This document shows, one piece after another, positions 1 to 49,415 of a DNA stretch of 49,415 bases (position 1 is the first letter of the stretch; every line of letters starts with the position of its first letter). A program made the position numbers and the translations under genes. The notes under the pieces are model-generated. The model had not been told where the DNA came from. It was given only the letters and a program-made list of their open reading frames with translations, and did not search any database. Source of the DNA: an uncultured Methanobrevibacter sp. (GTDB lineage: Archaea > Methanobacteriota > Methanobacteria > Methanobacteriales > Methanobacteriaceae). The stretch covers positions 1 to 49,415 of the forward strand of contig CADBPS010000042.1 of NCBI GenBank assembly GCA_902796575.1. Reading direction: 5' to 3'.

Positions 1-60
1 AAAATAGCCCACCCATTTTTGCAAAATTCATCTACCACTTCAGAGAAGTGGTAGTATTCT
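1..60. repeat. Perfect hairpin at the left edge, possible IS200/IS605 right-end remnant
   Basis: Arms at 32-41 and 45-54 form a perfect 10-bp stem around a 3-nt loop. On the + strand an open frame runs from the window edge and ends in the stop at 52-54 inside the hairpin. The bases right after the stem (GTGGTAGT) match those after the IS-type hairpin at the other end of the window. This could be the 3' end of a tnpB-type element truncated by the window edge, or simply a terminator hairpin for the gene ending at 86. The hairpin is seen; its identity is inference. Confidence 0.35.
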
Positions 61-85
61 TTTGCATCATAAGATAAAATGAAAT

Positions 86-541
86 TTAAATGACAATAAT
101 GTTGGAAGTGTGGGATTCCTTATATTGTTCATCACCTTCAAAATATGAATTAACCTCGTGATTACCTTCACTTAGCGTTAGATTAATTTTAGCCAAGCCT
201 TCAGAGTCTGTTCGAAGTGTATACGTATCATTATTAAACTCAACATTAACAAACTTGTCAGCCAGAGGCTTATTGTCCGCATCACTTAAAAGAACAACAT
301 ATTCTGTGGAAGAATCAAAATTGGACTGAGAAACCATTGAAAGACTGGTTTCAACCTTACTAGATCCAGTGAATAAAAATACCCCAATAACAACTATTAT
401 CAGAATAGCAATGCCTATTAAAATCCACTTTGAATCTAAGGATACCTTATTTTCCGACCTTTTAATATATGATCCGCATTCTGGGCAAAAGAGAGAATCA
501 TCCTTAATCTCACAGCCACACTTTCTACAATACTTTGCCAT
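86..541 (-). CDS. Zinc-ribbon, single-TM, Ig-like domain membrane protein
   Basis: 151 residues if the ATG at 541 is used; a longer frame to 589 adds a weak hydrophobic stretch before the obvious zinc ribbon. Residues 5-22 form a zinc ribbon with two CxxC pairs (C5, C8, C19, C22). A transmembrane segment follows at about 38-58 and an Ig-like beta-sandwich domain at about 70-151, so the ribbon is cytoplasmic and the Ig domain external. A related Ig module is in the membrane protein at 40265-40882. This zinc_ribbon_2 plus Ig layout is common in Methanobrevibacter. Function unknown; a role in envelope sensing or assembly would be a guess. Confidence 0.75.
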   Translation of the reverse strand: MAKYCRKCGCEIKDDSLFCPECGSYIKRSENKVSLDSKWILIGIAILIIVVIGVFLFTGSSKVETSLSMVSQSNFDSSTEYVVLLSDADNKPLADKFVNVEFNNDTYTLRTDSEGLAKINLTLSEGNHEVNSYFEGDEQYKESHTSNIIVI

Positions 542-587
542 GATATAATATAGTGTAATTTGAATTAATAAAATTTTTTCTTTAAGC

Positions 588-604
588 ACAAATTATATAT
601 GCTG
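588..604. promoter_or_regulatory. Shared TATA region of divergent genes
   Basis: An AT-rich near-palindromic TATA-like block (ATTATATATG) lies between the start at 541 on the minus strand and the start at 625 on the plus strand. It is about 25 bases from plausible starts in both directions. The + gene has only a weak ribosome binding site, so a short or absent leader is likely. Confidence 0.4.
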
Positions 605-624
605 TTTAACTGAAAGACAATACT

Positions 625-1998
625 ATGATATATAAATGTTTAATCTGTGGACACATCCACAACGAAGAGGCTACTGGAGTGTTATTAAAAGATTTGGAGA
701 AATGTCCAATTTGTAAACAAGATATAAGTAAATTTGTTGAAGTAGAAAGCATCAACACAGATATAAGTGAAAATGACTTATCATATCCTAAAGAGTTTGC
801 AAAAAGTGACAGTACAATAAGGGGAATGGATATCATACATGAAATGGCAATGACTGGGAAAAGCATTGTATCAGCAATGTCAACAGACCTGGAAATGCCA
901 AACTGGGATGACATATTAATTCTTGGAGGTCAGCTTGCTACACAGCCACTGGAAAGTGATGTTGAGGTATCAACACAAACAGTTATTGGAAAAACAGCTA
1001 AAAAACCATTGATTATAGAAACACCCATTTACATAGCTCACATGTCTTTTGGAGCATTATCCCGTGAAACCAAAATAGCTTTGGCAAAAGGAAGCTCAAA
1101 AGCAAAAACCGCACAGTCAAGCGGAGAAGGAGGAATACTTAAACAAGAAAAGGAAAATGCATACAAATATATTTTTGAATACGTGCCGAACAAATACAGT
1201 TTGAGTGATGAAAACCTGCAGACATCTGATGCAGTTGAAATTAAAATAGGTCAGGCTACAAAACCTGGACTTGGAGGTCAGCTGCAGGGTGAAAAGGTAA
1301 CGCCGGAAATAGCTGAAATAAGAAACAAAAAATTGGGCGAAGATATACATTCACCGGCAACCATACCTGAGGTAAATTCAAAAGAGGACTTAAGAGATTT
1401 AGTATCCCAATTAAGAGACAAATCAAAAGGAAGGCCTATAGGACTGAAACTGGCCGCAGGACATATTGAAGATGATCTTGAAAATGCAATATATGCTGAA
1501 GCTGACTTTATAACCCTTGACGGAAGGGGAGGCTCCACTGCAGCAAGTCCGAAAATCATAAAGGATGCAACTTCAGTACCGACAATATATGCACTTTCAA
1601 GGGCAAGAAAATATCTGGATGAAAAGGAATCTGATATGACACTGACAATAACCGGAGGATTGCGCCTGTCATCAGATTTTGCAAAGGCTCTTGCAATGGG
1701 AGCAGATGCAATAGCTGTTGGAACATCAGCTTTAATAGCTGCCGCATGTCAGCAGTATAAAATCTGCCATACCGGACAGTGCCCTGTTGGAGTAGCCACA
1801 CAGGATGAGGAATTACGTAAACGATTAAAAATAGAAAGTTCAGCTAAAAGAGTTGAAAATTACTTGAAAGTATCAACTGAGGAGCTTAAAACATTTGCAA
1901 GAATAACTGGTCATGATAATGTTCATGATTTAAACATTAATGATATAACAACAATAAACTCGGAAATCTCAAATTACACAGATATACGTCATGTCTAA
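625..1998 (+). CDS. Archaeal glutamate synthase core (FMN/3Fe-4S domain) protein
   Basis: 457 residues. The N-terminus has a rubredoxin-like zinc site (C5, C8, C27, C30). The remainder is the FMN-binding glutamate synthase domain. It ends with the cysteine pattern C-x5-C-x4-C near residues 375-385 (ending CHTGQCPVG), the 3Fe-4S ligand motif of glutamate synthase alpha subunits. In methanogens the amidotransferase, FMN and GXGXG domains are often separate genes; this is the central one, with no partner subunit visible nearby. The expected activity is reductive conversion of 2-oxoglutarate to glutamate, with ammonia supplied by a partner. Family members also include methylglutamate synthase-like enzymes, so the exact acceptor is inferred. 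Confidence 0.88.
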   Translation: MIYKCLICGHIHNEEATGVLLKDLEKCPICKQDISKFVEVESINTDISENDLSYPKEFAKSDSTIRGMDIIHEMAMTGKSIVSAMSTDLEMPNWDDILILGGQLATQPLESDVEVSTQTVIGKTAKKPLIIETPIYIAHMSFGALSRETKIALAKGSSKAKTAQSSGEGGILKQEKENAYKYIFEYVPNKYSLSDENLQTSDAVEIKIGQATKPGLGGQLQGEKVTPEIAEIRNKKLGEDIHSPATIPEVNSKEDLRDLVSQLRDKSKGRPIGLKLAAGHIEDDLENAIYAEADFITLDGRGGSTAASPKIIKDATSVPTIYALSRARKYLDEKESDMTLTITGGLRLSSDFAKALAMGADAIAVGTSALIAAACQQYKICHTGQCPVGVATQDEELRKRLKIESSAKRVENYLKVSTEELKTFARITGHDNVHDLNINDITTINSEISNYTDIRHV

Positions 1999-2027
1999 AA
2001 AAAAACAGTTAACCATCATCATTATTT

Positions 2028-3542
2028 TTAATCCAGTTCATCTGAAGGAACTTTATAGAAAGGATTGTCCAGTACATTAACCTGAACGAATTCACTGTTT
2101 TGATTTAACAGTTCCAGGCAGTCTGCACTTAAATGACTTAGATAAACTTTGATGCCTTTTGAAGAGTATTTGTCAACAACTTCACCGATGGCTATAATTG
2201 CCGAGTGATCTGCCACTCTTGAGCGAAGAAAATTAATGACAACTGTTTCAGCATCAATATTAAAATCAAAAGACTGTTTAAAGTTGGCCGTACTTCCAAA
2301 AAACAGCGGTCCCCTAATTTCGTAATATTGAACATTGTTTTTTCTGTCAAAAGTTGCAACAAGCTGAATTCTTTTTGATGCCTGCCATGCAACATTCAGT
2401 GCACTGATTACTACCCCTATTAAAACTGCAATGGCCAGATTATTCAATACAACTGTAATTATTGTTACAACAATCATTACGATACGGTCTATTTCGGGGG
2501 CATGTTTAAGCATCTTCAGACTTGACCATTTAAAAGTGTTGAATGCTACAATAAACATAATTCCCACGAGTGCAGCTACAGGAATCAGATTAATAAGGGA
2601 AGAACCGTATAGTATCAGTAAAATCAGAACTATTCCTGCAGTTATTCCACTCAGCCGTCTGCGACCACCTGATTCAAGATTAACCATTGTCTGGCCTATC
2701 ATTGCACAGCCACCCATTCCCTGGAAAAATCCGCAGAAGGTGTTGGCTATTCCCTGACCTATGCTTTCACGATTTGCTTTTCCACGTGTTTCAGTAATTT
2801 CATCAACAACATTCAGTGTCAGCAACGTTTCAATCAGTCCTACAGCAGCCATTAATACTGCATATGGTAAAACTATCATTATCGATTCAAGTGTTATCGG
2901 AACCATTGGAATGTGAAATGCCGGAAGTCCCGCAGAGACACTTGCTATATCACCAATGCTTTTTGTTTTAAGTCCTAAAAGCAGTGTTATAAGTGTAGTG
3001 ACAATTATTGATATCAGTGCACTCGGCACCTTCTTTGTAAACCTCGGCAAAATATACATGATAAGCATGCTTACAGCTACAAGAGCAATCATGATTATTA
3101 AGGGCATTCCGCTTATCCATTGGCCGTTAGCCAGTTTGAACTGATTGAACTGAGATATGAAAATGATAATTGCCAGTCCGTTTAAAAAACCGTAAACAAC
3201 TGACTGAGGTACTAATCTGATAAATTTCGGCAGTTTAAGTAATCCTACAATAATCTGAATTATCCCCATCAGTATAACTGCCAGATAGAGATATTCAACG
3301 CCATATGTAACAACCAGTGCAACACTGACCACCGCAACACTGCCTGCAGCACCGCTGATCATTGCAGGCCTTCCACCTAAAACAGCAGTAATTAAACAGA
3401 TCATTGCTGCAGTGTAGATTCCGACTAATGGATCAAGGTGTGCAACGATTGCAAAGGCAATACATTCCGGCATCAGCGCAAATGATGTTGTAAGACCTGA
3501 AAGCAGTTCGTCTTTAACAGTTATTAAGTTATAACCCTTCAT
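2028..3542 (-). CDS. SulP family anion permease with C-terminal STAS domain
   Basis: 504 residues. It begins with the typical SulP N-terminus (a cytosolic lead, then DELLSGLTTSFALMPECIAF) and has about 10-12 hydrophobic segments up to residue ~390. A STAS domain fills ~400-495. This is the normal SulP length. The family moves sulfate, bicarbonate, molybdate or other anions by symport; substrate cannot be told from sequence. The start at 3542 lies 6 bases after the methyltransferase stop, with GTGA overlapping that stop as ribosome binding site. It is therefore the last gene of an operon with pantoate kinase and a methyltransferase. Confidence 0.9.
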   Translation of the reverse strand: MKGYNLITVKDELLSGLTTSFALMPECIAFAIVAHLDPLVGIYTAAMICLITAVLGGRPAMISGAAGSVAVVSVALVVTYGVEYLYLAVILMGIIQIIVGLLKLPKFIRLVPQSVVYGFLNGLAIIIFISQFNQFKLANGQWISGMPLIIMIALVAVSMLIMYILPRFTKKVPSALISIIVTTLITLLLGLKTKSIGDIASVSAGLPAFHIPMVPITLESIMIVLPYAVLMAAVGLIETLLTLNVVDEITETRGKANRESIGQGIANTFCGFFQGMGGCAMIGQTMVNLESGGRRRLSGITAGIVLILLILYGSSLINLIPVAALVGIMFIVAFNTFKWSSLKMLKHAPEIDRIVMIVVTIITVVLNNLAIAVLIGVVISALNVAWQASKRIQLVATFDRKNNVQYYEIRGPLFFGSTANFKQSFDFNIDAETVVINFLRSRVADHSAIIAIGEVVDKYSSKGIKVYLSHLSADCLELLNQNSEFVQVNVLDNPFYKVPSDELD

Positions 3543-3548
3543 TTCAAT

Positions 3549-4079
3549 TCACTTATTTTTTCTCGGCATTGGTGTCCATAAGTCAAATTCCCTGATTTGA
3601 GGAGGTATACCGCTGTCATTGTAGGAGTCAAGATACCCCCTATCGGATTTGTAATCTCCCGAAACTTCACACACGGAATTGTAAAATTCTATTAATCCCC
3701 TGTTTCTAATAATTGTATGTTTCGGTTTGAATGTTGATGACCAGATGTAAAATACCTTAAAAACAGTATCCGGATGATATCCCCCGCCCAAATCAATAGC
3801 CAAAACATCACATCTTTGTATTATCTTATAAACTTCAAGCAAAGTTTCATGAAGCCTTACATCCTTATTTATGAAAATCAGATTAGGAGAGTTTATTTTG
3901 ATGATTTGTGATTCTGCTTCTGGAGAATTATCCAGTGCAATCAGTTTAACATCATTTTCAAGAATCAATCTTGAGGTGTTTCCAACATGACATCCCAGTT
4001 CTATTACTGTATCATTGTCATTTAAAATTTCAAGTATCTGCTTTCTGTAGTCACAAATATTATAACTGAGATTTATCAT
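3549..4079 (-). CDS. Small SAM-dependent methyltransferase-like protein
   Basis: 176 residues. Motif I of class I Rossmann methyltransferases is clear (VIELGCHVGNTS, residues 25-36), followed by LIALDNSPEA as the acidic post-I strand (motif II) and AIDLGGGYHPDT as a motif IV-like strand. The start lies inside the end of the upstream pantoate kinase gene (20-bp overlap), implying translational coupling. The substrate is not recognisable. Coupling to pantoate kinase and a SulP transporter is conserved-looking but not functionally explained. Confidence 0.7.
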   Translation of the reverse strand: MINLSYNICDYRKQILEILNDNDTVIELGCHVGNTSRLILENDVKLIALDNSPEAESQIIKINSPNLIFINKDVRLHETLLEVYKIIQRCDVLAIDLGGGYHPDTVFKVFYIWSSTFKPKHTIIRNRGLIEFYNSVCEVSGDYKSDRGYLDSYNDSGIPPQIREFDLWTPMPRKNK

Positions 4080-4917
4080 AACATATGCCTTTATTGTTTA
4101 ATTTATATATATTGAAATTTTCAATATCAATATCTTGAAGAATACTTTGATTATATGCGAATACAAATACAGTATTACCCAACATTGCCATTGAACTGCC
4201 AAGGATATCATTCCTGGAATTAAAATAATCAACAAGAGACCTGACCTGGCCTGTCATTAATCCTGTCTTAAGTGAAAAATCATAGGACAAATCCAAAAAA
4301 TTGGATATTGACTGGTCTTTAGTGAATTCATCAAGGCATTTTCTGCCTATTTTACGGATATTAATCTGGTGAAACTCATCTCCGATTATGGATGATGTAT
4401 CAATGGCTCCGAATGTTTTTGCTCCAATATAAATGTCTTCATGGAATGATTTAACCTCACCGATTCCAGGCGCACCAGGCTTTGTTCTTAAAACCAGTCC
4501 ACCTGCAGTCTGGGCAATAACATCTCCAAGACCTCCCCCAAGTGAAACTTCAACTTCATGAGCTATCTGCCCGCATTCAATTAATGAATAACCATGATCA
4601 AGAAATTCATTTAAAGCCAAACTCAAACCCAATGCCGATGCGGCCGACGTTCCAAAACCGGCACCAATCGGAAGCTGAATATCCTGTGTGATTTCAAATG
4701 TCTCATCGCTTCTGAAATGCTTTAAAACAAGATTTATAATTATATCAGTTCCCTGATTTACATTTGCCTTAAAAATTTCAGATTTTTTAACCGTTGTTTT
4801 TACTCCCTTATCAAGCAAAAATCCGGCACCGCATGAGCCCCTTTTCAAAGGGTTGGGATTATTTTCTATGGTGAAAAACCCTGTTATGTGTGCCGGTACA
4901 AATACTGTAATACTCAT
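4060..4917 (-). CDS. Pantoate kinase (archaeal GHMP kinase)
   Basis: 285 residues. It opens with the family signature VPAHITGFFTIE and carries the GHMP ATP-binding loop PIGAGFGTSAASALG near residue 86-100. Archaea make coenzyme A through pantoate kinase plus phosphopantothenate synthetase instead of bacterial PanC/PanB; this enzyme phosphorylates pantoate to 4-phosphopantoate. It is the first gene of a three-gene operon. No strong ribosome binding site precedes the ATG at 4917, and a TATA-like AATTTTTATT sits about 30 bases upstream, so a very short leader is likely. Confidence 0.9.
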   Translation of the reverse strand: MSITVFVPAHITGFFTIENNPNPLKRGSCGAGFLLDKGVKTTVKKSEIFKANVNQGTDIIINLVLKHFRSDETFEITQDIQLPIGAGFGTSAASALGLSLALNEFLDHGYSLIECGQIAHEVEVSLGGGLGDVIAQTAGGLVLRTKPGAPGIGEVKSFHEDIYIGAKTFGAIDTSSIIGDEFHQINIRKIGRKCLDEFTKDQSISNFLDLSYDFSLKTGLMTGQVRSLVDYFNSRNDILGSSMAMLGNTVFVFAYNQSILQDIDIENFNIYKLNNKGICYDKSQL

Positions 4918-4962
4918 AGTATTAAATATGGTGAAGGTTGACTAATAAAAATTATTGTTGGC

Positions 4963-5472
4963 TTACTCATGAACCCATAATTTAACTTTGGTTTCTGATT
5001 CATAAACTTCTGATCCTGAAATGGATAATCCCTTTTTGATTTTACCTCCATTGCAGAGTTTTTTTAAATCATTTAGTGATGAACCGAATCCTGATCCTTC
5101 ATGTGTTACAAAGGGTTTTATTGTTTTTCCTGTAAAATCAAGCTCTTCAAGCTGTGTCCACATCGGCATCGGAAGTGTTCCCCACCAGTTTGGAAAACCG
5201 ATAAAAATTGTTTCATACTGACTGATGTCAGTTAGTGTCTGCTTTATTTCAGGTCTCAGGTTCTGCTTTTGTTCTTTTCTTGCTATGGCAGTACATTCCT
5301 CATAATCATAAGGATATGTGTTTACTTCTTCAACTTTAAAGATGTCTGCATCACATTCATTTTTAATGTATTCAGCTATTACCTGCGTGTTTCCCTTTTC
5401 AATGTTTTTCAATTCTCCTTTAAAGTAGTTTTCACCATTTCGGGAGAAGTATATTATTAAGTTTTCGGTCAT
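4963..5472 (-). CDS. Flavodoxin
   Basis: 169 residues. The N-terminal FMN phosphate loop region (IYFSRNGENYF) and the later FIGFPNWWGTLPMPM and THEGSGFGSS segments match the flavodoxin_4 type. The ATG at 5472 has an AGGGGTAAT ribosome binding site. It lies just downstream of FprA on the same strand but has its own TATA box near 5509-5516. It is expected to be a low-potential electron carrier, and the position next to FprA suggests a link to oxygen or NO detoxification. The electron partner is inferred. Confidence 0.85.
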   Translation of the reverse strand: MTENLIIYFSRNGENYFKGELKNIEKGNTQVIAEYIKNECDADIFKVEEVNTYPYDYEECTAIARKEQKQNLRPEIKQTLTDISQYETIFIGFPNWWGTLPMPMWTQLEELDFTGKTIKPFVTHEGSGFGSSLNDLKKLCNGGKIKKGLSISGSEVYESETKVKLWVHE

Positions 5473-5508
5473 TTTATTACCCCTATGAAGTATATATAAT
5501 TGTAAAAA

Positions 5509-5516
5509 TATATAAA
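5509..5516 (-). promoter_or_regulatory. TATA box of the flavodoxin gene
   Basis: TTTATATA read on the minus strand, followed about 25 bases later by a plausible start near 5487 and a short leader to the ATG at 5472. Confidence 0.5.
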
Positions 5517-5543
5517 TGATGGTTAAAAAGAAAAATGGTGGAA

Positions 5544-6767
5544 TTAGTCCTTAATGGATTTGGCTAATTCCGCACCCTTGTTAAAAGCTTCCTTGAGAAC
5601 ATCCTCATCAGGAACAAAAGTAACATCTAAAGTGTCAATAACATTAAATCCTGAAGATTCCAAGTCAGACTGGAGTTTTTTAACAGCACCACCACCCCAT
5701 CCTTTTGATGAAAACACCAGTGCATTCTTATTGCTGGTAGTACCTGCAAAATTGACACAGTCAAGCCAGTACATCATGTTACCAATGCGAGGGAAAGGCT
5801 TGTTCATCATAGTAGGAGCACCAAGAGCAATTGCCTTACTGTCTAAAATATCCGTTATAACATCATCGGGACCGTCATGCTGCATGAAATACATAACAAC
5901 CTCTACACCTTCACTCATAATACCTTCAGCAATCTGGTAAGCTAATTTCTCAGTGGAATGATGCATAGTATCATAGATTACAGTAATTTTATCCCTGCAA
6001 ACTCCGGAACCCCATTTGGCATACAAATCAATGATTATGCCCGGATTTTTCCAGATTTGACCATGACATGGAGCAATCATTTTAATTTTATCAACGATAT
6101 CATTATCTGTAAGTTCCTTAAGCTTCATCCTAAGCATAGGAGAGCCTAAAGTTACAAGATTTGCATAGTACTTTTGAGCCTCCCTTTCAACAATATCCAA
6201 AGGATAGTCTTCATCGAATCTTTTGGAATTGCACATATGCTGACCGAAAGCATCATTGGAGAAAAGGATTCCATCTTCAACTAAAAAAGTAAACATGCTG
6301 TCAGGCCAGTGAAGCATCGGAGCAGAAATAAAAGATAATGTTCTGCCACCTATATCAAGTTCATCACCAGTCTGGACAGTATTGATATCAATGCCTTCCA
6401 AATCATGATACTGCTGATTTAAAAATTTAGCGCAGTTAGGAGAAGCGTAAACTTCACCGTCAGGATTATACTTATTAATAGTTTCTAATAAATGAGATGA
6501 ATGATCCATTTCAGAGTGATTTTGAACAAAAACATCAATTTTAATATCCCTGCCTTCCTGGGCAAAGGCATCCTCAATTCTGGCATCAAGCTGATTTACA
6601 AATCCTCCGTAAACATTATCAATTAAAACAGTTTTTTCCTCACCAAATACTAAATATGCATTATAGGTAGTTCCAGGAATACCATAGCCATGGAAAGTCC
6701 TGCTGTTCCAGTCAAGAACACCGACCCAATAAACACCATCCGCAATTTTTGTAGCATTAGCTTTCAT
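5544..6767 (-). CDS. fprA: Coenzyme F420H2 oxidase, flavodiiron protein
   Basis: 407 residues from the ATG at 6767, preceded by GGTGAT at a 7-base spacing; an in-frame GTG four codons earlier falls inside that ribosome binding site. The N-terminal half is a metallo-beta-lactamase fold with the diiron ligand motif H-x-E-x-D-H (HSEMDHSSH, about residues 83-91) and later His/Asp ligands (MLHWPD, CHGQ). The C-terminal half from about 260 is a flavodoxin domain (IYDTMHHSTEKLA). In methanogens this enzyme reduces O2 to water with F420H2, protecting against oxygen. It has the full length of the family. Confidence 0.95.
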   Translation of the reverse strand: MKANATKIADGVYWVGVLDWNSRTFHGYGIPGTTYNAYLVFGEEKTVLIDNVYGGFVNQLDARIEDAFAQEGRDIKIDVFVQNHSEMDHSSHLLETINKYNPDGEVYASPNCAKFLNQQYHDLEGIDINTVQTGDELDIGGRTLSFISAPMLHWPDSMFTFLVEDGILFSNDAFGQHMCNSKRFDEDYPLDIVEREAQKYYANLVTLGSPMLRMKLKELTDNDIVDKIKMIAPCHGQIWKNPGIIIDLYAKWGSGVCRDKITVIYDTMHHSTEKLAYQIAEGIMSEGVEVVMYFMQHDGPDDVITDILDSKAIALGAPTMMNKPFPRIGNMMYWLDCVNFAGTTSNKNALVFSSKGWGGGAVKKLQSDLESSGFNVIDTLDVTFVPDEDVLKEAFNKGAELAKSIKD

Positions 6768-6851
6768 AATAAAAATCACCTATAAAAAAGTTTTTTATAT
6801 AATTTTATATCAATGTTAATATATATAATTTTTTTAAACGAGGTTTTAGAA

Positions 6852-7514
6852 TTGAAAAGAATAGATTTACACATGCATTCACTCTTCAGTGATGGAGAAC
6901 TATTACCTTCGGAACTTGCAAGAAGGGCACAGACACTGGACCATGAAGTTATAGCTATTACAGACCATGTTGACTACTCAAATGTTAATATGATTGTTCA
7001 GATACAGGAAGCGATAGATGATATCAATGAAAACTGGGATATAACTGCAGTGCTTGGAGCGGAAGTAACACATGCACCGGTTGAATCAATAGATGATATT
7101 GCAAAAAAGGCAAAAGAATTAGGAGCAAAAATAGTGGTGGTACACGGGGAAACATTAAATGAACCCGTGATAGAAGGCACAAATCTGGCTGCAGTAAAAT
7201 CCAAATATGTAGATATACTCGGTCATCCAGGACTGATAACAAAAGAGGAAGCGGAACTTGCCCTGAAAAATGATATTTATCTTGAAATTAGTGCAAGAAA
7301 AGGACACTGTCTTGGAAACGGACATGTTGCAAATATAGCCGGGAAAGTAGGCAACAAATTGATTGTAAATACAGACACACATTCACCCGATGATTTGATA
7401 ACCTTTGAAAAATCATACCAGATAGCAAGAGGGGCAGGTTTGAGTGATGAGGAATCAAAAAAGGCAATAGTTGACAATCCACGGGAACTGCTTAAAACAA
7501 AAGGAATACTATGA
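6852..7514 (+). CDS. PHP-domain phosphoesterase (histidinol phosphatase family)
   Basis: 220 residues when started at the TTG at 6852, which has GAGG eight bases upstream; an upstream in-frame ATG at 6813 would add 13 hydrophobic residues ahead of the conserved domain start and lacks a site. The PHP signature is clear: [10 protein letters not shown] at residues 7-16, [12 protein letters not shown] and NTDTHSPDD toward the C-terminus. PHP proteins hydrolyse phosphoesters with a trinuclear metal site; the exact substrate here is unknown. The stop codon overlaps the next ATG (ATGA), so the next gene is coupled. Confidence 0.85.
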
Positions 7515-7975
7515 AAGCAACAAGATTACTTAAAATAATACGGGAAGAATTAAAGGACTATCCTATTGAATACTTGAAAAACAAGGCGGTGGATGAGAGA
7601 TATCATGACCCCCTGGTCAAGAAACTTGCAAAATACAACTCACAGATATATGACGAAATCTACACTTGTGAAATAAAAGAGGATTATAAAATAAATGACG
7701 ATGTAATTAAAAATATAAAAGGAGATATCAACTATTACTTTACAAAATATGCCGGAGACGACACAGAAACCAGGGAATTTACAAAGTATCTTACACTGTA
7801 CCTTGCACTGATTGCCAAAAAACCTATACATCCATTCAGTGAAGATAAAAAAGATGATGTGTATGCTTTTGACGGAACATACTACTGCAAGGGAAGAATA
7901 AAATACATCCGGGATAAAAAATCACTCTGCAGGTACTGTGTCTGTAAAGACCTTGGTTTCCAGGGATTGTTTTAA
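7511..7975 (+). CDS. DUF2115/UPF0305 family protein
   Basis: 154 residues. The all-helical N-terminal part, the [10 protein letters not shown] segment and the C-terminal [11 protein letters not shown] cysteine cluster match the methanogen UPF0305 family as I know it. The function is unknown. The ATG overlaps the stop of the PHP gene by four bases. The stop also overlaps the convergent riboflavin reductase gene at 7972. The three clustered cysteines suggest metal binding. Confidence 0.75.
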
Positions 7976-8640
7976 TATAATACTTTATATGTTAAAATTA
8001 AATCCTTGCCTAACTTAAAGGAATCTGTTAATTCCAGATTAATGCCTTCATCCATAGTATCAAAACCTTCACCGTCAAAAAGTGTTTTTGCATTAACACC
8101 GCCAACGATTTTAGGAGCAATGCAAACCCTAATCTCATCAATAAGTCCTTCTTTAATCATTGCAAAATTGAGAGTGGCTCCTCCTTCAAGCATTAACGTT
8201 TCAATACCAATTGATGATAAATAATTCATTAAAGCAGGTAAATCAACCTTTTTGTCACCGCTGAAAAAAAAGTCAACACCTCTCTTTTTAAAAACATCAT
8301 AACGGTCAGTGACTATGAAATCATATTTAAATTCATTGGCCATTGCAATAACCGTGTGAGCATCCCTGTTTGTAATTCTTGAAGCTATTGGGGTTCTGCA
8401 TTTACTGTCAACAACAACACGAACGGGATTGTCTTCAGGATTAGCATCAATTTTATGAACCGTTAATCTTGGATCATCGGCTAAAACAGTGCCGATGCCA
8501 ACCATTATTCCGTCAACATTTCGTCTGAGTTCATGGACTCTTTTTAAATCTTCTTCACCGGAAATATTTGAACTGTTGGATGCAGTAACAATTTTGCCAT
8601 CCAATGTCATAGCAGCATTTAAAATAACATAAGGTTTCAT
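7972..8640 (-). CDS. 2,5-diamino-6-ribosylamino-pyrimidinone 5'-phosphate reductase
   Basis: 222 residues. The start PYVILNAAMTLDGKI, the VDGIMVGIGTVLADDPRLTV segment and the ETLMLEGGATLNFAMIKEGL segment are those of the archaeal/fungal RIB7-type reductase related to the RibD C-terminal domain. It performs the NADPH-dependent ribosyl reduction step of riboflavin, and hence F420, precursor synthesis. ATG 8640 is preferred (GGTGAT five bases upstream) over the GTG three bases earlier. Confidence 0.9.
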   Translation of the reverse strand: MKPYVILNAAMTLDGKIVTASNSSNISGEEDLKRVHELRRNVDGIMVGIGTVLADDPRLTVHKIDANPEDNPVRVVVDSKCRTPIASRITNRDAHTVIAMANEFKYDFIVTDRYDVFKKRGVDFFFSGDKKVDLPALMNYLSSIGIETLMLEGGATLNFAMIKEGLIDEIRVCIAPKIVGGVNAKTLFDGEGFDTMDEGINLELTDSFKLGKDLILTYKVLY

Positions 8641-8735
8641 CACATATCACCTGAAATTAAACTATATATTCACCTGCAGAAATCTAACAGTTCTGTTAGT
8701 GCTGGAAACAAACATTGAATATCACAACCTGGAGA

Positions 8736-9767
8736 TTATATATGATAAAACATCTCTTTTATCTGCAGGAAATTCATTAAAGTCTGATTGCCTATAACAC
8801 CAGGCATGGAAAGTGCAACAAGAATTCCTAAAATACCGAAAACAATACCGATAGCCCAAATTACATATACTGCCTGTTTTTCGGTAATAGGCTTTCTGAT
8901 AACAAATCTGATTAATGATTTAAAACCTGTTACCGGCCTGATTAACTTACCGTCATCATCAACCTGAGTCGGCTTAAACTGCTGGCGCTCCATCACTCCG
9001 GCACTGTAGAATTTCATAGCTGCATCAATAATATTAGGCATCAGAACAATCAGTGCAATTAATTTTACACGTCCGATAAACGCAACAGAAACAATGGTAG
9101 CACCGATAATCAATGTTCCGGTATCTCCAGGAAAAATCTTTGCAGGATATTTGTTGAAGTATAAAAATGCAACAAGTGCACCTAACATACTCATACTAAT
9201 TATAGTTACATCGTATTTGCCTAAAATAATACATGAAATGGTCAGAGATGTCAGGGATATAATACCTAAACCCGATTCAATACCGTTAAGACCGGCCAGC
9301 ATATTGGTCAGATTGGATCCGATTGAAATAGCTATTGGAATTGAAATCAAATATAATATTCCAACATTAGGTGGTGCAACCCAAATCAGAGGAAGACCGG
9401 CAAGGAACAGTAAAAAGAACTTTTCCTTTGATGACAATACCAGTAAATCATCGACAATACCAATGATTCCCACCAATAATATAACCACCAGAACAATAGC
9501 CAGGGGCAATGTTAAAAGGTCATGCATATATATGCCTGAAAACATTCCTATGATAAAACCAAAAAGAATACCAAAACCCCCCATTTCAGCAACGATAGGC
9601 TTCCATGACTTGTGTAAATCCTTACCGACAATATTGGCATCCTGCAGTTTTCTAATAATTCTTGGCATTGAAAGCCTTGTTACAAGAAAAGAGAGTAATC
9701 CACAAATTGCGGCTATTATATATAGGGGTAGTTGAGGCAATATCATCATTGTAATCATCAAATCCAT
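8736..9767 (-). CDS. GT4/MraY-like UDP-sugar:polyprenol-phosphate sugar-1-phosphate transferase
   Basis: About 343 residues from ATG 9767; an upstream frame to 9893 would overlap the preceding gene and is less likely. It has around ten membrane segments, the conserved loops KPIVAEMGGFGIL, GIVDDL, NMLAGLNGIESGLG and IFPGDTGTL, all typical of the MraY/WecA/GPT superfamily. In Methanobacteriales such enzymes start lipid-linked synthesis of pseudomurein precursors or N-glycans. Which of the two cannot be decided from sequence. A TATA box at 9801-9808 lies inside the end of the preceding gene. Confidence 0.87.
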   Translation of the reverse strand: MDLMITMMILPQLPLYIIAAICGLLSFLVTRLSMPRIIRKLQDANIVGKDLHKSWKPIVAEMGGFGILFGFIIGMFSGIYMHDLLTLPLAIVLVVILLVGIIGIVDDLLVLSSKEKFFLLFLAGLPLIWVAPPNVGILYLISIPIAISIGSNLTNMLAGLNGIESGLGIISLTSLTISCIILGKYDVTIISMSMLGALVAFLYFNKYPAKIFPGDTGTLIIGATIVSVAFIGRVKLIALIVLMPNIIDAAMKFYSAGVMERQQFKPTQVDDDGKLIRPVTGFKSLIRFVIRKPITEKQAVYVIWAIGIVFGILGILVALSMPGVIGNQTLMNFLQIKEMFYHI

Positions 9768-9800
9768 TGATCTTCTATTTATAGTTATGATAATTACTTG

Positions 9801-9808
9801 TATATAAA
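9801..9808 (-). promoter_or_regulatory. TATA box of the GT4 gene
   Basis: TTTTATATA read on the minus strand, 34-41 bases upstream of the ATG at 9767. Confidence 0.45.
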
Positions 9809-9813
9809 ACAAA

Positions 9814-10278
9814 CTATTTATTATTAAGGATATAATAAACGCTTCGAAGAGGAATGTTGAGCTTATCAGATATTTCCTTCGGCTTAAGACCATCCTGTCT
9901 TAATGATTTAATTTCAGCATAATCATGTTTTTTGGTGCTGGTATTTAATTTAACTTTGTTTCTTCTAAGTAAATAATAAACTCTGTTAAGGGGAATATCA
10001 AATATATCTGCAATTTCAGCTGCCTTATATCCCTCACGAGCCAGTTGCAATAATTCTTCTTCATAATCACATGACTGTTTAGAATTACCCCAGTGATATT
10101 CCTTTACAATATCAATGTCCAGCTGTTTAAGAGCATAAATATAATCATCAGAAGTTCTATTGTAAACGCTAGGAGCACATGTTATTTTTTCAAGATTTGG
10201 ATATTCTTCCAGCAGATCCATGACCATAGATGAGGTCAGGGCTTTTGTTACATGAACTGATGTTACATCTTCATCCAT
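9814..10278 (-). CDS. DUF1699-like protein with two C-terminal HTH motifs
   Basis: 154 residues. The first ~75 residues (VHVTKALTSSMVMDLLEEYP then ITCAPSVYNRT) resemble archaeal DUF1699 proteins from memory, a family without assigned function. Two helix-turn-helix units follow in tandem, each ending in a near-identical phrase (IPLNRVYYLL at ~105 and IPLRSVYYIL at ~142). This suggests DNA binding with duplicated recognition helices. It sits 12 bases after the DUF530-like gene in the MetG operon. The regulator role is inference. Confidence 0.6.
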   Translation of the reverse strand: MDEDVTSVHVTKALTSSMVMDLLEEYPNLEKITCAPSVYNRTSDDYIYALKQLDIDIVKEYHWGNSKQSCDYEEELLQLAREGYKAAEIADIFDIPLNRVYYLLRRNKVKLNTSTKKHDYAEIKSLRQDGLKPKEISDKLNIPLRSVYYILNNK

Positions 10279-10290
10279 AATTTTACACCA

Positions 10291-11868
10291 TTATTTCTTT
10301 ATCAAATCCAGGAACTTCTTGGATTTAACGCTTTTAGGGTTTTTAATATTATTAACGTTTTTAATTTCCTTTTTAATCTTGGATTCATTGACATAAAATA
10401 CATTGCTGATTTTTTCCAAATCAATATTAGTGTTCAGACTTAAAATAGCTGCACCTAATGCCTGGTGATTGACCTTGATATTTGAATTTTTCAGCTGCTT
10501 TTCAAATTTGAATTTCTCATATAAAATTAAGTCCTTTTCAAATATTTCAATTATTTTAATGTTGGTAAAATGATTTAAAACATGAATAACTTCTGAAAAT
10601 GCATTCTGAAAGACTTTTCTTTGTTGGCGGTCAAGTTCAACACGAATGTATGGAAATGGTCCTGTTGTAATTTTACGGTTTGAAACTGATGTGGTTAAAT
10701 AATACTTAAAAATATCCCATGTTATAAGGGTCAGAGCTATATTTTCAAAAATTGTTTTTTCGATAGCATCACGGGTTTTAAGATCCCTTTTAAGGGACCT
10801 GTTCAGTTCGCCGTATCTGTTTATATAATGGTATTTTTCGAATTCTTCATTTATTTTGTTTTCACGCCATAATTCTATTTCACTGGTATCAAACTCATCT
10901 ATAAATGTCGGCGTGTAATTGCGGTACTTTTGAATTATATTATCATAATTTTTTATTCTTTTAAAATTGCTTATTTCCTGTTTTAAAATATCGTCCCGGA
11001 TACTTTCAATTATTTTTTCCGAGTAACGCGCATAAGCCAATGCCAATGCTGTTCTAGAATGATTATCATCAATAATAGCTGGTTTTGTTCTGTGGAACTC
11101 CAGTTTTTCAATCCTTACACCTTTTCCATAGGTTTTTCTCAGTTCCTCTTCATAATTATCAACAAATTCAGTATCTATTGTTGTTTTTTTTCTAATCCAG
11201 CGTTTGTTTTTATCCCTGTATCGAAACAGCAATGATATGGTTTTAACATGGCCAGTACGTTCCTGTTTAAGTGTATTTATAACTTTTTTAAAGGAATTTC
11301 TTCCATGAGTGGATAGATTAGCTCTAAGTACTCTGTAATCACCAGATAATGGTAAAAACGGTATTATATCTACTCTATGCGTATTTTCGGGACTGAATTT
11401 AAAAGAAAATGAATGTGATTTGCATGTACATTGAGCATTCATTCGCTTATAATCAGCAAATGAATATTTTTTATAACATGAATCACATTTAAGGTAACAA
11501 AACTGGTTCAAATTCCCCAAAGCTATTTGGTGTGAGTCAATAGCTGATTTAACCCTATCCAAAATGTTTTTCTTGGCATTTGCCTTGTTTCTAAACATCT
11601 GATTGTGACGGCTGTTCTCACCAACTTCGTCAAGGGAAATCTCACCGACAGCTTTGTTGCCGTATTTATTCAGGGAAGTAAATGGTGCACCATAACCCTG
11701 CAGCTCCATATTCTTCCTGAAGTTTTTCAAATGGTCTAATCTGTCATCAAGTTTAAAATAAAGCTCTTTGAAATAATCAAAATCATCAATATTATCAATG
11801 CTAATGGAATCATTTGAAATTTCTTTTAAATATTCTTCAGCTTTAATAACAAGGACAGATTCATTCAT
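10291..11868 (-). CDS. DUF530-like archaeal protein with zinc-binding cysteines
   Basis: 525 residues. A CxxxCxxC cluster at about residues 123-130 followed by CTC at about 149-151 suggests a zinc site. The rest is basic and helical, and the C-terminal part from ~460 (AAILSLNTNIDLEKISNVFYV) has a helical turn-helix look. I believe this is the DUF530 family, which in methanogens occurs next to methionyl-tRNA synthetase; family assignment is from memory. It starts 11 bases downstream of metG, so it is co-transcribed. Function unknown; nucleic-acid binding is plausible given charge and ribbon. Confidence 0.6.
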   Translation of the reverse strand: MNESVLVIKAEEYLKEISNDSISIDNIDDFDYFKELYFKLDDRLDHLKNFRKNMELQGYGAPFTSLNKYGNKAVGEISLDEVGENSRHNQMFRNKANAKKNILDRVKSAIDSHQIALGNLNQFCYLKCDSCYKKYSFADYKRMNAQCTCKSHSFSFKFSPENTHRVDIIPFLPLSGDYRVLRANLSTHGRNSFKKVINTLKQERTGHVKTISLLFRYRDKNKRWIRKKTTIDTEFVDNYEEELRKTYGKGVRIEKLEFHRTKPAIIDDNHSRTALALAYARYSEKIIESIRDDILKQEISNFKRIKNYDNIIQKYRNYTPTFIDEFDTSEIELWRENKINEEFEKYHYINRYGELNRSLKRDLKTRDAIEKTIFENIALTLITWDIFKYYLTTSVSNRKITTGPFPYIRVELDRQQRKVFQNAFSEVIHVLNHFTNIKIIEIFEKDLILYEKFKFEKQLKNSNIKVNHQALGAAILSLNTNIDLEKISNVFYVNESKIKKEIKNVNNIKNPKSVKSKKFLDLIKK

Positions 11869-11879
11869 ATTAATCTATT

Positions 11880-13862
11880 TTACTGGATTTGCTCACCGAT
11901 ATCACAGTCATCAGGAGTTAATAATGCTCCGCTTTCACCGGTTGCAAGAAGCATACCTTCAGATAATGTACCGAATAATTTAGCAGGTTTTAAGTTAACA
12001 AGGACTGCAACTTTTCTGTCAATCAGTTCTTCCGGATTGTAGAATTTTGCTAATCCTGCAACAATCTGGCGGGTTTCTTCACCGATATCAACCTGCAGCT
12101 TTAAGAGCTTATCAGATTTTTCAATTTTTTCGGCTTCCTTGATTTGTCCAATTCTAATATCTACTTTATCAAAATAATCAATATCAATAATATCACTCAT
12201 ATTTTCATCTCCACTATCATTCAAATTCTTTTGCAGTTTTTCTTTCTGATATGCAATAACATCATCATCAATCTTTTTAAACAAAGGTTTAGCCTTTTTA
12301 ACAGCATAACCTTCAGGGAGGAATACTTTGGCATCATCCCATTCATCTGCATTGGATAAACTTAAAATTTTTGCAATTTCATCGGCTTTTGAAGGTAAAA
12401 ATGGTTTCAATACAATAGCCATTACCTTAGCAAGCTGATTTGATAAATACAGACAGTTGCTTGCCTTTTGGAAATCCTGTTTAACTGCTTTCCATGGTTC
12501 CTGATCATTGAAGTACTTATTACCGCTTTTAGCTACTTTAAATATTTCAAGCAGGGCTTCCCTAAATTCATAGTTGCTGATATGTTCTCCAACAGTATCC
12601 GGCAGGGCTTTGATTTGAGATTCAAATTTCAAATCATCATCGGATGGATTTTCATAAACAGGGACTTTTGAATCAAAGAATTTGCGTGTAAATGTGAAAG
12701 TCCTATGCAGGAGATTACCGATGACATCAGCCAATTCATCATTATTTCTCCTTTGAAAATCATCCCATGAAAAATCAGAATCCTTGTTTAAAGGTGCATT
12801 AATGGTTAAATAGTATCTAAGTAAATCTGCATCAAAATCCCTGACAAAATCATCAATCCAAATAACCCAGTTTTTACTGGTGGACATCTTTTCCCCTTCA
12901 AGGGATAAAAATTCACCTGCATAAATCATATCCGGCAGCTTGCAGTCATGAGCCTTTAAAAGTCCCGGCCAGAAAATTGAATGATGATAAATAATGTCCT
13001 TTCCAATGAAATGAACAACATAGTCGTTCCAGTAGTCTTCCCATTTAACGCCCGTGGCTCTTGACCATTGGGCAGCTGATGAGATATAACCTAAAAATGC
13101 TTCAATCCAAACATAAAGCACCTTACCTTCAGCGCCATCAATAGGAACAGGAATACCCCAGTCCATATCTCTGGTTAAAACCCAATCATTCAGCCCTTCC
13201 TTAAGCCAGTTGGAAGCATAATTTTTAACGTTGGCAGGTAAATTATCATTATTGTTAATATAATCTTTTAATGTATCTTCAAACTCAGACAGTTTAAATG
13301 CATACTGGTAGGTATCTTTAATTACGGGAGTGCCTCCACAGGTCATACATCTCGGACTGTCAAGTTCTGTGGGTTCAAGCGCTCTGCCGCATTTTTCACA
13401 GTGATCACCACGGGCTTCACTGCCACAGACAGGACATAATCCTTCAACGTAACGGTCAGGCAGGAATTTGTGACAATCATTACAGTAGAGCTGCTGAATA
13501 TCAAGCTTGTAAATCAGCCCGGATTCATATAAATCCTTAAAAAAATTCTGAGCAATTTCATAATGAATCTTATCGGTAGTACGGGTGAAATTATCCAGGG
13601 AAATATTCATGGATTCAACATCACGGACAATCATATCATGATAACGCTTGGAAATTTCAATAGGTTTTTTATTTTCCTTATCTGCTTTAACAGCTATTGG
13701 AGTACCATGTTCATCAGTGGCACATACCATCAGCACATCATTGCCTACCATACGATTGTATCTGGCAAAAATATCTGCAGGCAGATATGTAGAACGAATA
13801 TGGCCTAAATGACAAGGCCCGTTTGCATAAGGAAGTGCACATGAAATAAATATCTTTGTCAT
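11880..13862 (-). CDS. metG: Methionyl-tRNA synthetase with C-terminal tRNA-binding domain
   Basis: 660 residues. The class I HIGH motif reads HLGH at residues 18-21 and the KMSKS loop reads KMSTS near residue 324. A double zinc knuckle with CxxC pairs is at about 125-175. The last ~110 residues form a Trbp111/EMAP-II-like OB fold ([20 protein letters not shown]), which increases tRNA affinity. It charges initiator and elongator tRNAMet. AGGAGAAC precedes the ATG. It heads an operon with the two following genes. Confidence 0.97.
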
Positions 13863-14178
13863 TAATTTGTTCTCCTAAATTTTTTAACTATGATTACATT
13901 TGTTAATCATTATTAATAAAATAATCTACATCAAAAATATTAAAAAAAGAATTTATTTTACAGATAATCATTATAAAGGGAAATTATATTATTTAACATT
14001 GATATTGAAGTTTTTAATTAATATATTGTTCATTTAAATATTTCCTGCTGATTGATACTAAATTAAATAGAAAAAATCGAGTCTCTAAAATTGGATGAAA
14101 TAGAAATAATACTTTAATAAAAAAATTGCCTTTGAAAATAAGTTAATTTTTTAAAAGATGAATGAAAAATAGAAAAGC
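13863..14178. other. AT-rich divergent intergenic region between metG and priL
   Basis: 316 bases with no gene. It must contain promoters for both metG (minus) and priL (plus); several TATA-like stretches are present (for example around 14021-14037) but no single one stands out. No structured RNA or repeat was recognised. Confidence 0.5.
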
Positions 14179-15501
14179 ATGGTTGAAGTTTCATATATAA
14201 ATCCACTGTCAAATGAAGGAAGGGAAATCATAAGAAGATATGGTGATTTAAACCAGCTTGAAAAGGAAAATGAATATCTCATTGAAGAGGTAATTCACAC
14301 TACAAATCAAAAAATCTCAAATGATGATTTAATTCCAAAATCATACAAAGATCTTGCGTTTAAAAGAATACAATGGGCAATAGAAAAGAAAAACAATAAG
14401 AATTACAGTCAGAATGAATTTGAATACCTGCTGAATGATGCTCTCTGTAAACAGGATACTGTAGTTTATCATGTTTTATGTCAGGCAATAGCTATTCAGT
14501 TTAACATCGGGTCACGGGAGACAAGATTATTTATAGAGTCACAGGGAGTACTTGTACAGGAAAGATTATCCAAATTAACTCCATTAGTTCGAAATGAAAT
14601 AATTGATGAAATTTTAGAAGAGATAAAAACTGACGGGGCGATAAAATGGAATTCCCTAAAGGATATAATAGCTTCAAAAAAACTGAAATTAAGCGAACTG
14701 CTGATAAGTGACGGAGATATTATTCTTCAGCAAAATGAATTTATGGACGAATATGGAAGTAAATTTACAGACAGAAGTCCTGAGAGAATGTACAATATAC
14801 TTGTGGGAGACAGTGTAAAGGAGTTAATATTGTCCCGTTTAATAATGCAGAAAACGGAAGAATACATTAAAAAGATAAAGGAAATGTCTGCAAGAGTTGA
14901 AATGCATCCTTCAATTGTAGAGCTTGCAGAGGAACTTAAAGATTTTATTCCAAGTGAAATAAGCAAGTATAATCAGTACTATGAAGGCAGCGGCGGAGTG
15001 TATGGAAGTGTTCAGGCAGGCAAACTAAACCCTGAGGCATTTCCTCCATGTATTGAAAATACCGTAAATGGAGTAACATCGGGAGGAAGAAATGATGCTA
15101 TAGTGCTGCTTTTAACTTCATTTGCTTCATACGCACGGTTATATCCAAGGATATTTGCATCTGATGAAACTATGAAAGTATCGGATTTGGATCCTGATTT
15201 GAATATAACCCGAAATGAGATATTGCCTCTGATTTTTGATGCTGCAGACAACTGTACCCCTCCGTTATTTGAAGATCAGCCTCAGGAAAAAGTAAATATC
15301 ATATCCAAATTGGGATTTGGAATGCACAGTGACATTGATATTAATCATGAAGGGGAAACAACGTGGTATACACCGATGAGCTGTGAGAAAATAAAAATAC
15401 ATCTGCCCCAATTATGTAAACCTGACGGATCGTGCAAGGGAATTAACAATCCTCTGTCATGTTATGGGCGTAAAAAGTTCCAGTTGGACAAGAAAAAATA
15501 G
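14179..15501 (+). CDS. priL: DNA primase large subunit PriL
   Basis: 440 residues. The N-terminal helical domain begins EVSYINPLSNEGREIIRRYG. The C-terminal iron-sulfur domain starts at PPCIENTVNG (C~290) and has further cysteines at about 359, 401, 412, 419 and 429 (CKGINNPLSC), giving the expected four 4Fe-4S ligands plus extras. With PriS (not in this window) it makes RNA/DNA primers at the fork. The ATG lacks a strong ribosome binding site. Confidence 0.92.
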   Translation: MVEVSYINPLSNEGREIIRRYGDLNQLEKENEYLIEEVIHTTNQKISNDDLIPKSYKDLAFKRIQWAIEKKNNKNYSQNEFEYLLNDALCKQDTVVYHVLCQAIAIQFNIGSRETRLFIESQGVLVQERLSKLTPLVRNEIIDEILEEIKTDGAIKWNSLKDIIASKKLKLSELLISDGDIILQQNEFMDEYGSKFTDRSPERMYNILVGDSVKELILSRLIMQKTEEYIKKIKEMSARVEMHPSIVELAEELKDFIPSEISKYNQYYEGSGGVYGSVQAGKLNPEAFPPCIENTVNGVTSGGRNDAIVLLLTSFASYARLYPRIFASDETMKVSDLDPDLNITRNEILPLIFDAADNCTPPLFEDQPQEKVNIISKLGFGMHSDIDINHEGETTWYTPMSCEKIKIHLPQLCKPDGSCKGINNPLSCYGRKKFQLDKKK

Positions 15502-15529
15502 TTCAATTTTTAATTAAAAAAAAATAGTT

Positions 15530-15549
15530 AAGACCTTATTCAAGGTCTT
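15530..15549. terminator. Hairpin between convergent priL and vWA genes
   Basis: AAGACCTT and AAGGTCTT form a perfect 8-bp stem with a 4-nt loop, preceded on the + strand by A-rich and on the - strand followed by T-rich sequence (complement of the A9 run at ~15516). It likely ends transcription of the vWA gene and of priL. Confidence 0.55.
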
Positions 15550-15580
15550 CTTTCCAATCATTTTCAATGTAGCCTTTGTT

Positions 15581-16134
15581 TTAAAAAGAAACTCGGGCTC
15601 TGGTAACTGCGTTATACATTTTTTCAATTCCATCACGGGATTTAACATAATTGGAAGTACGTGATTTTTTAATTCCGAATCTTGCAGCTTCAGCATATGA
15701 ATCAATATCTGCTCCAAGATATATAAACTCCCAGTTGTGATTGTTTATCATATTTTTAATCTGGCGTCTAGTGAATTCTACTGAAGCATTTTCACGTCCG
15801 TCAGTGGTGATTACAAATAAAACTTTGTTGTCTATTTCTTTATCCAAGGTTAGAATAGTTTTTCCGATTGCATCCAAAAGTGCAGTTGAGCCTCTTACAT
15901 AGTATTCTTTTTCTGTGAGATTTTCGACTTCATAAAGATCTTTTCTTTTGTACAGCATTTCATATTCATGGTCAAAGAGAATTGTTGTTACATTGCTTTT
16001 ACTTTCTGGGCTTTTTCTCTTGATATAAAAGAATTAAATCCCCCAATAGTGTCTTTTTCGGAACCGTACATTGACCCGCTTCTATCCAACAAAAATACAA
16101 TGTCTATTTTTTCTGAATTTGCTTTAGTATCCAC
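15581..16134 (-). pseudogene. Frameshifted von Willebrand factor A domain protein
   Basis: Two reading frames make one vWA protein. The upstream part from the GTG at 16134 (GGAGAT six bases before it) encodes IDIVFLLDRSGSM with the MIDAS motif DxSGS and runs to a stop at 15988. The downstream part resumes in another frame as VTTILFDHEYEMLYKRKDL and continues through VRGSTALLDAIG and FVITTDGREN to the stop at 15581. Restoring one base near 15993-15998 would join them. This may be an authentic pseudogene, a phase-variable gene or a base-call error. No homopolymer lies at the junction, which argues slightly against slippage. Confidence 0.75.
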
Positions 16135-16270
16135 AATACCATCTCCATTAATATGTTGTGTACAAAATGTACTTAAAATGTGAGTATAAACTTTTTGATA
16201 ATATCGAAATATTACTGTAAAAAATTTCAAAAAGAATCTTTCATCACGACATCTGATTCAAGTTTCAAAA

Positions 16271-16339
16271 AAAGTTCATAAGCACATCTTATACACAAGG
16301 ATATCATATAAACAAAATTAATTAAAATAAATTGCAATA
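16271..16339 (-). repeat. 69-bp element shared with the tfb upstream region (copy 1)
   Basis: An ungapped 69-base stretch matches 48987-49055 at 57 of 69 positions. On the minus strand it holds TTTATATG, the likely TATA box of the vWA gene, with a leader of about 150 bases to the GTG at 16134. Confidence 0.8.
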
Positions 16340-16393
16340 TTATGTAACATTGATTTAAAATAGTTAAAGTATTATTAAACATCAAATATAATA

Positions 16394-17065
16394 CTAAAGC
16401 GAGTGATAATATTTTTGAGTTAACTTGCAGTTGCTTAAACACTTGCTGCAGCCCAGACCTGCCTTATATTGATCCATAACATATTGAGAGCAGGCTTCAA
16501 TATCTATAATATCCTCTCTGGATAATCGGGAATTCCATTTCCGGGGATTAACCGCATCAACAGGACATGCTTTTTGACATTCTTCACAATCATCGCATAA
16601 TGAATCAGTAATCGGAGTACCAATCTCCAAAGGCATGTTAGTCAGTACTGATGAAAGTACAACAGCAGAACCATATTCTTCACAGACGAATAATGCAGAT
16701 CTCCCAATCCATCCCAGTCCCGAAGATGTTGCAACTGTTTTATATGGAATTTTTGAAAGGAGTTTATCCATATCAAATCCGTTTCTCTGAAGAGTTAATG
16801 CAAATGCATCATAACCGTTATTTTTAATTAATTTTTCAGCATCAATAGCTATTTCTTTTAATCTGTCAGCCTCCCGGTGAAATCTCATCCAGTAATATTT
16901 ATAGTCTTCATCAATAATAGCCCGAATACATTCTTTTGGAAGTTTCATAACCAGTGAAATAGCAAAATTGTATTGCGGAAAATCTTCAGCATTAATAGCT
17001 GTATATCCCACTTTGGATACACCCTTATTTTTCAGATAATTTTTCAAAAAGATTCCATCGAACAT
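16394..17065 (-). CDS. QueG-like double 4Fe-4S cluster protein
   Basis: 223 residues. The centre has VATSSGLGWIGRSALFV, typical of epoxyqueuosine-reductase-like proteins. Residues ~158-171 (CDDCEECQKACPVD) and ~207-213 (CSKCLSNC) supply two 4Fe-4S clusters. It is shorter than bacterial QueG (~350 residues) and lacks the C-terminal HEAT repeats, as in the many short archaeal and clostridial homologues, so true epoxyqueuosine reduction is doubtful. A role in corrinoid-dependent or general redox chemistry is possible. No ribosome binding site is obvious at 17065. Confidence 0.75.
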   Translation of the reverse strand: MFDGIFLKNYLKNKGVSKVGYTAINAEDFPQYNFAISLVMKLPKECIRAIIDEDYKYYWMRFHREADRLKEIAIDAEKLIKNNGYDAFALTLQRNGFDMDKLLSKIPYKTVATSSGLGWIGRSALFVCEEYGSAVVLSSVLTNMPLEIGTPITDSLCDDCEECQKACPVDAVNPRKWNSRLSREDIIDIEACSQYVMDQYKAGLGCSKCLSNCKLTQKYYHSL

Positions 17066-17157
17066 TAATTGAAATTATAACATAAGTCATATTTAAATAT
17101 GATGACAACATACCATAATATAACTCGTGTTATTTTTTCAGATGTTTCATTTAAAAG

Positions 17158-17173
17158 TTTAGGCATACCTAAA
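17158..17173. promoter_or_regulatory. Palindromic operator-like site 1 (TTTAGG-N4-CCTAAA)
   Basis: Six-base arms TTTAGG and CCTAAA with a 4-base centre, 14 bases upstream of the TATA box at 17187. The half-site resembles the TTAGG/CCTAA core recognised by DtxR/MntR-type metal-dependent repressors, though with a shorter spacing than the 19-bp bacterial box. The regulator is inferred. Confidence 0.55.
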
Positions 17174-17179
17174 AAATAA

Positions 17180-17194
17180 CGAAACATTTATATA
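17180..17194 (+). promoter_or_regulatory. BRE and TATA box of candidate RNA gene
   Basis: A purine-rich BRE-like segment (CGAAAC, 17180-17185) is followed by TTTATATA at 17187-17194. A start would be expected near 17214-17220, between the two palindromes. Confidence 0.55.
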
Positions 17195-17229
17195 CTATGA
17201 GTTACAACATTATAGATAGTGATGTAAAG

Positions 17230-17243
17230 TTAGGCTCGCCTAA
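17230..17243. promoter_or_regulatory. Palindromic operator-like site 2 (TTAGGC-TC-GCCTAA)
   Basis: A perfect palindrome with 6-base arms located roughly +13 to +28 from the predicted start, 71 bases centre-to-centre from site 1. A pair of sites bracketing the promoter is a typical repressor layout. Confidence 0.55.
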
Positions 17244-17372
17244 AAACACATTACTACCATTAGTCATAGACTAATACTCTCCAAAATCAAAAATTGAATT
17301 AGTTTTCCACAATTTTCTAATTCAAAAAGGAAAAAAATATCTGCCATATAATTTTTTCCGAAGTACAAGTCA

Positions 17373-17399
17373 AGGCGTTTAAACTGCCATTAAACGCCT
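17373..17399. terminator. 10-bp hairpin between convergent RNA candidate and tfs
   Basis: AGGCGTTTAA and TTAAACGCCT with a 7-nt loop. On the + strand it is followed by TATTATCTCTTATTTT. It can serve the candidate RNA and the tfs transcript coming from the other side. Confidence 0.55.
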
Positions 17400-17432
17400 A
17401 TATTATCTCTTATTTTGAACAAATATTTTAAC

Positions 17433-17744
17433 TTAACTTCGCCACGTATTTCCGCATTTGGCACAGCGTATAAAATTAGTAGTAGATTCATCAGCAGAAC
17501 GTGTCTGAACAGACCACCAGTATCCTTTAGTTCCGCCACATTTATAACAGGTGATTCTGGTAGTAGGCAGCGCCTTATCTAAATTGTCTGTAACGATTAT
17601 TTCAATGTCCTTATTTTTCTCACCTTTAAACTTATACTGTTCAATCAAGTCATTTTTTGATAAGGATTTAGTATAACCGCAGCTGCACTTAATTTTTCCC
17701 TTTTCAGGCATCAGCATAGAACCGCAATTCGGACAGAATTCCAC
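17433..17744 (-). CDS. tfs: Transcription factor S (TFS/TFIIS-like)
   Basis: 103 residues. The N-terminal zinc ribbon has C4, C7, C20 and C22. The C-terminal TFIIS-type ribbon has the cysteine pairs CYKC and CAKC with the acidic DE dipeptide (SADEST) needed to stimulate RNA polymerase transcript cleavage. The start is a GTG with GGTGATTTT directly upstream. Presence of the DE pair indicates the cleavage factor, not the RPB9-like subunit. Confidence 0.93.
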   Translation of the reverse strand: MEFCPNCGSMLMPEKGKIKCSCGYTKSLSKNDLIEQYKFKGEKNKDIEIIVTDNLDKALPTTRITCYKCGGTKGYWWSVQTRSADESTTNFIRCAKCGNTWRS

Positions 17745-17767
17745 AAAATCACCAAAAAAAGTTTTTA

Positions 17768-17794
17768 TTTTAGTTAATATGAAATTAACTAAAA
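17768..17794. terminator. Perfect 11-bp inverted repeat over the YhgE stop codon
   Basis: TTTTAGTTAAT and ATTAACTAAAA with a 5-nt loop cover the stop codon of the YhgE-like gene; a T7 run follows at 17753-17759 on the minus strand, just before the tfs ribosome binding site. It may end the YhgE transcript or lie in the tfs leader. Confidence 0.5.
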
Positions 17795-19543
17795 TAATCC
17801 GGATTCTTCAAGTTTCTTTTCAAAGTAATGAGCAGCATCATCTGCCCTTTCCTTAATGATAAGACATATTATAACAGTAGCTACTGCAATAGCTATTAAA
17901 ACCCAAAAGGATGGCATATAATTACTCCAGAGCAAACCTAAAGTAGCTTCCCTTACAATGTTTATAGCATATGTCATCGGCAGATACGGGTATAATGCTT
18001 TAAAAATAGGATCCATAATTTCAATCGGATAAATACCACCAGTACCTGAAATCTGAAATACCAGAAGAAGAATAGATATCGCTTTTCCAATATGTCCCAG
18101 TGCCGAAAAAACAGAATATACAAAAATCATAAATACAACTGAAACAAATGCACATGAAAAAATAAACATCAGCGGATTTGAAATACTAATTCCGATTATA
18201 AATGACAATGCAATTGTTACTGCAGACTCCAGTAATGCCATTACTATAAATAATGCCAATTTTCCAAAGTACATTTCCAATGGACTGTATTTTGTTCCGG
18301 TACTTGTACCAGGCCTTATCATTACACATGTGATTAAAGCACCAACCCACATGGATAATACTAGATAAAATGGTGCTACCTGTGATCCATAATTATCAAC
18401 AGGATATAATTCAACTGTATCCAGCGTTATTGGGGAATAGAAATAGTCACCCAATGCTGTTTCATTAATACCAGTTACACCTGCAAGTGAATTTGACGCA
18501 CCTGCAAGTGCTGAAGCTGCTGTTACTAATGCATAAGCTGCAGAACTTGACAATAATTCAGCTCCAGCAGCTAAACTTAATGAACCTTCAGCAAGTTCAG
18601 TTGATCCTCTGGCCAATTGAGCAGAACTACTTGCCAGATTTATTGAACCATTGGCAAGATTATTTGAACCCTGTGCCACCTGAGAACTTGCATTAGCCAA
18701 ATCCAATGAAGAGGATACGACCTGCTTTACCTGACCTTCAGGAAGCTGACTTACATCAACAGCTGATTCAAGTTGTGATGCACCTTCCTGAACCTGACTC
18801 GAACCTTCCTGAACCTGAACAGCTCCCTCAGAAACTTGATCTGCTCCGCCTTCTATTTGAGAAGCTCCATCCGAAACCTGAGCTGCTCCAGATGACACCT
18901 GACCTGCACCGCTTGAAACCTGACTCGCTCCTGAAGAGAGCTGTGCTGCCCCGGAAGACAGCTGTCCTGAACCTGCAGAAAGTGATGACTGCAGTTCACC
19001 TAATTTTGCATATGCAGCCAAGTTTATAAATTCTACGATTTTAGCATTGATCTCTTTATAAACGGCATTTGCCGCCTGCTGTGAAATTCTTGGAGCAACA
19101 GGGTTTGTCTTCTCATTAACCACATAATACAACTTCGCAGTTTGAGGATCTTCTGTAGTGATTGAAACAACATTTTCACTCAGGTTTTTGGGTATTACTA
19201 TTCCCGCATAATAGGTTCCATTTTTAACCCCCTCTCTCAGGTCACTTTCACTAACATAAACCCATTTGAAGTTCGTATCATTTTTCAGTCCATTCACCAA
19301 TTCATTACCTACATTCAAATCTAAACCCTCATATGTTGTTCCATTATCCAAATTTGCAACTGCAAATTCCATGTTACCTGTTTTTTCATATGGATCCCAA
19401 CATGCTTCAATATTCAAAATTGCATATAATGAAGGTAAAATTATTATAGCTATTAGTGTTGCAACAACAATTGGATTTGAAAAAGCTGCTTTAAAATTAT
19501 CTTTTATTAACTCAATAATATTATTTATGTCTCTTCCAGCCAT
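17789..19543 (-). CDS. YhgE/Pip-type membrane protein with repeat-rich external domain
   Basis: 584 residues from ATG 19543, which has GAGGT six bases upstream; a longer frame to 19597 lacks a site. One TM segment lies near residues 24-44, then a large external domain, then about five TM segments of the ABC-2 permease type at the C-terminus. The external domain contains many copies of an 11- or 7-residue Ser/Gly/Ala/Gln unit (SSGAAQLSSGASQVSSGAGQ and relatives). These are the hallmark helical repeats of YhgE/Pip proteins, which in Gram-positives include phage receptors and type VII secretion-linked proteins. Own TATA box near 19600. Function in archaea is unknown. Confidence 0.85.
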   Translation of the reverse strand: MAGRDINNIIELIKDNFKAAFSNPIVVATLIAIIILPSLYAILNIEACWDPYEKTGNMEFAVANLDNGTTYEGLDLNVGNELVNGLKNDTNFKWVYVSESDLREGVKNGTYYAGIVIPKNLSENVVSITTEDPQTAKLYYVVNEKTNPVAPRISQQAANAVYKEINAKIVEFINLAAYAKLGELQSSLSAGSGQLSSGAAQLSSGASQVSSGAGQVSSGAAQVSDGASQIEGGADQVSEGAVQVQEGSSQVQEGASQLESAVDVSQLPEGQVKQVVSSSLDLANASSQVAQGSNNLANGSINLASSSAQLARGSTELAEGSLSLAAGAELLSSSAAYALVTAASALAGASNSLAGVTGINETALGDYFYSPITLDTVELYPVDNYGSQVAPFYLVLSMWVGALITCVMIRPGTSTGTKYSPLEMYFGKLALFIVMALLESAVTIALSFIIGISISNPLMFIFSCAFVSVVFMIFVYSVFSALGHIGKAISILLLVFQISGTGGIYPIEIMDPIFKALYPYLPMTYAINIVREATLGLLWSNYMPSFWVLIAIAVATVIICLIIKERADDAAHYFEKKLEESGLF

Positions 19544-19597
19544 ATTAAACCTCATTATTTTATTAAACATTAAGAAAGCCAAATTCACCAGAAACAT

Positions 19598-19961
19598 TTA
19601 TTTAAAAAAAAATTGTGCTGGACATGCAGCATCAAAAAATTCCATTTTTCCGGTAAATATTCTATTTAAACTTCCATAATGCAGTGAAAATCATATTTTA
19701 AACTGTCCCAACTTTACATAAGTTAAGAATTTACTTCACGATGCATATGCTTTAACAAGCATAAGTTTATCGTGATATCCCCCTCATCATGAAGGTTTAT
19801 ACAATTAAAAGGTCAATTTTTTAACTTGATTAATGTTGAAAAAAATAACTGACCTTTAGTATTGCCACTTATTATTTTTGTTATGTTGATATTTAAATTA
19901 TATCAAAAAAGAGTTAACAAATAAAAAAAAATATTTTCAAAAAAAAGTTGAAAGTAGAAGA
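19598..19961. other. Intergenic region with strong secondary structure
   Basis: About 365 bases between two minus-strand genes. The YhgE promoter is near 19600, and a TATA-like TTTAAATA sits near 19890-19899 on the minus strand. Between them are two nested hairpins listed separately. No protein gene was seen. Confidence 0.6.
19736..19857. ncRNA. Candidate structured RNA or palindromic element
   Basis: Hairpin A: outer stem 19736-19742 with 19769-19775 (7 bp), internal loop, inner stem 19746-19752 with 19757-19763 (7 bp) and a TAAC tetraloop. Hairpin B: 19808-19815 with 19850-19857 (8 bp), extended inward by a T6/A7 pairing to a loop near 19826-19834. Either strand could carry the RNA; a minus-strand TATA-like box at about 19892-19899 favours minus. 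No known family recognised. Confidence 0.4.
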
Positions 19962-20300
19962 TTAACCTTCTACCATAATCAGCCGCCCTGTCGCGGGATC
20001 TTTATAAACTTTACCCATTTCAGTATAACCCTGACCTGAGCTATTGGAAGTATCTGGAGTCTCGTTTAGTTCCTGACCCTGGGTAACTTCAGAAACCTGC
20101 TTCATAGCATTCATTACTTCCTGTTTTTGATCCTGTGTCATATCATCATTGAAAACAACACTCTGCATATTCCAGCTCATGATTACAAAAACAAGAAAGC
20201 CAACTGCAATAACAAGCATAGCATCAACAAGGTTGGAAGTACCTGCCATAGGGTCTTCTTCAACACGTCGAGACCGTCTTCTTTGTTTTCTTCTAACCAT
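19962..20300 (-). CDS. DUF2149 small one-TM protein, ExbD/TolR-like partner
   Basis: 112 residues from ATG 20300 with GTGAT five bases upstream. The basic N-terminus (RRKQRRRSRR) is followed by a short lead and one TM segment at about 28-48 (LVDAMLVIAVGFLVFVIMSW), then an external tail. This topology, and the LVDAML motif resembling the ExbD/TolR TM entry, fit a partner for the MotA/TolQ/ExbB protein encoded immediately upstream. DUF2149 is a methanogen family of unknown function. An acidic residue inside or near the TM (the D of LVDAML) may serve in proton use, by analogy with ExbD. Confidence 0.75.
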   Translation of the reverse strand: MVRRKQRRRSRRVEEDPMAGTSNLVDAMLVIAVGFLVFVIMSWNMQSVVFNDDMTQDQKQEVMNAMKQVSEVTQGQELNETPDTSNSSGQGYTEMGKVYKDPATGRLIMVEG

Positions 20301-20308
20301 ACATATCA

Positions 20309-20953
20309 CTATTTATTCATATAATCTAGAACTGCATCGGATAAAGCATCCAAATCAGATAAATAACGATCATACCATCCGCTTCTGATTTTACCGATAA
20401 CATAACATAAAGCACCGGAACCAATACCAACAATAGTTGTGTTAAACGCAAGAGTCAAAGATTCAGCTAATGTGGTAACATCTCCAGTACCCAAAGCAGC
20501 AAGCCCCGGACCCATAGGAATTAAAGTACCCATTAATCCTAAAGTAGGACCTATACGTGTAATAATATCGGTCTTTTTCAATGTACTATCAATTTTTTCT
20601 TCTTCAAATTCAACTAATTTACGAGCTAAAGCTTCACGGGAGTTATTATCTAACTCGGAAGAATTAGCAATTTCACTTAAAATCTTTTTCTGGGATTTAG
20701 GAATATCTGCACTGTCAATAATACTATTAAGTGCACTAACAGACTCGGCTGCATTAATATCATAAATCAAATCCCTAATAGTTCCAACAGGAACTTTTTT
20801 TCTGGAAGTATATTCAGATATTGCTCCACCAAGAATAATAATTGAAAAAATAACGATAATTAATAAAATAATCAATACCGGAATTGTTAAACTTTGTGAA
20901 ATAACATCCAAAGCGCCTGTTAAATATTCCCCACCAGGTATAGCAACACTCAT
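20309..20953 (-). CDS. MotA/TolQ/ExbB proton channel family protein
   Basis: 214 residues. TM1 lies at about 23-45, a cytoplasmic helical loop follows, then two C-terminal TM segments with the TolQ/ExbB signature IGPTLGLMGTLIPMGPGLAALGTGD and the AFNTTIVGIGSGAL segment. ExbB-type proteins form a proton channel that drives a one-TM partner. Here the partner is the DUF2149 protein that follows within 10 bases. DUF2162 precedes by 14 bases. Proximity to CobN implies energised metal or tetrapyrrole handling. Confidence 0.9.
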   Translation of the reverse strand: MSVAIPGGEYLTGALDVISQSLTIPVLIILLIIVIFSIIILGGAISEYTSRKKVPVGTIRDLIYDINAAESVSALNSIIDSADIPKSQKKILSEIANSSELDNNSREALARKLVEFEEEKIDSTLKKTDIITRIGPTLGLMGTLIPMGPGLAALGTGDVTTLAESLTLAFNTTIVGIGSGALCYVIGKIRSGWYDRYLSDLDALSDAVLDYMNK

Positions 20954-20967
20954 TTAATCACCATTAA

Positions 20968-21678
20968 TCATTCTAAAAGACTTTTACTTTTCTTATTTAA
21001 AAATATACCAATAATTACCAAAATAACCAGTATAATTACAACACCAATTATTGATTCAAAGGAAGTTATGGTTGGAGATGAGAAATCCTTACTTAATGAA
21101 CCAGCTATATTTGGAATTACAATAGCTGAAAGTAAAAAGTAAGCCCCTAAAAGCAACATGAAATTTCCTAAAATAATTGGATATGGTTTATTAATAAGTT
21201 TAGTAATAGTATTTGATGCAAAATACGTAATGACAATAACTGCAACTAATGTAGCGGCAGCATACCAACTTAAATAAAATGCGCCTACACCAATAGTAGG
21301 TGCTACAATTAATATACTAGCTACAATAGAACCGAAACAACAAGGACATGGGGCTATAACTGCAAGAGAAGTAGCAGTACTAGTATTGTGATTGTGAACC
21401 TTCCATTCCCTTATCGTAATTAAACCAGCAATAATCATTATCAAAGCCATAATAATATAAAAAATTGTATTGTAACTATAAATGGCCTGAGTAAGTTGTT
21501 CTGCATAAAGGGATGCAACAGCAGAAATCAGCAGGACCCCACCCCCATACCCTACACAGATAATAGCAAGTAATTTTTTTGACAAATTGGCTAAACCCGA
21601 TGCTAAACCCACTTTTATACCAAAAACAAGTATAGCAGCAATTATACCAAATTGCCATAACATAGACATCATATCCAT
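20968..21678 (-). CDS. DUF2162 polytopic membrane protein
   Basis: 236 residues with about seven TM segments. A CPCCFGS motif near residue 110 places adjacent cysteines at a membrane boundary, and GLASGLANLSKKLLAIICVGYGGG near the start recalls DsbD/CcdA-like or LysE-like folds. DUF2162 is annotated as a predicted transporter in methanogens and co-occurs with CobN-type genes. GAGGAT precedes the ATG, and a TATA box (21742-21749) sits upstream. It starts the three-gene operon with the ExbB-like and DUF2149 proteins. Substrate unknown. Confidence 0.75.
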   Translation of the reverse strand: MDMMSMLWQFGIIAAILVFGIKVGLASGLANLSKKLLAIICVGYGGGVLLISAVASLYAEQLTQAIYSYNTIFYIIMALIMIIAGLITIREWKVHNHNTSTATSLAVIAPCPCCFGSIVASILIVAPTIGVGAFYLSWYAAATLVAVIVITYFASNTITKLINKPYPIILGNFMLLLGAYFLLSAIVIPNIAGSLSKDFSSPTITSFESIIGVVIILVILVIIGIFLNKKSKSLLE

Positions 21679-21741
21679 AATAAATCCTCACATTATAAAA
21701 TTAATAAAAATCAAATACACTTAACACTATATTTTTCAAAC

Positions 21742-21749
21742 TATATAAA
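21742..21749 (-). promoter_or_regulatory. TATA box of the DUF2162-ExbB-DUF2149 operon
   Basis: TTTATATA read on the minus strand, 64-71 bases upstream of the ATG at 21678. Confidence 0.5.
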
Positions 21750-21761
21750 TATAATAAAAAA

Positions 21762-21782
21762 AGAGATAAAAATATTATCTCT
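21762..21782 (-). terminator. Terminator hairpin after the CobN-like gene
   Basis: AGAGATAA and TTATCTCT with a 5-nt loop; on the minus strand the stem is followed directly by TTTTTTT. It lies 6 bases past the stop codon. Confidence 0.65.
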
Positions 21783-21787
21783 AAAAA

Positions 21788-24700
21788 TTAAAATTCGTCA
21801 TCATTCTTTTTCCTAAAGTAACCGAAAGAAAAAATTCCAACTAAACAAATAACACAAATAATCAAAGGAATAGACATTGACTTTTCAGTAGTCGCACTGC
21901 TGCTTGAAACAGACTTCTCAATATCATAACTTTTAGATGAATCTGAAGCACTTTCACTTGCATCCTCAGAGTTATAATTATCTGAAATACTGGATGAGGC
22001 AGAAGACTGGGAAGAATCCTCACCTACACTTCTTCCAGAATCAGCATGAGATATACCTGAAGTTGAAGTGTCTGCTTTCAGATTTGAAGAAGATGAATTA
22101 GTTAAAATATAATTTTCCGTTGAATTTAAACCAGCATTTTCGTCAGCATTTACATCAGGACTGCTGTTAGGATTATTTTGGAAGTTAACAGGATTGAAGA
22201 AATTATTATTTGTGGCTTTAAAGAGTTCCTCTGCAAATCTTGCAAGCAAATCAGGGTTGATGAAATTAACAGCCCACTGCATCATAGCAATGTTACCGCA
22301 GCTACAGTCACAGCATGCAACACCATTTGTAATTATTGCTTGTGACCATGCATTGGCAAGTTCTGATAAAGTTTCAGGATCAGCATTCCAGTAATTTTCA
22401 AAAGCAGCTGTTAAAAGTGTTCCGGCTGCAGATATGAATGCATAATTATTATTGCCTGATTTCAACCAGTCAGTAACCCCAATTCCATATTTATCTTTGA
22501 AATAAATATTATATGCATCATCCCACATCTTATTTGTAACGGCTGAAGGCCTTGTTACAGACCATCCCAACAAGTCTGTTAAGAATTTGTTAGATATGTA
22601 TCTGGCACCACTGTAACCTTCCTGCATCATTCCTGAAATCCATTCAGGATTTGAATATCTTGTAATTATTTCATTAGAAATTGCCTGTTCTATTGAAGTG
22701 GAATAAGGATTATTTTTGTTTCCATACATCAGCACATTCATTTTTGGAGTATTACCGTTAACATAGGCCATTGTCATTGAAAGTCCACCCCAGTAGTCAA
22801 AGAAATCATCATTATCCAAAACACCGTACACATTGGTATTACGGCTGACAATCAAATCATTGGTATTGTTGAGTACTCTTGAAAATACTGTAGGATTGGT
22901 TTCTCCCCAATAGTATTTTGAATACATATTACCCATTCTTCCAAGATAGAACCTTGACAGCTCATCAGTATCATTCCAGGTCCAGCTTAGAGAAACGGAT
23001 TTTGCAATTCCAGCACCATAATCCCCAGTTGGCGGGGCGAAAATACGTGTAATGGCACATTCAGCGGCATATGTATTGTTATAACCTAATGTTTTATAGT
23101 AAATAAAATCACTAACCCAATGTTTGGAGACATAATTTTCATCAAATGATTCATTTCCAAGACCATAATAGCTTATACTTTCCATTATGTGAGTTAAACC
23201 TTCGTTTAAATCATTGAAATATTCACTGTCTTTTAAATCTTTGTTGTTTAATATGTAATAATAGGATCTGGCCAATGCAATTCTGAATGCATTATCCATT
23301 AAAATATCCTGAGTTGAATATAAATCTCTGAAATTACCACTTGTTATAACAACAACATCTATTCTTTTTTTAGCCCATCCTTCCGGACGCACTAAATCCT
23401 CTAATTTTACATATGTTGGCATTGACCTTGTTTTTGTTCCAAGACTGACTTCTTCATCATCATGTTCATGATCATCATGGTCATCATCCACTTCAACATG
23501 AGCATATCCTCCCGCACTAGGTGAAGATGTATATACCGGTTTCATTCCAAGCAGGTATAGTACAACTGAAACTAATGCACCGTCGTCCCTTGCGGTTTCG
23601 ACACACCATATACCGATAGCCAGTTTTTCCGTATCGTCAACCAGTGAATCAAGTGCAAGCAGTGTTAATATTCTGCCGTACTCATATGCATCGGATGTCG
23701 GAAGTTCCTGTGACTGGTCATGGAAAAAATTACTTCCGCTTGGAAGTGAATTTATATCTAGGACATCACCGGCAGGACCCGGAGCAATGTACTTTCCATT
23801 TAATGCATCAACAAATGAATCCAATTCAGTTTGAACAGATGACCTGATTAAAGATATGAATAATTTTGCATAGTCAAAGGCAGCTATTAAACTGGCGGAA
23901 TGAACACCAATTACCTGAGCTACTTCTTCACTTGTATAGTATATTAATGAAGATACAACATCTGCAGAAATGTTAATTACTTTATTTCTCTCATATGAAT
24001 TCAACTGATCATAATTCTTTGAATATTTTATTTGAGCAATTTCATCATATAGTGAAGTTGTTATTCCATTGTATGTGAATTTTTGAGATAATGCAGCAGA
24101 TACAGACAGACCTATATCTTTATCCGTCCAGTTCTGACCAAGTGCATGCAGCCCCCAGGTGTACATTGAATCCTGTACTGATTTAATGAAAGAATCGACT
24201 TCATAAACTACATCATCATTGGACAATCTATCAAATGATTGATCGTTTAAACCCATAGCTTGGACGTAGTCATTCATCTTAACTAAATGTTTAATTTCAG
24301 ATATCAGTGCATCTTTAGAATTCTGATTTAATGCATTTTCATATTCATTAATCAATCTGGATATTTCCGTTAAATTTCCATAAAGTTGAGTATAAGCTAG
24401 CGGAGAAGTTAAATGAGAAATCATTACTGCAAATCCCCTTCTTTTAGCCTGAATACCTTCACCTAAACCGTCTGAAATATAGAAGTATATCTGTGGAACA
24501 TCTCCAACAACTATTGAACCATAGTCTGTAGTAGACAATAATACCTCTTTACCAGGCAGCCATTCGTGTGTTGCGTGTCTTCCAACAAAAACCATAGCTG
24601 AGGAATAATACTCCTGGAAATAATAGTAAGCAGCCAAGTACTGGTGTGTTGGAGCTACGGCAGTACTGTGGTACAGTGCATCTGAATTAGCTTCCCATCC

Positions 24701-26770
24701 CCTTTGAGGTTCCGGAGCCACAAAGACATTACCGAATGTTAATCCAGGAATTACAAAATATTGGGTTCCATTTCTGGTTATAGTCATTATACTTCCAGGG
24801 GCATCTCCCCATCCGTTTAAACCAGGGACATTAAGCTGTGCCCATTGTGCTTTGTAAGTCAAAAAGACATCATAATCAGAATCCAAACCAGTTTTTAAGT
24901 ATTTGTTAAGTGAAGATACAATATTGTCTAAAATAGGAGTAGCTCTACTAACATAATCACTAGGCAATAAAGCGGTGATTTCACTATACCAGGTAGTTAA
25001 GCGTTCATTCATAGGAGAGGTATAATTAATAGATATAGCTATTCTAGACAATTCACCTATATAAGCAACCGGTCCTTCAATTACCTGCAATTTGGAAATA
25101 TCTTCCAGACTGTTAAACCACTTTAAATACTCATCAACAGGAAGTAAAACCACGTTTGAATTGTTTGCAAGTTTTTCCAATTCACCAGGAGCCCATGTAG
25201 CAACATTAATACCTGTTTTTATTATCATGTCTTCCAGTTGACTGGCATTTTGCGGCAACTCTCCAACATCATAACCCTCTGATTTCAAAGTCAGCAGCAG
25301 ATTATAAATACTGGTAATTGAATCAAGATAACTGGAACCGATATTTTGTTTACCCGGAGGGTAATTGTAATATATTAATGAAATTTTTTTGTTTGCATTT
25401 TCACAATATTTTAAGTCAATCCATGAAATTATTCTGTCTGTAAATAAGTCAATATTTACTTCATGGGCCTTGTAACCGGTACGCAATGCTCCGGTTACGG
25501 GAGATATTTCATGGGTAACCCCACCGACAAATGTTGATTCAATAATTCCCTGCGCTTCACCAATAGCTACATGCCACCATTTATCACTACGGTTTCCAGG
25601 CAGTCCAGTGACACTAAGTTCCCATTCTTCATTGCTGACATAATCAGAATGTACTGCTCTAAATACAGGAACTCCCATTGCTTCAAAGCAACTGGTTACA
25701 TTATCAAATAATGTTCCGCCTATACCATAAGCAGGCATTGAAACTATAGCATCAACATAACAATCATAGGAAGTAGGATTTTTTAAAAATTCACTATAAT
25801 TTGGAGCATTAGTGAAATATTTAATCATTACTTCCAGCTGGTCCTGGGATCCTCCCGCAGCGACTACCGGTATTACATTCGCATCTTTTGATTCAAGAGA
25901 TCCTATTATTTTATAATATGGTTCTAGCGCTACACTTGACACATACATATTACTTTCAAGTAAACCAACAGTGTATTTCCTAGAGGAGCTAAAGAACAAT
26001 GCTTTATATTCCTCTAAAGTCAAATATCTATCTCTGTATATACCGTACTGATAGGATTTATGAAAAGAGGGTTCACCATACTGACAATTAAAACCAACCA
26101 TATTCAGTGCCCAAAGAATTTCATTCAATTGATTTTCCTTGTCATTGCAATTTTTATATAAAACCGCTTTGCTGAATTCTGCATTTACTTTTTTACCATT
26201 TCCATGGGTAACATAATCGTATACATCATCATAGCTTAAGCCTCTTTTAGTTTGAGTGAAATATTCATTTAAAAACTCATCGCTATATACAGAATTATCG
26301 AAGATTTTAGTGTAATTAATAGTTGAATGTTTAACCAGGTTAAATGATTCCAATTTAGAAGTTGCAGATGTTTGCAGTATTAAAAACAGCCCCTTATTTG
26401 ATAAATTAGGATCTTTATTTAAAATATTAGTTAAGACTGCATCTGCATCACTGGTCAGCCAGTTAACAATAACAATGTCACTTTCATTAACCAGATTATA
26501 GATTTCATCCTCTTTCATGGAATACACTTGATCACAACTTCTTACCTGAATGTTTACATTGGAATAATTATTTGAAACCTCTTTGGCTGCTGAATCAAAA
26601 ACATTGGTTCCGCCATTGTCACTGATTAATAATACTGATTTATCACAATCAGAATCAGAAGAAATTAAATTATCATCTGCAAAACATACATTGAGAGAAG
26701 TTATGATTAAAATGATGAAAAATATTAAAAATATCATTTTATGATTAAAAATCGATTTTACACCATTAAT
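21788..26770 (-). CDS. Membrane-anchored extracellular CobN/magnesium-chelatase H-like protein
   Basis: A CobN-type chelatase large subunit of at least 1649 residues (numbered from ATG 26737). It begins with a signal sequence ending near CFADD and ends with a Ser-rich linker, one TM helix (IPLIICVICLVGIFSFGYF) and a basic tail (RKKNDDEF), so the catalytic body faces outside. Family landmarks include EPQRGWEA, FVGRHATHEWLPGKE and GDVPQIYFYISDGLGEG. A His/Asp-rich insert lies at ~1079-1097 and a CCDCSC cluster at ~1471. The only good ribosome binding site (GGAGG, 26778-26782) is 7 bases before an in-frame ATT at 26770, which adds a basic signal-peptide n-region; ATG 26737 has none. True CobN inserts cobalt in the cytosol; an external role in metal or tetrapyrrole capture is inferred. 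Confidence 0.85.
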   Translation of the reverse strand: MNGVKSIFNHKMIFLIFFIILIITSLNVCFADDNLISSDSDCDKSVLLISDNGGTNVFDSAAKEVSNNYSNVNIQVRSCDQVYSMKEDEIYNLVNESDIVIVNWLTSDADAVLTNILNKDPNLSNKGLFLILQTSATSKLESFNLVKHSTINYTKIFDNSVYSDEFLNEYFTQTKRGLSYDDVYDYVTHGNGKKVNAEFSKAVLYKNCNDKENQLNEILWALNMVGFNCQYGEPSFHKSYQYGIYRDRYLTLEEYKALFFSSSRKYTVGLLESNMYVSSVALEPYYKIIGSLESKDANVIPVVAAGGSQDQLEVMIKYFTNAPNYSEFLKNPTSYDCYVDAIVSMPAYGIGGTLFDNVTSCFEAMGVPVFRAVHSDYVSNEEWELSVTGLPGNRSDKWWHVAIGEAQGIIESTFVGGVTHEISPVTGALRTGYKAHEVNIDLFTDRIISWIDLKYCENANKKISLIYYNYPPGKQNIGSSYLDSITSIYNLLLTLKSEGYDVGELPQNASQLEDMIIKTGINVATWAPGELEKLANNSNVVLLPVDEYLKWFNSLEDISKLQVIEGPVAYIGELSRIAISINYTSPMNERLTTWYSEITALLPSDYVSRATPILDNIVSSLNKYLKTGLDSDYDVFLTYKAQWAQLNVPGLNGWGDAPGSIMTITRNGTQYFVIPGLTFGNVFVAPEPQRGWEANSDALYHSTAVAPTHQYLAAYYYFQEYYSSAMVFVGRHATHEWLPGKEVLLSTTDYGSIVVGDVPQIYFYISDGLGEGIQAKRRGFAVMISHLTSPLAYTQLYGNLTEISRLINEYENALNQNSKDALISEIKHLVKMNDYVQAMGLNDQSFDRLSNDDVVYEVDSFIKSVQDSMYTWGLHALGQNWTDKDIGLSVSAALSQKFTYNGITTSLYDEIAQIKYSKNYDQLNSYERNKVINISADVVSSLIYYTSEEVAQVIGVHSASLIAAFDYAKLFISLIRSSVQTELDSFVDALNGKYIAPGPAGDVLDINSLPSGSNFFHDQSQELPTSDAYEYGRILTLLALDSLVDDTEKLAIGIWCVETARDDGALVSVVLYLLGMKPVYTSSPSAGGYAHVEVDDDHDDHEHDDEEVSLGTKTRSMPTYVKLEDLVRPEGWAKKRIDVVVITSGNFRDLYSTQDILMDNAFRIALARSYYYILNNKDLKDSEYFNDLNEGLTHIMESISYYGLGNESFDENYVSKHWVSDFIYYKTLGYNNTYAAECAITRIFAPPTGDYGAGIAKSVSLSWTWNDTDELSRFYLGRMGNMYSKYYWGETNPTVFSRVLNNTNDLIVSRNTNVYGVLDNDDFFDYWGGLSMTMAYVNGNTPKMNVLMYGNKNNPYSTSIEQAISNEIITRYSNPEWISGMMQEGYSGARYISNKFLTDLLGWSVTRPSAVTNKMWDDAYNIYFKDKYGIGVTDWLKSGNNNYAFISAAGTLLTAAFENYWNADPETLSELANAWSQAIITNGVACCDCSCGNIAMMQWAVNFINPDLLARFAEELFKATNNNFFNPVNFQNNPNSSPDVNADENAGLNSTENYILTNSSSSNLKADTSTSGISHADSGRSVGEDSSQSSASSSISDNYNSEDASESASDSSKSYDIEKSVSSSSATTEKSMSIPLIICVICLVGIFSFGYFRKKNDDEF

Positions 26771-26848
26771 ATTAAAACCTCCATTTGAAAAAAACCAAAT
26801 AAAAAAGTTCCTTTCAATATAATAATAAATGGCTTAATATTAATAAAG

Positions 26849-26864
26849 ATAATTAAAGTATTAC
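26849..26864 (-). promoter_or_regulatory. 16-base element in the CobN-like promoter
   Basis: ATAATTAAAGTATTAC occurs here and identically at 31149-31164 upstream of the DUF3344 gene, in both cases next to the inferred TATA region. An inverted GTAATACT lies at 26890-26897, 25 bases away. Confidence 0.6.
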
Positions 26865-26897
26865 GAATCAAATAAAATTATGGGAAAAAGTAATACT

Positions 26898-26933
26898 AAA
26901 AAAAATAAGGAGAAGTTTATTGATAAACTTCTC
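26898..26933 (-). terminator. Terminator of the DUF3344 gene
   Basis: A perfect 11-bp stem (26910-26920 with 26923-26933, 2-nt loop) overlaps the stop codon and is followed on the minus strand by CTTATTTTTTTT. Confidence 0.75.
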
Positions 26934-29900
26934 TAAGCAGTAATATTAATAGTATTTGCAATACTGCAACCGTCGTAAGTTGATGTTATAATGTATATAC
27001 CTGCAGGTAAGTTAATATTTAATTTTGCCTGACCAGTTTCATTGGTTGTCCGTTTATACATCACACCATTAACATTGAATTCAACAGTCTTATTGTAGTA
27101 TGGCTGACCTGTTTTATCAACTAAAGTAACAACAAATGGGTCTTTAGTACCTTGTTTTTTGACTAAATCATCAGCAGATAAAGTCGAGAGTACTTCAATA
27201 TTATTGGATATTGTACAGTTCTTATATTCAGCAGTAACAGTGTAATTGCCTGCAGGCAAGTTGATATTTAATTTTGCAACACCACTGGCATTTGTTTTAC
27301 GTGTGTAAAATACACCGTTAATGTTAAATTTAACACTTTCACCTTCACCAACAGGATTACCGTTATCATCCACTAAGGTAACGTAGTACTGAGTATCATT
27401 CTGGAAGTATTTTGTGATATTTTCACCGATAATTCTTGGAAGAACAGTAATATTATTAGATTTTAGTTCGCCAGATTCAGGATTATATGCAGTAATGATA
27501 TATTCACCCTGTGGTAAGTTAATATTTAATTTTGCAGTACCGTTGGTGGTTTTACGGATATATTTTATACCGTTAATATTGAACTCAACAGAACTATTAT
27601 CTTTTAATTTATTACCTTCACTGTCAACAAATGTTGCATAGAATTGGGTACCGTTTCTGAAAACCTTAACTACATCATCAGCTTCAACGGTAGGTTTAAT
27701 AGTAAGTGTAGTGTTTACAGTTACATTATCAACAGTAATATCAACAGGATAATCACCACTGCCTAAATTAACCGCCATGGATATTGTACCATTTTCATTA
27801 CTTCTTCTTGTGTAGTTTTTACCGTTAAGATTAATAGTAGCTGTTTTATTAAACAATGGATTGCCTAAATAATCAGTTACATTAATAGTAAGATTTTCCT
27901 TATCACCGTAATATTTATCATTACCTGCTACAACATTGATTTTGACATCTTTAAATTCAAGTGCAATAATATCAGCTAAAGCTAAAATAGTTGAACCGGT
28001 TGATTCAAAAGCAATGGTATTTTCATCTAAAACTTTACCACTTACATTTGCTTTAAAGTAATCAAGGGAATTTGATGAACCATTCCAGACATTAGTGTAA
28101 GTTTCATTGTTAAAGATGACATTTCCTTCACCGTTTTGAGCACCTGCACCAATAACATATAATTCCGCACCGATAACATTTCTGCTGTCGAAATCCATGA
28201 AAGTATATGAAATGGAATCGAGATTAACATATTTGGATAATAAATCAGCATTTTCAGAAATATAAACTACTTTGTAAGTTTCACTTTCATTATTATCAGT
28301 TAATAATATTAAAGCAGGCGGATAAACAGCACAGCTACCATTGTTTTTAAGTAAATTCAAGGTATTTTCACCATCAACCAATAAATCAGTTACATTATAA
28401 ACAACTAAACCGTAAGCATATTTACCATAGGTACCCATATTGGACTGGTCACGATAATTAGCTATTGGAGCTATAGTGGCATTATTGAATGTAATATTCC
28501 AGTTGTTAAAGTCATCACCTATTTTATCCCAATTGTAACCTACATAAAGCAGTCCTTCTTTAACATCCAAATCAGTAACATTCCATGTGACTGTTCGGTT
28601 GGTAACACCAGTACCAGCATAAGCAGTGTCATTTTGAGTTAAAATAATAACATCACCGTTAATTTCGTAAACGCGAGTAATAGTACCGTTGGATGCAGGA
28701 TAAGCATAATCTTTACCTAAATTACCATTGTACAATACATTATATGAAACATTGGTTGAGTTTAAAAGATTGCCGAATCTGTCATAAATTTCAAGAGTAT
28801 AATTGGTTTTTGTATTATTAGCACCATTAACAGTAGTTTCATCAATAGGCCTTATTTTAGAATCAATGAATGTTAAATTTTGAGAGGAATTACTGTCAAT
28901 ATTTAATTCCTGAGAGTCAATTTCAACACCATCATTTAATAAGACTACAGTACCGTTAATTTTTTCGTTGGAGTTTTTAATATTAATTGTTAAAGTATTG
29001 TTGACACCAGCAAAAATGGTGTTTGCATATTGTGGAGTAATAGTAGCATTTACTGCATAAAGATCATCATCTATTTCACAGACAATAATGCTTTGAAGAG
29101 ATAAAATGGTTGATCCGGTAGACTGGAAATAGATGGTATTATTGGTGTCAATAATATCCGTTATATCCTCTACAAAACAAGCAATAGAATTACCTGTACC
29201 GTTCCAAACATCAGTAAATGTTTCATCGTTAAAGATGATGTTTCCTTCACCACTTTGAGCACCAGCACCGAAAACATATAATTCTGCACCAGCCAGATTT
29301 TCAGTGTCAATATCTATAAAGGTATATGCACCAGAGTCAATATTAGCATATTTAGATAATAAATCAGCATTTTCAGCTATGTAAACAGTTTTATGAGTTT
29401 CGCTTTCATTATCATTGGTTAATAATAATAGAGTAGCAGGATAAACAGCACAGCTGCCATTGTTTTTGAGTAAATTCAAAGTATTTTCACCATCAGCAAG
29501 TAATGCGGTTACATTATAAACAACTAAACCGTAAGCATATTTACCATAGGTACCCATATTGGACTGGTCACTATAATTAGCTATTGGAGTTATAGCAAAG
29601 TTGTTAAAGGTAATATTCCAGTTGTTAAAGTCATTACCTATTTTATCCCAGTTATAAGATACATAAAGTAATGCTTCTTCAACATCAGATTCATTGAAAT
29701 TCCAGGTAGATGTACGATTAGTAACACCAGTACCTGCATAAGCGCTGTCATTTTGATTTAGAACAATAACATCACCAGTGATTTCGTAAACTCTGGTAAG
29801 GGTACCATTGGATGCTGGGTAAGCATAATCTTTACCTAAATTACCATTATACAATACAGTATATGAAGCATTAGTTGAGTTTAAGAGATTTCCATATGAA

Positions 29901-31069
29901 TCATAAATTTCAAGAGTATAATTAGTTTTTGTATTGTTAGCACCGTTAACAGTGGTTTCATCAACAGGTCTTATAGTAAGATCCATTAAATCAACAGTTT
30001 TACTTTCATTAGCTGCAATATTTACATCCTGAGATGCAACTTCTTCACCATCATTTACAAGTACAATAACACCACTGAAAGCTTTACCCGTATTATTAAG
30101 AGTGATTGCTAATGTATTGTTAACACCTGCAAAAATAGTATTTGAATACTGAGGTTTAATAGAAGCGCTTATAGTGGAATTTTCAACATTATGAACTTTT
30201 AATAATTGAATAACTGATTTGAATGACCCATATCCTTCATTGGATGCAGTGTATGTGAAATTGGTGTCTTCTCCTTTTACAAATTCATCAGTTATGTCCC
30301 AAAGTGAATATTTAAACATGTGTGAATCTTCGTAATCAATCGGATCAGTTAACAAATTATCATTCAACTTGTATGTTGCATCATATGTAGACAGACCAAT
30401 ATTTTCAAAGGTAACAAAATCATATTCACCGTCAAAGTCTTTGGTGGAAACAGTATTTGTTCTTGTAGCTTTAGTCCATGATTGACCCGCATTTAACCAG
30501 TAGGTAATATTATCGTTATCACCATCATTATAAGCAAATATTAAAGCTATTAATTTAATTCTTCCATCAAATGAATAACCAGACATGTTTGTATTAACAA
30601 CAGATATCTTAATTTCATCTCCAGAAGTTAAATCTTTAACATTATCTGTAATATCATAAATCATTTGATATGAATCATATTGTCTTGTTGTATGATTATT
30701 AATAGGGTAAACAGTTGGATCATTTGCAGTATTTTCACCGAATACCAAAGTTTCATAACCAAGTACAGTTGTTGTATTATTTACGGTTAATGATACATTG
30801 GAATATAATCCATAGGTTGGAGCACCACTACCCGAATAATCATTTACAATTACATTAACTGATTTTATTTCACTTACATCATCAGGGACAGTATATGACA
30901 ATTCGCCAGATGTTTCCCAAGGATTTTCAGTCGCTATATCGACATCCCCTGAGACAGATCCCTCATCGATTAAAGGCATTGCATTATCTTCTGCAGAAAC
31001 AACACCTAAAGATATTATGATAATAAATGAAAAGAAAATCATGCATAAAAATTTATTTTTAAAATTCAT
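26933..31069 (-). CDS. Secreted DUF3344 / Ig-repeat surface protein
   Basis: 1378 residues. A signal peptide (basic start, hydrophobic core, cleavage near VVSAED) leads into three DUF3344-like modules at roughly 40-300, 405-690 and 750-1030. The second and third are close duplicates sharing phrases such as YNGNLGKDYAYPASNG and YNWDKIG. Four Ig-like repeats of about 85 residues form the C-terminus (~1035-1378), each with an FNINGVxYxRKT-type strand. There is no C-terminal TM or sorting motif, so it is released or held non-covalently. GGAGGAGAACT precedes the ATG. Shared promoter sequence with the CobN-like gene suggests joint work. Adhesin-type Asn/Thr richness hints at glycosylation. Confidence 0.85.
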   Translation of the reverse strand: MNFKNKFLCMIFFSFIIIISLGVVSAEDNAMPLIDEGSVSGDVDIATENPWETSGELSYTVPDDVSEIKSVNVIVNDYSGSGAPTYGLYSNVSLTVNNTTTVLGYETLVFGENTANDPTVYPINNHTTRQYDSYQMIYDITDNVKDLTSGDEIKISVVNTNMSGYSFDGRIKLIALIFAYNDGDNDNITYWLNAGQSWTKATRTNTVSTKDFDGEYDFVTFENIGLSTYDATYKLNDNLLTDPIDYEDSHMFKYSLWDITDEFVKGEDTNFTYTASNEGYGSFKSVIQLLKVHNVENSTISASIKPQYSNTIFAGVNNTLAITLNNTGKAFSGVIVLVNDGEEVASQDVNIAANESKTVDLMDLTIRPVDETTVNGANNTKTNYTLEIYDSYGNLLNSTNASYTVLYNGNLGKDYAYPASNGTLTRVYEITGDVIVLNQNDSAYAGTGVTNRTSTWNFNESDVEEALLYVSYNWDKIGNDFNNWNITFNNFAITPIANYSDQSNMGTYGKYAYGLVVYNVTALLADGENTLNLLKNNGSCAVYPATLLLLTNDNESETHKTVYIAENADLLSKYANIDSGAYTFIDIDTENLAGAELYVFGAGAQSGEGNIIFNDETFTDVWNGTGNSIACFVEDITDIIDTNNTIYFQSTGSTILSLQSIIVCEIDDDLYAVNATITPQYANTIFAGVNNTLTINIKNSNEKINGTVVLLNDGVEIDSQELNIDSNSSQNLTFIDSKIRPIDETTVNGANNTKTNYTLEIYDRFGNLLNSTNVSYNVLYNGNLGKDYAYPASNGTITRVYEINGDVIILTQNDTAYAGTGVTNRTVTWNVTDLDVKEGLLYVGYNWDKIGDDFNNWNITFNNATIAPIANYRDQSNMGTYGKYAYGLVVYNVTDLLVDGENTLNLLKNNGSCAVYPPALILLTDNNESETYKVVYISENADLLSKYVNLDSISYTFMDFDSRNVIGAELYVIGAGAQNGEGNVIFNNETYTNVWNGSSNSLDYFKANVSGKVLDENTIAFESTGSTILALADIIALEFKDVKINVVAGNDKYYGDKENLTINVTDYLGNPLFNKTATINLNGKNYTRRSNENGTISMAVNLGSGDYPVDITVDNVTVNTTLTIKPTVEADDVVKVFRNGTQFYATFVDSEGNKLKDNSSVEFNINGIKYIRKTTNGTAKLNINLPQGEYIITAYNPESGELKSNNITVLPRIIGENITKYFQNDTQYYVTLVDDNGNPVGEGESVKFNINGVFYTRKTNASGVAKLNINLPAGNYTVTAEYKNCTISNNIEVLSTLSADDLVKKQGTKDPFVVTLVDKTGQPYYNKTVEFNVNGVMYKRTTNETGQAKLNINLPAGIYIITSTYDGCSIANTINITA

Positions 31070-31140
31070 AGTTCTCCTCCATTTTTAATAAAACAAGCTA
31101 ATTTCTTCATTAGCCATATATAGGTATAAATAAAAATAAT

Positions 31141-31164
31141 ATTTAAATATAATTAAAGTATTAC
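31141..31164 (-). promoter_or_regulatory. TATA box and shared 16-base element of the DUF3344 gene
   Basis: ATTTAAATAT at 31141-31150 is the likely TATA box, with the 16-base element found also upstream of the CobN-like gene directly behind it. A second AGTATTAC lies at 31189-31196, 32 bases away in direct orientation, toward the divergent PaaK-like gene. Confidence 0.6.
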
Positions 31165-31266
31165 TATGTAAATAAAAATATCAAAAAAAGTATTACTGAA
31201 TTAAATACATTTAAGGTTATTGAAAAACATAAAATACAACCATCAAAATAATAATGGGGCGAATCA

Positions 31267-32568
31267 ATGATATGGAATGAAGAAATAGAAACTATGTCAA
31301 GGCAAGACCTTGAAGAATTACAACTTAAAAAACTTCAAAAAACAGTGAAACAAGCATTTGATAAAATACCATACTATAATAAAAAATATAGTGCATTGGA
31401 AGTTTATCCTGAAGATATAGAAACTTTAAAAGATATAGAAAAATTGCCTTTCATAACAAAAGATGATTTGCGTGAAAGTTATCCATTCGGACTTTTTGCT
31501 GTAGATATAAAAGATATAAAAGAACTTCACTCATCATCCGGAACCACAGGAAAACCTGTTGTATCAGGATATACTGAAAAAGACCTTGATACATGGGCAG
31601 AAACAATAGCACGTGGATTAACGATGATGGGAATTGGTGAAGAGGATATTCTTCAAAACACACACGGATACGGAATGTTCACAGGAGGATTCGGAGTGCA
31701 CTACGGTTCACATAAAGTAGGCGCAGCAATAATTCCAATTTCAACAGGACAGACCAGAAGACAAATTGAGATAATGCAGGATTTCGGTACTACAGGACTG
31801 ATATTCACACCATCATACGGAATACACCTTGCTGAAGTTGCAATCGAAGATGGAATAGATCCAAAAGACCTGAATATAAAAGCAATAGGTTTCGGAGCTG
31901 AAATGTGGACGGAAGAAATCAGACAAAAAGTGGAAGATCTCTATGGGGCAAAAGCATATAATATATACGGACTGACTGAACTGATGGGACCTGGTGTGGG
32001 AATCGAATGTGAAGCGCAAAATGGACTGCACATACCTGAAGATATATACTATCCTGAAATAATAGACCCTAACACCCAGGAGGTACTTGGACCAAATCAA
32101 AAAGGAGAGCTTGTTTTAACAAACCTTGAAAGAGAAGGAATGCCAGTCATACGTTTTAGAACAAAAGATTTGACTGAAATAACTTATGAAAAATGTGACT
32201 GCGGAAGGACACATGGAAGAATAAGCAGAATAACAGGCAGGTCAGATGATATGATAAAGGTAAAAGGAGTAGCAATATTCCCATCCCAAATCGAAAAGGC
32301 ATTATTGAATGCCGGAGACGTTGAACCTCATTATATGATAATAGTCACAAGACCTGAAACATTGGATAAAATTGAAATAAAAGTGGAAATATCCGAAGAC
32401 ATCTTCTTTGATGGTGTAAAAGAAATGGTATCAATCAAAGAAAGAATTGAAAAGTCAGTTGAAAATGAAACAGGTATCAGAGCTAAAATAACACTTGTTG
32501 AACCGAAATCACTACCAAGATTTGAAGGTAAAGCAAAACGAGTTATAGATGAACGGGATTTACATTAG
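31267..32568 (+). CDS. Phenylacetate-CoA ligase-like adenylate-forming enzyme
   Basis: 433 residues. Landmarks are LPFITKDDLRESYPFG, the P-loop SSSGTTGKPVVSGYT, YNIYGLTELMGPG and a C-terminal ITGRSDDMIKVKGVAIFPSQ. This is the PaaK family size and order. It activates an aryl or acyl acid to its CoA thioester with ATP. In methanogens it often goes with a small ACT protein, as here, and is thought to salvage aryl acids (phenylacetate, indoleacetate) for aromatic amino acid synthesis. GGGGCGAATCA precedes the ATG. Confidence 0.9.
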   Translation: MIWNEEIETMSRQDLEELQLKKLQKTVKQAFDKIPYYNKKYSALEVYPEDIETLKDIEKLPFITKDDLRESYPFGLFAVDIKDIKELHSSSGTTGKPVVSGYTEKDLDTWAETIARGLTMMGIGEEDILQNTHGYGMFTGGFGVHYGSHKVGAAIIPISTGQTRRQIEIMQDFGTTGLIFTPSYGIHLAEVAIEDGIDPKDLNIKAIGFGAEMWTEEIRQKVEDLYGAKAYNIYGLTELMGPGVGIECEAQNGLHIPEDIYYPEIIDPNTQEVLGPNQKGELVLTNLEREGMPVIRFRTKDLTEITYEKCDCGRTHGRISRITGRSDDMIKVKGVAIFPSQIEKALLNAGDVEPHYMIIVTRPETLDKIEIKVEISEDIFFDGVKEMVSIKERIEKSVENETGIRAKITLVEPKSLPRFEGKAKRVIDERDLH

Positions 32569-32577
32569 GTGATTAAA

Positions 32578-33009
32578 ATGAAAATAAAACAATTATCAAT
32601 ATTTTTACAGAATAAAATTGGAAGCTTATCTAATCCATTGAATATTCTCAGCGAAGAAAATATAAACATCAGGGCACTAAGTATGGCAGATACATCGGAA
32701 TTTTGTATTTTAAGGCTTGTTGTTGATAATCCGGATAAAGGAAAAAAAGTTTTGGAAAATAATGACTTTCTTGTGAAATTAACAGAAATTATTGGTGTTG
32801 AAATGAATGATACCCCGGGCGGTCTGACCAATGTTTTAAAAATACTTAAGAACAACAATATTGATTTGGAATATTTATATGCTTTTACTCATGAAAAAAT
32901 TGGAAAAGCTATTTTATTAATACATACCAATGATAACGACAAATCAATTGAAGTATTAAAAAATAACAACACAGAAGTTATTTCACCTGAAGAAGTATAT
33001 AATCTGTAA
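32578..33009 (+). CDS. Tandem ACT-domain protein
   Basis: 143 residues from the ATG at 32578, which has GGTGAT four bases upstream; that site overlaps the PaaK stop, so the pair is coupled. Two ACT modules are visible (KQLSIFLQNKIGSLSNPLNI at the start; TPGGLTNVLKILKNNNID at ~80). ACT domains bind amino acids, so it probably senses an aromatic amino acid to control the ligase or its pathway. The ligand is inferred. Confidence 0.88.
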   Translation: MKIKQLSIFLQNKIGSLSNPLNILSEENINIRALSMADTSEFCILRLVVDNPDKGKKVLENNDFLVKLTEIIGVEMNDTPGGLTNVLKILKNNNIDLEYLYAFTHEKIGKAILLIHTNDNDKSIEVLKNNNTEVISPEEVYNL

Positions 33010-33045
33010 GATTTGTATTAAACATGATTTTTAAAATTAGAAAAA

Positions 33046-33068
33046 AAGGCGTTTAAAAAAAACGCCTT
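33046..33068. terminator. Bidirectional terminator hairpin
   Basis: AAGGCGTTT and AAACGCCTT (9 bp) with an A5 loop, flanked by A and T runs, between the convergent ACT and rubrerythrin genes. Confidence 0.75.
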
Positions 33069-33078
33069 AAATTTGGTT

Positions 33079-33624
33079 TTATTTATAATTAACTGCTCTT
33101 TGTTCAAAGTATGCTTTAGGATGAGCACAAACAGGACATTTTTCAGGAGCATCTTTTCCAGTGTAAATGTGACCGCAGTTACTACATTTCCAGACAATTT
33201 CCTCCTGCTTATTGAAAACACTGTCATTTTCAACGTTTTCAAGAAGAATCCTGTAACGTTCTTCATGCTCTTTTTCGATTTCAGCTACTTTTCTAAAAAG
33301 AAATGCAATGTCATCAAAGCCTTCTTCTTCAGCTTCAACAGCAAACTGAGCATACATTTCAGTCCACTCATAATTTTCACCATTTGCAGCTTCTTTTAAG
33401 TTGCTAATAGTATCCTGGACATCGCCACCGTTTAAAAGTTTAAACCAAATTTTAGCATGTTCTTTTTCATTTTTAGAGGTTTCTAAAAAAATGTTCTGAA
33501 TCTGAACATAACCTTCTTTTTTTGCTTTGGATGCAAAATATTGGTACTTTGTATGAGCCTGAGACTCACCAGCAAAAGCTTCCATTAAATTTTTTTCAGT
33601 TTTACTACCTTTTAGGTCAGTCAT
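33079..33624 (-). CDS. Rubrerythrin
   Basis: 181 residues from ATG 33624 with GGTTGAT upstream. The N-terminal ferritin-like diiron bundle has [19 protein letters not shown] and [14 protein letters not shown] as ligand helices, with a second pair ([22 protein letters not shown]). The C-terminal rubredoxin domain carries [12 protein letters not shown] and [12 protein letters not shown]. It reduces hydrogen peroxide in anaerobes. Domain order is the classic one. Confidence 0.96.
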
Positions 33625-33736
33625 AATATCAACCACATTATACATAGTTATGAACAATACTATAAAAAGGTATCTATTTTTAGTTAAGCAAAAATTTATA
33701 TGATATCATTGCAAACATCATAGCAAGGTGAATCAA

Positions 33737-34276
33737 ATGTCAATATATGAATTTGAGGTAAAAGAATCAGATGGAAATATAAAATCACTTGAAGAATATT
33801 CAGGAAAAGTTTTATTAATTGTCAATTCGGCAACAAAATGTGGATTCACACCACAATACATGCAATTAAACGAAATATATAATGAATTCCATGAAGACGG
33901 ATTTGCAATCCTTGATTTCCCCTGCAATCAATTTGGAAAACAGGCTCCCGGAACAGCAGAGGAAATCACAGAAGTATGCCGTAACAAATGGCTGGTTCCA
34001 TATGAAATATTTGAAAAAGTAGATGTAAACGGAGAAAATGCAGATCCATTATTTACATACCTGAAACAGGAACAGGGATTTAAAGGAATTACAGGTAAAG
34101 GAGCTACAAAATTAAAACTGGTTTTAAAAGCAATGGACAGACATTATGCAGAAAACGATGATATTAAATGGAACTTTACAAAATTCCTGATTGACAGACA
34201 GGGAAATGTTGTTCAAAGATTTGAGCCTACAGAAGATTTGAAAGATGTAAAAGAAAAAATAAAAGAGCTATTGTAA
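33737..34276 (+). CDS. Glutathione peroxidase family (thiol peroxidase)
   Basis: 179 residues from the ATG at 33737 with AAGGTGA upstream. The catalytic Cys is in NSATKCGFTPQY (Cys, not Sec), Gln in DFPCNQFGKQAPG, and Trp-Asn in KWNFTKFLID, completing the family tetrad. Methanogens lack glutathione, so thioredoxin or a similar thiol is the likely reductant. It is a bacterial-looking family, and its place beside rubrerythrin suggests an acquired peroxide defence pair on divergent promoters. Confidence 0.93.
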   Translation: MSIYEFEVKESDGNIKSLEEYSGKVLLIVNSATKCGFTPQYMQLNEIYNEFHEDGFAILDFPCNQFGKQAPGTAEEITEVCRNKWLVPYEIFEKVDVNGENADPLFTYLKQEQGFKGITGKGATKLKLVLKAMDRHYAENDDIKWNFTKFLIDRQGNVVQRFEPTEDLKDVKEKIKELL

Positions 34277-34290
34277 AAAATAGCTTTTTT
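34262..34290 (+). terminator. Terminator hairpin of the peroxidase gene
   Basis: AAAGAGCTA pairs with TAGCTTTTT (one G-U pair) across the stop codon region and is followed by T runs. Confidence 0.65.
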
Positions 34291-34323
34291 AATATTTTAA
34301 TTCAGGACAACTAACACCATTCA

Positions 34324-34611
34324 TTAAACAGATGTGTCCGAATTTTTTTCTAATAATTCTATTATTCTATTGTTTTGACGTATCATTTCTTTGTTTTGAA
34401 TTATTAGAATATCTAATTTTGTTTCAAGAGAACTGTTAACACCCAATACATCATTAATACCGTTATCCTGAGGTTTTGATGTTTTAACCTTATTGGAGAA
34501 CCTTTCCATAGGGTTTGTTTTGGTAACTTCTTTTTCAATCAGTTTTACACCGCAGTCAATGCAGTACATATCATCATCATTATATGATTTGTTACATTTA
34601 GGACATATCAT
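34324..34611 (-). CDS. Small zinc-ribbon protein with C-terminal coiled coil
   Basis: 95 residues. A zinc ribbon with C3, C6, C17 and C20 opens the protein, a polar linker follows, and residues ~62-90 are a heptad-like helix (LETKLDILIIQNKEMIRQNN). It starts four bases after the stop of the secreted protein gene upstream, so the two are co-transcribed. Function unknown. Confidence 0.7.
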   Translation of the reverse strand: MICPKCNKSYNDDDMYCIDCGVKLIEKEVTKTNPMERFSNKVKTSKPQDNGINDVLGVNSSLETKLDILIIQNKEMIRQNNRIIELLEKNSDTSV

Positions 34612-34615
34612 TCAA

Positions 34616-35212
34616 TCACCTTAACCTGGTAAGTAAATACCATTTTATAAAATCATCATCCTTGTCAACATCATTATGATGGTTTGACTGATGAACATAA
34701 TTGGAATTATCTTCCGTTGCCTGATCAATGTACTCTCTTGAATCATGCTCCTTACGGCTTTCTTCCAATAATCCATAAAATACATCTGCATCCATATCAC
34801 TTCCCGGAGATGATTCTACAACATGAGATATTTCTGAAGTGATATTATTTCCTTCATAAGAAAGACAGTATACAGATTCATTTACAGGAAAATATAAATA
34901 AGATACATTTGTCTTTGAATATGAGTTATATCCTGACAGAAACATACATGGACGATCAGCTACAGCTGTTTTTTCATGAGTATCAGTTATGTCATAATAT
35001 CCACCATAGTTAGACACAATATATTCATCAACACATGAAATACCGAAGTCATTAAATGTTTTATAAACATAATGACTGTTTTTATGTGTTCCACCAGAGT
35101 ATTTGGATGGAATTTCAAAATCAACACCGTTAACGGATACATGACTATACTGAGACGCACATACACTTCCGATCAATAGAAACACAATCATTATTAAAAA
35201 TATTTTCTTCAT
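34616..35212 (-). CDS. Secreted small protein of unknown function
   Basis: About 198 residues. A clean signal peptide (KKIFLIMIVFLLIGSVCAS) is followed by a beta-rich domain (VSVNGVDFEIPSKYSGGTHK). The C-terminal third is acidic and His/Asp rich (NHHNDVDKDDDF). A TATA box at about 35236-35243 lies only ~25 bases from the ATG at 35212 (or the GTG three bases before), so the mRNA is probably leaderless. I do not recognise the family with confidence. Confidence 0.7.
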   Translation of the reverse strand: MKKIFLIMIVFLLIGSVCASQYSHVSVNGVDFEIPSKYSGGTHKNSHYVYKTFNDFGISCVDEYIVSNYGGYYDITDTHEKTAVADRPCMFLSGYNSYSKTNVSYLYFPVNESVYCLSYEGNNITSEISHVVESSPGSDMDADVFYGLLEESRKEHDSREYIDQATEDNSNYVHQSNHHNDVDKDDDFIKWYLLTRLR

Positions 35213-35235
35213 CACGATAGACTATGTTAATAAGT

Positions 35236-35274
35236 AGTATATAAAAATTACTTCAAAAACTAAAAATTTATATA
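35236..35274. promoter_or_regulatory. Divergent TATA boxes
   Basis: TTTATATA at about 35236-35243 on the minus strand serves the secreted protein. TTTATATA at 35267-35274 on the plus strand serves the SseB-like operon, with a start expected near 35297. Confidence 0.55.
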
Positions 35275-35294
35275 CTTTAAAAACAAATATTGTA

Positions 35295-35401
35295 TTGTTC
35301 GTATTTTACATACTTTTTTTCATAATACGAACAAATGGTGATGGTTAATGATAAGCATTCGCTTGTATTCCTTTAGTGGTGTTTAGGAAGAGAATGCTTA
35401 T
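35295..35401 (+). ncRNA. Structured leader or small RNA upstream of SseB-like operon
   Basis: Two strong stems lie between the promoter and the coding start: 35295-35305 with 35324-35334 (perfect 11 bp, 18-nt loop) and 35351-35360 with 35392-35401 (perfect 10 bp), the latter enclosing an inner 5-bp stem (35368-35372 with 35385-35389). The inferred transcription start coincides with the first arm, giving a leader of about 150 bases before ATG 35446. The layout fits a riboswitch-like or protein-binding leader. No known family recognised. Confidence 0.45.
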
Positions 35402-35445
35402 TAAATTAAAAAAATTCTTGTTTTACATTATTTTAAGGTGATTAT

Positions 35446-35877
35446 ATGGAAAATAATGCTGGAAATTTAAAGAAATTAATTGATGAATATTTTGAACTTG
35501 AGGATAATAATGCAACTGAAGATCAGTTAAACGAAATAGCTCATAAAATTGACCATGAAGTATACAACAGTGAACTGATAATGCTTTTAAACAAAAATGG
35601 AGATAAAGCTGAAGTTGCTGCACTACTTGTTGGAGAAGAGGAAGATGATGAAAGCTTCTTTATTCCAGTATACACGAGTAAAAGCGAAGCAGATAAAGCC
35701 ACTGAATTTTTTATGGAACAGGAAGGCAGCGGCGAATTCGAATTTGAAATACTTAAAGGCTCTGAAATAATAGCTACATATCAGGAAGATGATGATTTCT
35801 TAGGTTTAGCTATTGATGCTCCGGAAAATGGATTTGTAGTATTTGCTGATACAGTACATGACTGCTGTGATGAATAA
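35446..35877 (+). CDS. SseB-like domain protein
   Basis: 143 residues, acidic. A helical N-terminus (residues 1-50) precedes an SseB-type alpha/beta domain with FFIPVYTSKSEADKATEFF at ~70. Its C-terminus is FVVFADTVHDCCDE. AAGGTGATTAT precedes the ATG. The next gene begins two bases after its stop. SseB N-terminal domains occur in type III/VII secretion and enhanced-serine-sensitivity proteins; function in archaea is unknown. Confidence 0.6.
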   Translation: MENNAGNLKKLIDEYFELEDNNATEDQLNEIAHKIDHEVYNSELIMLLNKNGDKAEVAALLVGEEEDDESFFIPVYTSKSEADKATEFFMEQEGSGEFEFEILKGSEIIATYQEDDDFLGLAIDAPENGFVVFADTVHDCCDE

Positions 35878-35879
35878 AC

Positions 35880-36323
35880 ATGAAACTTAAAGATTATAAT
35901 TATTATGAAAAAACCGGTGAAGGAGGATGTGTAAGCCAAATGAGAGAATTCATTGACTTATACATTGAAATTCTCAAAAGAGTTAAAAAAGAATCATCAC
36001 CTGAGTTGGATGGCGTTAAAATCAACATCAAACGGACATATCCAAGTGAAATTTATTTAACATTGGCTGATGAAAAGGATGTGCCTGTTAAATTTACTTT
36101 AACCGAAAAAACCAAGGAATATATTATACCAATATTTACTGACATCTGTGAATACAAAGAAGGAAGTGAAAAAATTTCAAAATTATTCCTTGACAAACTC
36201 ACATTAAAAACATTATCTGTTGAAGATATTAAAAAAATAGGCACTGATGATGATTATTTTAAAGGAGTCGTTATTAACCCCCATTCACAGAACTTCATAA
36301 TGGATAAAGAAGGTAATATATAA
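35880..36323 (+). CDS. SseB-like domain protein (second in operon)
   Basis: 147 residues. It carries the same core phrase as its neighbours (YIIPIFTDICEYKEGSEKI at ~80) and ends in GVVINPHSQNFIMDKEG, matching the SseB active-strand region GVVINP. It is encoded 2 bases after the previous gene and is likely translated with it. A related but shorter protein is at 36894-37271. Confidence 0.62.
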   Translation: MKLKDYNYYEKTGEGGCVSQMREFIDLYIEILKRVKKESSPELDGVKINIKRTYPSEIYLTLADEKDVPVKFTLTEKTKEYIIPIFTDICEYKEGSEKISKLFLDKLTLKTLSVEDIKKIGTDDDYFKGVVINPHSQNFIMDKEGNI

Positions 36324-36333
36324 TTTAAAAAAA

Positions 36334-36356
36334 AAGAGTATTGAAGATTTACTCTT
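36334..36356. terminator. Hairpin between convergent genes
   Basis: AAGAGTA and TACTCTT (7 bp, 9-nt loop), preceded by A9 on the + strand, overlapping the stop of the minus-strand gene. Confidence 0.5.
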
Positions 36357-36612
36357 CATCCTCATCCTCGTTTTGACCGTTATTTCTATAATATTTATAC
36401 CTATAAGACATTTTAAAACCAGATATAACTTCTCTTTTTGGCCGACGTTTAGTGCGAATCCTCTCGTCGATGACAAATTCCTTCTGATAGTTCTTATTTA
36501 AATTCTTATTCTGCAGAGGACGAACTCTCTTATGCCGTTCATGAGGAGATTTATACATTCTTTTTCTAAGTAAACGTCTGCGATTGGTTACTAATCTTAT
36601 CACAAAAATCAC
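36349..36612 (-). CDS. Small basic protein, unknown
   Basis: 84-87 residues. The N-terminal two thirds are very basic (RRRLLRKRMYKSPHERHKR and RIRTKRRPKRE), and the C-terminus is acidic (NGQNEDEDEE). The GTG at 36612 overlaps the upstream stop as GTGA; a second GTG at 36603 has AGTGAT five bases before it and is an equal candidate. The charge suggests nucleic acid or ribosome binding. I do not recognise the family. Confidence 0.6.
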   Translation of the reverse strand: MIFVIRLVTNRRRLLRKRMYKSPHERHKRVRPLQNKNLNKNYQKEFVIDERIRTKRRPKREVISGFKMSYRYKYYRNNGQNEDEDEE

Positions 36613-36791
36613 TTATTTTTAGAAGCAGATTTATCTAAAGTAGCTTGAATTTCATCAATTCTTTCAACAACAACCTTAATAGCTTGTTCACCTTGACGGG
36701 TTGGATTAATACCCTGTTCAACAAGTAAAGCATCCCTGATATCCCTCAATCTATCAATTGAATCAATTTTCATAATGGTTGAATAAAACAT
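36609..36791 (-). CDS. Small helical protein, unknown
   Basis: 60 residues, nearly all helical (IDRLRDIRDALLVEQGINP, then VVVERIDEIQATLDKS). GGAGGA lies ten bases before the ATG at 36791. Its stop overlaps the next gene by four bases, so the two small proteins are coupled and probably act together. Family not recognised. Confidence 0.65.
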   Translation of the reverse strand: MFYSTIMKIDSIDRLRDIRDALLVEQGINPTRQGEQAIKVVVERIDEIQATLDKSASKNK

Positions 36792-36862
36792 CTAAAAAAT
36801 TCCTCCATTTATTCCAATAGTAATATTATATAAAACATTTAATTTAAACTTATCACTTAAAA

Positions 36863-36871
36863 AAATATATA
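36863..36871 (+). promoter_or_regulatory. TATA box, leaderless gene
   Basis: AATATATAG lies about 25-30 bases before the ATGATG at 36894, so the following mRNA probably starts at or next to its start codon. Confidence 0.45.
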
Positions 36872-36893
36872 GTATGAAATTTAAACCAAATAA

Positions 36894-37271
36894 ATGATGA
36901 AAATTGAAAACATAATACACGACGAATTAAAGGAAAAAATAAGAATGATTTATCTCTATGAGGAAAATAACAATTCAAAAATGATTGAAAATACAGATAA
37001 CTCAATAAAAAAATATCTTTCTGAAAATGAATTCATAATATCTGTAGAAAATGATGAACTGGTTAAAATCCCTTACGGAAATGATGGAAATTATGTTATT
37101 CCTATTTTTACAGATTTAAACGAATATGAACGTGGAATGGAATATTACGAACTAAATAAAATGATTAAAAACAAGGACTATGCAGTAGGCAAAATAAAAA
37201 AAATAGATGATCCTAATTTTTTAGGATATCTAATCAACATAGCTAGTGTCAGCTATATTACTTGTCTTTAA
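36894..37271 (+). CDS. SseB-like protein, short paralogue
   Basis: 125 residues (or 124 from ATG 36897). It has the same core as the protein at 35880 (YVIPIFTDLNEYERGMEYY at ~70, FLGYLINIASVSYIT at the end). The 3' end overlaps the convergent Mrp gene by 14 bases. No ribosome binding site; likely leaderless. Confidence 0.6.
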   Translation: MMKIENIIHDELKEKIRMIYLYEENNNSKMIENTDNSIKKYLSENEFIISVENDELVKIPYGNDGNYVIPIFTDLNEYERGMEYYELNKMIKNKDYAVGKIKKIDDPNFLGYLINIASVSYITCL

Positions 37272-38133
37272 GGAAATCTTCGGATATTTTTTTTACAATT
37301 TCCTTAAATCTTTTTGAAACTTCACTATTAGGTTCCAGTGTTGATACAACACCATCTTTGTTCGGTGAATCACTAACTTCTTCGGTTAATGGTAAATCTC
37401 CAAGATATTCAATTTCCATTTCTTCAGAGAATGCTTCACCGTCACCTTTACCGAAAATATTTAATTTTTCCCCACAGTGAGGACAGATGTAATAAGCCAT
37501 ATTTTCAATTAATCCAATCTGGTCAACATTCATCATATTAACCATTTTAACACATTTTAAAACATCTTCCTGAGATACTACATTTGGTGTTGTTACCATA
37601 ATTACAGCATCAGTATCAGGAATTGTCTGTAAAATAGTTAGCGGTTCATCACCTGTTCCAGGAGGATTGTCAATTATTAAAACATCAAGTGGACCCCATT
37701 CCACTTCAGCAATCAATTGTTTTATGGAACCGGATTTTTGAGGACCTCTCCATATGATAGGAGTATCAATACTGTCTATCATAAATGCCATAGATATAAC
37801 TTTAAGACCACTTGGAGCTTCAACAGGAACCATGTTACGATTTTCATTGATAAATAAATCCTCTCCTTCAAGACCAAGCATTTTAGGTATATTTGGTCCA
37901 TGGATATCAGCATCCAAAATACCAGTTGAGAATCCTAATTTCTGAAATGTTTCAGCCAGATTAGCAGCAACAGTTGATTTTCCAACTCCTCCTTTTCCAC
38001 TCATAACAGAAATTTTGTATTTGATCTGGCCAAGATTTTTAGATAATTTAATTTCCTGTTCAATCATTTGTCTTTGTTGTTCTGGAGTCATTTGACCACC
38101 ATGATGATGGCCATGATGTGGATTTTCAGCCAT
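37258..38133 (-). CDS. Mrp/NBP35 family Fe-S carrier P-loop ATPase
   Basis: 291 residues from ATG 38133 with GGGAG nine bases upstream. A His-rich N-terminus (HHGHHHGG, residues 5-12) is followed by the deviant Walker A motif GKGGVGKST at about 48, and the CxxC pair (ICPHCGEK) near residue 210 that binds the bridging 4Fe-4S cluster between subunits. The protein delivers Fe-S clusters to apo-enzymes, which methanogens need in large amounts. The His-rich tail may bind metal. It follows the FAD reductase gene by 14 bases. Confidence 0.92.
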   Translation of the reverse strand: MAENPHHGHHHGGQMTPEQQRQMIEQEIKLSKNLGQIKYKISVMSGKGGVGKSTVAANLAETFQKLGFSTGILDADIHGPNIPKMLGLEGEDLFINENRNMVPVEAPSGLKVISMAFMIDSIDTPIIWRGPQKSGSIKQLIAEVEWGPLDVLIIDNPPGTGDEPLTILQTIPDTDAVIMVTTPNVVSQEDVLKCVKMVNMMNVDQIGLIENMAYYICPHCGEKLNIFGKGDGEAFSEEMEIEYLGDLPLTEEVSDSPNKDGVVSTLEPNSEVSKRFKEIVKKISEDFLKDK

Positions 38134-38147
38134 AAATATCATCTCCC

Positions 38148-39479
38148 TTAATTAAATTTTTTACTAACTTCTTCAACAGCAAGAACTAAAGGATCTGTAA
38201 CCATGGAAACAGGAGGTGCATAAGCAAATTCCACATTACTTAATTCAAAACAGGTTAAACCTTCTGTAATAGCTAATGTCATTGTATCAATTCTTTCAGC
38301 AACTCTTTCTTCAGCTATTATTTGACAACCAATAATTCTTCCTTCACTGTCACAGATAACTTTAATATCCATCGGTTTTGCATTAGGATAATAACGTGCC
38401 CTCGTAAGTGCTTCTATTTTTTGTACAATCGGTCGGATTCTGTTCTGCTGTGCGAAACTTGAAGTATAACCTACAGCACCAAATTCCAGTTTTCCGATTT
38501 TTGATACCATTGAATTTAAAACCGGATTAAAATTGGATTTTTTACCACATATTGTTCGGGCTAATGTTTTTGACTGACGGACTGCAGTTGTTCCTAATTG
38601 GCTGATTGTATTTGATCCAAGTATCAGGTCTTTGGATTCGACACAGTCTCCGACTGCATAAACATCTTCGACACTGGTTTCCATGTGTTCATTGACTTTA
38701 ATTGCCCATCTTCCAATTTCACATCCGGCCATTCTTCCCAAATCAAGTTCAGCCCTAACACCAGTAGCTATAATAACTAAATCAGCATCCATTACTTCAT
38801 CATCCCCAAAGCATACCTTTTCAACAGATTTTTCACCAATCAGTTTGGTAACAGGTTTGCCTAAAACAACATTGATACCTTCTTCTTCAAGATAGTCAAC
38901 AATAATATCTGCCATGTCTTTATCAAGAGATCTTGGCACTATTTGCGGCATCATTTCACTTAATGTAACATTCAAACCTTTTTCCATTAATGCAAACGCT
39001 ATTTCAATACCTATTAAACCGGCACCCATAACAACGGCACTTTTAGCATCATTGATAGCATTTTGAACTTTAACTCCATCATCAATGTTTCTGATTTGAT
39101 AAACACCTTCCAAATTAACACCATCCATTGGAGGAACAAATGGATTACCCCCAGTAGCTAAAACTAATTTATCATATTTTATTTCTGTTGATTTAGAATT
39201 CTGTTCATAAGTAACAGTTTTTTCATTACTATCAACTGAAGTAACTTCAACTTCTGTAATAATATCAATATTTTTAGATTTATAATCTTCAGGTGTTCTC
39301 ATTACAATATCATCAAACGAAGCAATTTTTCCAGACAATACATAAGGAATGGCACATGGAGAATACGCAACCTTATTATCCCTTGTAAGAACAGTTATTT
39401 CACAATTACTATCAATTTTACGAATATTTGAAGCTGTGGATATTCCTCCAGCCCCACCACCTACAATCACTATTTTCAT
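38148..39479 (-). CDS. FAD-dependent CoA-disulfide reductase/NADH oxidase-type protein
   Basis: 443 residues from ATG 39479. The FAD loop IVGGGAGGISTASNIR starts at residue 4. The active-site cysteine region reads AYSPCAIPYVLSG, matching the single-Cys of CoA-disulfide reductase and NADH oxidase. The NAD(P)-binding motif is VVMGAGLIGIEIAFAL, and ATG VYAVGDC marks the FAD-pyrophosphate contact. The C-terminal dimerisation domain is present. It may reduce CoA-disulfide, polysulfide or oxygen. Co-transcribed with the Mrp gene. Confidence 0.88.
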   Translation of the reverse strand: MKIVIVGGGAGGISTASNIRKIDSNCEITVLTRDNKVAYSPCAIPYVLSGKIASFDDIVMRTPEDYKSKNIDIITEVEVTSVDSNEKTVTYEQNSKSTEIKYDKLVLATGGNPFVPPMDGVNLEGVYQIRNIDDGVKVQNAINDAKSAVVMGAGLIGIEIAFALMEKGLNVTLSEMMPQIVPRSLDKDMADIIVDYLEEEGINVVLGKPVTKLIGEKSVEKVCFGDDEVMDADLVIIATGVRAELDLGRMAGCEIGRWAIKVNEHMETSVEDVYAVGDCVESKDLILGSNTISQLGTTAVRQSKTLARTICGKKSNFNPVLNSMVSKIGKLEFGAVGYTSSFAQQNRIRPIVQKIEALTRARYYPNAKPMDIKVICDSEGRIIGCQIIAEERVAERIDTMTLAITEGLTCFELSNVEFAYAPPVSMVTDPLVLAVEEVSKKFN

Positions 39480-39619
39480 TATAACAAAACCTTCCATATA
39501 ACAACTAATTTGTCTAACAATAAACACTTTGTCAATAATGAATATAAATAATTAAGGTATATAATCTCCACAGAACAAGTTTGTTATTTCTAATATTAAT
39601 TCTAATTTTCAACCTCACC

Positions 39620-39630
39620 ATATATAAATT
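39620..39630 (+). promoter_or_regulatory. TATA box of the CAT-like gene
   Basis: ATATATAAATT ends 20 bases before the ATG at 39651, implying a leaderless mRNA. Confidence 0.5.
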
Positions 39631-39650
39631 ATCAATTCAAATTTATAATT

Positions 39651-40280
39651 ATGAAGAAGCTAGATTTTAATCTGAATGAAAATCCATTTATAAACTTCCA
39701 GTCCTCAAGGTACACAATGTCTGCAAGAGTTGATGTGGAAAAATTATGGAAATATTGTAAAAAAAGTGATTATTCGTTTTTTATACTGAGTTTAGGCTGT
39801 CTGATTAATAGTGTAAACAGCGTTGGAAATTTGAAAAAAAGAATAATAAACAATGAAGTTGTTGAATATGACTATCTTGAGGGAGTAACACCAATAATGG
39901 ATGAATGTGATAATGATTATAAAGAAATGAAAGTTAAAATACCTCAAGAATTTAAGGATATTTATGAATGGCATGATTATGCTAAAAAATTAAGTAAAGA
40001 TATTTTAAATAATAAAAAAGACTGTTTTACACTAGCTATGGAAAAAAGAGATTTTACCAATATTGCGAATTTTTCATGTATACCCTGGGTTGATTTTGAT
40101 TCTGTCACATCCTGCGTTTTAAACGGCAGACAAATCCAGCCATTAATAACCTGGGGTGGAGTAAACAAAAATTATGAGATGAGCATTTCCATAACCGTAA
40201 ATCATATATTCGTCCATGGATATGACTTAGGATTATTCTACAGAAATGCACAGAAGGAATTCAATCAGGCATATCCGTAA
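39651..40280 (+). CDS. Chloramphenicol acetyltransferase-like protein
   Basis: 209 residues. It aligns along the CAT length: RYTMSARVDVEKLW near the start, then SCIPWVDFDSVT and the C-terminal NHIFVHGYDLGLFY, which stands for the catalytic HHxxxDG region with the second His kept. The conserved DG is HG/YD here. Similar proteins in gut anaerobes acetylate small hydroxyl or amine substrates; antibiotic resistance is not implied. The 3' end overlaps the convergent gene by 16 bases. Confidence 0.8.
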   Translation: MKKLDFNLNENPFINFQSSRYTMSARVDVEKLWKYCKKSDYSFFILSLGCLINSVNSVGNLKKRIINNEVVEYDYLEGVTPIMDECDNDYKEMKVKIPQEFKDIYEWHDYAKKLSKDILNNKKDCFTLAMEKRDFTNIANFSCIPWVDFDSVTSCVLNGRQIQPLITWGGVNKNYEMSISITVNHIFVHGYDLGLFYRNAQKEFNQAYP

Positions 40281-40882
40281 CTTACAATATTTCCGTCCTT
40301 GTCAACAACACGCATATAACCGTCATCATAGTAAACTTGTTCATATTCTCCAAAATCTTTACGACGAACCTCATGCAATTTTGGATCCCATCCATCAGCG
40401 GTAACTTTATCTTCTTCACGGATATCGGCGCTTTCACTGCTGGTTGAAGCTTCATTAACCGGTTCAACAGATTCCAATTCTCTAATTTCGATATTTTGTG
40501 TTATATTTGACTTTGAATATTTAAAATCACCCTGAAAAACAATATTAACATTATAACTGCCAGGAGATATATTATTCAGTTTAACGGATGCCTCACCGTT
40601 GCTGTTTGTTGTAGCAACAAAGCTGTTTCCACCAATATTAATGCTAATTTTCTGATTTGAAATCGGATTATTGTTGCTGTCAGTTAAACAAACTGCTATA
40701 GAATCGCCTACATATAACTGATCGGCACTGATCATTGAAATATTGGTTGACTGTGCGAAAGGATTAACCAGAATTACAATTCCTGCAACCAGTATAATAA
40801 CAATAATTGCCAGCAATATTATAATTATCTTATTTGATTCTATTGAAAGCCCCTTTTTATATTCCCAATATTTTTGAAGCAT
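40265..40882 (-). CDS. Single-TM membrane protein with Ig-like domain
   Basis: About 205 residues. One TM helix (NKIIIILLAIIVIILVAGIVILV) comes near the start, then an Ig-like domain (VGDSIAVCLTDSNNNPISNQ onward) homologous to that of the protein at 86-541, then an acidic linker and a C-terminal segment YYDDGYMRVVDKDGNIV. The start is unclear: ATGs at 40888 and 40882 lie inside the 3' end of the amidohydrolase gene, while AAAGGGG falls after them with no ATG/GTG/TTG at good spacing. It is the last gene of the MFS-amidohydrolase operon. Confidence 0.65.
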   Translation of the reverse strand: MLQKYWEYKKGLSIESNKIIIILLAIIVIILVAGIVILVNPFAQSTNISMISADQLYVGDSIAVCLTDSNNNPISNQKISINIGGNSFVATTNSNGEASVKLNNISPGSYNVNIVFQGDFKYSKSNITQNIEIRELESVEPVNEASTSSESADIREEDKVTADGWDPKLHEVRRKDFGEYEQVYYDDGYMRVVDKDGNIVSYGYA

Positions 40883-41651
40883 TATCATATAGAATAGCTG
40901 CTCTTTCATCATCAGACAGGTTGATTTTATTGAACAGTTCAAATTCCTTGTCTGCCTCCCACATAGGATAATCGGTTCCCCACAGTACCTTATCAACACC
41001 ATATGCTCTAATAAGCTTTTCAGCGGTAGATGGTGATAAGTCATAGAGACTGGAACTTAAATCAACATATAAATTAGGAGTTCCTGCCAGCTTTTCAGTT
41101 GCCTCTTCCCATACACTCCAGCCTGCAAAATGAGCTCCTATAACTGTCATTTCAGGAAATTTATCTAAAAAAGGTTTTAATTGAGGAGGGTTCGAATAAT
41201 TATATCTATAATCACCGCAATGGATTAAAACCGGAACATTACCATCATTAATAACTTCACCTAATCTGAATGCTCTTTCATCATTTAATGCAAATCTTTG
41301 AAAATCTGGATGGAGCTTAACACCTTTAAGACCCAGACTGATCAGGTATTCAAAATCCCCTTTTATATCATCACTGTCTGGATGTAATGTACCGAAACCT
41401 GTGAAAAGATTTGGATGTGAGTTAACTTCACTAGCTATAAATTCATTTATTGATTTAACCTGTTTTGGAGTGGTTGCTACTGAATGAACCAAATAATGAA
41501 CAACCCCTACCTTTTCACCATCCCTTATTAAATCATCTGTTCTTCCATTTAGTGACATGTCCAAGTCATAAAAATCTCTGATTCCTTTAACAGCTTTTGA
41601 AGCAATTTTACTTGGATAAATATGACAATGTGCATTAATAATTTTCTGCAT
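40857..41651 (-). CDS. Amidohydrolase-2 family TIM-barrel hydrolase/decarboxylase
   Basis: 264 residues. The metal motif HCH opens the barrel (INAHCHIYPSKIA), followed by GVKLHPDFQRF, VLIHCGDYRYNY, VIGAHFAGWS and VLWGTDYPMWE, the full metal ligand set of the family. AAGGAGG precedes the ATG. Members act as decarboxylases or lactonases on aromatic or related acids; the substrate is unknown. It lies 18 bases after the MFS transporter, which may import or export the substrate or product. Confidence 0.88.
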   Translation of the reverse strand: MQKIINAHCHIYPSKIASKAVKGIRDFYDLDMSLNGRTDDLIRDGEKVGVVHYLVHSVATTPKQVKSINEFIASEVNSHPNLFTGFGTLHPDSDDIKGDFEYLISLGLKGVKLHPDFQRFALNDERAFRLGEVINDGNVPVLIHCGDYRYNYSNPPQLKPFLDKFPEMTVIGAHFAGWSVWEEATEKLAGTPNLYVDLSSSLYDLSPSTAEKLIRAYGVDKVLWGTDYPMWEADKEFELFNKINLSDDERAAILYDNASKILGI

Positions 41652-41669
41652 TAATAAAAATCCTCCTTA

Positions 41670-43064
41670 TTAGTTCTGTGTGTTGAATTTGTCTTTTGAT
41701 TTAATTCCAATTAATGAAGCAAAAATTGATATCAAACAGGCTATTGATGATATTATACAGATTAACTGTGAACTTTGGACTATTAAATTCGCATATTCTG
41801 TTGATAATGGAAGACTGCCCATTACCCATGCGAAGATTAATGTGAGCAAACCGAGACTCATGGTTTGACCTATAGTTCTCATAGTAGCCTGAGATGCAGA
41901 TGCTGTAGGAGCATCTTTTGGCGGAACTGAACTCATAATTGCATTTGTATTTGGAGATGAGAACAGTCCCATACCGACACCCTGCAGAATCATCGCCACT
42001 ACAACCAGATAAACCGGAGTGTTGGCATCCAAAAATATTAAGATGACCAATGCGAAAGTAGTAATCAGCATTCCTGCTGCAGCCAGCTTTTGAGGATGAA
42101 TCCTGTCTGAAAGTTTTCCAGTATTAGGTGCTAAAATAGCCATTATAAGAGGAGTAACAATTAAAATCAGTCCTGACATTTGGGCATCCCATCCTCTGAC
42201 ATACTGGAAATGATAATTAAGAATTGTTGTAACAACCATAATAGCTAAATAACTGCATAATGCAGCTATATTTGATGATGTAAACTTAGTATTTTTAAAT
42301 AATTTCATGTTAAATACAGGAGATTTGACTTTAAGTTCCCACATTGCAAAAATTATTAATAAAACAATACCAATTGCTGTTGCTATTATACCGGTCATAT
42401 TGATTAAATTGGTAAATCCATATATGAATGAGAGGATACCGATTCCGTAAAGAACTGAACCTACAATATCAATTTTGTCCTCTTCATAGGTTTTCCAGTC
42501 CTGAGGTATTTTTAATACCAACAGAATTATACAGAATACTAAAAATGGAATTACAAAGTAAAAAATCGATCTCCATCCAAGATTTTGAACCAAAAATCCG
42601 GAAATAACCGGTGAAGATGAAGTAGCAAGATACACACCAGTAATAGTGAAACCTAAAGCTTTACCTCTATTTTGCGGCTTAACTGATGATACAATCATTG
42701 CCATTGCAGCTACATTAACAAAAGCAACACCCATACCCTGAACAACTCGGGATATAAGGAATACATCAGTTGAAGGAGAAACAACTGCACCAATGGATCC
42801 TATTAAAAATATGACAATACCAATCAGGAGAGATTTCTTAACACCGAATTTGCCCGATATCTGACCTGCCGGAACTGTAAAAACTGCCATTACAAGGAAA
42901 AAAATTGTTGGAATCCAATTTTGAATAACATTATTCATACCGAATTCACTTGCAATAGCTGGAACCCCAATAATAATACCATTTGATAAAAAAACTCCAA
43001 AAAATGAAGTTATAAATGATACTAAAATTACATATGTTTCAAATTCCACTTTCAACTCTCTCAC
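41670..43064 (-). CDS. MFS transporter, EmrB/QacA drug-proton antiporter type
   Basis: 464 residues with about 14 hydrophobic segments. DHA2 landmarks are seen: QISGKFGVKKSLLIGIVIFLIG (motif A), RVVQGMGVAFVNVAAMAMIV (motif B) and SSSPVISGFLVQNLGWRSIF (motif C, antiporter). It is first in an operon with amidohydrolase and Ig membrane protein. Export of a toxic small molecule driven by protons is the family role. Confidence 0.9.
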   Translation of the reverse strand: MRELKVEFETYVILVSFITSFFGVFLSNGIIIGVPAIASEFGMNNVIQNWIPTIFFLVMAVFTVPAGQISGKFGVKKSLLIGIVIFLIGSIGAVVSPSTDVFLISRVVQGMGVAFVNVAAMAMIVSSVKPQNRGKALGFTITGVYLATSSSPVISGFLVQNLGWRSIFYFVIPFLVFCIILLVLKIPQDWKTYEEDKIDIVGSVLYGIGILSFIYGFTNLINMTGIIATAIGIVLLIIFAMWELKVKSPVFNMKLFKNTKFTSSNIAALCSYLAIMVVTTILNYHFQYVRGWDAQMSGLILIVTPLIMAILAPNTGKLSDRIHPQKLAAAGMLITTFALVILIFLDANTPVYLVVVAMILQGVGMGLFSSPNTNAIMSSVPPKDAPTASASQATMRTIGQTMSLGLLTLIFAWVMGSLPLSTEYANLIVQSSQLICIISSIACLISIFASLIGIKSKDKFNTQN

Positions 43065-43119
43065 CTGTTAACAATATTTATTTTGCATTAAATATAAAAT
43101 GTACTGTAAGTGATTGAAA

Positions 43120-43770
43120 ATGACTGATAAAGAATTGAAATTGGAAACAAAATGTTATGATGCATCTGAATATGGTTATTTATATGGTCTGAACAAAAAA
43201 ATACCTGATGATGAGTTTGAAAAAGTTAAGAAATATATGAGAAATTTTAGAAGGAAAGACTTTATTGATGGAATTATTAAAGTTACAGGACGGCCTGAAG
43301 GATACAGATGTCTTGAAAAAGATGTGGGAAAAGTTGAAGAAATTCTTGGAATTGAAAATACCCTGGAAAAAAGAAGAGAAAAAATAAGAACCGCAATGGA
43401 AGACCCTATTAAAAAAGCAAATTTAATGGATAATACATATAACTGGATTAATACATTATTCAAACAGGGCGGAATCAGACCTAAACAGAATCTGTCAAGA
43501 CTTGCTGTTCATGCTACAAAGATCTATGATCCTCAGGATAGCTTTAAAAACGGCTGTGAAAATGGTGAGGGAAGTCTCTTTATATACACTCCTCATGGAA
43601 TGTGGTATATTATTAACAACTGCAGCAAAAACAGTGATTTGTCATTGAATAATGTTGAAAGTGATTATGGTGGAGCAATCGGCTACAGATTAATGTATGA
43701 TGACACCCTTGATACACTAATTAGGATATACTGTGAAGAGAATCTGTATAGTGGTGAAAAACTATACTAA
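43120..43770 (+). CDS. Unknown conserved protein
   Basis: 216 residues from ATG 43120 with AGTGAT five bases upstream. It is soluble and rich in charged helices in the first 120 residues (EKVKKYMRNFRRKDFIDG). A beta-rich C-terminal part follows (LFIYTPHGMWYIINNC and GGAIGYRLMYDD). I do not recognise the family. Its stop slightly overlaps the convergent nitroreductase gene. Confidence 0.6.
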   Translation: MTDKELKLETKCYDASEYGYLYGLNKKIPDDEFEKVKKYMRNFRRKDFIDGIIKVTGRPEGYRCLEKDVGKVEEILGIENTLEKRREKIRTAMEDPIKKANLMDNTYNWINTLFKQGGIRPKQNLSRLAVHATKIYDPQDSFKNGCENGEGSLFIYTPHGMWYIINNCSKNSDLSLNNVESDYGGAIGYRLMYDDTLDTLIRIYCEENLYSGEKLY

Positions 43771-44292
43771 AAAATGAATCTTATCTTTGTCAATATCATC
43801 AATAGTATGGGGTTCAATATCTTTTTTGGGAATTCCCAATGCTAGAATCCCTACAATACGATAGAAATCATCAATTTTAATAATATCCCTGACAAGTTTC
43901 TCACAGTCTTCATCATTTTTGGATTTTCTAAGGTGTATCTGAACCCAGCAGCTGCCTACATCAAGACTGGTGGCCATCAGCTGCATATATGCAAGGCTGA
44001 TAGAAGAATCCTCAATCCACGTGTCGGATTTTAAGGAATCTGCAACAACAATGACTGCTTTATCTGCATCAGCCAGAAACTTGGATCCAGATTTTTTAAC
44101 ATCTGCAAGCTGTTTTAAAGTATCTTTGTTTGAAACTACCAGTAAATTGCATGGTTTTAGATTTCTGCTTGTAGGTGCTAAAAGACCAGCTTCAAGAATT
44201 TTATTTAACTGAAATTTAGTAATATTGTCATCTGCAAACTCACGGACACTCCTTCTTTTTAAAAGTAAATCAATAAATTCCATAGTAATCAT
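43762..44292 (-). CDS. Nitroreductase family FMN protein
   Basis: 176 residues, or 173 from ATG 44283. FMN contacts are visible (RRSVREFADD at the start, APTSRNLKPC at ~40) and the C-terminal GILALGIPKKD. The ATG at 44292 overlaps the malate dehydrogenase stop as ATGA, so the genes are coupled. It uses NAD(P)H or a flavin-linked donor to reduce nitro or quinone-like compounds; the physiological substrate is unknown. Confidence 0.87.
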   Translation of the reverse strand: MITMEFIDLLLKRRSVREFADDNITKFQLNKILEAGLLAPTSRNLKPCNLLVVSNKDTLKQLADVKKSGSKFLADADKAVIVVADSLKSDTWIEDSSISLAYMQLMATSLDVGSCWVQIHLRKSKNDEDCEKLVRDIIKIDDFYRIVGILALGIPKKDIEPHTIDDIDKDKIHFLV

Positions 44293-45239
44293 TCTTTAAA
44301 GTGATCGAAAACTTCCTTGGTTGCTTTTTTAACAGTGACTGCAGCATCATGAAACTCTTCATATTCAATATCATTCATTCGGATTTTAATGATATTTCTT
44401 ATGCCGTTTTTCGACAATACAACAGGAACACCTAAAGAAACACCTTTAACCCCCTCAATTTCACCATCCAAATATGTGCTAACAGTTAAAATCTTATGGC
44501 TGTCCGCCAGGATTGTTGATATTAAATTTGAAATAGCATATGACGGACCATATTCTGTAGCACCTTTTTTGGAAATAATAGTGTTTCCCGCATTTTTAAG
44601 TTTATTTTTAATATCATCAATATCAAGCTGTGTCGGTTCAATGAAATATTTTAATGGTATACCTCCAATAGCAGTGGAACTGATTAGAGGAACCATATGG
44701 TCGCCATGTTCACCAATAACACGGGTGTGAATTTCTCTGCTGTTAATATTGAAAAAATTAGCCAAAATAATCTTAAGCCTTAGGGAATCCAGGTGGTTGC
44801 CTAAACCAATTACTTTAAATTTGTCAAATCGGGAAGCATCCAATGCAACTGTAGTCATTACATCAACCGGATTAGTAGCTATTAAAATAATGGAATCTGG
44901 TGCATATCTAGCTATTTTTTTAGAGTATTTCCTAACTATTTTTGCATTTGGAATAGCTAACTCCAATCTGTTCATACCTTCCTGTCTGGGTGCACCTGCA
45001 GTAATTAATACAATATCCGATTCGGAAATGTCTTCATAATCCGATGAAGCATATAATTTACAGTCAAAATCTTCAACTGCAAGAGCATCATACATGTCCA
45101 TAACTTCACCTGAAGCTTTTTCATAGCTGGAATGTCTTGTGAACAATACTAATTCATCAACAAGATCCATTCTGGCTAGAGAAAATGCTACATTACGACC
45201 AATAACCCCAGTTGATCCCATAATACAAACTTTAGCCAT
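44289..45239 (-). CDS. mdh: Malate dehydrogenase (LDH/MDH family)
   Basis: 316 residues from ATG 45239 with GGTGAT upstream. The nucleotide loop is GSTGVIGRNVAF, the substrate arginines lie in APRQEGMNRLEL, ATNPVDVMT marks the NAD-binding Asn, and GEHGDHMVPL carries the catalytic His. The GxxGxxG spacing is that of archaeal MDH. It runs the oxaloacetate-malate step of the incomplete reductive TCA route used for 2-oxoglutarate synthesis. Confidence 0.9.
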   Translation of the reverse strand: MAKVCIMGSTGVIGRNVAFSLARMDLVDELVLFTRHSSYEKASGEVMDMYDALAVEDFDCKLYASSDYEDISESDIVLITAGAPRQEGMNRLELAIPNAKIVRKYSKKIARYAPDSIILIATNPVDVMTTVALDASRFDKFKVIGLGNHLDSLRLKIILANFFNINSREIHTRVIGEHGDHMVPLISSTAIGGIPLKYFIEPTQLDIDDIKNKLKNAGNTIISKKGATEYGPSYAISNLISTILADSHKILTVSTYLDGEIEGVKGVSLGVPVVLSKNGIRNIIKIRMNDIEYEEFHDAAVTVKKATKEVFDHFKE

Positions 45240-45249
45240 ATAATCACCA

Positions 45250-45684
45250 TTATTCCTTTTCCAAAAGAATTGTAACAGGACCATTATTTAATAAACTTAC
45301 ATTCATAAAGGCACCAAAAGATCCTGTTTCAACTCCAATGCTTTCACTACATTTATCAACAAAATAATCAAAGAGTTCAGTTGCCTTATCAGGATGAAGG
45401 GCTTTGTGAAATGAAGGCCTGTTCTTTTTGGTAGATGCATACAATGTAAATTGTGGTATTAATAATAATTTACCGTTGATGTCTTTGACAGACAGGTTCA
45501 TCCTGCCGTTGTCATCCGGAAAAATTCTTAGCTTCAGCAGTTTTTTAGCAAGATAATCTGCCTGTTCCGTGCCGTCATTAATACCGAATCCAACTAAAAC
45601 CATTAAACCCTCTTCAATTTCACCAACGATTTCATTGTCAACTTCCACATTAGCCTCACTAACTCTTTGAACAACCAATTTCAT
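45250..45684 (-). CDS. dtd: D-aminoacyl-tRNA deacylase, DTD1 type
   Basis: 144 residues. The two DTD1 signatures are clear: PQFTLYAS near residue 78 (SQ replaced by PQ) and the cross-subunit NNGPVTILLE at the C-terminus. It removes D-amino acids from mischarged tRNA. Most archaea use the unrelated DTD2 (GEK1), so a bacterial-type DTD1 is notable. GGGCGGATAGAA precedes the ATG. It lies between the GGGtGRT and mdh genes in one operon. Confidence 0.93.
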   Translation of the reverse strand: MKLVVQRVSEANVEVDNEIVGEIEEGLMVLVGFGINDGTEQADYLAKKLLKLRIFPDDNGRMNLSVKDINGKLLLIPQFTLYASTKKNRPSFHKALHPDKATELFDYFVDKCSESIGVETGSFGAFMNVSLLNNGPVTILLEKE

Positions 45685-45711
45685 TTCTATCCGCCCAGAT
45701 AAATTATTTGA

Positions 45712-46713
45712 TTATTTATTTAAAGCTTCTTCAACAGCAACGGCAACAGCTACGGTTGCACCAACCATAGGATTGTTGCCCATTCCAATCAGTCCCATCA
45801 TTTCAACATGTGCAGGAACAGATGATGATCCTGCAAACTGGGCATCGGAATGCATTCTTCCCATTGTATCAGTCATACCATAGGATGCTGGCCCTGCAGC
45901 CATATTATCAGGATGCAGTGTTCTTCCTGTACCTCCACCGGATGCAACTGAGAAATACTTTTTACCCTGTTCGATACATTCTTTTTTATAGGTAGCGGCA
46001 ACAGGATGCTGAAATCTTGTAGGATTTGTTGAATTACCTGTAATGGAAACATCAACGCCTTCCAGATGCATAATAGCAACACCTTCTCTTACATCATCGG
46101 CACCGTAACATCTTACTTTGGAACGTTCTCCATCAGAGTAAGGTTTTTCACGAATAATTTTAACCTCACCTGTGAAGTAATCAAATTCTGTCTGAACATA
46201 GGTAAATCCGTTGATTCTTGAAATAATCAAGGCAGCATCCTTACCTAATCCGTTTAAAATGACTCTTAAAGGTTCATTTCTTACTTTATTGGCAGAGTTT
46301 GCAATACCGATAGCTCCTTCTGCAGCAGCAAAACTTTCATGACCTGCTAAAAATGCAAAACAACTGGATTCATCACTTAAAAGCATTGAAGCAAGATTAC
46401 CATGACCTAATCCTACTTTCCGGTCATCAGCGACACTGCCAGGAATACAAAATGACTGCAGACCTTCCCCTATAGCAGTTGCAGCATCAGATGCTTTAAC
46501 ACAGTTTTTCTTAACAGCAATAGCTGCACCGACGGTATATGCCCAGCATGCATTTTCAAAACAGATTGGCTGAACATTTTTAACAATATCATATGGATTG
46601 AAGCCTTTTTCATTACAGATATCTTTTGCTTCGTTTAAGTCTTTAATATCATACTGGTTAAGAACAGGAATAATCTGATTTATTCTTCTGTCATAACTTT
46701 CAAATAAACTCAT
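45712..46713 (-). CDS. GGGtGRT family protein
   Basis: 333 residues. The name motif SGGGTGRTLHPDNMAAGPASYG lies near residue 255; other conserved runs are CIPGSVADDRKVGLGHGNLA and FAFLAGHESFAAAEGA. The family is found in methanogens and clostridia next to a NifU-like scaffold, as here (scaffold stop 18 bases upstream). The biochemical role is not established; an Fe-S or redox function is inferred from the partner. GGGGTGAAAAT precedes the ATG. Confidence 0.9.
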   Translation of the reverse strand: MSLFESYDRRINQIIPVLNQYDIKDLNEAKDICNEKGFNPYDIVKNVQPICFENACWAYTVGAAIAVKKNCVKASDAATAIGEGLQSFCIPGSVADDRKVGLGHGNLASMLLSDESSCFAFLAGHESFAAAEGAIGIANSANKVRNEPLRVILNGLGKDAALIISRINGFTYVQTEFDYFTGEVKIIREKPYSDGERSKVRCYGADDVREGVAIMHLEGVDVSITGNSTNPTRFQHPVAATYKKECIEQGKKYFSVASGGGTGRTLHPDNMAAGPASYGMTDTMGRMHSDAQFAGSSSVPAHVEMMGLIGMGNNPMVGATVAVAVAVEEALNK

Positions 46714-46731
46714 ATTTTCACCCCTATTAAT

Positions 46732-47424
46732 TTACTCTTTTCTAGGATCAATTTTTTTAGCCGCATCATCAAATCTGCCGTACTGACCTGTGGCTTTCTT
46801 TAATGCTTCACCAGGATCTTCTCCATCCTTTATATAATCAAGCATCACTCCCAGATTGATATATTTATATCCTATTATTTCATCATCTTCATCAAGGGCA
46901 ATTTCTGTAATATAACCTTCAGTTAATTCCAAATATCTTGGACCTTTAAGATTGGTTGAATAAATTGTTCCAAGCTGACTTCTGTGACCTTTACCCAAAT
47001 CTTCAAGTCCGGCTCCAATAGGAAGACCGTTTTCTGAGAATGCTGATTGGGTTCTGCCATAAACAATCTGTAAAAACAATTCCCTCATTGCAGTGTTGAT
47101 TGCATCACAAACCAAATCAGTGTTTAAAGCTTCCAAAATTGTTTTATCGACAAGAATTTCACCAGCCATTGCTGCTGAATGAGTCATTCCTGAACAGCCT
47201 AATGTTTCAATTAGGGCTTCTTCAATAATTCCTTCCTTAACGTTTAATGTTAATTTACAACATCCCTGCTGTGGTGCACACCATCCTATACCATGAGTCA
47301 AACCTGAAACATCAGAAATTTCTTTTGATTTAACCCATTTTCCTTCTTCAGGAATTGGTGCTGGACCATGGTTAGCGCCTTTTGCAACAGGACACATATT
47401 TTCTATTTCATTTGAATAAATCAT
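46732..47424 (-). CDS. NifU/IscU-like iron-sulfur scaffold protein
   Basis: 230 residues from ATG 47424 with GGAGATTGAAA upstream. The IscU-type fold carries conserved cysteines in GWCAPQQGCCKL and ETLGCSGMTHSA, and a C-terminal extension from ~140. It pairs with the GGGtGRT protein in many anaerobes. It starts the five-gene unit that runs to the nitroreductase gene. Assembly of an Fe-S cluster for a dedicated partner is the likely role, unproven here. Confidence 0.85.
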   Translation of the reverse strand: MIYSNEIENMCPVAKGANHGPAPIPEEGKWVKSKEISDVSGLTHGIGWCAPQQGCCKLTLNVKEGIIEEALIETLGCSGMTHSAAMAGEILVDKTILEALNTDLVCDAINTAMRELFLQIVYGRTQSAFSENGLPIGAGLEDLGKGHRSQLGTIYSTNLKGPRYLELTEGYITEIALDEDDEIIGYKYINLGVMLDYIKDGEDPGEALKKATGQYGRFDDAAKKIDPRKE

Positions 47425-47489
47425 TTTCAATCTCCACAAGAGTATTTAGTATAATGTTTGTTTAATCTATTTATTATAGATTGTTTTAA

Positions 47490-47503
47490 AAAATAGCTAT
47501 TTT
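47490..47503 (-). terminator. Palindrome with T run after the NUDIX gene
   Basis: AAAATAGCTATTTT followed by T residues on the minus strand, 17 bases past the NUDIX stop. Confidence 0.45.
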
Positions 47504-47520
47504 GGTTGAAGGTCAATAAT

Positions 47521-47958
47521 CTATAATTCACATTCAAATATTGTCTTTTTAAATGAATCAATAGCTGGAGGTGTGAGTAAATTATTTAAAATTAGTTCTT
47601 TTATCTCAGCTCTTGTAAACCACTTATATTCATCATGTTCAGGGCTTATCTGAACTTCACCTGAAGATGCAGATACCTTCATTATCAACTGTACGGAATT
47701 TATCTTCTCGTTGCTTTTACAGGCGATGTAAGTGTTTTCAACAACATTGAAAAGTGATTCTATATTTATTTCAAGAGCCGTTTCTTCAAGATATTCCCTT
47801 TTAAGAGCATCATCAAAAAATTCGTTTCTTTTGACTTTTCCGCCGGGAATTTCCCATTTTCCAGCATCATGTCTTGATTCGGAATGGACTTTTAAAAGAA
47901 GAATTTTGCCTTCGTATTCGCAAATTCCTCTTACTGTAAGTCCCCATTTATCACACAT
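47521..47958 (-). CDS. NUDIX hydrolase
   Basis: 145 residues from the ATG at 47958. An upstream TTG in frame overlaps the tfb stop region; GGAG lies about 12 bases before the ATG. The NUDIX box is GGKVKRNEFFDDALKREYLEE, with the last Gly replaced by Ala (TALEI). It hydrolyses nucleoside diphosphate derivatives; 8-oxo-dGTP clean-up (MutT-like) is one option. Co-transcribed with tfb. Confidence 0.85.
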   Translation of the reverse strand: MCDKWGLTVRGICEYEGKILLLKVHSESRHDAGKWEIPGGKVKRNEFFDDALKREYLEETALEINIESLFNVVENTYIACKSNEKINSVQLIMKVSASSGEVQISPEHDEYKWFTRAEIKELILNNLLTPPAIDSFKKTIFECEL

Positions 47959-47959
47959 T

Positions 47960-48907
47960 TTACAATGATACTCCAAGGTCTAATTTTTCTGTGAGTTCTT
48001 TATATCTGTTTCTTATTGTTACTTCAGTTACACCAGCCACTTCAGCTATATCCCTTTGTGTTCTTCTTTCACCAAAGAGTACTGATGCAATGTATAGTGC
48101 AGCTGCCGCAATACCTGTTGGTCCTTTACCTGAGGTTATTCCTTCCTCAAGAGACTGATTCACAATTTTAATAGCTTTTGCCTGAGATTCCCCCGATAAT
48201 TCAAGTTCACTGGCAAATCTTGGGATGTAATCGACAGGAGATGTTGGTGTTAGTTTAATGTTCAACTCTCTTGCAATAAATCTGTATGTTCTTCCAATTT
48301 CCTTTTTGGTAACATTTGATATTTCAGATATTTCATCTAAAGTTCTCGGCAGATTTGACTGTCTACATGCAATGTATATTGAAGCTGAAACAACTCCTTC
48401 AATACTCCTTCCTCTGATTAATTTATTATCAAGTGCCTTTCTGTATATTACGGATGATGATTCCCTTATACTTCTTGGTAATCCTAATCTTGAGGAGTAT
48501 CTATCAAGTTCAGATAATGCAAACGCAAGGTTTCTTTCTCTTGATCCGGAGATTCTAATCTTTCTCTGCCATTTTCTTAGACGATACCATTGTGCCTGAT
48601 TTTGTGATGAAATATTATTGTTTTTCCAGTCTATGGTTGTACTTAACCCCTGATCGTGTATTGTACTTGTTGTTGGTGCACCGACCCTTGTACGTTTGTC
48701 CCTTTGTTCGTGGTCAAATGCTCTCCATTCAGGACCATTGTCAATAATATTTTCTTCTATTACCAGTCCACAACATCTGCAGGTTCTCTCACCTTTCGAT
48801 TGATCATATTTAAAAAGTGTTGATTTACATTCCGGACAACAATTCTCAACCGTTTCGGTAGTTTCCTTTTTTTTCGGCCTTTTTTTAGGAACTCTTTTTT
48901 CAGACAT
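47960..48907 (-). CDS. tfb: Transcription initiation factor B
   Basis: 315 residues. The N-terminal zinc ribbon has CPECKS and [14 protein letters not shown]. The B-finger/linker follows ([19 protein letters not shown]). Two cyclin repeats occupy ~125-310, the second with the [26 protein letters not shown] that reads the BRE. It recruits RNA polymerase to TBP-bound promoters. AGGAGAAATC precedes the ATG; the TATA box is GTTTATAAAC near 48990-48999. Confidence 0.97.
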
Positions 48908-48986
48908 GATTTCTCCTAATTATAATATTTTAAAAAAGATATCTTTCTACTACTATAGTTGCTTTGAGTTTCATACAAAAAAAAAT

Positions 48987-49055
48987 AAAGTTTATAAACA
49001 CACAATATGGACAAGGATATTCAATAAACAAAATCAATTAAAATAAGTTGCAATA
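48987..49055 (-). repeat. 69-bp element shared with the vWA upstream region (copy 2)
   Basis: 57 of 69 bases match 16271-16339 without gaps. On the minus strand it contains the tfb TATA box (GTTTATAAAC). The aligned box in copy 1 is degenerate, and copy 1 uses a different TATA within the element. Confidence 0.8.
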
Positions 49056-49087
49056 ACTAATATAATGATGATTAAAGACAGATAATA

Positions 49088-49318
49088 TTAGTTGACAGTA
49101 ATACAATCATTAGGACAAATCGCTTCGCAAACCCTGCAATGTTTACATGCAAAAGCATTTCCGACAACAGTATCATCACCATCTTTAGCTAAAACATTAT
49201 TGGGACATGCAATAACACACTTTTCACAGGAAGAACCATTACAATCAGCATTACTGATTTCAATATGTGATTCCTCAACTTTATCATTATTTCTTTTAAA
49301 AAATGAACCTAATCCCAT
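49088..49318 (-). CDS. Two-cluster 4Fe-4S ferredoxin
   Basis: 76 residues from ATG 49318. A charged lead (GSFFKRNNDKVEESHIEI) precedes two cysteine sets: CNGSSCEKCVIACP at ~27-40 and CKHCRVCEAICP at ~60-71. It is a cytosolic electron carrier. The sequence upstream of the ATG is the end of an IS200/IS605-type element, only about 13 bases from the start codon, so its original promoter may be displaced. Alternative longer start at 49342 would run into the IS hairpin and is unlikely. Confidence 0.9.
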   Translation of the reverse strand: MGLGSFFKRNNDKVEESHIEISNADCNGSSCEKCVIACPNNVLAKDGDDTVVGNAFACKHCRVCEAICPNDCITVN

Positions 49319-49330
49319 AATGTTAATTTT

Positions 49331-49415
49331 TTGAACTACCACGACTTATAGAAGTCGTGGATTCCTAACATCGAGTTGAAAGGCAATCCCCGTTGTTCCA
49401 ACGGTTTAAAATATT
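49331..49415 (-). mobile_element. Right end of an IS200/IS605-type element with tnpB 3' remnant
   Basis: Read on the minus strand, the first bases encode NILNR and, in another frame one base on, GTTGIAFQLDVRNPRL, which I take to be a TnpB C-terminus broken by a single-base frame change. A perfect 9-bp hairpin follows (49339-49347 with 49352-49360), then TAGTTCAA. Such a subterminal hairpin plus TCAA cleavage end marks the right end of IS200/IS605 elements and the 3' part of the omega-RNA. The element extends past the window. Confidence 0.6.

Follow-up and report, generated by a model that had tools for sequence, protein, structure and literature searches.

A five-gene locus of an uncultured Methanobrevibacter sp. 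very likely encodes a nickel-scavenging machine, an archaeal cousin of the haem-iron harvester Hmu. Our fuller reading, to which we give a probability of about 0.6, is a nickel-acquisition module induced by nickel starvation through a NikR-type operator, in which a CobN-like (de)chelatase outside the cytoplasm works with a proton motor. Nickel supply is limiting for methanogens (Mcr, hydrogenases, CODH), whose routes of nickel uptake are poorly known (PMC10617489). The 2025 paper on HmuS described the use that archaea make of many HmuS/CobN homologues as unclear. A dominant clade of these archaeal homologues can now be tied to nickel starvation.

A chelatase-like protein, probably exported, and its partners

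The window, that is, the whole stretch of 49,415 nucleotides analysed here, carries the following features:

19962..20309, minus strand: DUF2149 protein with one transmembrane (TM) helix, V component, ExbD-like by layout (Pfam 2.4e-23)
20309..20953, minus strand: MotA/TolQ/ExbB-type proton channel homologue, U component (Pfam MotA_ExbB 3.3e-10)
20968..21678, minus strand: DUF2162 multi-spanning membrane protein, T component (Pfam 1.6e-68, all-helical model)
21788..26737, minus strand: CobN/HmuS-type class I chelatase-like protein, predicted to be exported and membrane-anchored, 1649 aa, S component (Pfam, PDB match, hydropathy)
21815..21874, minus strand: predicted C-terminal TM anchor of the CobN-like protein (hydropathy and sequence)
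22805..22807, minus strand: codon of Asp1311, at the position of HmuS His1209 (alignment of 108 proteins)
23450..23509, minus strand: His/Asp/Glu-rich insert GYAHVEVDDDHDDHEHDDEE, residues 1077-1096 (alignment)
24575..24577, minus strand: codon of His721, equivalent to catalytic His538 of B. theta HmuS (alignment of 108 proteins)
26858..26896, no strand: inverted-repeat operator GTATTAC-N25-GTAATAC, 39 bp, upstream of cobN (motif scan)
26933..31069, minus strand: DUF3344 surface protein, 1378 aa, signal peptide (Pfam DUF3344 1.5e-100, plus Big_3_5)
31158..31196, no strand: direct-repeat form of the operator, GTATTAC-N25-GTATTAC on the plus strand, upstream of the DUF3344 gene (motif scan)

All five open reading frames lie on the minus strand, with the coordinates and families that the first-pass annotation had given them (ORF positions; Pfam scores above the curated cut-offs). 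The order is CobN–DUF2162–ExbB-like–DUF2149, with the DUF3344 gene in front; the ExbB-like and DUF2149 genes overlap by one base, and 14 bp separate T from U. Across Methanobacteriota the T, U and V genes travel together, and in many cases an exported CobN and DUF3344 accompany them. Gene-neighbourhood comparison thus agrees with the annotation's prediction that these families co-occur in methanogens, and neither of the contrary outcomes that it named, a lack of co-occurrence or a cytosolic CobN-like protein, was found. That annotation did not record that the gene order is identical to hmuSTUV, nor did it have the pair of operators (26858-26896, 31158-31196).

The CobN-like protein matches Pfam CobN-Mg_chel at 2.8e-209, above the curated cut-off, and its top PDB match is the HmuS haem dechelatase (9d26, E 1.7e-91). 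By hydropathy, its N-terminus MIFLIFFIILIITSLNVCFADD is a signal or anchor and its C-terminus SIPLIICVICLVGIFSFGYFRKKNDDEF a TM segment. The two together support a location outside the cytoplasm, as had been proposed from the sequence at first reading. How close is this protein to HmuS? His721, in the motif GRHATHEW, is kept in 108 of 108 aligned proteins and supplies the equivalent of the catalytic His538 of HFG(T/A)HG that marks the HmuS family; an acidic motif is retained along with this central-cleft histidine. The second active-site histidine is missing. In place of the HmuS motif LSLDHxxEFMGG with His1209, the window protein has LDNDDFFDYWGG, with an aspartate there, and the Asp1311 column holds Asp in 103 of 108 proteins, His being limited to the three HmuS proteins. 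The HmuS haem ligands Met79 and His254 fall on Leu and Ala, the head-domain column being loosely aligned, and no Met-rich insertion (domain IV) was found at the corresponding place. By sequence the window protein is a cousin of HmuS, not an HmuS, because the haem ligands and the second active-site histidine are missing. The His/Asp-rich insert noticed earlier is indeed present, without conservation across the family: it stands out in the window protein and in its nearest relative (locus L066) and nowhere else, apart from a fainter trace in L051. The idea of the insert as a nickel store was rejected for this lack of conservation.

The ExbB-like protein has the residues expected of a channel. 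Its profile matches the TolQ, MotA and ExbB structures at E 6e-4 to 0.01, GPxLGLxGTLIPMG is conserved among U-component homologues, and the GT and TT channel residues are present (T143 in 100% of homologues, T172/T173 in 81/88%). In DUF2149, position 29, at the start of the single TM helix, is Asp in 101 of 102 homologues and Glu in one. This membrane-entry aspartate upholds the earlier description of a one-TM, ExbD-like protein as regards layout; the DUF2149 profile has no sequence similarity to solved ExbD/TolR up to E 10.

DUF2162 carries a near-invariant PCPxC motif (C111 in 72 of 73 homologues, C114 in 70 of 73), and a fold search with its model gave no significant match to any solved transporter. 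The motif would suit a CcdA/DsbD-like electron conduit, a candidate role that the Bacteroidota T protein, lacking PCPxC, speaks against; the CcdA match of the model is non-significant (E 1.3, TM-score about 0.4). The DUF3344 protein carries a pair of DUF3344 domains that share 73% identity, followed by C-terminal Ig-like (Big_3_5) repeats. An AlphaFold2 model of one domain is all-beta (pLDDT 85.5), and a fold search with it returned only low-TM matches to jelly-roll proteins, so that function is not derivable from the fold.

A probable NikR-type operator beside nickel genes

The 1.97-Mb genome of the window contains two exact operator sites, and six with at most one mismatch against two for the reversed control. 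These six adjoin cobN, DUF3344, two NikA-like genes, a NikD-like ABC/GNAT pair and a cation-efflux gene. Whole-genome scans (n=20) found the operator in 19 of 20 genomes, at 1–5 sites each, with none for the reversed pattern; 50 of the 53 sites examined adjoin one recurring gene set (NikA-like, NikD/CntD-like, CbiM/NikM, NAS, Hmd/HmdC, GNAT, HisA/F, PBP2 or the module). Thermonicotianamine synthase and the nickel-free hydrogenase Hmd are among these neighbours. Upstream regions of cobN or DUF3344 carry a site in 16 of 38 cases (shuffled mean 0.02, largest 1). The half-sites lie 24-26 apart, chiefly 25. In some lineages (L045-L047, L061-L064 and L078) the module has no recognisable operator.

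What binds these sites? GTATTAC is a documented variant of the NikR half-site, and GTaTTAC stands at the nickel-free hydrogenase operon hydAB of D. desulfuricans (PMC545781); the genome of the window has a nikR gene. The operator appears to be of NikR type, with NikR as only a putative binder because the spacing of 24-26 departs from the 13/14 of known NikR sites. In M. marburgensis, NikR1 and a protein annotated as CobN1 reach high levels only under nickel limitation, when Hmd also rises (PMC12350162). CobN1 is not certainly the TUV-linked copy, because Methanothermobacter has several CobN genes. The TUV-CobN-FmdE-NAS cluster of M. marburgensis probably corresponds to MTBMA_c10520 to c10600.

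On the operator and its gene company, the nickel option is strongly supported for Methanobacteriota. The first-pass annotation had proposed metal uptake and left the choice among nickel, cobalt and corrinoid open. Its uptake role is supported; the three-way choice falls away, with the operator pointing to nickel here and the evidence from Desulfobacterota-type relatives pointing to corrinoid in them.

Which cargo, and how?

What the sequence itself shows is the gene content, the signals for export, the conserved residues of the motor, and the operator with its neighbours; de-chelation, the motor role, a DUF2162 permease and a DUF3344 scaffold are what we infer. Outside the cytoplasmic membrane, the CobN-like protein would strip an extracellular chelate of its nickel. 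This chelate is most likely a nickel tetrapyrrole, for instance F430 from dead methanogens, or possibly a nickelophore. The ExbB-like and DUF2149 proteins would act in the cytoplasmic membrane as a motor, using protons to drive the conformational cycle of CobN and taking the place of the AAA+ ATPase (ChlI/D or CobS/T) of cytosolic class I chelatases. Ni2+ may then enter through DUF2162 and the co-regulated NikA-type and CbiM/NikM importers. DUF3344, a probable beta-sandwich protein at the wall surface, could capture the ligand or anchor the complex.

Might the chelate be no tetrapyrrole at all? The same nickel-limitation module could instead receive or unload a small nickelophore such as Ni-thermonicotianamine and pass the metal to DUF2162. 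Thermonicotianamine synthase falls under the same operator, NikA/CntA-like binding proteins are co-regulated, and in Methanothermobacter the order is synthase, FmdE protein, CobN, TUV, the synthase being identical at 262 of 262 residues to the crystallised enzyme. We nevertheless consider this version unlikely, if worth taking seriously. NAS lies elsewhere in most module-bearing genomes, the central-cleft His721 and acidic motif are kept, and no characterised member of the superfamily is known to act on anything but tetrapyrroles. Uptake and remodelling of corrinoid or cobalt is what the bacterial relatives suggest: TonB receptor-T-U-V-CobN operons carry CbiZ, CbiK, BtuF/C/D, CbiB, CobQ or BzaF genes, and cobalamin riboswitches were found at 5/7, 6/6 and 2/7 of the bacterial loci scanned. 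Since these relatives sit mostly in corrinoid operons with such riboswitches, the chelatase fold does not itself dictate nickel. For the archaeal module a corrinoid role is improbable, however: an Rfam scan of the window gave no match and no riboswitch, none of those salvage genes adjoins the archaeal loci, and the operator in archaea sits at nickel genes, among them that of nickel-free Hmd.

Haem as the cargo is quite improbable. The S-T-U-V order and the top PDB match are those of HmuS, and Methanobacteriota are unable to make haem, with M. arboriphilus using exogenous haemin (PMC13135261); against this, Met79/His254, the His1209 motif and the Met-rich insert are missing, and the module is co-regulated with nickel genes, not iron genes. 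The 2011 suggestion for MTH673, a nickel chelatase of F430 biosynthesis (PMC3087415), is already disfavoured and barely credible for the window protein. Its signal sequence and C-terminal anchor would place it outside the cytoplasm. The established nickel chelatase of F430 biosynthesis is CfbA.

Known systems compared

In NikR regulons, inverted half-sites of the same type control nickel transporters and a nickel-free hydrogenase. Known sites are GTGTTAC-N13/14-GTAACAC (delta-proteobacteria) and GTATGAT (enterobacteria); the spacing of the candidate NikR site here is longer by about one helical turn. The Cnt/staphylopine system likewise joins a NAS-like synthase to a NikA/CntA-type ABC importer, found here within one regulon, but has no chelatase and no PMF motor. 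A nickel role also gains support from Runella, where the module lies within a hyp operon (NiFe-hydrogenase maturation) and a NicO/DsbD_2-like protein fills the T slot.

CobNST and ChlHID share the fold of the class I chelatase large subunit. They are cytosolic and driven by AAA+ CobS/T or ChlI/D, whereas the window CobN, with its signal and C-terminal TM segment, is predicted to be exported and is paired with ExbB/DUF2149. Both cytosolic CobNs examined (archaeal) adjoin ChlI/D and exported CobNs adjoin U/V; the TUV-CobN loci have no ChlI/D-like gene, save three at a distance (L048, L138, L010). Trichlorobacter-type TonB receptor-DUF2162-ExbB-DUF2149-CobN operons have four families in common with the window, including the T family, and the LDNDD motif. 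These cobamide clusters differ in having a cobalamin riboswitch, corrinoid salvage genes, a TonB receptor in place of DUF3344, and CobN last rather than first. Tentatively, exported class I chelatases in general may run on a proton-driven ExbB/DUF2149 motor where their cytosolic relatives use the AAA+ ATPase, and extract metal outside the cytoplasm. Their cargo would have been re-targeted, with Bacteroidota taking haem iron, methanogens nickel, and Desulfobacterota and others corrinoid or cobalt.

The idea of a new kind of uptake is not supported as first put, for hmuYRSTUV of Bacteroidota already contains the S-T-U-V core, with S a haem de-chelatase (HmuS, 9d26). Shared with hmuSTUV are the gene order, an ExbB-like U, a DUF2149 V, and an exported, membrane-anchored S with the equivalent of catalytic His538. 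The window locus has S-T-U-V only, with no HmuY or receptor (HmuR) gene, in an organism with no outer membrane; it has a nickel-type operator, a DUF2162 T with the PCPxC that HmuT lacks, and an S without Met79, His254, His1209 or the Met-rich insert. Since the module occurs in archaea without an outer membrane, U and V would act at the cytoplasmic membrane, not by energising a TonB receptor. The archaeal case speaks against the published model of HmuU/HmuV as the power source for haem import with the receptor of the outer membrane; it suggests instead that protons drive chelation chemistry outside the cell.

The CobN module and its distribution

The five adjacent genes recognised in the first-pass annotation hold up: all are found, each with a Pfam match above the curated threshold (DUF3344, CobN-Mg_chel, DUF2162, MotA_ExbB and DUF2149).

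26933..31069, - strand: DUF3344 protein
21788..26737, - strand: CobN-like protein (cobN)
20968..21678, - strand: DUF2162 protein
20309..20953, - strand: ExbB-like protein
19962..20309, - strand: DUF2149 protein

In this order the genes are separated by 195, 109 and 14 bp, and the last two overlap by 1 base. The CobN-like protein is exported; hydropathy places a signal or anchor at its N-terminus and a TM helix at its C-terminus. It is the sole CobN detected in the source genome, which is 86% complete. Divergent from the DUF3344 gene lies a phenylacetate-CoA-ligase-like and ACT-domain-like pair (31267-33009), and a pair of similar size (437/146 aa) adjoins CobN-less copies of the DUF2162-ExbB-DUF2149 trio in related genomes. 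The window also encodes a YhgE/Pip (EsaA-like) membrane protein of ABC-2 type that carries heptad repeats of the form xxxLxxG (17789-19597), here in an archaeon. At the very edge of the contig (86-589) lies a DUF3344-like fragment of 167 aa.

DUF2162 occurs in 130 and CobN in 119 of 152 Methanobacteriota genomes. Across 40 neighbourhoods and the window, the trio is adjacent wherever all three genes are readable (in a few neighbourhoods a longer overlapping ORF masks one or two in gene calling). CobN stands beside it in about half, and DUF3344 often. Bacterial sets, from a sample first drawn with a Trichlorobacter protein and so biased to its relatives, lie alongside TonB receptors and CbiZ, CbiK, BtuF, BtuC/D, CbiB or CobQ genes, with cobalamin riboswitches at 5/7, 6/6 and 2/7 of the loci covered by three scans. 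Runella carries the module between hypF and hypCDE, the DUF2162 slot being filled by a NicO/DsbD_2-like protein. Because the neighbours differ in this way, we conclude that one core serves different cargoes.

DUF3344, ExbB-like, DUF2149 and CobN genes are consecutive in a verrucomicrobial locus (L118, 6815-12834), so the DUF3344 partnership is not confined to archaea. Two neighbourhoods from the same genus (L258, 5117-9829; L259, 4000-8778) have a second type of exported CobN beside DUF3344, with no operator of the kind described below in the stretch fetched; this is perhaps a paralogue for another metal.

An operator and its putative nickel regulon

The sequence AGTATTAC occurs seven times in the window against 1.9 expected, a count reached in 0 of 100 shuffles, and four copies fall within two promoter regions of the module. 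Before cobN they are arranged as GTATTAC-N25-GTAATAC (26858..26896), and before the DUF3344 gene as a direct repeat of the same period (31158..31196). Upstream of cobN, DUF3344 and DUF2162 genes at 41 loci the half-sites are ten-fold enriched, chiefly before the first two, where 16 of 38 upstream regions hold the operator with at most one mismatch (shuffle mean 0.02). Exact sites were found in 19 of 20 genomes, and none with a reversed-pattern control; the one-mismatch form also occurs in other genera of the phylum, exceeding the control in most.

Fifty of the 53 exact sites examined adjoin one small recurring gene set: NikA-like binding proteins, NikD/CntD-like ATPases with a divergent GNAT, CbiM/NikM, thermonicotianamine synthase, Hmd with HmdC, a HisA/F-like gene, a periplasmic-binding-protein gene and the CobN/DUF3344 module. 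The GNAT, HisA/F and binding-protein genes are counted because they recur; the nickel reading comes from NikA, NikD, CbiM, the synthase and Hmd, a hydrogenase without nickel whose level goes up in methanogens short of the metal (PMC3087415, PMC12350162). The six sites in the window's own genome precede cobN, DUF3344, two NikA-like genes, a NikD-like/GNAT pair and a cation-efflux gene.

The Methanothermobacter cluster runs thermonicotianamine synthase (262/262 identical to the crystallised enzyme), FmdE-domain protein, CobN and the trio; the FmdE-protein gene and the CobN gene are each preceded by the operator. The FmdE-domain protein, 966 aa long and lying between synthase and CobN (L042, 15676-18576), is perhaps a functional stand-in for DUF3344. 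MTBMA_c10550-10570, close in numbering to the genes of Nomura et al., is given as one CobN-like chelatase (PMC3087415); another neighbourhood, L044, with CobN in three ORFs, fits it, and we infer that the two are the same. Elsewhere (L267, G145:C1:351500-361500) an exact operator precedes an operon linked to nickel or cobalt that has the classical ATP motor: it encodes a ChlI/D-type AAA+/VWA protein, an ECF-type membrane protein, CbiQ, a double ABC ATPase and a cytosolic CobN.

What binds the operator? GTaTTAC is a known NikR half-site variant, found before a Ni-independent hydrogenase of D. desulfuricans, but known NikR spacing is 13/14 (PMC545781) and that of the archaeal operator N25. The binder would therefore be either NikR, whose gene the source genome has, with its half-sites one helical turn further apart, or a regulator related to it.

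A proposed exchange of motors

ChlI/D genes lie next to both of the cytosolic archaeal CobNs that were examined, and in one case a CbiQ/ABC set is also present, downstream of an exact operator, whereas exported CobNs adjoin the ExbB-like and DUF2149 genes and almost never ChlI/D. This swap of partners suggests that proton flow through the ExbB-like/DUF2149 pair would drive the CobN-like protein. The ExbB-like protein has channel motifs and shows weak but consistent matches to the structures of TolQ, MotA and ExbB. DUF2149 has an invariant Asp at the start of its TM segment, although its sequence showed no similarity to that of ExbD; DUF2162 has PCPxC. The 2025 HmuS paper draws HmuU/HmuV as energising a TonB receptor, a role that does not apply here since these archaea lack an outer membrane. 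By analogy with HmuS, the CobN-like protein may take Ni out of an external chelate.

Comparison with HmuS and hmu operons

The closest solved structure to the window's CobN-like protein is HmuS, the Bacteroides haem dechelatase (E 1.7e-91). Bacteroidota hmu operons share the order CobN-like, membrane protein, MotA/ExbB, DUF2149, and the window therefore holds an hmuSTUV-like core, although, unlike them, it has neither HmuY nor a TonB receptor. The protein keeps the equivalent of HmuS His538 but has neither the haem ligands Met79/His254 nor the His1209 motif, and no Met-rich insert; by these residue tests it falls outside HmuS proper. A 104-protein tree, quickly built and with long branches, groups it with good support among the exported CobNs of archaea, in a clade separate from HmuS.

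The uptake proposed in the first-pass annotation is supported for nickel in Methanobacteriota, where the operator lies beside nickel genes, but not as a new kind of uptake: the core is a variant of an already known module. The new points are the link, in archaea, between this core and nickel starvation, the operator with its regulon, and the reading of a motor swap, which can be tested.
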